64,000 nt of DNA from Alphaproteobacteria bacterium. GTDB lineage: Bacteria > Pseudomonadota > Alphaproteobacteria > UBA9219 > RFNS01. Positions 1 through 64,000 of the stretch are shown piece after piece. The stretch covers positions 82,004-146,003 of the forward strand of contig WGMR01000008.1 of assembly GCA_016124955.1 (NCBI GenBank). The letters are read 5' to 3'. Position 1 is the stretch's first letter, and each line of letters begins with the position of its first letter. The position numbers and the translations under genes were made by a program. The notes under the pieces were generated by a model. That model did not search any database and had not been told where the DNA came from. It was given only the letters and a program-made list of their open reading frames with translations.

Positions 1-1
1 G

Positions 2-100
2 GAAGCCGCACCCTCAAGTGTGTCGCAGGCGACGCCTGCCGTCATTGCCCCCATAAGCAAGCCGGCACAAAGCACCCCGGTGGAAGAGGGGGCAAAATGA
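2..100 (+). CDS. C-terminal end of an upstream gene (partial)
   Basis: An open frame enters from the window edge and ends at a TGA (98-100) that overlaps the next start codon as ATGA. The visible 32 residues are rich in Ala, Pro, Ser and Val, like a disordered tail. The 4-base overlap suggests translational coupling with the pilus ATPase, so this is probably the preceding gene of the same operon. Its identity cannot be read from this fragment. Confidence 0.5.
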   Translation, partial: EAAPSSVSQATPAVIAPISKPAQSTPVEEGAK

Positions 101-1845
101 ACGAAACCACGCGTCCTCCCGAAGAAGCCGAAGGCAACACCGATGAACAGGTCACGCCGCGGCATTATGAACTTGCGGTGGCCGAACAGGCCGTGCACCG
201 CATGCGCGGCCGTTATCTTTCGATCGACGATATCCTCCGCCGCAACGGATTCAAGTCGGACGTTCGCCCGACACAGATAGAAGGCAAGGCGACGCGCGAA
301 AACCTCACCGCGCAGGCGCTGCGTCTTTATGTTCCGGCGGCGCAGCAAGCGGCGATGGGGGTTGTGCTGCTTGAATTGCGCGATGGCGTGCTGCGCATCG
401 CCGTGGGCGACAGGATCGACGATGCCGATGTGGCCCGCATCACCAATGCGCTGAAGCGCGCCAACCGCGCGGTCGAGAAGGTGGATGTCGAGCCGTGGGA
501 CCGCGCCGAACTTTCGCGCCTGATGCGCGAACAATCGGAAATGGCGGGCGAACGCCTGCTGCGTCTGTTCGCCGCGCTGACGCGCGATCCGGATAACGCG
601 GTTTCGGTCGAACAATCGGTCAACGATATTCTTGCCGAAGCGTTGCAAAGCCGCACGTCGGATATCCATCTTACGTTGCAGGAAGACGATACGCGCTGCT
701 GGATCCGGTACCGGGTTGACGGCGATATCATCTATAAGCATCTGATCCCGTCGCATGTGATGGCGCCGATCGTCACGCGTATCAAAACCGATTCTAAAAT
801 GGACGCCGCCGACCGCCAGCATCCGCAGGACGGACGTCTCGGTTTCGAATGGCAGGGCCGTATGATCGACGTTCGTGTCGCGTGCTTGCCTGTCGCGCCA
901 GGCGGCGAAAAGCTCACGCTCCGTTTGCTCGATCGTGAAAACCTGCGTTCGTTCGACGAACTCTTCATGCACGCGCCGATGGTGGCCGATCGTTTGCGCC
1001 GCACGGTGCACGGCCATACCAAGGACGGCGGCTTGATTATCGTGTCCGGTCCTACGGGTTCTGGTAAATCGACAACGCTATACGGCATCATTCAGGAAAT
1101 CGACCGCGCCGCCCGCGCCGTCTATTCGGTCGAAGCGCCGGTCGAATACGATATGCCGCTGGTCGATCAAACTTCGGTGACCGATAATTCCGCCAACGAC
1201 ATCGCCTCGATCATCCGCGCGCTGATGCGGCACGATCCGGACGTTATCATCGTCGGCGAAATGCGCGATAGCGATACGGTGGAAGCCGCGCTGCGCGCCA
1301 CGGAATCGGGCCATTTGGTTATCACGACGGTGCACGCGGTTGACGCGCTGCACACGCTTGATCGCGTTGACGGCTTTCTCAGCTCCGCCTACCGCACCAG
1401 CGGTCTTTACATCCTCGGTCACGCGCTGGTGGGCTCGCTCTCGCAGCGCCTCGTCAAAACCGTATGCCCCGCCTGCCATAAAACCGTGAACGCAATAGAG
1501 GCCATGGGCGATGAAGAGCGTTGCCGCGAACTTGAAATTCCGCCCGATGCGCGCGTGGCGCTGGCCAGCAAGGAAGGCTGCGATTTGTGCAACCATCGCG
1601 GGTTCCTCGGCCGGACGCTGGCGCTCGAAGCGCTGTTCCCGCCCGAAGATCAGGCAAGCCGCCGCGCCATTACGGAAATGATGGTGTCGAATGTCACCAA
1701 CTCCATCGCCGAAATCCCGGGCACGATCTATATTCCGCGCCGCGATTCAATCCGCGATCTGATCACGCGCCGCGCGATCGACGCCCATATGGGCGCCGCG
1801 CTGCTGGTCGAAGAAGCCGCGACGCGGCAGGCGCGCGGCCATTAA
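97..1845 (+). CDS. Type IV pilus / IncI PilQ-like assembly ATPase (GspE/PilB family)
   Basis: A 582-residue secretion-type ATPase that would power pilin assembly at the cytoplasmic face of the inner membrane. A Walker A motif (GPTGSGKST) lies near residues 318-326. It is followed by an Asp box, the Walker B region (DVIIVGEMRD) and the His box (TTVHA), in the GspE/PilB order. Two CxxC pairs (C457/C460 and C495/C498) form the tetracysteine zinc site found in many GspE/PilB proteins. The start is supported by GGAAGAGGG at 82-90. The next gene encodes a GspF-like membrane partner, and the following genes resemble the IncI1 thin-pilus set, so PilQ-type is preferred over a general type II secretion GspE. 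The family is certain; the specific system is inferred. Confidence 0.88.
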   Translation: MNETTRPPEEAEGNTDEQVTPRHYELAVAEQAVHRMRGRYLSIDDILRRNGFKSDVRPTQIEGKATRENLTAQALRLYVPAAQQAAMGVVLLELRDGVLRIAVGDRIDDADVARITNALKRANRAVEKVDVEPWDRAELSRLMREQSEMAGERLLRLFAALTRDPDNAVSVEQSVNDILAEALQSRTSDIHLTLQEDDTRCWIRYRVDGDIIYKHLIPSHVMAPIVTRIKTDSKMDAADRQHPQDGRLGFEWQGRMIDVRVACLPVAPGGEKLTLRLLDRENLRSFDELFMHAPMVADRLRRTVHGHTKDGGLIIVSGPTGSGKSTTLYGIIQEIDRAARAVYSVEAPVEYDMPLVDQTSVTDNSANDIASIIRALMRHDPDVIIVGEMRDSDTVEAALRATESGHLVITTVHAVDALHTLDRVDGFLSSAYRTSGLYILGHALVGSLSQRLVKTVCPACHKTVNAIEAMGDEERCRELEIPPDARVALASKEGCDLCNHRGFLGRTLALEALFPPEDQASRRAITEMMVSNVTNSIAEIPGTIYIPRRDSIRDLITRRAIDAHMGAALLVEEAATRQARGH

Positions 1846-1874
1846 AGGATGACAAGCGGAACGAGGCATAGCGC

Positions 1875-3104
1875 ATGAAACTGTTCCATGCCAAATACGC
1901 CCAGCCGCTGCCCGGCGGCAGCGTCGCGGTGCATGAGGAGGATTTTTACCTTCCCGATGCGACCACGGTGCGCCGCCAGCTGCGGCAACGCGGTTTGTGG
2001 CCCATTCATATCAACGAACAAAAGCCCGCGCTGTTCGAATGGTTCGATGTACGCTCGCGCGATTGGCAATTGCAGCTTCTGCGCGCGCTGCGCTTCCAGA
2101 CCGCCACGGCGTCCGCCGGTACTGCGCTGCTAAACATTATCGAAGCCGAAGCCGACCCCCGCCGCCGTATCGCCTTTTTGCCCACGCGCACGGTGCTGAA
2201 GGGCGGCGGTTCGTTCGCCGAAGCCTTGCGCGAACTTAAGCTGATGGATGCGGCCACGATGGCGATCATCATGGCGGGCGAGCGTGCCGGCGATCTTAAG
2301 GGCGTGATCGCGCATGCGATCAAGCATGTCGAGGAAAAAGGCGGCCAGTTCAAGGCGGTCATGGCGGCCATGGGCTGGCTGGCATTCGATATCTTCTCGA
2401 TCATCTCTTCGCTGTGGGGCGCGCAATTCGGCTTTATTCCTTATCTGAAGGATAACGCCCCCAAAAACGCCACGCCCGAACAGCTCGCAAAGTTCGAAAG
2501 CGCAATTGTCACCGTCACGTGGGTCAACGGCTCACTGATCTTTATCACGTCGGCGATCATCGCCTTCATCGTCATATTCGGCGGCAGCTATTGGAAAAAC
2601 CGCCATCGCCCCAACCATTGGTCGGCGCAGATGGTGATCAGGATGCCGATGTTCGGCCAGTATCTCGCCCACGCCGCGCTGCACGATACCTGCAAACTGA
2701 TCGCACGCCTGCTGCGCGGTAAGGTGCCGCTGGATGACGCGCTCAAGATCATCATCGAAACTACGATCGAGCCGTCGGCGCGGGCATATTGGACCGAATG
2801 CCGCCAGCGCATCATGGCGGGTGTCGAGCCGGCCAAGGCGCTGGGCCGTTGGCCGCTGACACGCGCCGAACGCAACCAGATCGCCACCGTGCAATCGGTC
2901 GATCAGCTGGTCGAAGTATATGAAGCTTTGGCGGCCGAACGTTCGCTGATGGCCAAGACCATGCAGCGTAAAATCGTCCTGACCGGCGTTATTACCATGA
3001 TGGCGCTATCGGGTGTTATTGTGCTTACCATGGTCTGGCTGCTCATGATCCAGAATCAAGGGTTTATGGACAGCCTCACTGGCCTGCGCGAAGGGGGCGC
3101 ATAG
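1875..3104 (+). CDS. PilR/GspF-like pilus assembly inner-membrane protein
   Basis: A 409-residue protein with the layout of GspF/PilC/PilR platform proteins. It has a soluble helical domain (SFAEALREL...MAIIMAGERAGDLKGVI), a membrane segment near residues 165-190, a second near 215-240, a repeated helical domain (CKLIARLLRGKVPLDDAL) and a last membrane segment near 365-390. Such proteins form the inner-membrane platform on which the ATPase acts. It starts 29 bases after the ATPase and is followed directly by a PilO2-like gene, as in an operon. Family assignment is firm; the PilR label rests on context. Confidence 0.8.
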   Translation: MKLFHAKYAQPLPGGSVAVHEEDFYLPDATTVRRQLRQRGLWPIHINEQKPALFEWFDVRSRDWQLQLLRALRFQTATASAGTALLNIIEAEADPRRRIAFLPTRTVLKGGGSFAEALRELKLMDAATMAIIMAGERAGDLKGVIAHAIKHVEEKGGQFKAVMAAMGWLAFDIFSIISSLWGAQFGFIPYLKDNAPKNATPEQLAKFESAIVTVTWVNGSLIFITSAIIAFIVIFGGSYWKNRHRPNHWSAQMVIRMPMFGQYLAHAALHDTCKLIARLLRGKVPLDDALKIIIETTIEPSARAYWTECRQRIMAGVEPAKALGRWPLTRAERNQIATVQSVDQLVEVYEALAAERSLMAKTMQRKIVLTGVITMMALSGVIVLTMVWLLMIQNQGFMDSLTGLREGGA

Positions 3105-3105
3105 G

Positions 3106-4161
3106 ATGCTCCAGAATTTCATCAAATCCTTCTCCGGCACAGGGAAGATCGCCGAAGGCGATCCCGGCGCGCAGGATGATCGCGGTGGAACCCACGGCGA
3201 CGGCATGAGCGGCGTGGTGCAGGATATCGCGGGCGGCGCGTTTGGCGGCATCGCGGTCGCGGCCGAATATTACTTTCCGCCCGAACTGATCGGCGGCGTC
3301 GCGCCGCGCGTTGCCGGGCAGGAGCGCGAAATCGCGTGGAACGCGGCGGCCGAAGCTTGCGACAGCGAACGCATCCACCTTATATGGAGCACGACCGAAG
3401 ATCGCGTCTGGTATGTGGCGTCTCGTGCATCCGATCTTGCGGCGCATCCGCACACCTGGTGCCCATTCGCCTCGCTGCTGCCGGGCATGAAGGCATCCGA
3501 GCCGCCGCCGATTTGCTATACATATTATTCCGACGAAGCCGCAACCATGATGACGGTGACGAAGGATTTAATTCAGATCCACCGCGGCACGTCTTCCGTT
3601 ATTCGCGCCAAGGTCGAACGTGTGGCGCGCGAACTTGGCGGCGCCAAGATCGTCGATTTGTCGCCGGACAAGATCGCAAGCCTCGCGCCGCAGGCGTGGC
3701 ATTCGGTTTCGCTGTTCGAAGACAGGGTGCGGCGCATGATGACGGCCGCTATCGTCATGACCGGCGTGGTTATTGTCACCATATCGTTCCTTGTCTGGAT
3801 GGTCGCTTCCATGGCGCTCTTGGCCGCCAAGGCCGAGGTTTCGTCGGCGCAGGAACGCTCGGCCCAAAAATCGCAGGATCTGTTAACGCTCGTGACGCGC
3901 ATGCGCACCAGCGAGCTGCGCGAACAGCTCGCGCGCTTCTCCGATCTCAACGATGGTTTGGTGGAGGTCGGCGGCTGGCTGAAAATCTATGATCTCAAGA
4001 CCGGCAACAAGGTCATGTGGAAGGCGATCGTGCCATCGAGCCTTACGGGCGACCGTATCCGCGAACTGGGCGGCAAGACCATTGAAACCAACGAGCAGGG
4101 CGTGCTCATCGGCAACGATGCCGCCGTGGCCGCCATGAAGGAAAAGAGGGGCAGGCGATGA
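3106..4161 (+). CDS. PilO2-like pilin accessory protein
   Basis: A 351-residue protein with a soluble N-terminal half of about 205 residues. One membrane segment follows near residues 210-235 (AIVMTGVVIVTISFLVWMVA), and the C-terminal part begins with a helical, coiled-coil-like stretch. Bitopic proteins with a mid-chain membrane segment are typical of PilO2 accessory proteins of IncI-type pili, which differ from the short PilO of ordinary type IVa pili. It starts one base after the preceding stop and overlaps the next gene by four bases. The assignment rests on architecture and context, since no catalytic motif is expected. Confidence 0.5.
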   Translation: MLQNFIKSFSGTGKIAEGDPGAQDDRGGTHGDGMSGVVQDIAGGAFGGIAVAAEYYFPPELIGGVAPRVAGQEREIAWNAAAEACDSERIHLIWSTTEDRVWYVASRASDLAAHPHTWCPFASLLPGMKASEPPPICYTYYSDEAATMMTVTKDLIQIHRGTSSVIRAKVERVARELGGAKIVDLSPDKIASLAPQAWHSVSLFEDRVRRMMTAAIVMTGVVIVTISFLVWMVASMALLAAKAEVSSAQERSAQKSQDLLTLVTRMRTSELREQLARFSDLNDGLVEVGGWLKIYDLKTGNKVMWKAIVPSSLTGDRIRELGGKTIETNEQGVLIGNDAAVAAMKEKRGRR

Positions 4162-4733
4162 AGCTCAGCGATTTTCTGGCCAAGAAGCCGGATAAAGCCC
4201 CGGCAACCAAGAAGGACAAGGGCGGCAATGCGAAGAAGGGGCCGTCCATCCTTGAAGGGCTTAGCGCCGATATGGTGCAGCGCGCACTCATGTCGCTCGA
4301 TCGTGCGGCGCTTGTGATCGTCGGCAGCACGTGGGGTGCGGCCATGGTGATGGTGGCTATTGCTCTTTATACCGTATCGCTCGCGAAAGACGCCTCGGCC
4401 GATCTGGATATGGCGCTTGCGGCGGAACCGAGCCTGCCCCGGCTTGAACAAACCAGCATGGAGTTCGAGGACACCAACAAAATCGTGGAGCGCCTCAAGA
4501 AGCGCTACGAAGGTATCGTCTATGAAACGGGCAAGAACGGCGAGCTGCTCATCAAGGCGACCAACGCAGACAGCTTCAGCACATGGATGGCCAGCCTCAG
4601 CTATCTCGATACCGTTGCGCCCGATGTCCGATGGTCGCTTGCGGCTATGTGCATCGGCGCCGAATGTCAGGAGAATCACCTGATGGCCGCAACCATTCTT
4701 GGCCGGCGTATCAGCTACAAGCCGGCCGAATAG
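4158..4733 (+). CDS. Small membrane-anchored pilus-cluster protein (PilP position)
   Basis: A 191-residue protein whose first 45 residues are rich in Lys. One membrane segment lies near residues 52-75 (ALVIVGSTWGAAMVMVAIAL), and the periplasmic part of about 115 residues contains two cysteines near the end (MCIGAECQEN). The gene overlaps the PilO2-like gene as ATGA, so the two are probably translated together. In the IncI1 pil operon the gene after pilO is pilP, which is the basis for the label. The sequence itself does not prove homology, and it could be another alignment-complex protein. Confidence 0.4.
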   Translation: MKLSDFLAKKPDKAPATKKDKGGNAKKGPSILEGLSADMVQRALMSLDRAALVIVGSTWGAAMVMVAIALYTVSLAKDASADLDMALAAEPSLPRLEQTSMEFEDTNKIVERLKKRYEGIVYETGKNGELLIKATNADSFSTWMASLSYLDTVAPDVRWSLAAMCIGAECQENHLMAATILGRRISYKPAE

Positions 4734-5025
4734 TTCGCCGGGCCGCCACAGGCCTTCGATTCGCAATCAAAACAATTATGGATATGGTTGGGCAAATGAT
4801 GCGTGGCCACATCAAGGGGCTAAATAGTCACAACAAAAGGCCTAGAAGGCTGCAATGCCCGTGACCAGTTGACAGAAAAGACAAAATGAATCAACTTCTT
4901 AATGGGAGTCTGGGGCCAAAAGTCAGTGGAAATCTATTCCGCTTTGCGTTGGCACCTAAATGTCATACAAGTTTTGCAAGCAATCCGCAGGGCGCATGCC
5001 CGCCACAAGTTTCAGGGAGACTGAT
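4734..5025 (+). other. Intergenic region before the prepilin-like gene
   Basis: About 290 bases without a convincing gene. It contains a good -35-like TTGACA at 4869-4874, but no strong -10 at 16-18 bases downstream. AGGGAG at 5014-5019 is the ribosome binding site of the prepilin-like gene. The region is less GC-rich than its neighbours and may hold a separate promoter for the pilin. Confidence 0.4.
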
Positions 5026-5670
5026 ATGAAAACAAGCGTGGCGCCGAAAATGGCTCGCTTTCATAGTGAAGCTGGTATCGCCATTGGCCCCATTCTCTTC
5101 GTGGTCGCTATTCTTGGGATTCTCGCCGCCGCCATCGCCGCCGGCAGCGGTTCTTTCACCACAAGCACTTCAGGCGAAGCATCGCGCACCAAGGCTTCCG
5201 CGCTTATCGAAATCGGCCAGAACCTGAAAATCGGTATGGACCGCATCACAGGCCTTGGCACCGATGTCGCGAGTGTGGTGATCGATCCTGCGCAAACCGG
5301 CAACAGCGACGATCTGTTCTCGCCCACCGGAGGCGGTATTAACCCGCCCTCGACCACTATGGCGAACGATCCGCCGAACGATGCTTGGTTCTATGTCGAT
5401 GGCGCCGTGCCGCAACTCGGCACCTCGGGCACCGAAAAGCTTGCGATGATCGAAGTTGCCAGCGCGGTTTGCGATCAAATCAATCTTAAGGCCGTCGGCC
5501 TCAGCGCCACGCCTTCGGGGGCCGATATCGGCAACGTGATCTCGAACACGCTTGGCACCGATGTCAGCAACTGGCCCACCGCGCTTAAGGGCAAGCCGAC
5601 CGCCTGCGTTTATAACACCGATGCGGCTTCCGGCGGTTACTGGTTCTACCAGGTGCTGAACCTCCAATAA
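5026..5670 (+). CDS. Type IV prepilin-like protein without the canonical Glu5
   Basis: The start at 5026 is preferred over an upstream in-frame ATG at 4960, because AGGGAG lies 6 bases before it. The 214-residue product has a short basic leader ending in SEAG, followed at once by a hydrophobic helix (IAIGPILFVVAILGILAA). This is the arrangement of a prepilin cleaved after Gly by a PilD/PilU-type peptidase. The usual Glu at mature position 5 is absent (Pro there). The remainder is a Gly/Ser/Thr-rich head domain with two cysteines (AVCDQ and TACVY), which could form the C-terminal disulfide loop of pilins. It follows the assembly genes, consistent with a major pilin (PilS position). It could also be a pseudopilin. 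Confidence 0.6.
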   Translation: MKTSVAPKMARFHSEAGIAIGPILFVVAILGILAAAIAAGSGSFTTSTSGEASRTKASALIEIGQNLKIGMDRITGLGTDVASVVIDPAQTGNSDDLFSPTGGGINPPSTTMANDPPNDAWFYVDGAVPQLGTSGTEKLAMIEVASAVCDQINLKAVGLSATPSGADIGNVISNTLGTDVSNWPTALKGKPTACVYNTDAASGGYWFYQVLNLQ

Positions 5671-5751
5671 GCCCGTTTCCCTGTAGCTTTATGGCCACGT
5701 AAGACCGTTTTTACGGGTTGTTTCGCTTGCCCGGACCACGCGGCCCTTGGC

Positions 5752-5770
5752 AAGCGCGCGGCGCGCGCTT
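5752..5770. repeat. Perfect 8-bp GC-rich hairpin in the gap before ctaC
   Basis: AAGCGCGC, a 3-base loop, then GCGCGCTT. No T run follows on either strand, so a simple intrinsic terminator is not supported. It lies between the prepilin-like gene and the cytochrome oxidase operon and could mark a 3' end or a regulatory structure. Confidence 0.4.
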
Positions 5771-5934
5771 ATACCTTTCCTGATCAATGAGTTAACCGTA
5801 CAAAACTGGTTTGGTTTTGTGTGTGTTATCGGCATTGCAAACTTACGGATGGCGGCGCACATTGCGGCGGGATCCGACTGAATGAATCGTGCGTTTATTG
5901 CGCGCACTTGGTCTTACAGGGCTGGAGTTACAGC

Positions 5935-8450
<2,516 letters not shown>

Positions 8451-8462
8451 GCGCCCGAAACT

Positions 8463-9383
8463 ATGACTGCTGAAGCCGGATTAACCCAACCGCTCGTGAC
8501 GCATGGCATGAATGCCGCCGTGCGCGATTATGCCGCGCTGCTCAAGCCGCGCGTGATGTCGCTTGTGGTGTTTAGCGGCCTTGCGGGTGTGGTAATCGCG
8601 CCCGGCCATATGCATCCGGTGCTGGCGGCGGTTGCCGTGCTTTGCATCGCGCTCAGCGCCGGCGGCTGCGGCGCCATCAATATGTGGTTCGACCGCGATA
8701 TCGATGCGGTGATGCATCGTACCCGCACGCGTCCGATCCCGCAGGGCCGCGTCGCGCCGCATGAAGCGGCCGAAATCGGCGTCATGCTCGTTCTTGGTTC
8801 CTTCGCGCTTATGGGGCTTGCCGCCAACTGGCTCGCGGCCGGGCTGCTGCTGGCGGCGGCGCTTTTTTATGTGTTTGTCTATACCATGTGGCTGAAGCGC
8901 ATGACCCCGCAAAACATCGTGATCGGCGGTGCCGCGGGCGCCTTTCCGCCCATGATCGGCTGGGCCGCCGCGACGGGGGAAGTGGGCTGGCCTGCCATTG
9001 TTTTGTTCGCGCTTATCTTCTTCTGGACCCCGCCGCATTTCTGGGCGCTGGCGCTGTACCGCAACGATGATTATCGCCGTGCAGGCATTCCCATGATGCC
9101 GGTGGTCGCGGGCGAAGCCAGCACGAAGATACAGATGCTGGTTTATACCCTTTTGCTGTTGCCGCTGGCGCTGGCGCCTTATTTCATGGGCTTTGCCGGG
9201 CCCGGCTATCTCGCGACCGCGGCCGTTCTCGGCGCGCTGTTCGTTGCCTGTGCGGTGCGCGTCTTGTTCGATAAAACACACGGCAGCGCGCGGCAGATGT
9301 TCGCCTTTTCTATTTTTTACCTGTTCGCGCTGTTCGGCGTGCTGATGGTCGAACATATCGCCGCGCTATGGGGTGTGTCTTGA
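8463..9383 (+). CDS. ctaB: Protoheme IX farnesyltransferase (heme O synthase)
   Basis: A 306-residue UbiA-family prenyltransferase that adds a farnesyl group to heme b to give heme O, the precursor of heme A for CtaD. The Asp-rich substrate motif NMWFDRDIDAVMHRTRTRPI is clear, and a second conserved loop (NDDYRRAGIPMMPVV) follows. About nine hydrophobic segments are present. It lies 12 bases after ctaD. Heme A synthase (ctaA), needed for the next step, is not in this window. Confidence 0.95.
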   Translation: MTAEAGLTQPLVTHGMNAAVRDYAALLKPRVMSLVVFSGLAGVVIAPGHMHPVLAAVAVLCIALSAGGCGAINMWFDRDIDAVMHRTRTRPIPQGRVAPHEAAEIGVMLVLGSFALMGLAANWLAAGLLLAAALFYVFVYTMWLKRMTPQNIVIGGAAGAFPPMIGWAAATGEVGWPAIVLFALIFFWTPPHFWALALYRNDDYRRAGIPMMPVVAGEASTKIQMLVYTLLLLPLALAPYFMGFAGPGYLATAAVLGALFVACAVRVLFDKTHGSARQMFAFSIFYLFALFGVLMVEHIAALWGVS

Positions 9384-9508
9384 CGAAGAAGCCGGATAGC
9401 GAAGAAAAACGCCGCAAATCGCGCAACTGGGCCGTGTTTACGGTGCTGATCTTTTTCGCCGCTCTTATTTATGCCGTTACCATGGTCAGGCTGGGGCTGG
9501 GCGGATGA
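9380..9508 (+). CDS. Small single-helix cytochrome oxidase cluster protein
   Basis: A short gene of 42 codons starting at a TTG that overlaps the ctaB stop as TTGA and ending in an ATGA overlap with ctaG. The product has a basic N-terminus (KKPDSEEKRRKSRN) and one membrane helix (WAVFTVLIFFAALIYAVTMV) ending in RLGLGG. Very small one-helix proteins of this type, often called CoxF, occur between ctaB and ctaG in many alphaproteobacteria. An in-frame ATG at 9368 is an alternative start. The tight coupling on both sides supports a real gene with a likely role in oxidase assembly. Confidence 0.7.
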   Translation: MTKKPDSEEKRRKSRNWAVFTVLIFFAALIYAVTMVRLGLGG

Positions 9509-10116
9509 CGGCGGCAAGCAACAAGAACCGCAAGCTGATCGTCAAGCTTCTGGCTGTGGTCGCGGCCATGATCGGTTTGTCTTTCGCGTCCGTGCCGCTC
9601 TATAACCTGTTTTGCAGCACGACCGGCTTTGGCGGCACGACCCGGCGCGCCGCCGCCGCGCCGGAAGCCGTGGCGGGCCGCGTTATAACGGTCAGCTTCA
9701 ATGCCGATGTAAACCGCGATCTGGCGTGGGAATTCCACCCGATGCAAACGGCGGTGCGGTTTCGGGTGGGGGAAGTGGGGATCGCCAAGTATAGTGCCCG
9801 CAACAAATCTGCGGTTCCCGTTGTCGGCACCGCGGTTTTCAATGTGCAGCCGGATAAGGCCGGGCCTTATTTCAACAAGATCGAATGTTTCTGCTTCACC
9901 GAGCAATTGCTGGCCCCGGGCGAGGCGGCCGAATTCCCGGTAACCTTTTTCATCGACCCGGCCATTATGGACGATCCGGACATGGCGGACGTGACCGATA
10001 TAACACTTTCCTACACCTTTTACCGCGCCAAGGATCAAAGCAAGGCCCGTGCGGCTGCTTTGGCTTTGCATGAAGGCACGGGGAAGGGCACAATACCACC
10101 CACAACCCTGCAGTGA
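9505..10116 (+). CDS. ctaG: Cytochrome c oxidase copper chaperone CtaG/Cox11
   Basis: A 203-residue membrane-anchored copper protein that delivers copper to CuB of subunit I. One N-terminal membrane helix (KLLAVVAAMIGLSFASVPLYNLFC) is followed by a periplasmic immunoglobulin-like domain with the copper-binding motif CFCF in NKIECFCFTEQ, and by the conserved end VTDITLSYTFY. The start overlaps the stop of the small upstream gene. Length and position are as expected for the family. Confidence 0.95.
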   Translation: MTAASNKNRKLIVKLLAVVAAMIGLSFASVPLYNLFCSTTGFGGTTRRAAAAPEAVAGRVITVSFNADVNRDLAWEFHPMQTAVRFRVGEVGIAKYSARNKSAVPVVGTAVFNVQPDKAGPYFNKIECFCFTEQLLAPGEAAEFPVTFFIDPAIMDDPDMADVTDITLSYTFYRAKDQSKARAAALALHEGTGKGTIPPTTLQ

Positions 10117-10122
10117 GGCCCC

Positions 10123-10968
10123 ATGAGCGCGCACGACCATTCCACCCCCCAATATGAAGATAGCGGCCTGTCGCAGCCCTATCACCTCGTAAAGCCTTCG
10201 GTTTGGCCGCTTGTCGGCGCTTTCTCGGCGGGGCTTCTGGCGGTTGGCCTTGTGCTGTTTATGCACAAGATCAAGCTCGGGGAGATGGAATTCGGCCTTA
10301 AGGGCGTTGTGCTCGGTTTCTTCGCGGTCGCGACCGTGATGTGGGTGTGGTGGCGCGATATCATCAGGGAATCGGTGATCGAACATGCCCATTCCCCGAT
10401 CGTGAAGGTCAGCCTGCGTTACGGCATGGCGCTGTTTATCGCCTCCGAAGTCATGTTCTTCTCGGCTTTCTTCTGGGCCTATTACGATGCCGCGCTCTAT
10501 CCCAAGGAAGCGATCGGTTTCATCTGGCCCCCGGCCAGCATTGAAACTTTCGATCCGTTCGAAATGCCCTTCACGATGACATTAATCCTTCTGCTTTCCG
10601 GCACCACGGTTACATGGGCGCATCACGCCATTCTGGAAGGCCATAAGAAGGAAGCGGTCAAGGCGCTCGGCATCACCGTGGCGCTCGGCTTTCTGTTCAG
10701 CTGCTTTCAGGCATACGAATATCACCACGCCACCTTCGGGCTCGATAGCGGCATCTTCGGTTCCACCTTCTTCATGGCGACCGGCTTCCATGGCGCGCAT
10801 GTGATCATCGGCACTATTTTCCTCGCGGTTTGCTGGTGGCGCGCGGCCAAGGGGCATTTCACGCCGCAAAGCCATTTCGGGCTCGAAGCCGCGGCATGGT
10901 ACTGGCATTTCGTTGACGTCGTGTGGCTATTCCTGTTCGTATCGGTTTACTGGTACGGTTCGCACTAA
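10123..10968 (+). CDS. ctaE: Cytochrome c oxidase subunit III
   Basis: A 281-residue subunit with about seven membrane helices. It shows the usual N-terminal YHLVKPSVWPL, the FWAYYDAALYP loop and the C-terminal WHFVDVVWLFLFVSVYWYG signature. It stabilises the catalytic core of the oxidase. It starts six bases after the ctaG stop. No metal ligands are expected. Confidence 0.96.
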   Translation: MSAHDHSTPQYEDSGLSQPYHLVKPSVWPLVGAFSAGLLAVGLVLFMHKIKLGEMEFGLKGVVLGFFAVATVMWVWWRDIIRESVIEHAHSPIVKVSLRYGMALFIASEVMFFSAFFWAYYDAALYPKEAIGFIWPPASIETFDPFEMPFTMTLILLLSGTTVTWAHHAILEGHKKEAVKALGITVALGFLFSCFQAYEYHHATFGLDSGIFGSTFFMATGFHGAHVIIGTIFLAVCWWRAAKGHFTPQSHFGLEAAAWYWHFVDVVWLFLFVSVYWYGSH

Positions 10969-10971
10969 CGG

Positions 10972-11337
10972 ATGCAAGCACCCCCCGTTTTTTCTGCCGC
11001 TTTGCGCTGCCGCTGCCCGCGCTGCGGGGAAGGGCGGTTATTTTCAACCTTTCTTGGCCTTGAAGAGCGCTGTGATCGCTGTGGCTTGCCGCTTGCCGGG
11101 GCCGATGCGGGCGATGGCCCGGCGGTGATGCTTATCTTCCTGCTCGGGTTCATCCTCGTGCCGCCGATTTTGCTGATTTCCATGCGCTATGACCTGCCTT
11201 TGTGGCTGCATGCGGTCATGTGGTCGGTTGTCGTGCTGGGTGCCACGCTCGGCCTCGCGCGCCCGGCCAAGGCGCTGATGCTGGCGCTGCAATACCGCTA
11301 CCGGCCGGAAACCTTCGGCGAAACGCGCGGGAAATAG
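10972..11337 (+). CDS. DUF983 zinc-ribbon membrane protein
   Basis: A 121-residue protein with two CxxC pairs near the N-terminus (CRCPRCGEG and CDRCGLP) and two C-terminal membrane helices (residues about 50-75 and 80-100). This is the DUF983 architecture, often found between ctaE and SURF1 in alphaproteobacteria. The biochemical role is not established; the position suggests a part in oxidase biogenesis. It begins three bases after ctaE. Confidence 0.85.
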   Translation: MQAPPVFSAALRCRCPRCGEGRLFSTFLGLEERCDRCGLPLAGADAGDGPAVMLIFLLGFILVPPILLISMRYDLPLWLHAVMWSVVVLGATLGLARPAKALMLALQYRYRPETFGETRGK

Positions 11338-11339
11338 CC

Positions 11340-12062
11340 ATGATTTTGCGCATCTTTGGACGTTCCTTTGCCCCGCGGCTCATTCCCGCCATCGCGGTTG
11401 CGGGCGCGCTCGCGGTTCTGCTGGTGCTTGGGTTCTGGCAATTGCAGCGCATGCAATGGAAGCACGATCTTGTCGCCCGCATCGCCGTGCAAATGCAGGA
11501 AGCGCCGCATGAACTGCGGTTTCCGCTCGCGGGCGATCTGCATGCGCTGGAATATCGCCGCGCCACGGTTTCCGGGGTTTTCATGCATGACCGTGAGATA
11601 TTCCTCGCCGCCCGCAGTCTGCGCGGCCAGATCGGCTATCAAGTCGTCACGCCGATGCAAACGCTCGATAACCACTATATCCTGATCAATCGCGGCTGGG
11701 TCCCGCTTGATGCCATGCAACCCGCTTCGCGGGCGGAAGGGCAGATTGTGGGCCCTGCAACCGTCACCGGCGTCGTGCGCCTGCCGCGTCCGCGCAGCTG
11801 GTTCCAGGCCGATAACCGCCCGGCCGATAATTTCTGGTTTTGGCTCGATATGCCCGCGATCGAACAGCATGCAAGTATCGCCGGGCTCGCACCCGTCATT
11901 CTGGAAGCAGATGCAACCGGAAACCCCGGCGGCTTACCGGTTGGCGGGCAAACGCGGCTCGATTTCCCGGATAACCACTTCGTCTATGCAATAACCTGGT
12001 TTTCGCTGGCGATTGTGCTGCTCGTCATGTATTTTTATGCCCATCTGAGACGCGAAACCTGA
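11340..12062 (+). CDS. SURF1-family cytochrome oxidase assembly protein
   Basis: A 240-residue protein with one membrane helix at each end (IPAIAVAGALAVLLVLGFWQL and WFSLAIVLLVMYFYAHL) enclosing a periplasmic domain. It has the family stretches GFWQLQRMQWK and YILINRGWVP. SURF1 proteins help insert heme A into subunit I. The start at 11340 is chosen because it opens the first helix and lies directly after the DUF983 stop; the frame is open upstream to 11202. Confidence 0.92.
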   Translation: MILRIFGRSFAPRLIPAIAVAGALAVLLVLGFWQLQRMQWKHDLVARIAVQMQEAPHELRFPLAGDLHALEYRRATVSGVFMHDREIFLAARSLRGQIGYQVVTPMQTLDNHYILINRGWVPLDAMQPASRAEGQIVGPATVTGVVRLPRPRSWFQADNRPADNFWFWLDMPAIEQHASIAGLAPVILEADATGNPGGLPVGGQTRLDFPDNHFVYAITWFSLAIVLLVMYFYAHLRRET

Positions 12063-12066
12063 AGCG

Positions 12067-13458
12067 ATGGAATATATAAGCACCCGCGGGCAATCGCCTG
12101 CCGTCGATTTTTCCGGCGCAGTTCTGAACGGGCTTGCGCCCGATGGCGGGCTGTATCTGCCCGCCAGAATGCCGGTTTTCTCGCAGGCCGATCTCGAAGG
12201 CATGCGCGATCTTCCCTATTCCTATCTCGCGCTGCGTATCATGCAGCCGTTGGTTGGCGATACGCTGACGCTGCACGAACTGAAGTGGCTGATCGCGGCG
12301 GCGTATGAATGCTTCGATACCGATGCCGTGACCCCGCTCGTGCCGCTGGGCGACGAAAACCACATGGTGCTCGAACTGTTCCACGGCCCTACGCTGGCCT
12401 TCAAGGATGTTGCGCTGCAATTCCTTGGCCGTTTGTTCGATGTGTTTTTGAAGAAAAGCGAACGCCGCGCAACCGTGATCGGCGCCACTTCCGGCGATAC
12501 CGGCCCGGCTGCCATCGCCGGCTGCGCGGGCTGCGAAAATCTTTCCATCTTTGTTCTGTTTCCCAAGGTAGGGCCAAGCGAAGTGCAACGCCGCCAGATG
12601 ACGACCGTGAACGCGAACAACGTGCACGCGCTTGCGATCGACGGCAGCTTCGATGATTGCCAGGCTATCGTGAAGAATCTGTTTGCCGACAAGGCGCTGA
12701 ACGCAAAGCATAACTTCACCGCCGTCAATTCCATCAACTGGGCACGCATCATGGCGCAGGTGGTCTATTATTTTTATGGCGCGCTGCGTGCGGGCGCGCC
12801 GGAACGCGCGGTAAGCTTCGTGGTGCCGACGGGGAATTTCGGCAGCATGTTCGCAGCCTACGCCGCAGGGCAAATGGGCCTGCCCATCGCCAAGCTTGCG
12901 GCCGCTACCAACAGCAACGATGCCGTGAACCGTTTTTTTACAAGCGGTAAAATCGTGCCACAGGCCCCCGTCAGCACGCTTAGCCCCAGCATGGATATCC
13001 AGCTTCCCAGCAACCTTGAACGTCTTTTGTTCGATTTGTGCGGCCGCGATCACGCCAAGCTTTGTGCGCTGGTGGAAACAATAAAGACACCGCAAGGCCT
13101 CGCGATTACGCCGCAACAGCTCGGTATGGCGCGGCAATATTTCACCTCCGCCTCGCTGGACGATGAAGAAACGCTGGTCGCGATCGCCGATGTGTACAAG
13201 CGCCACGATTACGTGGTTGATCCGCACACCGCAGTCGGTGTCGCGGTGGGCAAAAAGCTCGCGGCGGAGCTGCCGGTGCCCATTATCCATCTTGCGACCG
13301 CGCACCCCGCCAAGTTCCCGGAAACGATCCGCCGCGCGCTGGGCCGCGAACCGCCATCCTCGCCGCATCTCGAGGGGCTCGATCAAAAGGCGGAACGCGC
13401 CATCACCCTGCCGCCCGATACCAAGGCGGTGGCCGATTATATAGAAAGCCGGGCCTAG
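12067..13458 (+). CDS. thrC: Threonine synthase
   Basis: A 463-residue PLP enzyme that converts O-phosphohomoserine to threonine. It starts with the typical MEYISTRGQ and carries the PLP lysine in LAFKDVALQ. It also has the phosphate-binding stretch GATSGDTGPAAIAG and the conserved NSINWARIMAQVVYYFY. Length fits the long bacterial/fungal class. It starts four bases after SURF1 and abuts the M16 peptidase, an arrangement common in alphaproteobacteria. Confidence 0.96.
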   Translation: MEYISTRGQSPAVDFSGAVLNGLAPDGGLYLPARMPVFSQADLEGMRDLPYSYLALRIMQPLVGDTLTLHELKWLIAAAYECFDTDAVTPLVPLGDENHMVLELFHGPTLAFKDVALQFLGRLFDVFLKKSERRATVIGATSGDTGPAAIAGCAGCENLSIFVLFPKVGPSEVQRRQMTTVNANNVHALAIDGSFDDCQAIVKNLFADKALNAKHNFTAVNSINWARIMAQVVYYFYGALRAGAPERAVSFVVPTGNFGSMFAAYAAGQMGLPIAKLAAATNSNDAVNRFFTSGKIVPQAPVSTLSPSMDIQLPSNLERLLFDLCGRDHAKLCALVETIKTPQGLAITPQQLGMARQYFTSASLDDEETLVAIADVYKRHDYVVDPHTAVGVAVGKKLAAELPVPIIHLATAHPAKFPETIRRALGREPPSSPHLEGLDQKAERAITLPPDTKAVADYIESRA

Positions 13459-14694
13459 ATGGCGGTACAAGTCACCACGCTGCCGAACGGCCTGCGCGTC
13501 GCCAGCGATACGATGGCGGAAAGCGAAAGCGTTGCGCTCGGTATCTGGGCCGGGGTTGGCACGCGCAACGAGCCGGAAAACGCCAACGGCATCGCGCATG
13601 TCGTCGAACATATGCTATTCAAGGGTACCGAACGGCGCGATGCCTTTCGCATATCGGCCGAAATGGAAGATGTGGGCGGCTATCTCAACGCCTACACGAC
13701 GCGCGAAGAAACCGCCTACCATTGCCGCGTTCTGCCCGAAGATGCGGGGCTCGGTTGCGATATTCTTTCCGACATGGTGAAAGCCGCCACTTTTCCGCCC
13801 GACGAATTGGCACGCGAACGCGAAGTGATCGTGCAGGAGATCGGCCAAACGTTCGATACGCCGGACGATTACATCTTCGATATTCTGCAGGCTTCGGCCT
13901 ATCCCGGCCATAATCTCGGCCGCCCCATATTGGGCACCGCCGAAACCGTGCGTGATGTTTCACGTGAAACGCTTATGAAATACGTGAAAGATCATTATGT
14001 TGCCGGCAATATGATGCTTATTGCCGCCGGAAAAATCGGCCATGCGGCGCTTGTGGCCTTGGCCGAAGAACATCTCGGCAGCCTGCCGCGCGGCAAAGCG
14101 CCCAGGCTTGCCCCTGCCGCCTATCGCGCGGGGCAGGTGAAGGAAACGCGCAAGCTGGAGCAATTGCACCTGACCATGGCTTTTCCCGGCGCCGGTTTCC
14201 ATGACCCGGATTACCATGCGGTCAAAACGCTGATGGCCGTTCTGGGCGGGGGGATGTCATCGAGGCTGTTTCAGGAAGTGCGCGAAAAGCGCGGACTTGC
14301 CTATACCATCAGTGCCTTCAATCAGGCATGGGCCGATACCGGCATGGTGACGGTTTATGCGGGCACCGACCCCGCGCGGGAAGCCGAGCTGACGGATGTG
14401 CTGCGGGACGAGCTTGGCAAGGCCGCAAAGACAGGGGCAGGCGGCATCACGCCCGAAGAGCTGGCCCGCGCCAAGGCGCAGATGCGCGCGGGCATCCTGA
14501 TGAGCCAGGAAAGCAGCCAGACGCGCTGCGACCAGCTGGCGCACCAGATGCTGACCTACGGCCAGCCCGTGCCGCTGAGCGAACGTTTGGCGAAGATAGA
14601 GAGCGTAAGCGTGGATGATGTGCGCGCCGCCGCCGCGCGCTTCACGCAGGCGGAAAAACAAACGATGGTGACGCTGGGGCCGGTTGGGGGTTAG
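13459..14694 (+). CDS. M16-family zinc peptidase (mitochondrial processing peptidase-like)
   Basis: A 411-residue insulinase-family protease. The inverted zinc motif HxxEH is present as HVVEHMLF near residue 50, with a downstream Glu in the REREVIVQEI helix. The second domain has the usual GGGMSSRLFQEVREKRGLAY. Proteins of this type are close to the beta subunit of the mitochondrial processing peptidase; in bacteria the substrates are mostly unknown. The gene begins one base after thrC. Its stop codon overlaps the stop of the convergent gene on the other strand. Confidence 0.93.
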   Translation: MAVQVTTLPNGLRVASDTMAESESVALGIWAGVGTRNEPENANGIAHVVEHMLFKGTERRDAFRISAEMEDVGGYLNAYTTREETAYHCRVLPEDAGLGCDILSDMVKAATFPPDELAREREVIVQEIGQTFDTPDDYIFDILQASAYPGHNLGRPILGTAETVRDVSRETLMKYVKDHYVAGNMMLIAAGKIGHAALVALAEEHLGSLPRGKAPRLAPAAYRAGQVKETRKLEQLHLTMAFPGAGFHDPDYHAVKTLMAVLGGGMSSRLFQEVREKRGLAYTISAFNQAWADTGMVTVYAGTDPAREAELTDVLRDELGKAAKTGAGGITPEELARAKAQMRAGILMSQESSQTRCDQLAHQMLTYGQPVPLSERLAKIESVSVDDVRAAAARFTQAEKQTMVTLGPVGG

Positions 14695-16367
14695 CCGGTT
14701 GGGGCAGGTTGTGCTTGTGGTACAACGCGCAGGCCTTTCGGTTTTTCAACCCGCTCACCAAGACCGAGTTTGCCGCCCCACGTAGCACCGCCGATAAAGG
14801 GTATGTTGTATAACGCATTTAACATAAACCCATACATGGTTCTTTTGTAAACAGTCTCGCCATTGCTTCGTCCGGTTGTCCAGCGCGAGGCCATACCGAA
14901 CAAAGAAGTTTTAGCGGTCATTTCGTCTTTGGCCTTCTGCTCGTTCGCAAAACGCTCGCGGAACTTATTTTCCATATCCTGATCTAGGCCGATGAAATGG
15001 TATTTATCGCCACCGCGCTTCATGCATTCAGAATACAGGGCATACTTGGTGGCTTCGTTCATTCCCTCCGTGAACTTGACTACGCCGCCAAAATCTTTGT
15101 CGGCACGGTCGATCAGCATTTTGACAACTTCATCCGGAGGAACCCCGTTGCTTGAATGGCTTTGAATGGTCATGCCATTCGGGCCATCGGTAATCGTCAT
15201 GTCCCGCCCAGAACTATCGCGCATCTCTATGGTAACTGTGTCGCCATTGCGCGTAACATTCGTAATAGGTGTGTTTGGTTGTTTCCATTTATTCGCCCAC
15301 TCGTCAGCTATCTGGCTAGCTGTTCGATGAGTTTCACCGTTCTTCTTAAACCATTCTTCGCCCTTGAGGTTCCTCAGCTCCTGTTCCGATGGCGCTGAAA
15401 CCCCGGCGGCAATTTGTTCGCCATTGCTTTGCTCATTCGCGGCTTTCCATGCACCATTTATGAAGTTCTTTAAATGTGACCCGCCAAAACGCAGAATTGC
15501 ATAGCCGAGCGCAACCCCAAGTGCTGTGCCTATAACCCCTGCCAATATGGCCGCACCCATACCGGTGCCGAGAGCACCAACTAAAGCGAAGTAGGCGACC
15601 GCGCCAGCACCAAGCGGAACAGCGGCGGCACAAATACCAACGCCGGCAATTTTCATCAGGGCTATCAGACGCGTTTTGTTGGGATCTTGCGGTTCTGATT
15701 CAAGCGCCAGTTTATTGGCAAGGTCGCGGCGCTTTTGGCGGTCCAGCTTCTGGTTCTTCATATTCCTGATAGTCTTCTCACGGTCCTTGCGGGACATGAA
15801 AAGGTGACGATGAAGAAATCTTAGTGTTCTCGGTCCAAAGTGTAAAATCAATGCACCGCCGATCAACCAAGGTGCCGCGGTCAGTAGAAGTGAGAAGGCG
15901 GTTCCCAAAACCCCTGTTGCGGTGCCAAGGAGACCGCCTGTGCCGCCGGCAGCGCCCAAAGTGCCTAATGACGGCATTGTTAGGCCGAGACCTGAGAAAA
16001 TAGCACCAAACTTGGCGGCTATACCTGCCCTAAGCGCAATCCCATAGGGAGAAAGCATAAGGATGGATAACCCAATGCCAAGGCCCAACCGGCCCCCTGT
16101 TTTTCCGAAGATACTGCCGCCAAGCATTTTATCGACGGCATTGCCAAGGGTGCGTCCTACCCATCGAGTGGTCAGTGCCAATGCACCCGCCTGCCCCAAC
16201 ATGGCAATCAGACTGCCGGCTGGGAAGAAGAGCAGAAGTGCAATGGGAATGAGCGGCACAATATACGGTCGCTTAGCTGTCGCGCCAATAGCAAGCCGGA
16301 CCGGCACCATAATGATGCCGCCTACTAGGCCAATGCCTCTTCGGAAAAGTCTCAATATAGCTTTCAT
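14691..16367 (-). CDS. Hypothetical multi-spanning membrane protein downstream of the DotA homologue
   Basis: A 558-residue protein that I do not recognise. The first 190 residues contain several hydrophobic, Gly/Ala-rich segments. A basic loop follows (FMSRKDREKTIRNMKNQKLDRQKRRD), then a second Gly/Ala-rich hydrophobic block near residues 240-300. The C-terminal 250 residues are soluble and mixed in charge. Base composition looks less GC-rich than the cta genes. It is 147 bases downstream of the DotA/TraY homologue on the same strand, so it may belong to the same secretion or transfer machinery, but nothing in the sequence names a function. No clear ribosome binding site precedes the start. 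Confidence 0.75.
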   Translation of the reverse strand: MKAILRLFRRGIGLVGGIIMVPVRLAIGATAKRPYIVPLIPIALLLFFPAGSLIAMLGQAGALALTTRWVGRTLGNAVDKMLGGSIFGKTGGRLGLGIGLSILMLSPYGIALRAGIAAKFGAIFSGLGLTMPSLGTLGAAGGTGGLLGTATGVLGTAFSLLLTAAPWLIGGALILHFGPRTLRFLHRHLFMSRKDREKTIRNMKNQKLDRQKRRDLANKLALESEPQDPNKTRLIALMKIAGVGICAAAVPLGAGAVAYFALVGALGTGMGAAILAGVIGTALGVALGYAILRFGGSHLKNFINGAWKAANEQSNGEQIAAGVSAPSEQELRNLKGEEWFKKNGETHRTASQIADEWANKWKQPNTPITNVTRNGDTVTIEMRDSSGRDMTITDGPNGMTIQSHSSNGVPPDEVVKMLIDRADKDFGGVVKFTEGMNEATKYALYSECMKRGGDKYHFIGLDQDMENKFRERFANEQKAKDEMTAKTSLFGMASRWTTGRSNGETVYKRTMYGFMLNALYNIPFIGGATWGGKLGLGERVEKPKGLRVVPQAQPAPTG

Positions 16368-16514
16368 CTATTCATCACGTAAAAAAGTTGGTTAATTTTG
16401 CCTGCGCATGCAACTACACGAAATATCACAAATGAATTTACCACAAAGTGGTGAAAATAATGGACCGATACAATAAATCAAGCTGTATCAAATACATAGA
16501 ACCTTTCTTGTAAT

Positions 16515-19361
16515 TTAGGTTTTTGTGGATTCGGTATTTGGATCACCGTCTCCCTTGGCAATGGCGTCGCGCGTTCTTGGGCCACGATCTTCGCCTTCCC
16601 TGAGGCTGCCTGCGCTCCGACCGCCTCCGCTATCGCCACCACCACCACCAGCCGCTGCCGCCCCGCCACCGCCAATAGCGGGTGTGCCTTTAGCAAGACC
16701 CACAAGTGCGAGTGCGCCAGCACCGCTGACCACTTTCTCCATAACACCGGGGTCGCCGGTTCTCTGTGTGACTGCGGATTTGCTGACCCAAAGCAGAGCC
16801 TGCGAGGGGAAGAAGTCGATACACTTGAATGCACTGTTGGCTGCTGTGTAGGCCAAGGTCATATAAATCACGGTGAACATAATTTTTGAAAGCGTTGTTG
16901 ACCCAATTGCGCCTGAACCCGTTCCCGTAGTTGCACCCAAAAACAGGCTGTTGAGCAGGGAAATGGATACGCCAAAGATAAGAAGGCCTGCCACAAGGCC
17001 GAATACCATCAGCACTGGGCGCAAAAACACATTGAGAATAAGAAAGTACGAATGTTCGGCATACTTGCCAGGCAGGCCTTCGCCTTCGGGGCTAAGATGT
17101 GCGATGGCCATAATGGGGATCATAAGCACAGCTTCAAACACGCCTATGATCCATGTAATGACAAGAAAGAAAAACTTTATAAATGGCAGCAGTGGCAACA
17201 TAAAGGCAATAAAAATACCCGGGGTCATGCCAATGAGACCGGCCCATATCAGCAACATGCCGCCACCGTTCGGGCAATAAGGAATAAGGTTACACATTAT
17301 GCCAAGGCCAGCGATGCCCATATTGGCATGGATCCACTTTTGGCCAAGCGCAATCAGCTCCATAAAGGGATTTGTGTTTCCTTGTTCGATGCTGAGGCCC
17401 AGGTTGCCGTTTCCATCCCATACGCCGGCATAGGAGAAAGCCTTTTCCGCTATCCAAAGTATCGTATCAAATGCCCAGAAGCCGGTGGCAATGCCCTTGC
17501 TGGTGACATAGCCACCAAAGTCACCAACCATATCACCCATTTCGTTGAGGATGCCGTCAACGACCTGACTGCCGTGTTCATTCAAATAATCAATAGAGCC
17601 TGTTACAAAATCAGAAACACCTTGTCCTGCATTAGCCAATATTTCCCCGGCCGTCCTTGTTGGGCCAAGGGTGGAGGCGGCCGTCAGCCATTGCTGTACA
17701 TCCCCGTTTATCGTGGTTACTTGTCTGAATATGGCGTCGCGGCTATCAGCGCGGCTGTCTGCCGCATCATCGCCTGTAAGTCTTTCCCACCAGTGGGCAA
17801 AGCCACGAGCGCTGCTTTCCACCCACCCATCGCTTGGCGTGTACATAAGAGATGCCTTGATTGCCTTTGGTAAGGCCTGGCTGCTGACATCGAGGATGGT
17901 GTTTTGTGTTACCGATAGGTCGTAAAGGAAACGCCCTGCGCCTGCCCAGCCTTTGGCACTGGCTTCATCGAGCAGAGTGCTCATGATATCGGCCTGCTGA
18001 GCCTGAAAGGCTTGTGTCGTGGCCTGATTAACCTTTTGCTGGTACGAAACAACCAGATCCATAAATTCATTCTCACCATCTTGCCCATTGCCCGGAACCT
18101 CACCTCGCTCATCGGCCGGGATATCAGGATGGTATGCCTTGACTATTTTCTCGGCCAGCGTGCCAAAATCCCCTTGAAGTCCGAGAGACTCCGTGAAGGT
18201 CGAGCGGCTGCTGTCAATGAATGCGCGGACGGCATTCCCGCCTGCGTTCTCACTGCCCGCACCAGCGGGCGTCGCAGGCAATTCATAGCCGCCGCACATC
18301 TGGAACCCGCGCGCCTGACGGTTCCCGAACATCATACCATTGCCGTTTAAGGTTGGTTGTTCGGTGATTGCGGAAGTTTCAAAGAACGATGCGTCAAGTC
18401 CGCCACCCGCCGCGCCTGCTTCCAGCGCTACGTCATATGCGTGCCAACAGGCATAGTTTTCAACCATACCGCGCACTAGCGCGCCGTAGCCTCTGATCTG
18501 GTCGGGGCCTCTTATCTGAAATTGCATCGAGCGCAAGCCTTCGATGGCTATATTCCATACCTGGCTGCCGAGCCCCGCACCCCAGCTGGCGACCTGGAGT
18601 ACGATTAATTGGCCGGAACTGAGTGTGCCGCCAAGCGGGACCAACATGCCGACGGCTATGACAAGACGAACGGGCGCCCATATTTGGCTGGCGCGTTTGC
18701 CCATGACGACGCCATGATGCGCCGTTTCCGCGACCATGGATACGAGGATGTAGAGCAGGATAAAGGCAGCAAAAACCAGCATAGCGCTGGAATAAAAGCC
18801 GAACATGCTGCGCACCGCCGTTTGCAGGGCGGGGTTGGCGGGGAATGCGCTGCTGCCTTGTGCAAAGAACAGATAATCGATCATCTGTTTGCTGATATCG
18901 TCGGATGCGAATTCGAAGAAGCCGCCACCACCATCGCCCTCGGCGGCGTGCGCCGTGCCTGTCAGCATGCCAAGCAGCATAAAGATAAGGGTCAGCGTGG
19001 CGAATACGAGAAAGCCGGTGATCGAGAAAAACAGGAATATTTGCGGAACATTATCCTTGCTCCAGCGCAGGCTTTGCCATGCGGTGCCGATAACTTCGGA
19101 GAGGCTCAGGCGTGCATCGATCGCAAGGCCGGGATGATTACGTGGAAACAACCCGTGCTGAGAGAACACAAGCGCGAGCATATGCGTGAACATGTTGCCC
19201 GCGCCCTTGAGCGGGGTTACGCTTTTCCCAAATTCGGGGTTGAAAAGAAAATTCAACGTCTGCTTCACGCCCGGCTTCTTGTGGGCGTGCTCATGGCCGG
19301 AATCGTTCGTGGCGGCGTTTTGCCGATTTTCGTCGTCGCGCTGCCAGCCTTGAGATCCCAT
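16515..19361 (-). CDS. DotA/TraY-family inner-membrane protein
   Basis: A 948-residue polytopic membrane protein. It has a cytoplasmic N-terminus, a first helix near residues 100-130 (FLFFSITGFLVFATLTLIFML) followed by an Ala-rich stretch, and a large extracytoplasmic domain. Several helices cluster in the C-terminal third (LLIWAGLIGMTPGIFIAFMLPLL and onward). A CIDFFPSQALLWVSKSA stretch near the last helix resembles the conserved end of DotA and IncI TraY, and a Gly/Ala-rich tail follows. DotA/TraY proteins are inner-membrane parts of type IVB secretion and IncI conjugation. The start at 19361 is preferred because AAGGTG precedes it; the frame is open to 19409. No other Dot/Icm gene is visible nearby apart from the unknown gene downstream. 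Confidence 0.75.
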   Translation of the reverse strand: MGSQGWQRDDENRQNAATNDSGHEHAHKKPGVKQTLNFLFNPEFGKSVTPLKGAGNMFTHMLALVFSQHGLFPRNHPGLAIDARLSLSEVIGTAWQSLRWSKDNVPQIFLFFSITGFLVFATLTLIFMLLGMLTGTAHAAEGDGGGGFFEFASDDISKQMIDYLFFAQGSSAFPANPALQTAVRSMFGFYSSAMLVFAAFILLYILVSMVAETAHHGVVMGKRASQIWAPVRLVIAVGMLVPLGGTLSSGQLIVLQVASWGAGLGSQVWNIAIEGLRSMQFQIRGPDQIRGYGALVRGMVENYACWHAYDVALEAGAAGGGLDASFFETSAITEQPTLNGNGMMFGNRQARGFQMCGGYELPATPAGAGSENAGGNAVRAFIDSSRSTFTESLGLQGDFGTLAEKIVKAYHPDIPADERGEVPGNGQDGENEFMDLVVSYQQKVNQATTQAFQAQQADIMSTLLDEASAKGWAGAGRFLYDLSVTQNTILDVSSQALPKAIKASLMYTPSDGWVESSARGFAHWWERLTGDDAADSRADSRDAIFRQVTTINGDVQQWLTAASTLGPTRTAGEILANAGQGVSDFVTGSIDYLNEHGSQVVDGILNEMGDMVGDFGGYVTSKGIATGFWAFDTILWIAEKAFSYAGVWDGNGNLGLSIEQGNTNPFMELIALGQKWIHANMGIAGLGIMCNLIPYCPNGGGMLLIWAGLIGMTPGIFIAFMLPLLPFIKFFFLVITWIIGVFEAVLMIPIMAIAHLSPEGEGLPGKYAEHSYFLILNVFLRPVLMVFGLVAGLLIFGVSISLLNSLFLGATTGTGSGAIGSTTLSKIMFTVIYMTLAYTAANSAFKCIDFFPSQALLWVSKSAVTQRTGDPGVMEKVVSGAGALALVGLAKGTPAIGGGGAAAAGGGGGDSGGGRSAGSLREGEDRGPRTRDAIAKGDGDPNTESTKT

Positions 19362-19600
19362 CACCCGCACCTTAGTTATCGTCATCCGAAAACCAAAAAC
19401 CGCATGCATATCAGGTGCCTGAGCGCCCTGTGGGCCAGCCCGGAACCATTGAACGCCTGCGAATCCTTCTTCTACCTATATATCCATTGGAACAGAGGGC
19501 GGTTAACAAGCGTTTAATAGTGCTTTAGGAGTATTTTAAGAAAGTTTTAAGCATTGGCGGGCGTTAGCGCGATGCGGCTTCCGGTGTGCGGGAAAAATAC

Positions 19601-20473
19601 CTAGGCCCTTACCAATTTTGCGTAATCTTCCATCAGTTGCCGGGTCGTGGGGCCGACTTTGAAGCTCAGATCGTCTATCTGGCCGACCGGCGTGATTTCG
19701 GCCGCCGTGCCGGTGACGAAGATTTCTTCCGCATCCTTCAGCTCATCCGGTTTGATAAAGCGCTCGACGACCGGGATCTGGCGCAGGCCCGCAAGTTCGA
19801 TCACGGTTTGGCGGGTGATGCCGTTCAGGAAACAATCGGGCGTGGGTGTGTGCAGTTTGCCCGCCTGCAGCATAAAGAAGTTCGCGCCCGTGGCCTCGGC
19901 CACATTGCCGCGGTAATCGAGCATCAGGCAATCATGGAAGCCTTTGGCTTCCGCTTCCGATTTGCCGACGGTGCAGATCATATAGAGGCCGGAAGCCTTG
20001 GCATGGACCGGCGCGGTGTTGGGGGCAGGGCGTGCCCAGCGGCCCTGCGTCAGCTTAATGCCGTTCGCCTTGATTTCGGGCGAAAAATAGGAAGGCCATT
20101 CCCACGCAGCGATGGCGGTGTGGATCTTGGTGAGGGGGGCCGAAACGCCCATCTGTTCGCCCCCGCGCCATGACACGGGGCGGACATAGCAATCGACAAG
20201 ATTGTTGGCTTTCACAACTTCCATCTTGGCGGCATCGAGCTGATCGGCGGTATAGGGGATATCGAAGCCAAGAATTTTACCGGAATTGATCAACCGGTCG
20301 CTGTGTTCGCGCATCTTGAAGATTTTGCCGCCATAGGCGCGCTCGCCTTCAAAAACGCAGGAAGCGTAATGCAGGCCGTGAGAAAGGACGTGGAAGTTGG
20401 CTTCCCGCCACGGCATCAGGCTGCCATTGTACCAGATATAGCCGTCGCGATCGCCGAAAGGTTGCAAAGCCAT
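19601..20473 (-). CDS. ilvE: Branched-chain amino acid aminotransferase
   Basis: A 290-residue fold-type IV PLP enzyme that makes or degrades Leu, Ile and Val. The PLP lysine lies in HAKASGLY. The conserved GNVAEATGANFFM and the N-terminal GYIWYNGSLMPWREANFHVLSHGLHY are present. Length is typical. It is transcribed in the same direction as recA, 108 bases downstream. leuA, from the same pathway, lies about 3 kb away. Confidence 0.93.
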   Translation of the reverse strand: MALQPFGDRDGYIWYNGSLMPWREANFHVLSHGLHYASCVFEGERAYGGKIFKMREHSDRLINSGKILGFDIPYTADQLDAAKMEVVKANNLVDCYVRPVSWRGGEQMGVSAPLTKIHTAIAAWEWPSYFSPEIKANGIKLTQGRWARPAPNTAPVHAKASGLYMICTVGKSEAEAKGFHDCLMLDYRGNVAEATGANFFMLQAGKLHTPTPDCFLNGITRQTVIELAGLRQIPVVERFIKPDELKDAEEIFVTGTAAEITPVGQIDDLSFKVGPTTRQLMEDYAKLVRA

Positions 20474-20484
20474 TTCTTATCGTC

Positions 20485-20511
20485 CCCCCGTTTTTCCCTG
20501 TCTTTCGGGGG
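20485..20511. repeat. Hairpin between recA and ilvE
   Basis: CCCCCG and CGGGGG are separated by 15 bases. No terminal T run follows in the recA direction, so termination is not clear. It may protect or partly terminate the recA transcript before ilvE. Confidence 0.35.
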
Positions 20512-20581
20512 ATTATGCCAAGGCCTGCCGGGAAATGCCAGCGCCGCTGTCGGTGCCTGGGCGAGGGGACGGAGCGGCGGA

Positions 20582-21706
20582 TTACTCTTCGCCGCCGCCC
20601 TGTTCGCCGCCTTCTTCTCCGTTTTCGGGGCCGACCATCATGACGTTGGCGACGAGCCCGGCATTTTCGCGCACCTTGGCCTCAATCGCTTCGGCGGCTT
20701 CCGTATTTTCGCGCAAATACTGCTTGGCGTTTTCGCGGCCCTGACCTATGCGGGTGCCGTCATAGGAAAACCAGGCGCCCGATTTTTCGACCACGCCGGC
20801 TTGCAGGCCGAGATCGAGCAGTTCGCCGAGCTTGGATATGCCTTCGCCGTACATGATATCGAATTCGACCACGCGGAAGGGAGGCGCCATTTTGTTTTTG
20901 ACGATCTTCACCCGCGTCTGGTTGCCGACGACGGTATCACCGTTCTTGATGGCGCCAATACGGCGGATATCCATGCGGACCGAGGCGTAGAACTTAAGCG
21001 CGTTGCCGCCGGTCGTGGTTTCGGGGTTGCCAAACATGACGCCGATTTTCATGCGTATCTGATTGATGAAAATGACCATGCAGCGCGAGCGGGAGATCGA
21101 GCCCGTGAGTTTGCGCAGCGCCTGGCTCATGAGCCGGGCGTGCAGGCCCATGTGGCTGTCGCCCATTTCGCCTTCAAGTTCGGCGCGCGGCACCAGCGCG
21201 GCGACCGAATCTACCACCAGAACATCGATCGCGCCGGAGCGGACCAGCGTATCGGTAATTTCGAGCGCCTGTTCGCCGGCATCGGGCTGCGAGATCAGCA
21301 GCTCATCGACATTGACACCAAGCTTGCGGGCATAGGCCGGGTCGAGCGCGTGTTCGGCATCGATGAAGGCGCAGGTGCCGCCAGCTTTTTGGGCTTGTGC
21401 CAGAACATGCAAGGCGAGAGTGGTTTTACCGGAGCTTTCCGGGCCGTAGATTTCAATGATGCGTCCGCGCGGCAGGCCGCCGATGCCAAGGCCGATATCA
21501 AGCCCGAGCGAGCCGGTGGAGATGGTTTCGGTTTCCGTCGCGCGGTCATCGCCCAGCTTCATGACAGAGCCCTTGCCGAAGGCACGCTCGATCTGCCCCA
21601 GCGCGGCATCGAGCGCCTTTTGGCGTTCTGCGTTATCGCGGGGGGAAGATTGCATGGCTTGTTCCTTGACCACTTGCAGTTTGGGGCTACGGGCGGGGGC
21701 GGGCAT
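20582..21706 (-). CDS. recA: Recombinase RecA
   Basis: A 374-residue recombinase that forms filaments on single-stranded DNA, drives strand exchange and activates LexA self-cleavage. Visible motifs are Walker [10 protein letters not shown], the conserved [19 protein letters not shown], and the L2 loop with [22 protein letters not shown]. The acidic C-terminus ends in [11 protein letters not shown]. The start at 21706 is chosen because a strong AAGGAGG lies just before it; an open frame to 21802 runs through the promoter. The operator upstream is interrupted by an insertion element, so LexA control may be altered. Confidence 0.97.
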
Positions 21707-21773
21707 TGGTTCCTCCTTTGTCTTTAGCAGGGCCGGCGCGGCTGCGACAGCATGGAAGTGTTTCTGTTTTGTT

Positions 21774-21802
21774 CTTTTATGCCGGATTCGTACCGTATGC
21801 AA
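21774..21802 (-). promoter_or_regulatory. Candidate recA promoter
   Basis: On the minus strand, TTGCAT (21797-21802) and TAAAAG (21774-21779) are separated by 17 bases. The -35 abuts the LexA operator remnant, as expected for a LexA-repressed gene. The insertion element lies just upstream of it and leaves both core boxes intact. Confidence 0.45.
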
Positions 21803-21817
21803 GTTCTATTTTTGTCC
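21803..21817 (-). promoter_or_regulatory. LexA (SOS) operator of recA, damaged by the insertion
   Basis: The plus strand reads GTTCTATTTTTGTCC. The alphaproteobacterial LexA site is GTTC-N7-GTTC. The last two bases of the present site belong to the insertion element. The far side of the element continues ATTTTTGTTC from 22858, so the uninterrupted site was GTTCTATTTTTGTTC, a perfect match. The current site has one mismatch in its second half. Confidence 0.75.
21808..21815. repeat. Left copy of the 8-bp target site duplication
   Basis: ATTTTTGT directly left of the inverted repeat. It is identical to 22858-22865. Eight bases is the length made by IS1595-family elements. Confidence 0.92.
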
Positions 21818-21838
21818 CAATTATATACTTGACAAACC
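21816..21838 (+). repeat. Left terminal inverted repeat
   Basis: 23 bases beginning CCCAATTATATACTTGACA, an exact reverse complement of 22835-22857. It contains a TTGACA that can serve as an inward -35 box. Confidence 0.93.
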
Positions 21839-21856
21839 CAACGCTACTGGTAGTAT
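21829..21856 (+). promoter_or_regulatory. Candidate promoter formed by the left inverted repeat
   Basis: TTGACA (21829-21834) lies inside the inverted repeat. TAGTAT (21851-21856) follows after 16 bases. It would drive the first element ORF, whose start at 21884 has GGAG at 21872-21875. Confidence 0.45.
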
Positions 21857-21883
21857 GGGGGTAGAAACAACGGAGTTACCACT

Positions 21884-22450
21884 ATGAGCCTGTTAAATAA
21901 GGACTTTTTCCACAAAGAAAAAGCGGCCTTCCAGCACTTGGAAAGCATTTTGTGGCCTAATGGCCCCGTCTGCCCGCACTGCGGCCAGCACGAGCGTATC
22001 TACGTCCTAGAGGGTGTTAAGGACAAGAAGGGCCGGGTACGTCCGGGCCTCAAGAAGTGCGGTCATTGCCGCAAGCAATTCACTGTGCGCGTAAATACCG
22101 TGTTCGAGAGTGCTCATATTCCGCTGCATAAAATGTTGCAAGCGGTTTTCTTGCTTACGTCCAGCAAGAAGGGCTTTAGCGCCCATCAACTGCACCGTGT
22201 TTTGGAAATCACTTACAAGAGCGCGTGGTTTTTAGCGCATCGTATCCGCTTAGCCAGAGATTTGGTTTGGGATAGCGGCATCGAGGCCAAAGACTCTTTG
22301 CACGTTGCCTCGGCTTTAGAAGCCGGATTGGTGCGCTTTCACACTTTCGATGTCGGACTGCTGAATAAAAGCGGTAAGATCGGCAACCCTCCACTTATCA
22401 TTGAAAAGCCGAGCGTGGCGCAGCCCAAGCTTCGCCTTGTCACAAAATGA
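21884..22450 (+). CDS. Truncated IS1595 transposase joined to a PIN-domain-like tail
   Basis: A 188-residue product. Residues 1-125 match the N-terminal part of IS1595 transposases. They include a zinc ribbon with two CxxC pairs (CPHCGQ and CGHCRK) and the stretch SAHQLHRVLEITYKSAWFLAHRIR. An intact family member would continue into a DDE nuclease domain of about 150 residues, which is missing. The tail instead reads GIEAKDSLHVASALEAGLVRF-HTFD, which resembles the C-terminal half of PIN-domain toxins (an Asp followed by an Ala-rich helix, then a TFD-like turn). The join suggests a deletion or fusion that left the frame open. Transposition activity is not expected. The PIN assignment is a judgement by eye. 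Confidence 0.75.
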   Translation: MSLLNKDFFHKEKAAFQHLESILWPNGPVCPHCGQHERIYVLEGVKDKKGRVRPGLKKCGHCRKQFTVRVNTVFESAHIPLHKMLQAVFLLTSSKKGFSAHQLHRVLEITYKSAWFLAHRIRLARDLVWDSGIEAKDSLHVASALEAGLVRFHTFDVGLLNKSGKIGNPPLIIEKPSVAQPKLRLVTK

Positions 22451-22593
22451 AGAAGCTTAAAGCGCAGGGCAGAAAGTTTATTGAGGCAGCCCAGAAATCT
22501 GGCTGCGATGAATCCGAAGCCGTGTTCGCCATGCAGCTCAATCGTGTGGCCAAAGCCAAGCCGAAGCCCAAACCAAAAAAGGTGAAAAAATGA
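22447..22593 (+). CDS. Small Lys-rich passenger protein of the insertion element
   Basis: A 48-codon ORF overlapping both neighbours as ATGA. The product has a short helix with an acidic centre (FIEAAQKSGCDESEAVF) and a Lys/Pro repeat tail (AKAKPKPKPKK). Small proteins with a similar helix accompany phage and transposon genes in other proteobacteria, but no function is known to me. The double overlap with its neighbours is the main support that it is translated. Confidence 0.5.
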   Translation: MKKLKAQGRKFIEAAQKSGCDESEAVFAMQLNRVAKAKPKPKPKKVKK

Positions 22594-22823
22594 AAACAGC
22601 CCGCATCATCAATGCTGCCGTTTGGTTATATCTCTGGCTTAGTCAGGTTATGATGCCTGTTGTAGATGGCTCCGATTTCTGGGCGGAAAAAGGCAGGCAG
22701 CTATTACAGTTCGGCCCATTTGATGACCCGTCTAGACTGATGGGAAGGGCCATAATCCCCTTAATTCTGTGGTTCGTAATAGATCGAGGGCTTAAAAAGG
22801 TTAAGACCAGCAAAACCCCCTAA
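22590..22823 (+). CDS. Small two-helix membrane passenger protein
   Basis: A 77-residue product with two hydrophobic segments (INAAVWLYLWLSQVMMPVV and AIIPLILWFVIDRGL) and a Lys-rich end. It overlaps the preceding ORF as ATGA and ends just before the right inverted repeat. I do not recognise the family. Its location makes it a passenger of the element. Confidence 0.55.
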   Translation: MKTARIINAAVWLYLWLSQVMMPVVDGSDFWAEKGRQLLQFGPFDDPSRLMGRAIIPLILWFVIDRGLKKVKTSKTP

Positions 22824-22834
22824 ATACAGACTGT

Positions 22835-22857
22835 GGTTTGTCAAGTATATAATTGGG
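22835..22857 (-). repeat. Right terminal inverted repeat
   Basis: 23 bases ending GTCAAGTATATAATTGGG, the exact reverse complement of 21816-21838. Confidence 0.93.
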
Positions 22858-22865
22858 ATTTTTGT
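22858..22865. repeat. Right copy of the 8-bp target site duplication
   Basis: ATTTTTGT, identical to 21808-21815. The next bases TC complete the distal GTTC half of the former LexA operator. Confidence 0.92.
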
Positions 22866-23020
22866 TCTTTTTCTTCCGCAGGATTATTTGTTGTATTGGA
22901 GGCACATGGGTATTTCGTCTTAACGGCCTGTTAATCAATCTGAGGCAAGGTTCGGGAAAGTACATATTTTAGTAAGTAATTAACTGCGGTAGGGCCTGTG
23001 ATTACGGGGGAGGGGCACCA

Positions 23021-23203
23021 ATGACGTATGATTACCTTGTCCAGCGCTATGGGCCGGAAGGCGCCTTTGACATGCTGGTCATTATCGAGAAACTCGCGCG
23101 CCTGAAGGGCGAAATAGGTGCAACGATGACGGAGGACGAGCGGTTGCAACTTGCGATCACGCGCCTCAACGACGCCAGCTTCGGCGCGCGTGCGGCCAAT
23201 TAG
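23021..23203 (+). CDS. Small conserved-looking protein, paralogue of the gene at 40051
   Basis: A 60-residue product with a strong ribosome binding site (GGGGGAGG at 23006-23013). The N-terminal half (YDYLVQRYGPEGAFDMLVII, then EKLA) aligns with the product at 40051-40290, which has FDDLVSKFGQAMAVDILYTV then EKMA at the same place. The shared pattern is [YF]-D-x-LV-x-[RK]-[YF]-G-x3-A-x-D-[MI]-L-x2-[IV]-EK-[LM]-A. No function can be assigned. It lies between the insertion element and leuA. Confidence 0.65.
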   Translation: MTYDYLVQRYGPEGAFDMLVIIEKLARLKGEIGATMTEDERLQLAITRLNDASFGARAAN

Positions 23204-23206
23204 TCT

Positions 23207-23269
23207 ATGAAAAACAACCGTTTTTGGCGGTTGCTTTCGCGGGCCCCTATCTGGAATAATTACAAATAA
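23207..23269 (+). CDS. Possible leader peptide upstream of leuA
   Basis: A 20-codon ORF that starts three bases after the stop of the preceding small gene and ends nine bases before a stable hairpin in front of leuA. It contains adjacent Leu codons (TTG CTT) within RFWRLLSR. No good ribosome binding site is visible, so it would rely on coupling. The position and the following hairpin fit an attenuation leader, but this is only a candidate. Confidence 0.35.
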   Translation: MKNNRFWRLLSRAPIWNNYK

Positions 23270-23277
23270 CGAGCATA

Positions 23278-23310
23278 GCTCTACCCGACGGCAAAAGCCC
23301 CGGGCAGAGC
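23278..23310 (+). promoter_or_regulatory. Hairpin in the leuA leader
   Basis: GCTCTACCCG pairs with CGGGCAGAGC, with one mismatch and a 13-base loop that can fold further. Its 3' arm overlaps a weak ribosome binding site (GAGCGG, 23307-23312) for leuA. The downstream tail is only weakly T-rich (TATTTT). It could act as an attenuator or by hiding the ribosome binding site. Confidence 0.4.
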
Positions 23311-23321
23311 GGCGTATTTTC

Positions 23322-24923
23322 ATGAAAGATCGGGTGGCCATGAACGACAAGGAACCGGAGATTACGGCGGCACAGGACGGCAACCGCGTTATTATTTTCG
23401 ACACCACCTTGCGCGACGGGGAACAATCCCCCGGCGCTTCCATGAACCTTGATGAAAAGCTGCGCATTGCCGCCGCGCTCGAAGATCTGGGCGTGGATGT
23501 GATTGAAGCCGGTTTTCCCATCGCCAGCCCCGGCGATTTCGAAGCCGTGAACGCTATCGCCAAGCAGACGAAGCAAGCGACCGTTTGCGGGCTTGCGCGC
23601 GCCAACCGCACCGATATCGAACGCGCCGCCGAGGCGATCAAGCCTGCCGCCAGCGGCCGCATTCATACCTTCATCAGCACCTCGCCGCTGCATATGAAGC
23701 ATAAGTTGCAGATGGAGCCGGACAAGGTCCTGGAAAAGGTGTGGGAAAGCGTCACCTATGCCCGCCGCTTTACCGATGACGTGGAATGGTCGCCCGAAGA
23801 CGGCACGCGCACCGAGCATGATTTTCTGTGCCGCTGCGTCGAGGCCGCGATCAAGGCCGGCGCCACCACCATCAACATTCCCGACACGGTAGGCTACACC
23901 GTGCCGCAGGAATATGCCGCCTTGATCAAGATGCTGGTCGATCGCGTGCCGAACATCGACAAGGCCGTGATATCGACGCATTGCCACAACGATCTCGGGC
24001 TCGCGGTTGCCAACGCGCTTTCGGCGGTGATTTCCGGCGCGCGGCAGATCGAATGCACCATCAACGGGCTTGGCGAGCGCGCAGGCAACACCGCGCTTGA
24101 GGAGGTTGTGATGGCGCTGCGCACGCGCAGCGACGCCATGCCTTATACCACCGGCATCAAGACCGAGCTGATCACCAAAACATCGCGGCTCGTTTCCTCG
24201 ATCACCGGTTTCGTGGTGCAGCCGAACAAGGCGATCGTGGGCACCAATGCTTTCGCCCATGAAAGCGGAATTCATCAGGACGGCATGATCAAGAACAGCC
24301 AGACCTATGAAATCATGACGCCGGAATCGGTCGGGCTCAGCCGTTCTTCGCTCAAGCTCGGCAAGCTTTCCGGCCGCAACGCTTTCCGCACCAAGTTGAA
24401 GGATCTTGGCTACGATCTTGGCGACAACGCGCTTGAAGAAGCGTTCCGGCGCTTCAAGGCGCTCGCGGACGGCAAGCGCGATATCTGGGACGAAGATATT
24501 ATCGCGCTGGTGGACGACGAAGTCGCGCGCGAATATGACAAGGTAAAATTTGTCGGGCTTGAAGTGCGTGCGGGCAGCAAGGGCCCGCAGCAGGCTACAA
24601 TCGAGCTTGAGGTCGAAGGCACGCTGAAGACCGCGAAGGCGACCGGCAACGGCCCGGTGGACGCGATCTTCAACGCCATCACCGAGTTGATGCCGCACAA
24701 AGGCAAGCTTTTGCTTTATCAAGTCGGTGCCGTGACAGAAGGCACCGATGCGCAGGCGGAAGTTTCCGTGCGGCTTGAAGAAGGCGGTCGCACCGTGAAC
24801 GGGCAGGGCGCCGACCACGATACGCTGGTGGCATCGGCACGCGCCTATGTGCATGCGGTCAACAAGCTTTCGGTCAAGCGCCAGCGCACCGAGCCGCCCG
24901 CCATGGCGGCCGCGAGCGCCTGA
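23322..24923 (+). CDS. leuA: 2-isopropylmalate synthase
   Basis: A 533-residue enzyme that catalyses the first committed step of leucine synthesis, the condensation of 2-oxoisovalerate with acetyl-CoA. The metal-binding N-terminal motif DTTLRDGEQSPGASM, the HCHNDLGLAVANAL motif and the NGLGERAGNTALEEV signature are clear. A C-terminal LeuA dimer/regulatory domain follows from about residue 390, where leucine feedback would act. An in-frame ATG at 23340 is an alternative start. The upstream hairpin and short ORF may regulate expression. Confidence 0.95.
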   Translation: MKDRVAMNDKEPEITAAQDGNRVIIFDTTLRDGEQSPGASMNLDEKLRIAAALEDLGVDVIEAGFPIASPGDFEAVNAIAKQTKQATVCGLARANRTDIERAAEAIKPAASGRIHTFISTSPLHMKHKLQMEPDKVLEKVWESVTYARRFTDDVEWSPEDGTRTEHDFLCRCVEAAIKAGATTINIPDTVGYTVPQEYAALIKMLVDRVPNIDKAVISTHCHNDLGLAVANALSAVISGARQIECTINGLGERAGNTALEEVVMALRTRSDAMPYTTGIKTELITKTSRLVSSITGFVVQPNKAIVGTNAFAHESGIHQDGMIKNSQTYEIMTPESVGLSRSSLKLGKLSGRNAFRTKLKDLGYDLGDNALEEAFRRFKALADGKRDIWDEDIIALVDDEVAREYDKVKFVGLEVRAGSKGPQQATIELEVEGTLKTAKATGNGPVDAIFNAITELMPHKGKLLLYQVGAVTEGTDAQAEVSVRLEEGGRTVNGQGADHDTLVASARAYVHAVNKLSVKRQRTEPPAMAAASA

Positions 24924-25052
24924 ACACCATCTTTATCGCAGTATTAACGCCTTGATAACACTTCGTTAACGTGCGCGCGTTAATGTTGGGGTCGGGATTC
25001 CTCATCCATCCAGCCAATCCATCGCTGTTTTTAATTTCTGTCAGGCCTTCAC

Positions 25053-26159
25053 GTGAATCAACCGGTTGAACACATGAAAGAAAAACAGTTTGAATGGGCG
25101 CGCGCGACCGTCGCGCGATTGGAGCAGGAAGAGCTGCAACCGACACCCGAAAACTATTCGCTGTTTTTTGCCTATTACAGCGGGCGGATGCCCGGGCTGA
25201 ACCAGGCGATCGACAAGCTGACGGCCCGCCACGGCAGTCTCAGCCAGGAACAGTGCGGCGATTTGTACACCGCCCATCTGGGTATGGAAAAAGAACAGCA
25301 GGTGCTGGAAGAAACCAATACCGCGCTGGACGTTGAGCTGCGCAAGGTCATGAGCCTTCTGGACCAGGCCAATACCGGCACCAGAAGTTTCGACAAAACC
25401 CTGACCAACTTTTCCGGCGAACTGCAGGCGCCGCGCAGCATCGACCAGCTGCGTGCGGTGGTGAAGCGCGTCGCCACGGAAACCAAGGTGATTTCCGACC
25501 AGAATGTGAAGCTGCAAAAACAGCTTTCGGAATCGACCGAGCAAATGGCGGAGATGCGCACCAACCTTGACAAGGTGCGGCAGGAATCGCTGATCGACGC
25601 GCTGACCAAGGTCGGCAATCGCAAATTCTTCCAGGACGAAATCGCCCGCCTGACCGCCGAAGCGACCGAAACGCACGAATCGCTTTGCCTGCTGATGATC
25701 GATATCGATTACTTCAAGAAGTTCAACGATACGCACGGACATCTTGTGGGCGACCAGGTCTTGCGCCTTGTCGGCCATACGTTGACGGAAAACGTGAAGG
25801 GCCGCGACGTGATCTGCCGTTATGGCGGAGAGGAATTCGCGATCATGTTACCCGCCACGCCGCTTGAAGCGGCCGGGCGCGTGGCCGACCAGCTGCGCGT
25901 GACCGTGGGCACCAAGAAGATCACCCGCAAACCAAGCAACGAATCGCTCGGAACCATCACGCTTTCGATCGGCGTGACGCAGTATGTGGGCGGCGAGCCG
26001 GCGACCGTGATGGTCGAGCGCGCCGACGGCGCGCTGTACAAGGCCAAGCAAACCGGCCGCAACAAGGTGATGATTGCACCGTTGCCCCGCGGCGCGGATG
26101 AGCCCCAGGCGGAACATGAGGAAGTTGCGACGCCGGGACTGACCGAAACAAAGGAATAG
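25053..26159 (+). CDS. GGDEF-domain diguanylate cyclase
   Basis: A 368-residue protein. The N-terminal 200 residues are helical with a coiled-coil-like segment and no recognised sensor domain. The C-terminal GGDEF domain begins at DALTKVGNRKFFQDEI, carries the active-site signature as GGEEF (RYGGEEFAIML) and ends with ALYKAKQTGRNKV. An intact signature predicts cyclic di-GMP synthesis. The product-inhibition site RxxD upstream of GGEEF reads KGRD, so canonical feedback binding may be weakened. The predicted start is GTG; an ATG seven codons later (25074) is an alternative. No membrane segment is visible. Confidence 0.88.
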   Translation: MNQPVEHMKEKQFEWARATVARLEQEELQPTPENYSLFFAYYSGRMPGLNQAIDKLTARHGSLSQEQCGDLYTAHLGMEKEQQVLEETNTALDVELRKVMSLLDQANTGTRSFDKTLTNFSGELQAPRSIDQLRAVVKRVATETKVISDQNVKLQKQLSESTEQMAEMRTNLDKVRQESLIDALTKVGNRKFFQDEIARLTAEATETHESLCLLMIDIDYFKKFNDTHGHLVGDQVLRLVGHTLTENVKGRDVICRYGGEEFAIMLPATPLEAAGRVADQLRVTVGTKKITRKPSNESLGTITLSIGVTQYVGGEPATVMVERADGALYKAKQTGRNKVMIAPLPRGADEPQAEHEEVATPGLTETKE

Positions 26160-26207
26160 TTCCCCTTTCGTTCTTGCCCTTTTGCGCTTCCCGGTTTATT
26201 TAATCCT

Positions 26208-28478
26208 ATGACCGAAGCGGCTCTACCCGTTCAAGCCAGCGAACCCGATTTCATGCGCACGCTCAACGCCGCGCAGCGCGATGCCGTGCTGGCGCAGGAT
26301 GGGCCCGTGCTTGTACTGGCCGGCGCGGGCACCGGAAAGACGCGTGTGCTGACCGCGCGGCTGGCATGGCTTTTATATACAGGCCGCGCGGTGCCGGGGC
26401 AGATCATGGCCGTCACTTTCACCAACAAGGCGGCGCGCGAAGTGCGGGAGCGGGTTTCGGCCATGCTCGGCCGTTCGACCGAGGGTTGGTATCTGGGCAC
26501 CTTTCATGCGCTGGCGGCGCGGCTACTGCGCCCGCATGCCGAACGTGTCGGCCTTCGGCCCGATTTCACCATTCTGGATACCGACGATCAGCTGCGGCTG
26601 ATCAAGCAATTGCTGCAGGCCGAGAATATCGATGAAAAGAAATCGCCCGCGCGCATGGTGCTGAGTGTGATCGAGCGCTGGAAAGACCGGGGCTTGCCGC
26701 CGGAGCGCGTGAACGAGAAGCCGGGCGAGATGGCGAACGGCAAGATTTTGAAGATTTATCATTTGTATCAGGAAAGGTTGCGGACGCTGAACGCTTGCGA
26801 CTTCGGCGATCTGATGATGCACCAGCTTACCTTGCTGCAGGAAAACCCGGATATTCTGCTAGGCTATCACAACCGTTTTCGCTACCTTCTGGTTGACGAA
26901 TATCAGGATACCAACGTGGCGCAATATCTGTGGCTGCGGTTGCTGGCGCAGGGGCACAACAATATTTGCGTGGTGGGCGACGAAGACCAATCCATCTATG
27001 GGTGGCGCGGCGCCGAGATCGGCAATATTTTACGGTTCGAGGAGGATTTCCCGGGCGCCAAGGTGGTGCGGCTTGAGGAAAACTACCGTTCTACCGGCCA
27101 TATCCTTGGCGCCGCCGCCGGGCTGATCACGCATAACCGCGCCCGGCTCGGTAAAACGCTGTGGACGGCGGCCGAACAGGGCGACAAGGTTCTGGTGCGC
27201 GGCCTGTGGGACGGCGAGGAAGAAGCGCGCTGGGTGGCGGAGGAAATCGAAACGTTGCAACGCCGCCGCGTCGCGCTGGCCGACATGGCCGTGATGGTGC
27301 GCGCCGGTTTCCAGACGCGATCGTTCGAAGAACGCTTTATGACGCTCGGTATCCCTTACCGCGTGCTGGTGGGCGCGCGTTTCTATGAACGCGCCGAAAT
27401 CCGTGACGCGATGGCTTATATGCGCCTGATCAACAGCCCCGCGGACGATCTCGCGTTCGAGCGCATCATCAACGTGCCCAAGCGCGGCATCGGCCCCGCC
27501 GCGATGCAGCAGCTGCATATGGCGTCGCGCGAAGCGCGCATCCCGCTGGCTGAAGCCGCTTTGCGCCTTTGCGAAACCGACGAGCTGAAGCCCAAATTGC
27601 GTGCCAGCCTGCGCGAGCTTCTGGCCGGTTTTGCACGCTGGCGCGGCTTGCTGGAAACGCTGCCGCATACCGAAGTGGCGCAAATCGCGCTCGATGAAAG
27701 CGGCTATACGGCGATGTGGCAAGCCGATAAATCGCCCGAAGCGCCCGGGCGGCTCGAGAATCTGAAGGAACTTGTGAGCGCGATGGCGGAATTCGATACG
27801 CTGCCCGCATTCCTTGAGCATGTCAGCCTTGTGCTTGAACAAACCGAGCAGGCGGGCGCGGACCAGGTCAGCATTATGACCTTGCATGGTGCCAAGGGGC
27901 TCGAATTCGATCACGTGTTTCTACCCGGCTGGGAGGAAGAAATTTTCCCGAGCCGCAGAACGCTTGAAGAAAACGGTAATGCCGGGCTGGAAGAAGAGCG
28001 GCGGCTCGCTTACGTCGGCATCACGCGCGCGCGGCAGCGGGCCTGCATCAGCTTCGTTGCCAGCCGCAACATGTTCGGCAGCTGGATCAATGCCATTCCT
28101 TCGCGCTTTATCGCCGAATTGCCTTCGGATCATGTGCAGATGCATGCGCTTGCGGGCCGTGCCGCTTTTGGCGGCGGCGAAAATTACGGGCGGCGCGAAC
28201 GCGCCGCACCGCTATGGCAGCAGATGCAGAAACAGATGGGCGGCAAGCCCGCACGGCTTTCACGCCCGCCCGTCCGCGCGCCGCGCGATATCATTGATGT
28301 GGATTACGATGTGGTGCAGGAAGACGCCGATTTCGCCTTCCAGCCCGGCGCGCGCGTGTTCCATGAAAAATTCGGCCACGGCACCATCAAGCGCTATGAC
28401 CACGGCAAGCTGGAAATCGCTTTCGACAAGGCGGGCGTGAAGAAAGTTTTGGCCGAATTCGTCAGGGGCGCAAGCTAA
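26208..28478 (+). CDS. uvrD: UvrD/PcrA-type DNA helicase
   Basis: A 756-residue superfamily 1A helicase acting in repair and replication restart. Motif I is GAGTGKTRVL, motif II VDEYQDTN, motif III GDEDQSIYGWRGAEI, and motif VI YVGITRARQR. The C-terminal part ends in a Tudor-like segment (RVFHEKFGHGTIKRYDHGKLEIAF) typical of UvrD/PcrA. No GTTC-N7-GTTC LexA site is visible in the 48 bases upstream. It ends convergently with the next gene. Confidence 0.95.
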   Translation: MTEAALPVQASEPDFMRTLNAAQRDAVLAQDGPVLVLAGAGTGKTRVLTARLAWLLYTGRAVPGQIMAVTFTNKAAREVRERVSAMLGRSTEGWYLGTFHALAARLLRPHAERVGLRPDFTILDTDDQLRLIKQLLQAENIDEKKSPARMVLSVIERWKDRGLPPERVNEKPGEMANGKILKIYHLYQERLRTLNACDFGDLMMHQLTLLQENPDILLGYHNRFRYLLVDEYQDTNVAQYLWLRLLAQGHNNICVVGDEDQSIYGWRGAEIGNILRFEEDFPGAKVVRLEENYRSTGHILGAAAGLITHNRARLGKTLWTAAEQGDKVLVRGLWDGEEEARWVAEEIETLQRRRVALADMAVMVRAGFQTRSFEERFMTLGIPYRVLVGARFYERAEIRDAMAYMRLINSPADDLAFERIINVPKRGIGPAAMQQLHMASREARIPLAEAALRLCETDELKPKLRASLRELLAGFARWRGLLETLPHTEVAQIALDESGYTAMWQADKSPEAPGRLENLKELVSAMAEFDTLPAFLEHVSLVLEQTEQAGADQVSIMTLHGAKGLEFDHVFLPGWEEEIFPSRRTLEENGNAGLEEERRLAYVGITRARQRACISFVASRNMFGSWINAIPSRFIAELPSDHVQMHALAGRAAFGGGENYGRRERAAPLWQQMQKQMGGKPARLSRPPVRAPRDIIDVDYDVVQEDADFAFQPGARVFHEKFGHGTIKRYDHGKLEIAFDKAGVKKVLAEFVRGAS

Positions 28479-28503
28479 AGTTGCCCGCCGGTGGCTGTGC
28501 CCG

Positions 28504-30186
28504 TTAGCGCGGTGCCGGGGTGATGCCGAACAACCGGAGCAGGCGGCTGCCGAAATCGTTGATGGCGTTGCCCGAACGTTCAGGCGCCGCGTACCACAGC
28601 GCGCTGCCTTCCGCCGGGGCGGCGGGCGTGCCGCCCGTGCCGGAAATATTCTGTGCCACGCCGAAGCGGTTCACGCCGGTTTCGCCGACATTGTTCAGCG
28701 AAAGGATGTAAGCCTTGTCGGCTTGCAGCTGCTGCAGCACGGGATTGTCGGCGGGGACACCGGCATCCCGCGCGGCTTGCAATGCCTGGTCGATCAGGCT
28801 GTTGCCGGCGCGCAGATCTTCGGGGCTGCCGAAGGTAAAGTATTCAGCGCCGCTGGCCGTGACCGCCGGGTGGTTGATCAGCGAGAACGAAGCTTCCTTC
28901 GCCGCCGCCATGAAGCGCAGAGCTTCATCGGGCGTGGTGCCGGGGCCAGCCAGCAGCGCATCACGGACCGATCCTTCCGGCAAGGCGTTAATGTGCGCCA
29001 GCGCTTCGGGGCTGAAGCCGGAAGCGCCCTGTGCCAGCGTTTCAGCGCCAAGCGATGTTGTTGCATCAACGGGCGCTGCCGCATCAATTTGCGGTCCAAC
29101 GCCCTGCGCGCCCGCCTGCAGATCGGCCGGAGGTAAAGCATCATTGACGCCGCCCGTGAGATCGCCCGGCGCCACATTGGCGTGCAACGGAACATCGGGG
29201 CCGGAAACCTGCGCGCCAACCTGATCGACCGCGATTTGCGCGCTATGATGGATGACGCTATCGAGCGTTTCGGCAATGCCAAAACCAATTGCGCCGCCCG
29301 CGGCGCCAGACAGGGCGCCCACGCCAAGCTTGGCCAGCAAATTGCCCTGACGCTTATCGAAAATAAAGTGTTTGACCAGCGCGATGCCCACGCCGGCCAC
29401 GGCGCCAACCGCCATAAGCGCAGGCAGGCTGGTGAGCGTGGTGCCAAGCATGGCGAGAGCCCCAAGGTGGAACGCCGTTCTGATGCCCATGCCGACAGCC
29501 ATGCTGACGGCCATAGTGGGTAGCACGGCGCGGAGATAGGGGGTGCTGTCCATCGCGAACGTGCCAAGCCGGGCGCCGAGATTGCGGCCCTTGATCACTT
29601 TTACGTCTGCATCAATGACCCGGACGCTAACGCCATCGCTGTTGGGCTCGGCTAGCTGGGCTTTCAGCACCGGAACGCCGACAAGCGCGGGCAGGCCGCC
29701 TGTTGGATGTTCGGCCGCTTCCGGAATGGGGGGCGGGCTGCCTGCGGTTATGTCGATGCCCTGCACCGGCGCATCGTGGCCTTGCGCAACAACTTTATCG
29801 CCCGCGACTTGTTCCGCCGCGCCGATGGCTTGCGGATCTTGCGCACGGAATGGCGCGAGCGCACGGCGGCCATCAAGCACGACCAGCGCGCGGTCGCGCG
29901 GGATGGGCTTGGCCATATCCGGTATCGCGGTTTGTTCGACCTGCGCATCAGCCGGCGGTTTTGCTGCTTCTGTGACAAGCGGATCGCCAAAGGCCGCGAA
30001 GCCGGCGGCGAGTTCTGTTGGCGGCGCGCTCCCGGGTTTTTCGTCGGGCGTTGCGGCAGCGGCGCTGTAATCCACAACTCTGTCGCCTGCGGTTACGGCA
30101 GCTTGATCGACCATAGCCCTGGTTTCTTGGCCGCGCGCGAAGCGTTCCTGCTGCCATGCCGCAAATTCATTGCGCGCGCGCTTCAA
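28504..30186 (-). CDS. Hypothetical Ala-rich protein with a central membrane region
   Basis: A 560-residue protein that I do not recognise. The first 200 residues are Ala/Pro-rich with low complexity. A Gly/Ala-rich hydrophobic block near residues 215-310 holds about three membrane segments around a basic loop (KHFIFDKRQGN). The remainder is an Ala-rich soluble region ending in SGNAINDFGSRLLRLFG. It overlaps the upstream gene by 20 bases, so the pair is probably co-expressed. The general build (hydrophobic Gly/Ala blocks plus a soluble tail) resembles the unknown protein beside the DotA homologue, but no alignment was done. Confidence 0.7.
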   Translation of the reverse strand: MKRARNEFAAWQQERFARGQETRAMVDQAAVTAGDRVVDYSAAAATPDEKPGSAPPTELAAGFAAFGDPLVTEAAKPPADAQVEQTAIPDMAKPIPRDRALVVLDGRRALAPFRAQDPQAIGAAEQVAGDKVVAQGHDAPVQGIDITAGSPPPIPEAAEHPTGGLPALVGVPVLKAQLAEPNSDGVSVRVIDADVKVIKGRNLGARLGTFAMDSTPYLRAVLPTMAVSMAVGMGIRTAFHLGALAMLGTTLTSLPALMAVGAVAGVGIALVKHFIFDKRQGNLLAKLGVGALSGAAGGAIGFGIAETLDSVIHHSAQIAVDQVGAQVSGPDVPLHANVAPGDLTGGVNDALPPADLQAGAQGVGPQIDAAAPVDATTSLGAETLAQGASGFSPEALAHINALPEGSVRDALLAGPGTTPDEALRFMAAAKEASFSLINHPAVTASGAEYFTFGSPEDLRAGNSLIDQALQAARDAGVPADNPVLQQLQADKAYILSLNNVGETGVNRFGVAQNISGTGGTPAAPAEGSALWYAAPERSGNAINDFGSRLLRLFGITPAPR

Positions 30187-30886
30187 GCAGCGCCATGCCC
30201 TTCAACGGTTTTCCTGCGTCATTCGTCAATGCTACGGGCGCAACAACGAGGTTTCCTGATGCAGGCGGAGCGGCAAGCACATCTTCATGCAGGCTGCCGA
30301 ATGCAGAACTATCCATGGTTCCCGCGGCGGCGGCTCTGGGAAGAATTTGTTCTTCGTAATATCTAACCTTGAGTTCGCGCACCATGTCCGCGACCCGGGC
30401 GTCATTGTTGTATGTGGCGCGTTCAGCAGGGCCCATCATCCACGTCCAGCCGTTTCGCCATGCAAGCGACCGCTGAGGTTCTTGTTCAACGATGGGCTGT
30501 ATTTGCGGATCCGGGGTCGCTTTGATGGTAACTGCGGGTTCTGCGTGGAACCTGCGTAGCGGGGCGCTTCCAGCGGTGGCCAGATGGTTTTCCCGCCCCT
30601 GACGAACGGCCATGAGGCCTGATCCGAGAATTAGTGTACCAAACATGCCAAGCATTAAGGCCGCTGGCGCGTTGCTCATGACCGCTGCGACGCCAGCACT
30701 ATGCACCGCCGCCAGCGCGCCGCCGGTCAACATCAAAAGCGTGATAGCGGCTGCCAATAGTGCAACCTTGATGATGGTTCCACGATGCGCGGTCAGCCAT
30801 GCGCCGGCGCCGCGAAACAGCGTGCCCCAACCGGTGCGCGGTTCGCTGCCCGTTTCTCTCGTTTCATCAAAAGCTACTGCGCTCAT
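30167..30886 (-). CDS. Hypothetical two-helix membrane protein
   Basis: A 239-residue protein with two adjacent membrane helices near residues 38-60 (IIKVALLAAAITLLMLTGGAL) and 68-95, followed by a cytoplasmic or periplasmic domain of about 140 residues containing RNGWTWMMGPAERATYNNDARV. No known motif is seen. It is the first gene of a two-gene unit with the larger hypothetical protein. The 265 bases upstream, shared with the divergent prmA, are AT-rich and probably hold promoters for both. Confidence 0.68.
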   Translation of the reverse strand: MSAVAFDETRETGSEPRTGWGTLFRGAGAWLTAHRGTIIKVALLAAAITLLMLTGGALAAVHSAGVAAVMSNAPAALMLGMFGTLILGSGLMAVRQGRENHLATAGSAPLRRFHAEPAVTIKATPDPQIQPIVEQEPQRSLAWRNGWTWMMGPAERATYNNDARVADMVRELKVRYYEEQILPRAAAAGTMDSSAFGSLHEDVLAAPPASGNLVVAPVALTNDAGKPLKGMALLEARAQ

Positions 30887-31151
30887 AAAATCGCTTCTGT
30901 TCTATCAATAAAAAATACAGCCAGCGCCTAGCCCGGCCCGGGCGCCGCTGACTGCCATAAATAACGTTAACTGCTTGGGAATTATACCATATAAGATTTC
31001 TATTTCATTATTTTCAATAGTTGCTAACCATAAAAGCATGATCATAACATACTGTTTTTGTTTGTATTTTTGTGCTGAAATGAGCGTGTGAGGGAAAGGG
31101 CTGTTTTTGGTTCGAGCAGCCCGAATCCGCGCTTTTTCCAGAGAAAACCTT

Positions 31152-32045
31152 ATGCCCCCGCTTTACCGCCTTGCCGTTCGCACCACGCCAGCCGCCGCAA
31201 CAGCAATTGAAGCGGCGCTGGCGGACGAGGCGCTTGCGACCACCAGCGTGCATGAACCGCGCACGCATATTGCCATGCTTGAAGCGCTGTTCGATTACCT
31301 GCCCGCAAAAGCGGATTTTGCCGCAAGGCTTTCGGTGATCGCGGCCACGTGCGGCGCGAAGGCGCCGCCGATCGTGATCGAGCGCGTGCCGCAAACCGAT
31401 TGGCTGGCGAAGGTGGCGCGCGAACACCCGCCGCTGCCCGCCGGGCGGTTGACGATCCATTGCGGCGCTGACCGCGCGCGCGTGCCGCCTCACCGGCCCG
31501 CGCTTTTGATCGAAGCCGCGACTGCCTTCGGCACCGGCGAACACCCGACGACATTCGGTTGCCTTCTGGCTTTGCAAAACGTTCTGAAGCGCGGCAAGCC
31601 GCGCCGTACGCTCGATATCGGGTGCGGCTCCGGCATTCTTGCGCTGGCGGTCGCGCGGCTGGCACGGCGGCCTGTGCTGGCGGTCGATTGCGAGCGCGAA
31701 TCCGTCCGCATGGCGCGGCATAATGCGCGCGCCAATCATCTGCAAGGTTATGTGCGTGTGGCGCACGGCGATGGCTACCGCGCGCCGGGCGTGCGGGCGG
31801 GCGGGCCATATGACCTTATCCTCGCCAACATATTTGCCCGCCCGCTGGCGTTGATGGCGAAGGATTTGCGCGCAAACCTCGTGCCCGGCGGCACGGCCAT
31901 TCTTTCCGGCCTGTTGACGGCGCAGGAAAACATGGTGCTGGCGGCGCACCGGGCGCAGGGGCTTGCCTGCGCTGCGCGCTGGCGTTCCGCCGGCATAGGC
32001 GGTGACTGGGCGGTGCTTGTGCTGCGGCGGGCAAGCCGGGCATAA
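31152..32045 (+). CDS. prmA: Ribosomal protein L11 methyltransferase
   Basis: A 297-residue SAM-dependent methyltransferase that modifies ribosomal protein L11. The conserved AFGTGEHPTT precedes motif I (LDIGCGSGILALA), and the catalytic-region stretch LILANIFARPL is present. The start at 31152 is chosen because it opens the conserved N-terminus; the frame extends to 31107. The stop lies eight bases before the aminopeptidase start. Confidence 0.88.
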   Translation: MPPLYRLAVRTTPAAATAIEAALADEALATTSVHEPRTHIAMLEALFDYLPAKADFAARLSVIAATCGAKAPPIVIERVPQTDWLAKVAREHPPLPAGRLTIHCGADRARVPPHRPALLIEAATAFGTGEHPTTFGCLLALQNVLKRGKPRRTLDIGCGSGILALAVARLARRPVLAVDCERESVRMARHNARANHLQGYVRVAHGDGYRAPGVRAGGPYDLILANIFARPLALMAKDLRANLVPGGTAILSGLLTAQENMVLAAHRAQGLACAARWRSAGIGGDWAVLVLRRASRA

Positions 32046-32052
32046 TGCGCGC

Positions 32053-37680
<5,628 letters not shown>

Positions 37681-37703
37681 ACGCGCTCCTTCATATCAAG
37701 CGT

Positions 37704-38537
37704 CTAAAATACCTTTTTCCAGACCTTGCCGATCCAGGAATCCTCGTTTTCCTTCGGCGCGAGATTGCGCCCTTCAAGCAGGTCATAGCTGTTTTCGTAC
37801 CATTCGCTGCCGGGGAAATTGTATCCGAGCACGGCGGCGATCGCCTGCGCTTCCTTGTTGATGCCGAGTGCGAGGTAGCATTCAACCAGCCGGTGCAGCG
37901 CTTCGGCCGCGTGGCTGGTTGTCTGGTAATCGCGCACCACAAGCTGGAAACGGCCGAGCGCGGATTGATACAGGTGGCGGCCAAGGTAATAGCGGCCCAC
38001 TTCCATTTCCGCGCCCGCAATCTGGTCATAGACCAGCGAAAGCTTGATCACCGCGTCCCGGGCATAGGCGGTATCGGGGTAGCGGCTGATCACGTCGCGC
38101 AGGGCGCGTTCGGTGTTGCGGGTGAAGGTTTGGTCGCGGTGCACATCGGGGATGCGTTCATAGAAGCACAGCGCCCGCAGGTAATAGGCGTAGGATATTT
38201 GCGCGTTGCCGGGATGCAGTTGAATGAAGCGATCGAGCGTGGCGACGGCGCCATCGTAATCAAGCTGCTGATATTGGGAAAAGGCTGCCATGATTTGTGC
38301 GCGCGTAGCCCAGACGGAATAGGGATGCTGACGCTCCACTTCCTCGAAGGCCGTAACGGCGTTTTTGTATTCCTTTTCCTGCAATGCGGCGACGGCTTCT
38401 TCGTACAGCTCTTCCGCCGGTTTTTCGACGAAGGTTTTTTCCTTGTCGCCCGAACAGCCGGCAAGCAGCAAAAATGCCGGCAACAGCAGCGCGGGAAGCA
38501 GCAGGGGAAGGGCTTTGCGGGAAGGGTAAAAACGCAT
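37704..38537 (-). CDS. bamD: Outer-membrane assembly lipoprotein BamD
   Basis: A 277-residue lipoprotein of the BAM complex, which inserts beta-barrel proteins. A signal peptide with lipobox LLAGC ends near residue 29. The rest is built of TPR-like helices (EELYEEAVAALQEKEYKNAVTAFEEVERQHP). The start at 38537 is preferred because it opens the signal peptide; the frame extends five codons further. It is downstream of lpxC, the usual alphaproteobacterial order with recN and ligA. Confidence 0.92.
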   Translation of the reverse strand: MRFYPSRKALPLLLPALLLPAFLLLAGCSGDKEKTFVEKPAEELYEEAVAALQEKEYKNAVTAFEEVERQHPYSVWATRAQIMAAFSQYQQLDYDGAVATLDRFIQLHPGNAQISYAYYLRALCFYERIPDVHRDQTFTRNTERALRDVISRYPDTAYARDAVIKLSLVYDQIAGAEMEVGRYYLGRHLYQSALGRFQLVVRDYQTTSHAAEALHRLVECYLALGINKEAQAIAAVLGYNFPGSEWYENSYDLLEGRNLAPKENEDSWIGKVWKKVF

Positions 38538-38645
38538 GGCACACTCGGTCAACAGGCCTGTCGGCGGGTTGATTCGGTTATAGCACAGGCGCTTGGCGGG
38601 TATGAAAGCAGTCTTTCAGGCGGGTCTGCGGGGCCTTGCGGCCTG

Positions 38646-39626
38646 TCAGGCCCCGGCCTGCATCAAGGGCAGGGAGGCCAAAGCCGCGGCGCTATCATCG
38701 GTGACGAAGCGCCAGGCACTTTCGTCCGCGAACAGGGTGCGGAGCAGCCTGTTGTTCAGCGCATGGCCGCAGCAATGGCCTTCGAAGCGGCCGAGAATGG
38801 GCGCGCCGGCGAGCGAAAGATCGCCCACGGCATCGAGCAGCTTATGGCGGGCGAATTCCTGCGGGTAACGCAGGCCTTCTTCGTTCATGACCGTATCGCC
38901 GCTGACGACGATGGCGTTGTTAAGCGAACCGCCGCGGGCAAGCCCGGCGGCGCGCAATTGATCAACCTCTTCGCGGAAGCCGAAGGTGCGCGCGCGGCTG
39001 ATCTCGTTCTTGAACGAGGGTGCGGAAAGCGTGAAATCATAGGATTGTTCGCCGATTGCGGTGCTTTTGAAGGCGATGGAAACATCGAATTCAGCGTCCT
39101 TTGCGGGCACAAGCGCGGCGCGCTTGCCGTCTTCTTCGACCACGACCGGCTTCATCACTTCGATCCAGCGGCGCTTGGCGTTCTGTTCGACGACGCCTGC
39201 CGCTTCGATCATGAAGACGAAGGGATAGGCGCTGCCGTCCATGATCGGCAGTTCGGGCCCGTCAATTTCGATCACCGCGTTATCGACATTCAGGGCGCGC
39301 AGCGCAGAAAGCAAATGTTCCACCGTCGCGACGCGCGCGCCGTGATCGTTGCCCAGAACGGTGCACAGGCGCGTATCAATTACATTGTCGTAGCGCGCAG
39401 GGATGGTGCGCGCACCGTTCAGCAGATCGGTGCGGATGAAAGTGATGCCGCTGCCGGGTTCGCCGGGCAGCAGACGCAGGTTGACGCTTTCACCGCTGTG
39501 CACGGCAACGCCCTGGCATTTGATCGTGCCGGCAAGCGTGTGCTGTTTGTGCGGTGCAGAAACGGCGAAGGCGCTATTCTGTGCCATGCTTTTGGCGTGG
39601 GAAAGCATATGATCAAGCGGCGACAT
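38646..39626 (-). CDS. lpxC: UDP-3-O-acyl-N-acetylglucosamine deacetylase
   Basis: A 326-residue zinc enzyme for the first committed step of lipid A synthesis. Zinc-binding motifs VEHLLSAL and HKLLDAVGD are present, with the catalytic His in RFEGHCCGH. It shows that the organism makes lipid A. No good ribosome binding site precedes the ATG at 39626; downstream in-frame ATGs at 39608 and 39587 are alternatives. The gene sits at the end of the dcw region beyond ftsZ, as in many proteobacteria. Confidence 0.95.
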   Translation of the reverse strand: MSPLDHMLSHAKSMAQNSAFAVSAPHKQHTLAGTIKCQGVAVHSGESVNLRLLPGEPGSGITFIRTDLLNGARTIPARYDNVIDTRLCTVLGNDHGARVATVEHLLSALRALNVDNAVIEIDGPELPIMDGSAYPFVFMIEAAGVVEQNAKRRWIEVMKPVVVEEDGKRAALVPAKDAEFDVSIAFKSTAIGEQSYDFTLSAPSFKNEISRARTFGFREEVDQLRAAGLARGGSLNNAIVVSGDTVMNEEGLRYPQEFARHKLLDAVGDLSLAGAPILGRFEGHCCGHALNNRLLRTLFADESAWRFVTDDSAAALASLPLMQAGA

Positions 39627-40050
39627 TAAAAACCCAAGAGCTGTTCAGATTACGGGCAGCCGAATCAACTTACCCGTTCAAAGACTTACGCGGTTAATAC
39701 CAGCGGGTTATGAAAGCCCAAAATCAAGCTTTGTTACGCACTGTTACGTGTGACCAAACATATGAAATAAATAGGAAAATTTGTGGCGTGATTGGCACAG
39801 ATGGCTATGGCGTATTTTCAACCCTTGCAGGGTACCCAAGCAAACCAGATGAGCGGAAGAATACTGGAAATTCAGCATGTTAAGGTTAATAACCGCGCAT
39901 AACATAATAGTTATCCACAATAGACAACTTATTGCATATTAGGATGATCTTTAGTATGTTCCGGAACGGTTTTGATACCGGTTTGTATTTTCATAGCCCA
40001 GTCTGCGCAAACAGCTGCAAGGAATGGTTTTCCTTTACGTCGGAGGCACT
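39627..40050. other. 424-bp intergenic region between lpxC and a divergent small gene
   Basis: No gene is supported here. The region is much more AT-rich than its surroundings. It should contain promoters for lpxC (minus) and the small gene at 40051 (plus). It holds one perfect DnaA-box sequence and, near 39956-39988, a palindrome-rich patch (GTTCCGGAAC, then a CCGG-flanked stretch). No tRNA or recognisable structured RNA was seen. Confidence 0.55.
39911..39919 (+). promoter_or_regulatory. Isolated DnaA-box match
   Basis: TTATCCACA, an exact match to the strong DnaA box, in an AT-rich gap. Only one copy is seen, so an origin is not supported. It could be a DnaA-controlled promoter site or chance. 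Confidence 0.3.
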
Positions 40051-40290
40051 ATGGTTTTCGATGACTTAGTCAGCAAGTTCGGTCAAGCAATGGCGGTCGA
40101 TATACTTTACACCGTCGAGAAAATGGCATGCGTTCAGGTGACGCCTGAGGTGCAAGCGCTGGGTGAGGCTGAACGTCTCAAGCGGGCTTATGCCGCGCTT
40201 GATGCGCTCGATGCCGAACGCAAGGAAGCGCATGAACGTGCGGAGCAGGAGCAAACGCTTTCTGCGCGCAGGAACAAGAAGCTGGCCTGA
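40051..40290 (+). CDS. Small conserved-looking protein, paralogue of the gene at 23021
   Basis: A 79-residue product. The start at 40051 has a good ribosome binding site (CGGAGG, 40041-40046); an upstream in-frame ATG at 40024 lacks one. The N-terminal half (FDDLVSKFGQAMAVDILYTV then EKMA) shares a clear pattern with the 60-residue product at 23021. The C-terminal half is helical and highly charged (DAERKEAHERAEQEQ). Function is unknown. An intrinsic terminator follows. Confidence 0.7.
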   Translation: MVFDDLVSKFGQAMAVDILYTVEKMACVQVTPEVQALGEAERLKRAYAALDALDAERKEAHERAEQEQTLSARRNKKLA

Positions 40291-40312
40291 AGCGAAGGTC
40301 TTTTCGACAAGA

Positions 40313-40351
40313 CTGGCCGCCTGGCTTTTTTGCCCGGCGGCCAGCTTTTTT
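40313..40351 (+). terminator. Intrinsic terminator after the small gene
   Basis: A perfect 9-bp stem (CTGGCCGCC with GGCGGCCAG) around a 14-base loop, followed by C and six T. It ends the transcript of the gene at 40051. Confidence 0.85.
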
Positions 40352-40395
40352 GTGTGAGCGTATTTTAATAACGAATATTTTTTCAGGGATTTATT

Positions 40396-40710
40396 ATGGG
40401 CAGGAAATTTAACCCCAAGCGCCAGTCGCGCGCCATGCGGGCCGCGCTGGCCGGGCTTGATCGGGACCCCTATTTCATGGCCGCCGCAACCAGCCGTGCC
40501 GCGAAGGCCGTGCGGGCGCTGAATGACGACGAGCTGAACAGCCTGCAGGCCCTTATATGCCTTGCGGCCGTCAGCAACGGCATTGGCGAGCAGGTGGTCG
40601 CGGACCGGCTTGAGGCCATGTTCGATGTCGCCCGTGCGGAGGAGATCGAGGCCGCACGCTATGATGCCGCCGTCGCCTTTCTGATCAATTTTGATAGCCG
40701 CGTAAACTAA
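40396..40710 (+). CDS. Hypothetical helical protein
   Basis: A 104-residue, mostly helical protein with a basic start (GRKFNPKRQSRAMRAAL) and an Ala/Glu-rich remainder (VVADRLEAMFDVARAEEIEAARYDAAV). AGGGA lies seven bases before the ATG. It begins after a terminator and so needs its own promoter. No family is recognised. It is convergent with ftsZ. Confidence 0.6.
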   Translation: MGRKFNPKRQSRAMRAALAGLDRDPYFMAAATSRAAKAVRALNDDELNSLQALICLAAVSNGIGEQVVADRLEAMFDVARAEEIEAARYDAAVAFLINFDSRVN

Positions 40711-40726
40711 GTTCGTACCGCGCCAC

Positions 40727-40754
40727 AAAAAAAGACGGGGCCACAAGGGCCCCG
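40727..40754 (-). terminator. Intrinsic terminator of ftsZ
   Basis: On the minus strand, CGGGGCC and GGCCCCG form a 7-bp stem followed by GTC and seven T. It begins about 34 bases after the ftsZ stop and would end the transcript of the division cluster. Confidence 0.82.
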
Positions 40755-40787
40755 CCAGTTTGGTGGTTGCGTAAGCTTGCCCCCAAA

Positions 40788-42518
40788 TCAGTGATTGGTC
40801 TGCCGCCGCAGGAAGGCGGGGATATCGAGCACGTCATCTTCGGCGCCGGCGGATGAAACCGGGCGATCGGACGGATCGATGCCGAGCCGTGCCTGCGCCA
40901 TGGCCTGCGTCGCCTTTTGGACGACGGTTTGCGGCGGGTTTTGGCGCGGGGCTTCGGCCTGTTCGGTCGGGCGCACAAGCCCGAAGCCGGTGATGCGGCG
41001 GAACAACGATTCAGCCCGCGGGCCGCTGGCGTTGTTGCGGCCAGCCGCTTGTGCCGGCATGGCGGCGCCGGGCGAGATTTGCGTGATGCGCGTATCCGCC
41101 CCCGCGCCTGTGGCGGCTGGCTGGCTGCGCGGCGCGGTGGCCGGGCGCGGCGGAACGAACTGGGCCTGTTGCCGTGGGGCTTCTGCTGCCACAGGCGCGG
41201 GGGCCGGTTCGGGTGCGGGCGCGGCTTCAGCCGCCATGGGTTCGTCGCCCGCCGTTTCCGAGAGCATATCCATCTGGGCCGGGGTGGCTGGGCGTTCTTC
41301 TTCCTGCGTGGCGGCTTGCGCTTGTTGCGAGGCTGCTGCAGGCGGGCTGGCCGGAGCGGCGGGGCGGGTAACGACGGCCGCCGCCGGGGCCACGACCTGC
41401 GCCCGCGTCACATCGACCCCGCGCGGGGCAGTGGTGATGCTGATGCCGACGGTGCCCGTACCGGTGGCCGAGCGCGAACCGCGCGAACCCTGGTTCTTGG
41501 ACGGAATATGCAGGTTGCCCTGGCCGGCGGCGGCGATCTGGGCTTCGACCAAAGCGGGTTCGATGCCGGTGGCGATGACCGAAACGCGGATCTTGCCATC
41601 CAGCGCTTCCGACAGGGTGGAGCCGACCTTGATCTGCGCGTCCGAATCCACTTCTTCGCGGATACGGTTGGCGGCCTGATCAACTTCGAACAGGGTCATA
41701 TCCATGCCGCCGGTGATGTTGATCAGCACGCCGCGCGCGCCTTCGAGCGAGACGTCATCAAGCAGCGGGTTGGAGATCGAGGCTTCGGCGGCGCGGATGG
41801 CGCGGTTATCGCCTTCGGATTCGCCTGTGCCCATCATGGCCTTGCCCATTTCCGCCATCACGGTTTTTACATCGGCAAAATCGAGGTTCATGAAGCCGGG
41901 CATGACCATCAGATCGGTGATGCCGCGGACGCCGGCGTGCAGCACTTCATCGGCCATCTGGAAGGCTTCGGCGAAGGTGGTGCGTTCGTTGGCGAGACGG
42001 AAAAGGTTCTGGTTCGGGATCACGATCAGCGTATCGACATATTGCTGCAGCTCCGCGAGGCCGCCTTCGGCCGCGTTCATGCGGCGCGTGCCTTCGAAAT
42101 GGAAAGGCTTGGTCACGACGCCAACGGTCAGGATACCCGCTTCGCGCGCGGCGCGCGCAATCACGGGGGCCGCGCCGGTACCGGTGCCGCCGCCCATGCC
42201 TGCGGTGACGAACACCATATCGGCATCGTGCAGGCAGGCCATGATATCGTCCATCTGCTCTTCGGCGGCGGCGCGGCCGACTTCGGCCTTCGAGCCGGCG
42301 CCAAGGCCGCGGGTGTGGTTGATGCCAAGCTGGATCTTGCGCGGCGCCAGTGAGGATTGCAGCGCCTGCGCATCGGTGTTGGCGACAATGAAATCGCAGC
42401 CTTCGAGAGTCGAGCGGATCATGTTGTTAACGGCATTGCCGCCAGCGCCGCCAACGCCCATGACGGCGATGCGGGGGCGCAGGTTGTTCTCGGTTTCTGC
42501 GATGGACAAATTGATCAT
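40788..42518 (-). CDS. ftsZ: Cell division protein FtsZ
   Basis: A 576-residue tubulin-like GTPase that forms the Z ring. The tubulin signature is [17 protein letters not shown], and the T7-loop region reads [10 protein letters not shown]. After the globular core (about residue 320) comes a long Ala/Pro/Gln-rich linker, a common alphaproteobacterial feature, then the conserved C-terminal peptide [13 protein letters not shown] that binds FtsA and other partners. The start at 42518 is chosen for GGAGGA just upstream and because it opens the conserved N-terminus; the frame runs to 42713. Confidence 0.97.
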
Positions 42519-42522
42519 TAAA

Positions 42523-42626
42523 GAATCCTCCGTTATTGCGGCACCCTGGAGCGCCACAGGCATGAACATGAAGCATCTGGCACGATTCAATAAATAGAAT
42601 CCTTTTGTTTGATTCTTGCAAGAGTC
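42523..42626. promoter_or_regulatory. Cluster of five GANTC sites in the ftsZ upstream region
   Basis: GANTC occurs at 42523-42527, 42584-42588, 42597-42601, 42611-42615 and 42622-42626. Chance expectation is below one in this length. GANTC is the target of the alphaproteobacterial CcrM methyltransferase. In Caulobacter, methylation with GcrA links transcription of division genes, including ftsZ, to the cell cycle. The sites surround a candidate promoter. Confidence 0.6.
42593..42621 (-). promoter_or_regulatory. Candidate ftsZ promoter
   Basis: On the minus strand, TTGCAA (42616-42621) and TCTATT (42593-42598) are 17 bases apart. They lie 75-103 bases upstream of the ftsZ start, inside the GANTC cluster. 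Confidence 0.35.
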
Positions 42627-42776
42627 GTGATGGGTTTTTTGAAAATTTCGGTGCGTTCTGTTGTGGGAAAACCGGGCCGGAAAATTTGTTACGGCATCAG
42701 AAGGAAGCAGCAAGCCTTCATGTCAAAGGTTACCGTTAACCACGCCCGTGTTTAACGCGCGGATTAAGCATGGGGC

Positions 42777-43136
42777 TTAACCTGTGATTATGATTAGGAA
42801 CTTGCGGTTATTTTCCGGCGTGTTCTGGCTGTTGAAAAAACTACGCACCTGACGCCGGACGGCTTCGGACGGAGGGGTAATGGTCAGCATCATTTGCGAG
42901 CGCGTGAAGCCACGGCGACCGGGCTCGATGTAGCACGCGCCGCCGGCATCGCAGATATAGACCTTGCGCGTGGCCGCAGCCACGACATGCAGCGGCACGA
43001 ACAGTTCACGCTCCCGCCCGGATTCGTCGCACACCGCAAAAAGATGGCCGACCGGCCGTTTCAGGAAATCGCTATCTTCATAGACAAAGCCGAGCAGCGT
43101 GAGATCGATGCAGGCGGTCTGGACCTGTACGTTCAT
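42777..43136 (-). CDS. Hypothetical protein between ftsA and ftsZ
   Basis: A 119-residue product from the preferred start (GGAG nine bases before the ATG at 43136); the frame is open to 43280. It looks like a compact, beta-rich soluble protein (FLKRPVGHLFAVCDE, ELFVPLHVVAAATRKVYICDAGG) with a polar C-terminus. There is no signal peptide or membrane segment and no recognised family. ftsA and ftsZ are normally adjacent, so a gene here, on the same strand, is unexpected and could have a division-related role. Confidence 0.55.
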   Translation of the reverse strand: MNVQVQTACIDLTLLGFVYEDSDFLKRPVGHLFAVCDESGRERELFVPLHVVAAATRKVYICDAGGACYIEPGRRGFTRSQMMLTITPPSEAVRRQVRSFFNSQNTPENNRKFLIIITG

Positions 43137-43397
43137 GTCCGCACGCTCCGGTTCTGTCTGTACGATATGCGCGGTTGCTGCACCATGCATCGCCTTGATC
43201 CCCGTTTTCTGTTGCTGTGTGCGCGGCATCATCGCTTGGCTGCACGCATACAAATGTACCAAGCGAAAACGCTTTTCCAAAATCGGCTATTACTTTTATT
43301 GTTTTACGGCAGATGCTTGCCGGATAATGGCAGGCGTTATGGTTATGATTTGATGAAGGGGCGGAATCGTAATCTTCGCTTAACCACGATGCGGCGA

Positions 43398-44720
43398 TCA
43401 GACGTTCTGTTTCACCCACTGTGTCAAACGGCCGAAAAACCCGCCGGGCACGATATCGCCGAAGTTGCGCACGATAATCGGCGAAGGTTGCATCGCGACC
43501 GAAAGCAGCCCCGCTACGGTGGCAAAAGCCGGGCCCGCCGTGGCTTCCGCGAGGCCCTGATTGAGCGGGGAAGCATGGCCGTTGCTGTAACTGCCGCTTG
43601 CTGCGCCGCCAAGGCGCACGGGCCGGCCGAGCCGTACCTGTTTATCAAGCACCCGTTGCGCCATTTCGCGCAGGCCCGGCAGCTGGCTGGCGCCGCCGGT
43701 CAGCACCACACGGCGGCCCGCAATTTCACCGAACGCGCTGGCGCCCAGCTTGTTGCGCGTGAGTTCGAAAATTTCTTCCAGCCGCGGCTGGATGATGTTG
43801 ATCAGGTGCGATTTCGGCACATGGTTGGCGTGTTCGGGCAAATCTTCGCCCACCTGCGGGACATCGATAATCTCGCGATCATCGACCGAACTTGAAAGCG
43901 CGTTACCATACAGCGTTTTTAACCGCTCTGCGTGGCTGAGCGTGGTTGTAAGGCCGCGGGCGATATCGCTGGTGACATGCGCGCCGCCCATGGCAATGCC
44001 GTCGGTAAAAACGCATTGCCCGTCGAAGAACACGGCGAAGGTTGTGGTGCCCGCACCCATATCGATTACGGTGCATCCGAGATCCATTTCATCTTCCACA
44101 AGGCAGGCGAGGCCGGAAGCGTAGGGCGAGACCACAATTTGATCGACTTCGAGATGGCAGCGGGCGATCGCGGCCACCAGCGTGCGCACCGCGCCGAAAC
44201 CGGCGGTGATCAGATGCAGCTGAACGCCCAGATTCTGGCCGATCATGCCGCGCGGATCGCGGATGCTGCGGTTGCTGTCGAGGCTATAACCGACGGGGAT
44301 GGTGTGGATGACTTCGCTTTGCGCATCGGTCTGCTGATCGATGCTGAGACCCGTCGCCTGGCTGAGGATGCGCTCCACGTCGCCGTCCGTCACTTCGCGC
44401 CCGCCGAGCGGCAGATCGAGGTTGCATTTGTGGGACGCGACATGTCCGCCCGAAATGTTGACGCTGACGGACGCTATCTGTTCGCCCGCCATTTGTTCGG
44501 CTGTGCTGACGGCGGTGGCGATGGAACGCTGCGCCGCTTCCATATCGGTGATGACGCCGCCCTTCACGCCGCTGGAAAGCTGGTGACCGATGCCGATCAC
44601 GCGCAGCTGGCCATCGCTTTCAAGCCGGGCGATAAAGCACACGACCTTGCTGGACCCGACGTCAAGCGCCGCGATGATGCCATCGCGTTTGACCTTGTTG
44701 GTGCGGAAGGGCCAGGGCAT
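43398..44720 (-). CDS. ftsA: Cell division protein FtsA
   Basis: A 440-residue actin-like ATPase that anchors FtsZ to the membrane. The phosphate-1 motif ALDVGSSKVVCFI, phosphate-2 VIDMGAGTTTFAVF and adenosine motif VVLTGGASQLPGL are present. The C-terminal amphipathic helix (GGFFGRLTQWVKQNV) is the membrane-targeting segment. It begins 15 bases after the ftsQ stop and belongs to the same transcription unit. Confidence 0.96.
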   Translation of the reverse strand: MPWPFRTNKVKRDGIIAALDVGSSKVVCFIARLESDGQLRVIGIGHQLSSGVKGGVITDMEAAQRSIATAVSTAEQMAGEQIASVSVNISGGHVASHKCNLDLPLGGREVTDGDVERILSQATGLSIDQQTDAQSEVIHTIPVGYSLDSNRSIRDPRGMIGQNLGVQLHLITAGFGAVRTLVAAIARCHLEVDQIVVSPYASGLACLVEDEMDLGCTVIDMGAGTTTFAVFFDGQCVFTDGIAMGGAHVTSDIARGLTTTLSHAERLKTLYGNALSSSVDDREIIDVPQVGEDLPEHANHVPKSHLINIIQPRLEEIFELTRNKLGASAFGEIAGRRVVLTGGASQLPGLREMAQRVLDKQVRLGRPVRLGGAASGSYSNGHASPLNQGLAEATAGPAFATVAGLLSVAMQPSPIIVRNFGDIVPGGFFGRLTQWVKQNV

Positions 44721-44735
44721 GGGCGGGGGCGTATC

Positions 44736-45578
44736 CTAAATGTTGGGTTCCGTGCCGCCCTTACCGGACGGGGCGACGGGGCCAGGGGTTTCGACCGCGA
44801 TGCGGTCCTTTTGGCGCAGATCAATCGCGACAATGTCCCGCGCCATGATTTTACGATCTTTCACGAGTTTGGTGAGCCGCGCAAGCGCCTGCTCGGTGCC
44901 GTATTCGGGCAGCCTGACAGTCACGCCTTCGCCAAGCTGCAGGTTCCAGCGCCGCTCGCTGACCCGCGTGGCCGAACGCACCAGCGGCGCGATTTCCGCA
45001 TGCTGGGCCAGCAGGGCGAAAAGCCCGCGCGCTTCGCTGTCCGCGCCCTTGCCGACCACGAGCGGCAATGCGGCGAAGGCGGCCGGGTCCGCCTGCGGCA
45101 GCACGGCGCCCGTGTTGTCGATTACCTTAACGTTGCCGCCGAATTGCCAGCGGGCCATGGGCTTGCGTTCGAGGATGCTGACATAAATCGTATCCGGCAG
45201 GCGGCGTTCGATGGTCGCATCAGCCACCCATGGCAGCTTGCGCACCGCTTCCAGCGCGGCGACGGGATCGAAGGCGAAGATCGGCGCGCCGCGTTTGATG
45301 TTCAGGATTTCCAGCAACGCATCGTCGGCCGTTGCCTGTCTGCCCGTGACCAGAATTTCGCGCACCGCGAAGCCGGCTGCGGCGGTGGCGCGGTAATAGG
45401 CATCGACGCTGCGCCGCACCTGCTGCTGCGGCCAGCCGACAGACCACAGCCACGCCGTCAACCCGATCAGCGTGACGATGGAAAGCGTGAACATAAGAAA
45501 GCGCATGAACGCCTTGTTCCACGACGAGGTCGGGGCGGGTTTACGCGCGCTGCGGACGGAGGATCTCAGGATAGCCAT
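44736..45578 (-). CDS. ftsQ: Cell division protein FtsQ
   Basis: A 280-residue bitopic divisome protein. It has a short basic cytoplasmic N-terminus, one membrane helix near residues 28-48 (LMFTLSIVTLIGLTAWLWSV), a POTRA domain (GFAVREILVTGRQATADDALLEI) and the beta-domain with ERRLPDTIYVSILERKPMARWQ. It is followed by ftsA. Upstream is the membrane-anchored MurF-like gene rather than ddl or murB. Confidence 0.93.
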   Translation of the reverse strand: MAILRSSVRSARKPAPTSSWNKAFMRFLMFTLSIVTLIGLTAWLWSVGWPQQQVRRSVDAYYRATAAAGFAVREILVTGRQATADDALLEILNIKRGAPIFAFDPVAALEAVRKLPWVADATIERRLPDTIYVSILERKPMARWQFGGNVKVIDNTGAVLPQADPAAFAALPLVVGKGADSEARGLFALLAQHAEIAPLVRSATRVSERRWNLQLGEGVTVRLPEYGTEQALARLTKLVKDRKIMARDIVAIDLRQKDRIAVETPGPVAPSGKGGTEPNI

Positions 45579-45608
45579 GCAGACAATAATATATCAGGCG
45601 CGCGGCAT

Positions 45609-47231
45609 TTATAAGATTAATTTGGCTTCGTAGAGGTCGGGCAGGTCGTTGGCCAGCAAAATCGCGTCACCTGACCGCATGTTGCCGTTCAACCATTTCT
45701 GTGTCGTTCCGAAATCCGGCATTTCCTTCAGGCTTTGGTCCGGCCCTGCCGCCGACCTGAAGCCTTCGATAAAGGTAGGGATACGCCCCGGCGATACGGC
45801 GATACATATATCGGCGTGGCGTGCGGCTTCGGCGCCCAGCGTGCGGTGAGTTTCATCATGGATCGGGCCCAGTTCGACGAGGCCGGGGGTGACGAGGATG
45901 CGGCGCCCCGGGGGCGTCACCATGACATCGAGCAATTCAAGCGCCTTGCGGAAGCCTTCGGGGTTGGAATTATAGGCGTCATCAATAATAGTGACGCCGC
46001 TATCTTCCTTCTTTACTTCCTGCCGGTGCCTGATTTGCGGGATGGTCTTCAGGTGGGGCAGCAGCGCATCCATGGGGAAGCCGAGCCGCAGGCATGCGGC
46101 GAGCGCGAGCACGACATTATCGGCCTGATGCAGCCCGTAAAGCGGAGCGGTGAAATTGTAGGGCATGCCATTCACGGTGATGGCGATCATCAACCCTTCC
46201 CTGCTGGATTGCGCGCCCAGCAGCCTGACAAGCGCCTTTTCCGACCCGCCCGCCAGTGCGCAGCGTTCGGGGTTCGCTTCGATCAGTTTGCGAAAAGGTT
46301 CAAAACCCGCAACCTGTTCGGCCAGCACCGCTTCGCCGCCATTAGCGAGCGCATGGGCGGGAAGTTCGGATTTCGCCTGCGCCACGTTTTCGATGCTGCC
46401 GAAACGTTCGAGATGCATCGGCCCGATGGCGGAAACCATGCCCCATCGCGGCGGGAACGCCTTGCACAGGCGGTCGATCGAGCCGATGCCGTAGGCGCCC
46501 ATTTCGATAATAAAATAGCGGTGCGCGGGACGCAGATCGTTCAGGATGAAGCGCGTGATGCCCATGATGGTGTTGACGCCGCCGCTGGTATAGGCGGCCG
46601 GAACTTGCCCGTTCAGCAAGTGGGCGAGGATATGCTTGACCGAGGTTTTGCCATAGGAGCCGGTGATGCCGATGATCACGGGGTTCAGGTCATTCAGCTT
46701 CAGGAGCGCTTTTTTCAGATAGCCCTGCTGGATAAAATATTCGAGCGGGGCGAGCAGGATGTTGGCAACGACAAGCGCGAGCGGAATGATTTGCGCCGCG
46801 ATCACCAGCGGCACAAGCGGCGCGGCGATAAGCAGCAACCCAGCCGAAAACACAAGCGCCCACGCCAGAATAAGAACGCGCTTGGCCCGCGCGGTGATCA
46901 CCAGCGGTTTTTTGGCCGATTGCGCGGCCTTGGTCGGATCCGCTTCCCGCCGGCCAACCCAGTACAGCACGACCGCGAGCAAGGATGCGATGACAGACGG
47001 CAGCCAATCGGCATCCGACGGTGCAAGCGCGACGAGCGCAAGCACAAGAACCGATGCGACCGCAATCGCAAGGCTCGCGCGGCGGTCGAAGGCCTTTTTG
47101 TGCCACCACCAGCGGCAGAAACGGGCATTTTCGTAGCCTTCCTGCTGGAAGATGTGCAGAAACACCACGAGCCGCCTGTAAGCGAAGTAGCCAAAGCCAC
47201 CCGCAAGAACGATGAAGGCAAAAGGGATCAT
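45609..47231 (-). CDS. Membrane-anchored MurF-like Mur ligase
   Basis: A 540-residue protein with two parts. Residues 1-175 hold about five membrane segments. Residues 180-540 form a Mur ligase with P-loop GITGSYGKTSVKHIL, the MurF-type stretch GPMHLERFGSIENVAQAKSEL and DDAYNSNPEGFRKALEL. MurF proper joins D-Ala-D-Ala to UDP-MurNAc-tripeptide in the cytosol, and a separate soluble MurF is present at 56742. The membrane anchor suggests work on a lipid-linked or membrane-proximal substrate, or on a different acceptor. It overlaps the alpha/beta hydrolase as ATGA and lies 30 bases before ftsQ. Family is sure; substrate is unknown. Confidence 0.85.
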   Translation of the reverse strand: MIPFAFIVLAGGFGYFAYRRLVVFLHIFQQEGYENARFCRWWWHKKAFDRRASLAIAVASVLVLALVALAPSDADWLPSVIASLLAVVLYWVGRREADPTKAAQSAKKPLVITARAKRVLILAWALVFSAGLLLIAAPLVPLVIAAQIIPLALVVANILLAPLEYFIQQGYLKKALLKLNDLNPVIIGITGSYGKTSVKHILAHLLNGQVPAAYTSGGVNTIMGITRFILNDLRPAHRYFIIEMGAYGIGSIDRLCKAFPPRWGMVSAIGPMHLERFGSIENVAQAKSELPAHALANGGEAVLAEQVAGFEPFRKLIEANPERCALAGGSEKALVRLLGAQSSREGLMIAITVNGMPYNFTAPLYGLHQADNVVLALAACLRLGFPMDALLPHLKTIPQIRHRQEVKKEDSGVTIIDDAYNSNPEGFRKALELLDVMVTPPGRRILVTPGLVELGPIHDETHRTLGAEAARHADICIAVSPGRIPTFIEGFRSAAGPDQSLKEMPDFGTTQKWLNGNMRSGDAILLANDLPDLYEAKLIL

Positions 47232-47998
47232 AGGGTTTCCGTGAATTGCTGCAGGTAGCGGGTTATCTGGAAGCGCCCGTCCGTCAGGATATCATAATGG
47301 TCGTAGCGCGGCAGGATCTTAAGTTGCGCCTTTGCGATTAAGTGGCGGTAGCGCTCGCCGAATTCCGGCGGCGTTTCGGCATCGTTTTCCCCATAGGCGA
47401 AGAAAGCGGGGCACCCGACCTTGGGGGCTGTCGTGGCCGCATTTTCATTCACGATCTTGACGAAGCTGGGACGCAGCGGGCCGGCATTGCGGTAATCGGC
47501 GCTGCCGATTTTGTTGCGCACCGCGTTCTTCCACGCTTCAGGCAGCGGCAGCGCCTTAAGCGCGCGCGCGATCGTGCGTTTAACCGTGAACACGATCTGC
47601 TGACGCAGCGTGCGTTTGCGGCGAAAGCCGGGCGCTGCGATCATGAACAGGCCGCGCACGCAGGCGGGGTGGCTGGCCGCGAGGTTGATCCCGATGCGGC
47701 ACCCGAGCGAATGGCCGATCCAGATCACCGGCGCGGCGATGGCTTCCTGTTGCATCCAGCGGGCGATGAAATCGGCGTAATCAGCGGAATCCCACGGCGC
47801 GGGTTGCAATGATGATTGGCCGAAGCCCGGCAGATCGAGCACGATATGCGTGCCGGCAAGCCCGGAATTTTCCGCAAGCGGCACCAAATCGGCGTGCGAC
47901 CGGCCCCAGCCATGCGCCCAAATGAAAGCCGGACCGCCTTCGCCGATGCGTATGACGCGCATCGCCAGCGTCATGCCCGCAACCTGCGCGGTTTGCAT
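47228..47998 (-). CDS. Alpha/beta-hydrolase
   Basis: A 256-residue alpha/beta-fold hydrolase. The nucleophile elbow is GHSLG in WIGHSLGCRIGINLA, the oxyanion loop is HGWGRSHAD, and the acid and His are probably in FFAYGENDAETP and YDHYDILTD. The start at 47998 lies one base beyond the stop of the VanX-like gene; the frame is open to 48094. It overlaps the MurF-like gene as ATGA, so it is tightly coupled to wall genes. The substrate is unknown; an ester or amide in the cell-wall pathway is a guess from context. Confidence 0.82.
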   Translation of the reverse strand: MQTAQVAGMTLAMRVIRIGEGGPAFIWAHGWGRSHADLVPLAENSGLAGTHIVLDLPGFGQSSLQPAPWDSADYADFIARWMQQEAIAAPVIWIGHSLGCRIGINLAASHPACVRGLFMIAAPGFRRKRTLRQQIVFTVKRTIARALKALPLPEAWKNAVRNKIGSADYRNAGPLRPSFVKIVNENAATTAPKVGCPAFFAYGENDAETPPEFGERYRHLIAKAQLKILPRYDHYDILTDGRFQITRYLQQFTETL

Positions 47999-47999
47999 G

Positions 48000-48800
48000 T
48001 TAGCGGATGCCGGCATAGCCATACCAGGCTTCGGTTCCGGCCTCTGTGCCGTAAAGCCTTGCGTTGCGGATGTACATTTGCGTGCCCCAGTCATAATGCC
48101 AGCATTCGTAAGGGTAGTTAACGAAACCTGCCCGTATCATCGCCCCATACAGCATGCGGCGGTTCAGCAGCGGCAGGTGGTCTTGCGCGATTTTGCCGTC
48201 ACGCAGGAGCCCTTCATAATAGAATGTATAGCTGCGTTCGCTGTCTTCATCAAAACCGGCGCCCATATCGAGCAAAGCGCCGGTTTTAACGTTTCGCAGC
48301 GTCAGATCGACCGCACCGCCGGTAGAATGGGTGGGCCATGTGGATGGATCGTCCACCTTAAAGGCGCGCGGATCGGAAATAAATTTGCGGACATGGGTTT
48401 CGATCGCCTCTTCGTCCGCGCCGCCAAGTTCGGTGCGGGCTTTGGATATAAAAAAATCCCACAGGCCTTGCTGGCAGGCGATGGGGCGATAGGCATCGTA
48501 CAAAAACAGTTCAAGCCCCAGCGGCGCAGGCGCCGCATTGGCCTGCTGCAGGCGCAAGGCGACTTCACGCCGGCACCAGATGGCGGGAAGCGCGCCTTCC
48601 AGGGCGGTATTATAGGGCGCATTTTTGCCATCATTGCGGGCATAATAACTTTCGCCCGCGATGCCATAGGCATCAATCTTCACCAGCGGGTCATCGCGCA
48701 GGGGATGCTTGCCCGCCACGGGTACCGCGTGATACCCAGTAGTATCTTCATGGCGTTCGACGTTTGGGACGGGCGCGGTCAGGAAATCCGGAGCTGGCAT
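48000..48800 (-). CDS. VanX/DdpX-like D-Ala-D-Ala dipeptidase
   Basis: A 266-residue zinc D,D-dipeptidase of the M15 family. Zinc and catalytic motifs are THSTGGAVDLTL (the SxHxxGxAxD pattern with Thr for Ser) and YECWHYDWG (the ExxH pattern). The conserved YDAYRP Arg is also present. Such enzymes hydrolyse free D-Ala-D-Ala, in glycopeptide resistance (VanX) or in D-Ala use (DdpX). It is about 60 residues longer than VanX, and no secretion signal is evident, so it is probably cytosolic. The start codon shares CATG with the divergent ddl start, and no ribosome binding site is obvious. It heads an operon with the hydrolase and MurF-like ligase. Confidence 0.85.
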   Translation of the reverse strand: MPAPDFLTAPVPNVERHEDTTGYHAVPVAGKHPLRDDPLVKIDAYGIAGESYYARNDGKNAPYNTALEGALPAIWCRREVALRLQQANAAPAPLGLELFLYDAYRPIACQQGLWDFFISKARTELGGADEEAIETHVRKFISDPRAFKVDDPSTWPTHSTGGAVDLTLRNVKTGALLDMGAGFDEDSERSYTFYYEGLLRDGKIAQDHLPLLNRRMLYGAMIRAGFVNYPYECWHYDWGTQMYIRNARLYGTEAGTEAWYGYAGIR

Positions 48801-50004
48801 GGCAAAGAAAAAAATTGCGGTGATCTTCGGCGGCAGGTCGCCCGAACATGATGTCAGCGTTATCAGCGGTTTGCAAGCCTTGCAGGCCATCGATACGGAC
48901 CGTTATGAAGCTTTTCCGGTTTATATTTCGATCAACGGCGAATGGCTGGTGGGTGACGCGCTTCACAAGCGTGAAAACTATTTGCCGGACGAAACCACGC
49001 GCAAGGGCTTGAGGGCCGTGCAACCCGCGATCACGCCGACCGGGCGCGGCGTTTTGAACCCTGTTGCATCCGGGATGTTCGGTGGAAGCAAGCCGATTGT
49101 GTTCGATGTCGCGCTGCCGGTATTTCATGGGTTGATCGGCGAAGACGGTAATTTACAGGGCTTGTTTGAAACTGCGGGCATTCCCTATGCCGGGCCGCGC
49201 ACCATGGCTTCGGCTTTGTTTATGGACAAGGCGGCGACCAAGCGGGTCGCGCGCGATCTCGGGATTCCGGTGTTGCCGTTCGCGCTGGTGCACAAGGGGC
49301 GCCGCGCGCTCGACAAGGATACGCTGCAAGGTCTGCTGGGCGGGCTTTCGTTCCCGCTGATCGTCAAGCCCAATCATCTGGGCAGCAGCATCGGCGTGGC
49401 GGCGACGCGGACAATTGAGGAAGTGACGGACGTGCTCGCGACTATTTTTCGCTATGACGATGCCGCGATCATCGAGCCGTGCTTGCAGAATTTCAGCGAA
49501 TACAACATCGCTGTGATGCATCGCGGCGGCAAGCCCGTTACATCGGCTATCGAAAAGCCGAAAAAGACCGACGAGCTTCTGACTTTCAAGCAAAAGTATA
49601 TGTCGGGCAGCGGCGGCAAGACCGGCCAGAAAGCCGGCGCCAAGGTGCCGGGCAGCAGCAGCGAGGGCATGCTTTCGCTCACGCGCGAGCTCAACCCCGC
49701 CGTGCCCGGCGGTCTTGAGCAGACGGTGCGCGAATATGCGGAAAAGATGATCGGCAATGTGTGTCCGTCAGGCGCGCCACGCATCGATTTTATCTATGAC
49801 GAGGCGGCGGAGAAGATGTTCTTGAACGAGATCAACCCGTGCCCTGGTTCGCTCGGGTTCTTTTTATGGGAAGCTTCGCGGGCCAACCCGGTCAATTTCG
49901 TGGATTTGCTGACGCATCTGATCGAGGAAGCGCTTGCTTGCCGTGATAGCGTGGTTTTGCCGCCCGACCCGGTGCCGCAAGATGCGCGGTTGCTGAAGCG
50001 CTAG
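48799..50004 (+). CDS. ddl: D-alanine--D-alanine ligase, divergent form
   Basis: A 401-residue ATP-grasp ligase. The N-terminus ([20 protein letters not shown]) has the catalytic Glu, and the [11 protein letters not shown] loop is canonical. The omega-loop region is expanded (KYMSG followed by a Gly/Lys/Ser-rich stretch). The C-terminal metal motif reads [19 protein letters not shown], where ordinary Ddl has an EVNTxPG-type sequence followed by T. These changes leave the second substrate uncertain. CGGAG lies six bases before the ATG. It is inverted relative to the rest of the dcw cluster. Confidence 0.85.
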
Positions 50005-50959
50005 ATTTCTTCGCCTTCGGGTACGCCGATACGGCGGATTTCCCAGCGCAGCTCGATGCCGAACTTGTCGCGCACGCGCTTGCGGACCTCTTCGCCCAGC
50101 GCTTCGATATCGGCGGCGCGCGCCTTGCCGGTGTTGATCAGGAAGTTGCAATGCTTGTCGGACACCTGCGCGCTGTTCATCTTCAGCCCGCGGCAACCCG
50201 CCGCATCGATCAATTGCCATGACTTGCGTTGCTTGGGATCGTTTTCCGGGTTGGCGAAGGTCGAACCTCCGGTCTTTTCCTTGATCGGTTGCGTTGCGCC
50301 TGAATACCCTTCATGCGCGTGTCAATGATGGCGGGATCGCCGCTTTCGCCCTGCAACAGGGCCGAGATGAAGATGTGGCCTTCCGGCACGCCGCAATGGC
50401 GGTAGCCGAAACCGAGCTGGTCGCGCTTCAGGCAGCGTATGTTGCCATCGCGGTCGAGCACTTCGGCTTCGACCACGATATCGCGGAATTCGCGCCCGTA
50501 AGCGCCCGCATTCATGCGCAGCCCGCCGCCGATGGTGCCGGGGATGCCGCACAGAAATTCCAGACCGGCGATGCCGGCTACCTGCGCGGCGCGCGCGACA
50601 TTCAAATCGACCGCGCCGGCCCCGGCCCGGACCATGCCGCCATCGGTATTGATAAACGCGAATTGTGGGCCGAGCTTGATCACGACGCCGGGCACGCCGC
50701 CATCGCGCACCAGCGTGTTGGAGGCGAGGCCGAGGATCGTGACCGGGATATCGTCATCGAGATTGGCGAGGAAGATGGAAAGATCCTGCGCATCGTAGGG
50801 GCGGTACAGCACTTCGGCCGGGCCGCCGACGCGGAACCATGTTTGATCCATCAAAGGCGCGTTGGCTTCCAACCGCCCGCGCGTGGGCGGCATGCGGTCG
50901 ATCAGGTCACTTTCATCGAACGTGTGGACAACGGGGGCTGCCCTAAGCCGTGCAGTCAT
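50001..50959 (-). pseudogene. murB: UDP-N-acetylenolpyruvoylglucosamine reductase, split by a frameshift
   Basis: Two overlapping frames together make a MurB of about 318 residues. The first (50210-50959) carries the FAD-binding domain (WFRVGGPAEVLYRP, GLASNTLVRDGG, CGIPGTIGGGLRMNAGAYG) and then changes to nonsense after [10 protein letters not shown] second frame takes over with the family motif [18 protein letters not shown] and continues to VPEGEEI (C-terminal part open at 50001-50213 and upstream). The shift lies between about 50281 and 50305 and needs one extra base (mod 3) to restore the frame. MurB is essential, so a sequencing error, recoding, or a second murB elsewhere should be considered. 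The start overlaps the murC stop as TAATG. Confidence 0.88.
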
Positions 50960-52428
50960 TATGCCTTTGCCTGTTTATCAATATCTTTTTCAAAAATCAC
51001 TTCAAGCTCGCTGGGCAACGTATGTGCCCATCCGGTAATATTCCCGGCGCCCAGACATACCACAAAATCCCCGCTTTTTGCCAGTTTTGCGACCAGCGGA
51101 GCCAAAGATTCCGGTTTTTCAAGGGCATGCACATGGCGATGACCTCGTGCACGCAGCCCTTCGACCAGCGCATCGCGGGTCGCGCCCGCAATAGGCTTTT
51201 CCCCCGCCGGGTACACATCGGCCACGATCACGATATCGGCATCGTTGAAACAGGTGCAGAACTGATCGAACAGGCTGGAGAGGCGCGAATAACGGTGCGG
51301 TTGCACCACGGCGATGGTGCGGCCGAGCCCGGCATTGGCCTGTCGTGCAGCCTTGAGCGTGGTCGCGATTTCAACCGGGTGATGGCCGTAATCGTCGATT
51401 ACCGTGATGCCGCCGGCCGTGCCGGTATGGGTGAAGCGGCGCTTCACGCCGCCAAGCTTGCCGAGCGCGACACGCATCGCCTGTTCGGTGAAACCGAGCT
51501 GGTGGCCGACCGCGATGGCGGCCAGAGAATTTTGCACATTGTGCTGGCCGATCACGGCCAGCTTCATGCTTTCGAGCGTTTGCGTTTTGCCGGTCTTGCG
51601 GTCCGTGATCACGACATCGAAGGTGGAGCCTTGCGGGCTCATGGAAATGTTCACGGCGCGCACATCGGCCTGCGGACCGAGGCCATAGGTGACGATGCGG
51701 CGATCGGCGATGCGGGCAATCATGGCTTGCACTTCCGGGTGATCGATGCACAGTACGCCGAAGCCATAGAAAGGGATGTTCTGCACGAAGGTATCGTAGG
51801 CGCGCTTGACCGCGTCGAAATCCTTGTAGTGGTCCATATGTTCGGGGTCGATATTGGTGACGACCGCGATGGTGGCGGGCAGCCGCGTGAAGCTGCCGTC
51901 GCTTTCGTCGGTTTCCACAACCATCCAGTCGCCGGTGCCGAGGCGGGCGTTGGTACCATAATCGTTGATGATGCCGCCGTTGATCACGGTGGGGTTGAGC
52001 CCGGCGCTGTCGAACAGCGAGGCGACGATGGACGTGGTTGTGGTTTTGCCGTGCGTGCCGCCGATGGCGACCGACCATTTCAGCCGCATCAGTTCGCCCA
52101 GCATTTCGGCGCGGCGCACCACGGGCAGCTGCCGTTCATAGGCGGCGGTTACTTCCGGGTTATCGCGCTTCACGGCGGAGGATATGACAACAACGCTGGC
52201 ATCGCCCAGATTTTCCGGCGCATGGCCGATGGCGACATTGATGCCGCGTTCGCGCAGACGCTTGACGTTATAATTGTCGGCCAGATCGCTGCCCTGCACC
52301 TGGTATCCGAGGCTGTGCAGGATTTCGGCTATACCGCTCATGCCAATGCCGCCGATGCCCACGAAATGGATCATGCCGATCGAAAGCGGGCTGAAGGAGC
52401 GGTTGATGGTCATCGAGCTTACATTCAT
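50959..52428 (-). CDS. murC: UDP-N-acetylmuramate--L-alanine ligase
   Basis: A 489-residue Mur ligase that adds the first amino acid of the stem peptide. The N-terminal UDP-binding motif [18 protein letters not shown]-loop [15 protein letters not shown], and the [14 protein letters not shown] motif specific to MurC are present. It acts in the cytosol before MurE and MurF. It overlaps murB by one base. Confidence 0.96.
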
Positions 52429-52496
52429 GAAAAATTCCTGCCGGTTGCCTTTATGAATCAGGGGCTTCGCCGGGCATTATAAATGGTGCGAACGGC

Positions 52497-53675
52497 TTAT
52501 GCAGCCTTTTCGCGCATATTTGCGGCAACAGCATGGCCATCGTTAACCGACTGAACCGGTTTATGAATATCGCCTGCGGCGTTCATTCCGGCGGTTTCCA
52601 GCACGCAGTTGGCCAGATGTTCGGCCGCATCCACGGTGCCCCATGCGCGCGCCGCCGCCGCCGTTTTGGTAAGCGAGGCGGGCAGCGTGAGCAAGGCTTC
52701 GAGCCGCACCGCAAGCGCTTCCGGCGTGAAAGCGGATTGCGGGATCAGCCACGCGGCGCCCGCTTCTGCCACCGCTTCGGCGTTCGCCGTTTGCTCGTCG
52801 GCATGGCCGAAGGGGTAGGGCACGAGGATGGCGGGGCGGCCCGTGGCGGTCAGTTCCGCAATGGTCGAGGCGCCCGCGCGGCAGATCGCGAGGTGGCAGG
52901 CGGCAAGCCGTTCCGGTACGTCGCGGAAAAAGGTGGAAAGCTGGGCATCGACGCCGACGGCGGCGAAAGCGGTTTTGGCCGTTTCCAGATCTTCCGCCCG
53001 GCATTGCTGCGCGACGATAATGCGGCGGCGCAGCGGTTCGGGCAGCAACGCAAGCGCCTGCGGCACGACATGGCTGAAGATTTTTGCGCCCTGGCTTCCG
53101 CCCATGACGAAGATGTTGAGCGTGCCGTCTTCGGAAACGGCGGGGTAGGGCGCTTCGCGCAGCGCGGCGAAAGCCGGGCGCACGGGGTTGCCGGTTTGCA
53201 CCATGCGCGCGCCGCCGCTGTGCTTCAGCCCCGCCACTTGCGGGAAGGATGTGGCGACAAGGCGCGCCTTGCCCATCAGCGTGCGATTGGCGCGGCCGAG
53301 AACCGCATTCTGTTCGTGCAGCACGATCGGCACGCCGAGCTGGCTGGCGGCATAGATGGTGGGTACCGAAGGATAGCCGCCGAAACCGACGACGGCGGCG
53401 GGCCGCACGCGGCGGATGATGTGCTGTGCCTGCAGCAGGCCGATGCCCATGGAAAACACGCTGCGGAATTTGCTGAGCAAGCCTTTGCGGAGCGTATCGG
53501 CGCTGATGCGGTAGGTTTGCACGTTCAGATCATCGCTGAATTTGCCGCCGCGCCTATCGGTCACCAGCACGACGCGCGCGCCGCGCGCGCGCAACGTCCG
53601 CGCCAGGGCTTCGGCCGGGAAAATATGCCCGCCGGTACCGCCCGCCGCCAGCATAATACAGGGTTGTTCAGCCAT
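52497..53675 (-). CDS. murG: Lipid II synthase (UDP-GlcNAc transferase) MurG
   Basis: A 392-residue GT-B glycosyltransferase that converts lipid I to lipid II at the inner face of the membrane. The N-terminal GGTGGHIFPAEAL loop, FGGYPSVPTIYAA, HEQNAVLGRANR and the C-terminal donor-site stretch ICRAGASTIAEL are all present. It lies between dapB and murC in the cluster. Confidence 0.96.
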   Translation of the reverse strand: MAEQPCIMLAAGGTGGHIFPAEALARTLRARGARVVLVTDRRGGKFSDDLNVQTYRISADTLRKGLLSKFRSVFSMGIGLLQAQHIIRRVRPAAVVGFGGYPSVPTIYAASQLGVPIVLHEQNAVLGRANRTLMGKARLVATSFPQVAGLKHSGGARMVQTGNPVRPAFAALREAPYPAVSEDGTLNIFVMGGSQGAKIFSHVVPQALALLPEPLRRRIIVAQQCRAEDLETAKTAFAAVGVDAQLSTFFRDVPERLAACHLAICRAGASTIAELTATGRPAILVPYPFGHADEQTANAEAVAEAGAAWLIPQSAFTPEALAVRLEALLTLPASLTKTAAAARAWGTVDAAEHLANCVLETAGMNAAGDIHKPVQSVNDGHAVAANMREKAA

Positions 53676-53764
53676 GACCGTATCCGTCCCCGAATGATTC
53701 GCACCACACTAATATATAGGGGCCTCCGCCGCCAAATGGCCATAGGGAAGGCGCCGGGCTGCAG

Positions 53765-54436
53765 CTAGGGCGTATCGCCCAGCAAATGTTCCATGCCGAC
53801 CACAAGCCGATCCAGCTTCATGGCCTTTTCCGCGCACAGCACGATACCGGCGATGAAGCTGCGGCGGCTGAAGCTTTCATGATCAATCACGATGCGTTCG
53901 TCCGGCGTCGAGGCGTAAAGCTGCTGCTTGGCGAGGAAGCCGTCGCCGCGCACCGAAGCGATGGCGGCCGGATCAAGCCCGGCAATGCCCGCAGTATAGC
54001 GCGCGGTGCCGGAAGGTTTATCCTTTTTGCCTGCATGGTGGTATTCGACAATGGAAATATCCTTGAAATAGCGGCCAAGATCGCGCGCCAGCTTGTTGAA
54101 GCAGGCCATACCGACCGAGAAGTTGGGCGCCACGACGCCGCCGAGCTTTTTCTCGCTGCACAAAGCCGCCAGTTCTTCGATATCGGATTGCACGAGGCCG
54201 CTGGCGCCGATGATCGGGCGCACGCCTGCCTTAATGATGGCGAGGCTGTTTTCCTTGACCGAAAGATGGGAGCTAACCTCGATCGCAATATCGGGCTTTG
54301 TGGCAGCCAGCACCTTTTGCAGATCGTCGCCGCGCCCGACCGAGGCGACCACGCTGCAGCCTGCCATGCCGCCAACGGCTTCGGTCGCCAGTTGGCCCAT
54401 TTTTCCGCGCGCGCCGATGATTGCGATTTTTGTCAT
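53765..54436 (-). CDS. dapB: 4-hydroxy-tetrahydrodipicolinate reductase
   Basis: A 223-residue reductase in the lysine/meso-diaminopimelate pathway. It has the N-terminal nucleotide-binding GARGKMGQL and the catalytic signature VEYHHAGKKDKPSGTA. It is shorter than typical DapB (about 270), with a compact N-terminal domain. dapB is not normally part of the dcw cluster; here it lies between ftsW and murG on the same strand, which would link supply of meso-DAP with its use by MurE. Confidence 0.93.
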   Translation of the reverse strand: MTKIAIIGARGKMGQLATEAVGGMAGCSVVASVGRGDDLQKVLAATKPDIAIEVSSHLSVKENSLAIIKAGVRPIIGASGLVQSDIEELAALCSEKKLGGVVAPNFSVGMACFNKLARDLGRYFKDISIVEYHHAGKKDKPSGTARYTAGIAGLDPAAIASVRGDGFLAKQQLYASTPDERIVIDHESFSRRSFIAGIVLCAEKAMKLDRLVVGMEHLLGDTP

Positions 54437-54512
54437 GCCCAGATGTTAGGTGAAATGCCCTGCTGGTTCAATTGATATGACACTTACATAGAGGGGGCTA
54501 GAGGGGACGGCC

Positions 54513-55634
54513 CTAGGCCGTATCTTGCCCGTAACGGCGGCGCGTGAGCCCCAGAAGCATCCCCATCGCCACTGCCAGCCCCCACAGCGAAGAACCGCCA
54601 TAGGATATGAAAGGCAGCGTCATGCCCTTGGTCGGCATAAGATGCAGGGTGGAAGCCATGTTGATGATGGCCTGCAGGCCGAATTCGATCAAAAGCCCGC
54701 TGACGGCAAGGACGATAAAAAGGTTGTTTTCCCCGCGCAGCCGCCAAAAACCGCGCAGCACGATCCCGGCATAGAGCGCCACGATCACGAGGCACCAGAA
54801 CAAGCCCAGCTCTTCCCCCGCCACGGCGAAGACGAAATCGGAATGCGCATCGGGCAGCGACATTTTCACCGTGCCTTCGCCCGGCCCGGTGCCGAACATG
54901 CCGCCGGTGGCAAAGGCTTCCATCGATCGATCAATTTGGAAAGTATCGCCGCTTTGCGGATCGATGAAACGGTCGATGCGGTGCGCGACATGCGGGAAAA
55001 CATGATAGGCAAGCACAAGCCCGGCCACGCCTGCCACGCCGAACATACCAACAAGCATCAGCGGCAGCCCGGCGAGGAAGAATTGCGCAAACCATACGGC
55101 GGAGACCAGAAAGGTCATGCCCAGATCGGGCTGCAGGATCAGCATCATCGCCACCAGCCCGTAAAGCGCGACGTTGCTGCCGATGGCGGGAAAGCCGCGC
55201 CGTTCGCAATGCCGGGTGAACAGCCAGGCGGCGACAAGGATGAAGGCGGGCTTCAGGAATTCCGACGGCTGCAGCGAAAGGCCGGGCAGATGCAGCCAGC
55301 GGGTCGCGCCCTTGATTTCCGACCCCGTGAGCAGCGTGAGCAGCACGAGCACGAGGCTGACCGCGAAGATGCCGAATGCGAGCAGGCGCAGCCCGCGCGG
55401 GCTGAACAGCGACACGCCGAAGATGATGGCGAGCGCGGGCACCAGCATGATGATGTGCCGTTCGACGAAATAGAAATTGCCGAAGCCGCGCGCTTCGGCC
55501 ACCGCAGGCGTGGCGGCCTGAATGAGGAGGATGCCGAAGCCCATGACGGCGGCAAGCAGCGCAAGCGTCCAGCGGTCAACCGTCCACCACCAGCGGCCAA
55601 GGACGGATTGGTCGGAGCGCGCGAGCGTGATCAT
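54513..55634 (-). CDS. ftsW: Peptidoglycan glycosyltransferase FtsW (SEDS family)
   Basis: A 373-residue polytopic SEDS protein with about ten membrane helices. It polymerises lipid II at the septum together with FtsI. Conserved stretches include WLHLPGLSLQPSEFLKPAFI, LQPDLGMTFLV and the C-terminal LMPTKGMTLPFISYGGSS. It directly follows mraY with seven bases between; murD, usually located here, is absent. Confidence 0.95.
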   Translation of the reverse strand: MITLARSDQSVLGRWWWTVDRWTLALLAAVMGFGILLIQAATPAVAEARGFGNFYFVERHIIMLVPALAIIFGVSLFSPRGLRLLAFGIFAVSLVLVLLTLLTGSEIKGATRWLHLPGLSLQPSEFLKPAFILVAAWLFTRHCERRGFPAIGSNVALYGLVAMMLILQPDLGMTFLVSAVWFAQFFLAGLPLMLVGMFGVAGVAGLVLAYHVFPHVAHRIDRFIDPQSGDTFQIDRSMEAFATGGMFGTGPGEGTVKMSLPDAHSDFVFAVAGEELGLFWCLVIVALYAGIVLRGFWRLRGENNLFIVLAVSGLLIEFGLQAIINMASTLHLMPTKGMTLPFISYGGSSLWGLAVAMGMLLGLTRRRYGQDTA

Positions 55635-55641
55635 CTGCCGC

Positions 55642-56727
55642 TTACCGCAGTTTCAGCGTGGAGAGGCCGATCAGCGCGAGGATACAGGCGATGATCCAGA
55701 AACGGATAACGACGGTGGATTCGCTCCAGCCCTGTTTTTCGAAATGGTGGTGCAGCGGCGCCATTTTGAAGATGCGTTTGCCGGTCATTTTGAAGCACAG
55801 GACCTGCAGGATCACCGACATCGTTTCCGCCACGAACAGCCCGCCGATGATGGCGAGCACGATTTCATGCTTGGTGATCACGGCGATCGTGCCGATTGCG
55901 CTGCCGAGCGAAAGCGAGCCGGTATCGCCCATAAAAACCTGCGCCGGGGGCGCGTTGAACCAAAGGAAGCCAAGGCAGGCGCCCGCCAGCGCGCCGCACA
56001 GCACCGCAAGTTCGCCCGCACCGGGCACATGGTGGATTTGCAGATAGTTGGCGAAAATGATGTTGCCGGCGAGGTAGGCGATGAGGCCGAAGCACAGCGC
56101 TACGATCATGACCGGGACGGCCGCAAGGCCATCGAGCCCGTCCGTCAGGTTCACGGCGTTGCTCGCGCCCACGATCACCAGCACTGCGAACACGACATAG
56201 AACCAGCCGAGCTGGAGCAGATAATCTTTCGCCACCGGGAAGGTCAGCGCCGTCGCCTTATCGAACGGCGCGAGCTTCATGATCAGCGAAATGGCCGCCA
56301 GCGCGATCACGATTTGCAGCACGAACCGCACCCGCCCGGAAACGCCCTTGCTGTTGCCGCGCGTGAGCTTCAGGTAATCATCGCCGAAACCGATCAGGCC
56401 GAAGCAGATTGTGACCGAAAGCACGATCCAGGTGTAGCTGTTGGTCAGATCCATCCACAGCAGCGTGCTGCTGATGATGCTGATCAGCATCATCAGCCCA
56501 CCCATGGTCGGCGTGCCCTTTTTCTTGTGGTGGCTTTCCGGCCCGTCGCTGCGGATCGGCTGGCCGTTCTTTTGCCGCGCGCGCAGCCAGCGGATTACGG
56601 CCGGGCCGATCGCGAAGCAGATGATCAGCGATGTCATCATCGCGCCGCCGGTGCGGAAGGTGATGTAGCGGAACAGGTTGAAGAGCGTGAAATCGTCAGC
56701 CAGCGGAAAGAGCAGGTGGTAGAGCAT
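55642..56727 (-). CDS. mraY: Phospho-N-acetylmuramoyl-pentapeptide transferase
   Basis: A 361-residue membrane enzyme with about ten helices that makes lipid I. The catalytic Asp residues lie in GFGDDYLKL and in [10 protein letters not shown], and the C-terminal [21 protein letters not shown] is the family signature. It lies between murF and ftsW. Confidence 0.97.
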
Positions 56728-56741
56728 GGGCCTTATTTCTC

Positions 56742-58169
56742 CTAAACGGCGTTGCCGGCGTTACCTTGTGTTTCCAGCGCCCGCAGCGCCGCCACCACAT
56801 ATTCCATATGCATGCTTTTCGCGCCCTTGACCATAACCACATCGCCGCCATGGATCAGGCCGGACATGCTGGCGGCAAGGTGCCTGCTGTCGGGCGTGTA
56901 GGCGCCGCGCAGCCGCCGGGGCAGGGCTTCGAACAGGCCTTGCATCAGATGGCCGCAGCAGAAAACAAGATCGGCCCCCGCGCCGCCGAGCGGCTCGGCC
57001 AGTTCGGCATGCAGCCTTGGCGCGGTGGGGCCCAGTTCGCGCATGTCGCCCAGCACCGCGATACGCCGCCCGCCGGGGCCCGGCGCGGTTTGCCCAAGCA
57101 CACCGATGGCGGCGCGGGTTGCGACGGGGCTGGCGTTGAAACTTTCATCGATCAGGGTGAAGCTGCCGCCGCCGGGCAGGGTAATTTCCTGCCGCCCGCC
57201 GCGCCCGGCCGAAGGCCGGTAAAACGCCAACGCCTGCGCGCAGGTTTCAAGATCGCCGCCCGCGGCATGAGCCGTCAGCAGGGCCGCGAGCGCGTTCATG
57301 ACCGCATGCATGCCCGGCGTACCGACACGGCATGTGACCGTTTTGCCCATGACGGATGCTTTCATTACGCTGCCGCCCTGCTGCGGATCAAAGCTGATGA
57401 GGCGCGCTTCGGCCCCCTTGGTGCGCCCGAAAGACAGAATTTGTTGCAGGCCTTGCGTGCGGGCATGCGCCAGCAAACGGGCATAGTGCGGATTATCGCG
57501 GTTGAGGATGGCGATGCCGCGCGCATCCATACCGAGGAAGACTTCCGATTTGGTATCGGCGATTTTTTCGATATTGCCGTAAAATTCCATCTGCACCGGC
57601 TCGATATTCGTCACGAGGCCGATATGCGGTTGCAGTTGAATGGCCAGCGGCGCTGTCTTGCCCTCACGGTTCGCGCCAAGTTCGAACACGCCCCAGCGCG
57701 CGGCTTGCGGCAGCCGCGCCAGCGAAAGCGGCAGGCCCCAATGGTTGGTGAAGTTGCTTTCGTTTGCAAACGCAGGCCCGCATGCGCCGAGCATGAGCTG
57801 TAATTGATCCTTGCAACCGGTCTTGCCGACCGAACCCGTGATGCCGACAACGGTGGCCGCGCAGCGCAGGCGCGATGTGCTGGCGAGATCCTGCAGCGCG
57901 CCGAAGCTATCGCCCACCGTCACAAGCGGCGCGCCTTGGGGAACGTTTTCCGGCGGGCGGTGCACCAGCGCGGCGGACGCGCCCGCTTCAAACGCCTGTG
58001 CCACGAAATCATGCCCGTCATGTACCGGGCCGCGCAGCGCGACAAACAAATCGCCGCGTTTCAGGGTGCGCGTATCGATGGAAACGCCGCCGGCGTGCCA
58101 GTTCGCAGGCCCCGCGCCGCGCACGGCGTTTAATATGTCTTGTCCGGACCAGAGTGGATTGCCCTTCAT
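56742..58169 (-). CDS. murF: UDP-N-acetylmuramoyl-tripeptide--D-alanyl-D-alanine ligase
   Basis: A 475-residue soluble Mur ligase that adds D-Ala-D-Ala to the tripeptide precursor. The N-terminal domain has [16 protein letters not shown], the P-loop is [15 protein letters not shown] (Gly where Thr/Ser is more usual after GKT), and the MurF motif is [15 protein letters not shown]. It overlaps murE as ATGA. This is the standard dcw copy; a membrane-anchored relative is at 45609. Confidence 0.94.
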
Positions 58170-59671
58170 GCCGCGCCTTTCCGCAAAGCAGCTTGCACCA
58201 CCGCCGCATCGTCGAATGGGAGAATTTTGTCACCGACAATCTGGCCGCTTTCATGGCCCTTGCCGGCTATGATCAGGATATCGCCCTTGTTCAGCGCGCC
58301 GACCGCCTGATGAATGGCACGGCTGCGATCGCCTATTTCCGCCAGATTCGCGCCTTGCGTGCAACCGGCGATGATTTCCTTGCGGATCGCGGCCGGATCT
58401 TCGCTGCGCGGGTTATCGTCGGTTACGATCGCACGGTCGGCCAGCTTGGATGCAATACAACCCATGGCCGGGCGCTTGGTTCGGTCGCGGTCACCGCCGC
58501 AGCCGAATACCAGTGCCAGCTTGCCGCCCTGTTTTTCACCGACATGCGGGCGCAGCGCGTTTAAAACGGTTTCCAGCGCATCGGGCGTGTGGGCGTAATC
58601 GACGAAGATATTGGCGCCCGAAGCATGCGTGCCAACAAGTTCGAGCCGCCCCCGTACGCTTGTTATCGTTTCCAGTGCGTGCGTGGCCGCAAGCACATCG
58701 CTTTCGCCGCTTGCGATCACCATGCCGAGCGCGCAAAGCGCGTTCCATGCCTGAAACTGGCCCGCGACCGGGAGCGTAACTTCGCACGGCTTGCCCATAA
58801 CATCGCATACGAGCCGTTGCCCGTGGCCGAGCGGGATGAGGGCGTTGAGCTTCAGTTCCTTGCCCGTTTTGCCGTACATCATTGCCTTGCGGCCGCTTTT
58901 GCGTACCCGTTCAGCCAGCACGCGGCCTTCCGGCGTGTCGGCGTTCAGCACCGCGACGCCGCCGGGCACAAGGATTTGATCAAACAGGCGCGATTTAGCG
59001 GCGAAGTAGGCTTCCATCGTGCCGTGGAAATCGAGATGGTCGTGGGTAAGGTTGGTGAAACCCGCGATACCGACCGGCACGGTATCGAGCCGGGAATGAT
59101 GCAAGCCGTGGCTCGAAGCTTCCATGGCAAGATGGGTGACGCCGTTGGCTGCAAGCTGGCTCAGGGTTTTATGCAGCGTGATCGCATCCGGCGTGGTGAG
59201 CGAGCCGACATGGGTCCAGTGCTTCGATATGATCCCGAGCGTGCCGATGGAAGCCGCTTCGCGCCCCAGTGCGGCCCATACCTGCCGCGCGAATTGCGCG
59301 GTCGATGTTTTGCCGTTGGTGCCGGTGACGGCGGCGATGATGGAAGGCATTTGCGGGTAGAAATTGGCGGCGATGCGGGAAAGCGCGCGGCGCGGTTCTT
59401 GCACCACGATCACGGCTGCGGAGTTGTCCGCGCCTTTCGGCATATCGGTTGCGGGCGGCACCAGCAACGCCGCAGCCCCCTTGGCCAGGGCATCGGCGAT
59501 GTACAATCTGCCATCATGCTTGGTGCCGGGAATGGCGGCGAACAGATAGCCGGGCAGCACTTCACGCGAATCCGCCGTGATGCCGGTTATGGTGCGGTTG
59601 TCCGGCGCTTTGCCGGCCGCTTCAGTTTGCGCCAGAAGTTCCGGCAGATGCGTACTGGTCATACGAGCCAT
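58166..59671 (-). CDS. murE: UDP-N-acetylmuramoyl-tripeptide synthetase (meso-DAP adding)
   Basis: A 501-residue Mur ligase that adds the third stem residue. The P-loop is VTGTNGKTSTAQFA. The DNPRSEDP motif is the form seen in meso-diaminopimelate-adding enzymes. The start as given overlaps ftsI by 50 bases; an in-frame ATG at 59662 is an alternative that still overlaps. dapB in the same cluster fits meso-DAP as the substrate. Confidence 0.95.
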   Translation of the reverse strand: MARMTSTHLPELLAQTEAAGKAPDNRTITGITADSREVLPGYLFAAIPGTKHDGRLYIADALAKGAAALLVPPATDMPKGADNSAAVIVVQEPRRALSRIAANFYPQMPSIIAAVTGTNGKTSTAQFARQVWAALGREAASIGTLGIISKHWTHVGSLTTPDAITLHKTLSQLAANGVTHLAMEASSHGLHHSRLDTVPVGIAGFTNLTHDHLDFHGTMEAYFAAKSRLFDQILVPGGVAVLNADTPEGRVLAERVRKSGRKAMMYGKTGKELKLNALIPLGHGQRLVCDVMGKPCEVTLPVAGQFQAWNALCALGMVIASGESDVLAATHALETITSVRGRLELVGTHASGANIFVDYAHTPDALETVLNALRPHVGEKQGGKLALVFGCGGDRDRTKRPAMGCIASKLADRAIVTDDNPRSEDPAAIRKEIIAGCTQGANLAEIGDRSRAIHQAVGALNKGDILIIAGKGHESGQIVGDKILPFDDAAVVQAALRKGAA

Positions 59672-61427
59672 CGCGTTGCAGGAGCAGGCTGAGCCTGCGC
59701 CCCAGGGGTTTCAACAAGGCTGCTTCGCCCCGCGCCATCGCGGCATCATCAAGCGGCGCGATACCGAGCAACGGCGCCACATCGCCGATTACCTTGCCCA
59801 CGGTGGGCGCGGCAACCCAGCCCGCGGTTGCGAAGCCGAAAGTCTCTGCCGTGCCCTTGGGTTCATCGAGCATCACGAATACGGCGTAGCGCGGCGCATT
59901 GAGCGGGAATACACCAAGGAAAGATGACAATTTTGCGTCGCGGTTATAGCCGTTGGCGGTGACCTTTTCGGCCGTGCCGGTTTTGCCGCCGACAAGATAG
60001 CCCGGCACGTCGGCTTGCCGCGCCGTGCCTTCGGTGACCACAAGCCGCATCATGCCGCGGATCATGGCCGATGTGGCCGGCGAAATCACCGTATCTTCCG
60101 AAGCGCGGCGCGCAATCTTTTGCCTGAGCAGCGTTGGCGTCACCTGCTTGCCGTCATTCACAATGGCGGCAGCGGCGGTGACCATGCGCAGCGGAGAAAC
60201 CGCCAGCCCGTGGCCGAACGCGACCGTCATGGTCGTGACATCGCCCCAGCGGTCAGGCACCAGCGGGCGGCCGATTTCCGGCACTTCAATCCGTGCCGGT
60301 TCGAACATGCCGAGCGTATCGAAGAAGGCGCGCTGGCGCAGGCCGCCGACCTTGTCGGCGATGCGCGCCATGCCGATGTTGGAAGAATGGATCATGATTT
60401 CAGGCACCGAAAGCCAGCGGTTTTCGGGGTGGTAATCGCTGATCGTCTGGCGACCGATGGTGAGGGGGTGGGTGGCATCGAACCGGTCGCTGACCTTGAT
60501 CTCGCCATTATCCAGCGCCATCGCCAGCGTGAAGATCTTGAACACCGAACCAAGTTCGTACACGCCCGACGTGTCGCGGTTGAACTTCGCGCTGTCGGAT
60601 GCGGTGCCCGAACGATGCGGATCGAAATCGGGCAGCGAAACCAGCGCCAGCAGCTCGCCCGTGCGCACATCCATGATCATGCCGGCGGCGCCGATGGCGC
60701 GGAACTTGCGGCGCGCGGCATCCAGCTCGCGGTGCAAAATATGCTGGGCGCGGATATCGACCGAAAGCTCGACCGGTTCCTGATCCTGCCGCAGGTGCAA
60801 ATCCATGGATTTTTCAAGCCCGGCAATACCGATATTGTCGATATCGGTGAAGCCGACAAGCTGCGCCGTCAGATTGCTTTCAGGATAGACGCGGCGTTCG
60901 TCGTGCAGGAATTCAAGCCCGGCGATGCCGAGACGGTTGACGGCGTTATGCTGTTTCGGGGTCAGGTGACGGCGCACCATGACGCAGCGCTTCTTGCTTT
61001 TCAGGTTGGACAGCAGTTCTTTTTCGTCAAGGTCGGGCAGCACGCCCAGAAGCTGCTTGGTCGCCTGTTCGGGATCGAGGATATGCTTGGCATCGGCGCA
61101 AACCGAAACCGTGGGCAGCGAGGTTGCAAGCACCGCGCCGTTGCGATCGACGATATCGGCGCGGCCGCCGCTGTTCTGGGTGATGATCAGGCGGCCGTCG
61201 CGGTCGTTCGCCGAGGTGATCGCCATCACGTCAACCAGCCGCAGCGCAATGACCGCGAACACCACAAGGAACATCAGGCCGGTGAACACAAGCCGGCCGC
61301 GCGCCTGTTCAAGCGCCTGCCGGCCCGGGCTCGCGACCGTGCGGCGCACACCGTCACCGACAGGCAGACCCGGCAGCATGGGCTGCAAGGCGTCGTAGCC
61401 GGAGCGGATTTTGCGCCAGACCTTCAT
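59622..61427 (-). CDS. ftsI: Septal peptidoglycan transpeptidase FtsI (PBP3)
   Basis: A 601-residue class B penicillin-binding protein. One N-terminal membrane helix lies near residues 40-62 (GLMFLVVFAVIALRLVDVMAI). The non-catalytic domain follows, then the transpeptidase with active-site SxxK in GSVFKIFTLA, SxN in HSSNIGMA and KTG in GGKTGTAEKV. It crosslinks septal wall with FtsW. It begins 12 bases after ftsL. Confidence 0.96.
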   Translation of the reverse strand: MKVWRKIRSGYDALQPMLPGLPVGDGVRRTVASPGRQALEQARGRLVFTGLMFLVVFAVIALRLVDVMAITSANDRDGRLIITQNSGGRADIVDRNGAVLATSLPTVSVCADAKHILDPEQATKQLLGVLPDLDEKELLSNLKSKKRCVMVRRHLTPKQHNAVNRLGIAGLEFLHDERRVYPESNLTAQLVGFTDIDNIGIAGLEKSMDLHLRQDQEPVELSVDIRAQHILHRELDAARRKFRAIGAAGMIMDVRTGELLALVSLPDFDPHRSGTASDSAKFNRDTSGVYELGSVFKIFTLAMALDNGEIKVSDRFDATHPLTIGRQTISDYHPENRWLSVPEIMIHSSNIGMARIADKVGGLRQRAFFDTLGMFEPARIEVPEIGRPLVPDRWGDVTTMTVAFGHGLAVSPLRMVTAAAAIVNDGKQVTPTLLRQKIARRASEDTVISPATSAMIRGMMRLVVTEGTARQADVPGYLVGGKTGTAEKVTANGYNRDAKLSSFLGVFPLNAPRYAVFVMLDEPKGTAETFGFATAGWVAAPTVGKVIGDVAPLLGIAPLDDAAMARGEAALLKPLGRRLSLLLQRDGSYDQYASAGTSGAN

Positions 61428-61439
61428 CGGCCGTTTTTC

Positions 61440-61883
61440 CTAGCGTGCGTTGAAGCTGCGAAGCAGGCTGCGGACGGTTGCGGGCAACGCCGCATCGCCC
61501 AGATCGGCTTCCGCCACCGCTATGCGGCGCGGCGCGGCCGCTTGCCTTTGCATGGCGGGGGAGGGGCTGCGTGCAGCCAGCACGACCGGCTTTTGCCCGC
61601 CAAGCGGCAGGCGCGCATCAATCTGCTTCATGGTGATGGTTTGTTCGTTGCGCGCGCGCCGCACGCCAAGATGCTTGGCCGCCAGCGGTTCGAGCCGCGC
61701 GGGGGAGGTGAGATACGACCATTCGGCCTTCAGCACATGGATCGCTTCCTGTTCGGACGCGATATTGTCGTTGTAGTCATCGAGCGTGGACTGCAGCGCT
61801 TGCACCCGGTAGCTGGTGTGATAGAGCAGGCCGCTTGCGAGGATGGCGAGCAGGCACCAGAACATCGTGTTGATGCGGATCAT
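61440..61883 (-). CDS. ftsL: Cell division protein FtsL
   Basis: A 147-residue protein in the ftsL position. One membrane helix opens the protein ([21 protein letters not shown]) and runs into a short periplasmic coiled coil ([32 protein letters not shown]). FtsL-type [19 protein letters not shown] follows, and then an Ala/Arg-rich tail. It overlaps rsmH as ATGA. Confidence 0.85.
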
Positions 61884-62860
61884 GAAAACACCTCCTGTTG
61901 GGCGGGAACCGATGTGGGGTAGGCGGGGTTGGACGTACGTTCGGCCGCGCGCAGACGCGCGGAACGCGCGCGCGGGTTGGCGGCGATTTCAGCATCGCCC
62001 GGGCCTGCGGCCTTGCGCGACACAAGCGCGAAGGATGGCGACGGGCGGTTATCGTTATGCGGCAGGTGGCGCGATGCATTGCCGCGCGCTTCGCTGCGGG
62101 CGCGCAGGAAATCCTTTACGCAACGGTCTTCGAGCGAATGGAAGGAAACCACCGCGAGCCGTCCGGCGGGGCGCAGCAGCGTTTCGGCGGCCGCGAGGCC
62201 GCGCGCAAGTTCGCCCAGCTCATCATTCACGGCGATACGCAGACCCTGGAAGGTGCGGGTGGCGGGATCAATGCCGTCGCGCGCCTTGGCCACAACACTG
62301 CGCACGATGGAAGCAAGTTGGCCCGTGCTGGCGATCGGCCTTTCGGCGCGCGCGGCAACGATGGCGCGTGCAACGCGGCGGGCATGGCGCTCTTCGCCAT
62401 AGTGGAAGATGATGTCGGCAAGCTCGGCTTCGCTTTTTTCGCGCACGAAATCGGCAGCCGAAGGGCCGACGTTGCTCATGCGCATATCGAGCGGGCCGTC
62501 TTCACGGAACGAAAAGCCGCGCGCCGGGTTATCGAGCTGCGGCGAGGAAACCCCGAGATCGAGCGTGACGCCGTCAACCGCCATGACGCCTTCCGCATGC
62601 AGCAGCGCATCCATGGCGCCGAAACGACCGCACAGAACGCGCAGACGCGGCGCAAATTCCTTTTCCATCGGCGCGGCGGCGCTGATCGCTTCGGGATCGC
62701 GGTCGATCGCCCAGACCTGCGTATCGGCGGCCTGCAGGATCGCGCGAGTGTAGCCGCCGCGGCCGAACGTGCCGTCCACATACACGCCGCCATCGCGGGG
62801 GCGCAGCGCATCGACCACTTCGCGCAGCATTACCGGCGCATGGATGTGTGCGGCGTTCAT
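61880..62860 (-). CDS. rsmH: 16S rRNA (cytosine1402-N4)-methyltransferase
   Basis: A 326-residue methyltransferase (MraW). Conserved parts are [13 protein letters not shown] at the N-terminus, [15 protein letters not shown] as the SAM site, [19 protein letters not shown] and [16 protein letters not shown]. The start at 62860 overlaps the mraZ stop as ATGA; the frame is open further upstream. Typical second gene of a dcw cluster. Confidence 0.96.
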
Positions 62861-63336
62861 GGCTTTTCCCCGAGCTTGGCGGTGGCTTGTGCGATGATCT
62901 TGCTGAGCGAGATATCCTTGGCGCGCGCTGCGGAGCGGGCGGCGGATTCGTGCGCCGTAAAGCGGGCGGGTTCCCACAGCTGGAAAGTTTTGCGGCGGCC
63001 AACGAACACGACCTGCGCTTCGATGCCGACGGCGCTCGCCAGCGTTTCCGGCAGGCTGATGCGGCCTTCGCCGTCGAACGGCAGATGAACGCTGCCGCCG
63101 AAGATCGTGGTTTCGATCAGTTCGTAGATGTCGGGCGCGAGATCGAGTTGCTCGAGGCTGTTGCTGAGAAGTTCAAGATGTTCGACCGAACAAGCATCGA
63201 GCGCTTCGTGATGCAACGAACGGAACGCGACGATCCCCTGCGCATCGCCGCCAAGCACGGCGCGAAAAGATGCGGGAACGGAAACGCGGCCTTTCTTATC
63301 GATGCGATTGACGTAATGGGATAGAAAAACGGCCAT
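62857..63336 (-). CDS. mraZ: Transcriptional regulator MraZ
   Basis: A 159-residue protein with two AbrB-like MraZ repeats. The first starts [22 protein letters not shown] and the second [34 protein letters not shown]. MraZ autoregulates the dcw operon by binding repeated sites upstream of its own gene, which are visible at 63411-63450. It is the first gene of the cluster. Confidence 0.96.
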
Positions 63337-63410
63337 TGAAGGACCCCGGAAAGAACAGCTTGCAGCGAAATAAAGACCTGGTGCCCAAGGAGAGAGGCCT
63401 GAACCAAACT

Positions 63411-63450
63411 TGGGATATTATGGGATACCATGGGAAAGGATGGGATTTCA
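63411..63450 (-). promoter_or_regulatory. MraZ operator: four 10-bp direct repeats
   Basis: The plus strand shows TGGGA followed by five variable bases, four times in exact register (starting at 63411, 63421, 63431 and 63441). TGGG-type repeats at 10-bp spacing upstream of mraZ are the known binding sites of MraZ, one helical turn apart. They lie 75-115 bases before the mraZ start. Confidence 0.8.
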
Positions 63451-63612
63451 AGTAAATAACACCGAAAAACCGTGTAATAATCATGGCTTAACGGGCACCC
63501 TGCTAGGGATGGTGGGCGCGACATAAAATTACGCTAGGGGTAGATCGGGCACTTGGATGCACATTTGTATGCGGCGACCGGAAAGGCTTGTTTTTGGCCC
63601 GGAAGGATTTTG

Positions 63613-64000
63613 TCAGGCCTTGGTTTGCGCGCCCTTGCCGGTTTGCGCGATCAGGTCACGCAAAGTATCGGTATCGAGATGAATGTCGCGCTGCGGGAAC
63701 GGTATCTCGATACCGTTTTGCTTGAAAGCATCCCACGCCGCGAGATAGATGCTGCTTTTTACGTTGCCAATACCGTTGACCGGGTCCTGGATCCAGACGC
63801 GCAATTCGAAATCGACGCTGCTGTCGCCGAAGCCGGTAACGAGGCAGGTCGGCTGCGGCCGTGGAAGAATGCGCGGATTGTTGTTGATAATCTCGAGCAA
63901 AATTTCACGGACCTTGTGGATGTCGGATTTGTAGGAAACGCCGATCGGAATCCGCACGCGCACGTTGTTATCGCTATAGGACCAGTTTTCCACCTGTTCC
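63613..64000 (-). CDS. MscS-family mechanosensitive channel, C-terminal part
   Basis: The open frame continues past the window edge, so only the last 128 or so residues are seen. VENWSYSDNNVRVRIPIGVSYKSD is the beta domain that follows the pore helix in MscS channels. The stretch VTGFGDSSVDFELRVWIQDP and the ending with NGIEIPFPQRDIHLDT are typical of the C-terminal cytoplasmic domain. Membrane segments would be upstream, outside the window. The remaining gap to the mraZ operator shows no gene. Confidence 0.85.
   Translation of the reverse strand, partial: EQVENWSYSDNNVRVRIPIGVSYKSDIHKVREILLEIINNNPRILPRPQPTCLVTGFGDSSVDFELRVWIQDPVNGIGNVKSSIYLAAWDAFKQNGIEIPFPQRDIHLDTDTLRDLIAQTGKGAQTKA

What the first reader, a model, noticed from the sequence alone, without database searches (positions are those of the whole stretch)
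1..5670. Chromosomal IncI-like thin-pilus block in a window that also encodes a DotA/TraY homologue
The order ATPase, GspF-like, PilO2-like, small anchored protein and prepilin recalls the pil operon of IncI1 plasmids. A DotA/TraY homologue lies about 11 kb away. IncI plasmids combine exactly these two systems, and Dot/Icm is the relative of the IncI transfer system. No conjugation or plasmid maintenance genes appear between them; instead core metabolic genes do. This may be an ancient, domesticated system, for example for attachment or effector delivery.
Basis: partly seen in the sequence, partly recalled or inferred. Interest (0 to 1): 0.6.

Follow-up and report, generated by a model that had tools for sequence, protein, structure and literature searches.

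The report
Second pilus beside a Dot/IncI gene
This uncultured bacterium carries, built into its chromosome, a full protein- or DNA-injection machine of the Legionella/IncI-plasmid kind together with its own thin pilus, but the pilus genes in this window belong to a second, little-known kind of pilus and lie near one injection gene mostly by accident.

Summary
The genes are real. Window 97-5670 holds five genes of a seven-gene type IV pilus operon (secretin and an ASH/PilP-like gene lie just upstream), conserved across an uncultured alphaproteobacterial order. DotA/TraY at 16515-19409 is certain. A genuine R64/IncI1-type thin-pilus operon (PilL, N, O2, P, Q, R, several PilS) lies on another contig, directly behind dotDCB and about 25 kb from DotH. 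Together with DotI (two copies), G, H, F-like, N, O, M and L this makes a near-complete chromosomal Dot/IncI (MPF_I) system. No MOBP relaxase is found in this 99%-complete genome. The window's pilus fails every R64 profile, groups with obscure betaproteobacterial plasmid pili by ATPase phylogeny, keeps only the PilO2/PilM-like fold, and has pilins that lack Glu5 (Pro5 throughout the order). The 11-kb closeness to DotA is probably accidental: DotA has foreign-looking GC3, and pil-DotA adjacency is not inherited. Still, in 385 sampled alphaproteobacteria all eight strong carriers of this pilus also carry DotH, and some have it as their only pilus. New variant of a known kind; interest moderate.

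The parts
1..100 (+). 3' end of ASH/PilP-like gene (439 aa; rest lies upstream of the window, L005:16781-18100); overlaps the ATPase start by 4 bases
   Evidence: PF15780 ASH 33.5 bits; PilP-like C-terminus judged by eye only; conserved in the operons of the order inspected
97..1845 (+). assembly ATPase (PilQ/GspE-like, 582 aa) of the window-type pilus
   Evidence: PF00437 276 bits; own clade with Methylibium and Rhodoferax plasmid loci, apart from R64 PilQ
1875..3104 (+). inner-membrane platform protein (PilR/GspF-like)
   Evidence: PF00482 55.3 bits
3106..4161 (+). PilO2/PilM/GspL-like bitopic protein: cytoplasmic domain, TM about 211-240, periplasmic domain
   Evidence: no PF06864 hit; AlphaFold model pLDDT 78.9; Foldseek top: PilM 5eox E=4.4e-3, PilO2Bp 4byz/4bz0 prob 0.99/0.95
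4158..4733 (+). small bitopic protein (191 aa), PilN/GspM-like by topology only
   Evidence: sequence; conserved neighbour in 22 aligned sequences; function inferred
4960..5670 (+). prepilin with N-terminus G|IAIGPILFVVAILGILAA: Pro at +5 in place of Glu5
   Evidence: Gly(-1) and Pro5 invariant in the aligned copies; no PilS or N_methyl Pfam hit
14691..16367 (-). orphan membrane protein (558 aa) downstream of dotA, low GC3 (0.53)
   Evidence: no Pfam hit; no homologue found next to any other DotA examined; GC3
16515..19409 (-). DotA/TraY homologue (964 aa), low GC3 (0.59)
   Evidence: TIGR04346 264.4 bits, cut-off 100; long single branch in tree; GC3

Best explanation
The window block is the larger part of a seven-gene operon for a second, non-R64 type IV pilus, inherited across this alphaproteobacterial order: secretin, ASH/PilP-like partner, ATPase, platform, PilO2-fold protein, small bitopic protein, and one or two pilins without Glu5. 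The nearby DotA is the VirB6-like inner-membrane channel subunit of a chromosomal Dot/IncI-type T4SS. The other genes of that T4SS, and its true R64-type thin pilus, sit together on contig C7. Most likely the ATPase and platform extend the pilus through its secretin, and it acts in attachment or close contact. The T4SS, which lacks a MOBP relaxase in this genome, then delivers protein or other cargo to a contacted cell. Shown: gene identities, operon conservation, the dot-pil cluster, co-occurrence. Inferred: pilus assembly and retraction, contact function, delivery rather than conjugation. The DotA-pil nearness itself is probably a rearrangement or insertion.
For: Operon conserved across the order. 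C7 T4SS: DotI x2, DotH, DotG/TrbI, TraQ-like, DotM, DotL, DotN above cut-off, DotO-sized gene in the DotO position (no strong profile hit; weak VirB4), DotC and DotD, DotB 412 bits. R64-type operon behind dotB: TcpQ/PilL, PilN 267.7 bits, PAP_PilO 86.4 bits, PilP above cut-off, PilQ, PilR, PilS-family pilins. DotH and R64-type PilN share a contig, 10-32 kb apart, in 9 genomes including two outside the order; syntenic loci in G013, G027 and G249. ATPase tree separates the two pili. DotA and its neighbour have GC3 0.59/0.53 against 0.68-0.80 for all other genes measured. No PF03432 relaxase in G000.
Against: Only one relaxase family was searched, so a MOBH, MOBF or MOBQ relaxase is not excluded. 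DotA adjoins the window-type pilS in two other genera (G031, G025), about 0.15 expected by chance in a rough calculation, so the link may be more than accident. No expression, effector or phenotype data. The PilO2 fold match is modest (E above 0.001).
Confidence: 0.7

Rival explanations
1. The window block is the working thin pilus of the T4SS: a diverged IncI pil operon, with DotA beside it as a remnant of one ancestral cluster.
For: DotA adjoins pilS in G031 and G025 and lies 11 kb away in G000. All 8 strong carriers of the window-type pilus in 385 alphaproteobacteria carry DotH; G132, G167, G267 and G348 have it without an R64-type PilN. PilO2-like fold.
Against: The three pil-near DotAs are not a clade. 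DotA sits in or near the dot cluster in G027 and G013. The R64-type pil is the one linked to dot genes. Related window-type operons occur without DotH in G051, G150 and G253.
Confidence: 0.2
2. The C7 dot-pil cluster is a recently inserted conjugative element (ICE) and not a resident system.
For: IncI-type T4SSs are usually conjugative; 16 of 33 genomes of the order have some PF03432 relaxase.
Against: G000 has no PF03432 relaxase. Cluster GC3 equals that of core genes. No tRNA in the stretches read. DotH in 29/33 genomes of the order, with the same gene order in different genera and in another family.
Confidence: 0.1
3. The window block is an ordinary type IVa or type II secretion locus.
For: Best named profiles for the ATPase are GspE (263.6 bits) and for the secretin MshL (99.8 bits).
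Against: All are far below equivalog cut-offs (630 and 250). Other T4P/T2SS ATPases of the genome sit elsewhere (C6:71777, C7:14576). Pilins lack Glu5, and PilO2-fold plus ASH/PilP-like genes do not fit gsp or pilMNOPQ order.
Confidence: 0.1

Closest known systems
pil loci on Methylibium petroleiphilum RPME01 (L074) and Rhodoferax ferrireducens plasmid (L075)
   Same: Same gene order: secretin, PilP-like, ATPase (about 33% over 94%), GspF-like, PilO2-position protein, small bitopic protein, pilins; pilins also lack Glu5
   Different: On plasmids; short PilP-like protein without the ASH region; different pilin N-termini; uncharacterised as far as found here
R64/IncI1 thin pilus (Tfpb R64 variant)
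   Same: Secretin, PilP-like, ATPase, GspF-like, pilin set; PilO2-like fold
   Different: Profiles not met, order differs (PilO2-like after PilR), no PilL/PilT/PilU/PilV seen, pilin lacks Glu5. The genome's C7 operon is the true member
Dot/Icm of Legionella and IncI tra systems (T4BSS, MPF_I)
   Same: DotA, B, C, D, G, H, I, L, M, N, and probably F and O
   Different: Chromosomal, joined to an R64-type pilus operon as in R64, no MOBP relaxase, dotA outside the cluster
MSHA pilus
   Same: Secretin best matches MshL (99.8 bits)
   Different: Below cut-off 250; different gene order

Membership tests
R64/IncI1 thin pilus (window block) | PilO2 of Pfam PF06864 | tested here: not met
   no hit at E<=1; hhalign to own true PilO probability 1.4%; fold alone resembles PilO2Bp
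R64/IncI1 thin pilus (window block) | PilN secretin (TIGR02520) | tested here: not met
   47.5 bits against cut-off 287.65; MshL scores higher
R64/IncI1 thin pilus (window block) | PilS pilin (PF08805) with Glu5 | tested here: not met
   no PF08805 hit; Pro5 invariant; Glu5 in TP114 PilS per PMC9045228
R64/IncI1 thin pilus (window block) | ATPase groups with R64 PilQ | tested here: not met
   tree; R64-type clade 100/100 excludes it
R64/IncI1 thin pilus (window block) | gene order pilL-N-O-P-Q-R-S | tested here: not met
   order N-P-Q-R-O-small-S; epimerase upstream, no PilL; R64 map
R64/IncI1 thin pilus (C7 block, L054) | PilL/TcpQ, PilN, PilO2, PilP, PilQ, PilR, PilS | tested here: met
   PF10671 54, TIGR02520 267.7 (just under cut-off), PF06864 86.4, TIGR03021 43, PF08805 37; PilQ in R64 clade
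R64/IncI1 thin pilus (C7 block, L054) | PilV tip adhesin with shufflon | tested here: inconclusive
   464-aa protein with N_methyl and Peptidase_S74 could be the tip pilin; shufflon not tested
T4BSS / MPF_I | DotA/TraY | tested here: met
   TIGR04346 264.4 bits
T4BSS / MPF_I | core complex DotC, DotD, DotH, DotG | tested here: met
   PF16932 253, PF16816 108, PF12293 250, PF03743 42, all above cut-offs
T4BSS / MPF_I | ATPases DotB, DotO and coupling DotL/DotM/DotN | tested here: met
   DotB 412 (cut-off 463), DotM PF23127 164.6, DotN NF038221 120, DotL TraG-D_C 38.4 above cut-off; DotO by size and place only
Conjugative IncI element | MOBP relaxase (PF03432) | tested here: not met
   none in G000, 99.06% complete; other relaxase families not tested
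Type IVa pilus / T2SS | equivalog-level PilB or GspE and matching gene set | tested here: not met
   263.6 bits against 630 for GspE; 227 against 676 for PilB

The most novel reading that the evidence does not exclude
The window-type operon defines an undescribed type IV filament class whose only pilins lack Glu5, and in several alphaproteobacterial lineages it has replaced the R64-type thin pilus as the contact filament of a resident, non-conjugative Dot/IncI T4SS that injects cargo into neighbouring cells.
Probability: 0.2. Interest if true: 0.75.

Novelty: new variant of a known kind. Interest (0 to 1): 0.5.

Why it matters
Dot/Icm is known mainly from intracellular gammaproteobacteria, and its IncI relatives from plasmids. 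A chromosomal Dot system still joined to its IncI-type thin pilus, held across an alphaproteobacterial order and without a MOBP relaxase in at least one nearly complete genome, may be an intermediate between the two and a place to study how conjugation machines become resident ones. The second pilus offers a natural test of whether Glu5, thought necessary for efficient assembly of major pilins, can be dispensed with across a whole pilus family.

Tried and rejected
Inherited pil-DotA linkage: rejected by the DotA tree and by scattered positions. Window block as R64 pil: rejected by profiles, order and tree. Block as IncI-plasmid import: the PilO2-like protein has one weak plasmid relative among 72,556 records. 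The pilin model gave no meaningful PDB match. Sequence searches of the PDB with the PilO2-like and pilin profiles found nothing useful. The orphan gene 14691-16367 could not be tied to DotA. A simple one-to-one dependence of this pilus on the T4SS was rejected, since distant members occur without DotH. Papers on Dot/IncI systems in uncultured alphaproteobacteria: none found; the Micavibrio ARL-13 paper reports no type IV secretion system.

Full report
WHAT WAS CHECKED. The five ORFs of the finding are at the stated coordinates. Pfam confirms the ATPase (T2SSE 276 bits) and the GspF-like protein (55 bits); the next three have no Pfam family. DotA/TraY at 16515-19409(-) is certain (TIGR04346 264 bits, cut-off 100). 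The window is G000:C8:82004-146003, a 1.93-Mb genome in 11 contigs, 99.06% complete. The region looks chromosomal: cytochrome oxidase genes follow the pilus block, and the second half of the window carries what reads as a cell-wall/division gene cluster (by sequence).

THE WINDOW OPERON. The block begins before the window with a secretin (L005:14892-16784, PF00263 60 bits) and a 439-aa protein with an ASH Ig-like domain and, by eye, a PilP-like C-terminus. Of the 33 genomes of the order, 28 contain the PilO2-like protein, and in the loci inspected the same seven genes stand in the same order, with one or two pilin copies. The named genome records are MAGs called Alphaproteobacteria, Rhodospirillales or Micavibrio sp.. 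AlphaFold of the PilO2-like protein finds PilM (5eox) and the PilO2Bp cytoplasmic domain (4byz, 4bz0; prob 0.99, 0.95) as its best PDB matches. PilO2Bp is the R64-variant protein with an actin-like fold shared with BfpC (PMC3984277).

UNUSUAL PILINS. The prepilin N-terminus is G|IAIGPILFVVAILGILAA, in register with canonical prepilins, but position 5 is Pro and not Glu, without exception in the aligned copies. Pilins of related operons in family f138 and on the Methylibium and Rhodoferax plasmids, although different in sequence, also lack Glu5. Glu5 is described as required for efficient assembly of major pilins, with its absence typical of GspK-like tip pilins (PMC5207764). The cleavage site is inferred, not measured.

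THE REAL IncI-LIKE SYSTEM. Contig C7 carries DotI twice, DotH, DotG, a weak DotF match, a TraQ-like protein, DotN, a DotO-sized protein, DotM and DotL, then about 8 kb further on DotD, DotC and DotB. Directly behind dotB stands a genuine R64-type operon: TcpQ/PilL, PilN, PAP_PilO, PilP, PilQ, PilR and several PilS/bundlin-type pilins, followed by a 464-aa pilin-like protein with a Peptidase_S74 C-terminus that may be the tip adhesin. R64 itself has its pil genes close to traHIJ, the dotDCB homologues. Relatives G013 and G027, and G249 of another family, show the same cluster. DotH and R64-type PilN share a contig at 10-32 kb in nine genomes.

TWO PILI, TWO CLADES. In an ATPase tree, own C7 PilQ joins R64, Bosea and Methylovorus PilQ (100/100), while the window ATPase joins those of the order, G132, f138 and the two betaproteobacterial plasmids (82/95).

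CO-OCCURRENCE. In 385 sampled alphaproteobacteria, 16 have DotH. All 8 with a strong window-type PilO2 match are among them; R64-type PilN (E<=1e-30) is in 11 of the 16 and in 31 others. Fifteen of the 16 have at least one of the two pili; G132, G167, G267 and G348 have only the window type. Hypergeometric p is 1e-12 by genome and 6e-7 by family, but the genomes are not independent, the profile comes from this order, and distant window-type operons occur without DotH (G051, G150, G253). So the tie is suggestive only.

IS DotA LINKED TO THE PILUS? DotA stands beside pilS in G031 and G025 and 11 kb away here. The three DotAs are not a clade, the other DotAs examined lie elsewhere, and in no genome compared are window-type pil and DotH close. 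DotA and its downstream gene have GC3 of 0.59 and 0.53, against 0.68-0.80 for pil, cox and C7 dot genes. I read the DotA locus as a relocated or foreign copy. A rough chance estimate for two such adjacencies is about 1%, so a weak reason for the nearness is not excluded.

MECHANISM. Shown: components, operons, synteny, composition. Inferred: the window pilus assembles by ATPase, platform and secretin as type IV pili do; PilT/PilU-like ATPases next to it in G011 hint at retraction. The T4SS probably delivers cargo on contact. G000 lacks a PF03432 relaxase, which speaks against classical IncI conjugation but does not exclude other relaxases. In IncI1 plasmids the thin pilus is needed for mating in liquid, and the IncM plasmid pCTX-M3 does without one (PMC6112013), so a pilus is a helper, not a core part.

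VERDICT. New variant of a known kind.

Noticed in passing
L054:17166-18560 (G000:C7 about 249966-251360): Pilin-like 464-aa protein with N-methylation motif and a Peptidase_S74 (endosialidase chaperone) C-terminus, as in phage tail spikes; possible PilV-like tip adhesin
   Followed up: partly
L005:16781-18100 and homologues: Pilus assembly protein with an ASH/HYDIN-type Ig domain joined to a PilP-like C-terminus; the betaproteobacterial plasmid versions look shorter, without it
   Followed up: partly
window 14691-19409: DotA and the orphan 558-aa gene below it have GC3 0.59/0.53, far from the other genes measured; likely acquired or moved
   Followed up: partly
L073, L125, L126, L146, L148, L150: DotA is duplicated, often in tandem, in several relatives (two or three copies)
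   Followed up: no
L063:5150-7256 (G011:C7): PilT/PilU-like pair directly downstream of the window-type pilS; orthologues lie on C6 in G000
   Followed up: partly
L004:17684-19264: 526-aa exported protein containing AQMIVFDPVAVGKNIVEFAQQ after its signal peptide, reminiscent of TrbJ/VirB5; could be the missing IcmX/TraW part
   Followed up: no
window 21884-22450: 188-aa ORF with a CPHCG zinc-ribbon start resembling an IS1595-type transposase fragment, near the DotA locus
   Followed up: no
L190:16922-18300 (G249): Three tandem copies of the small d126 gene in the dot cluster of another family
   Followed up: no
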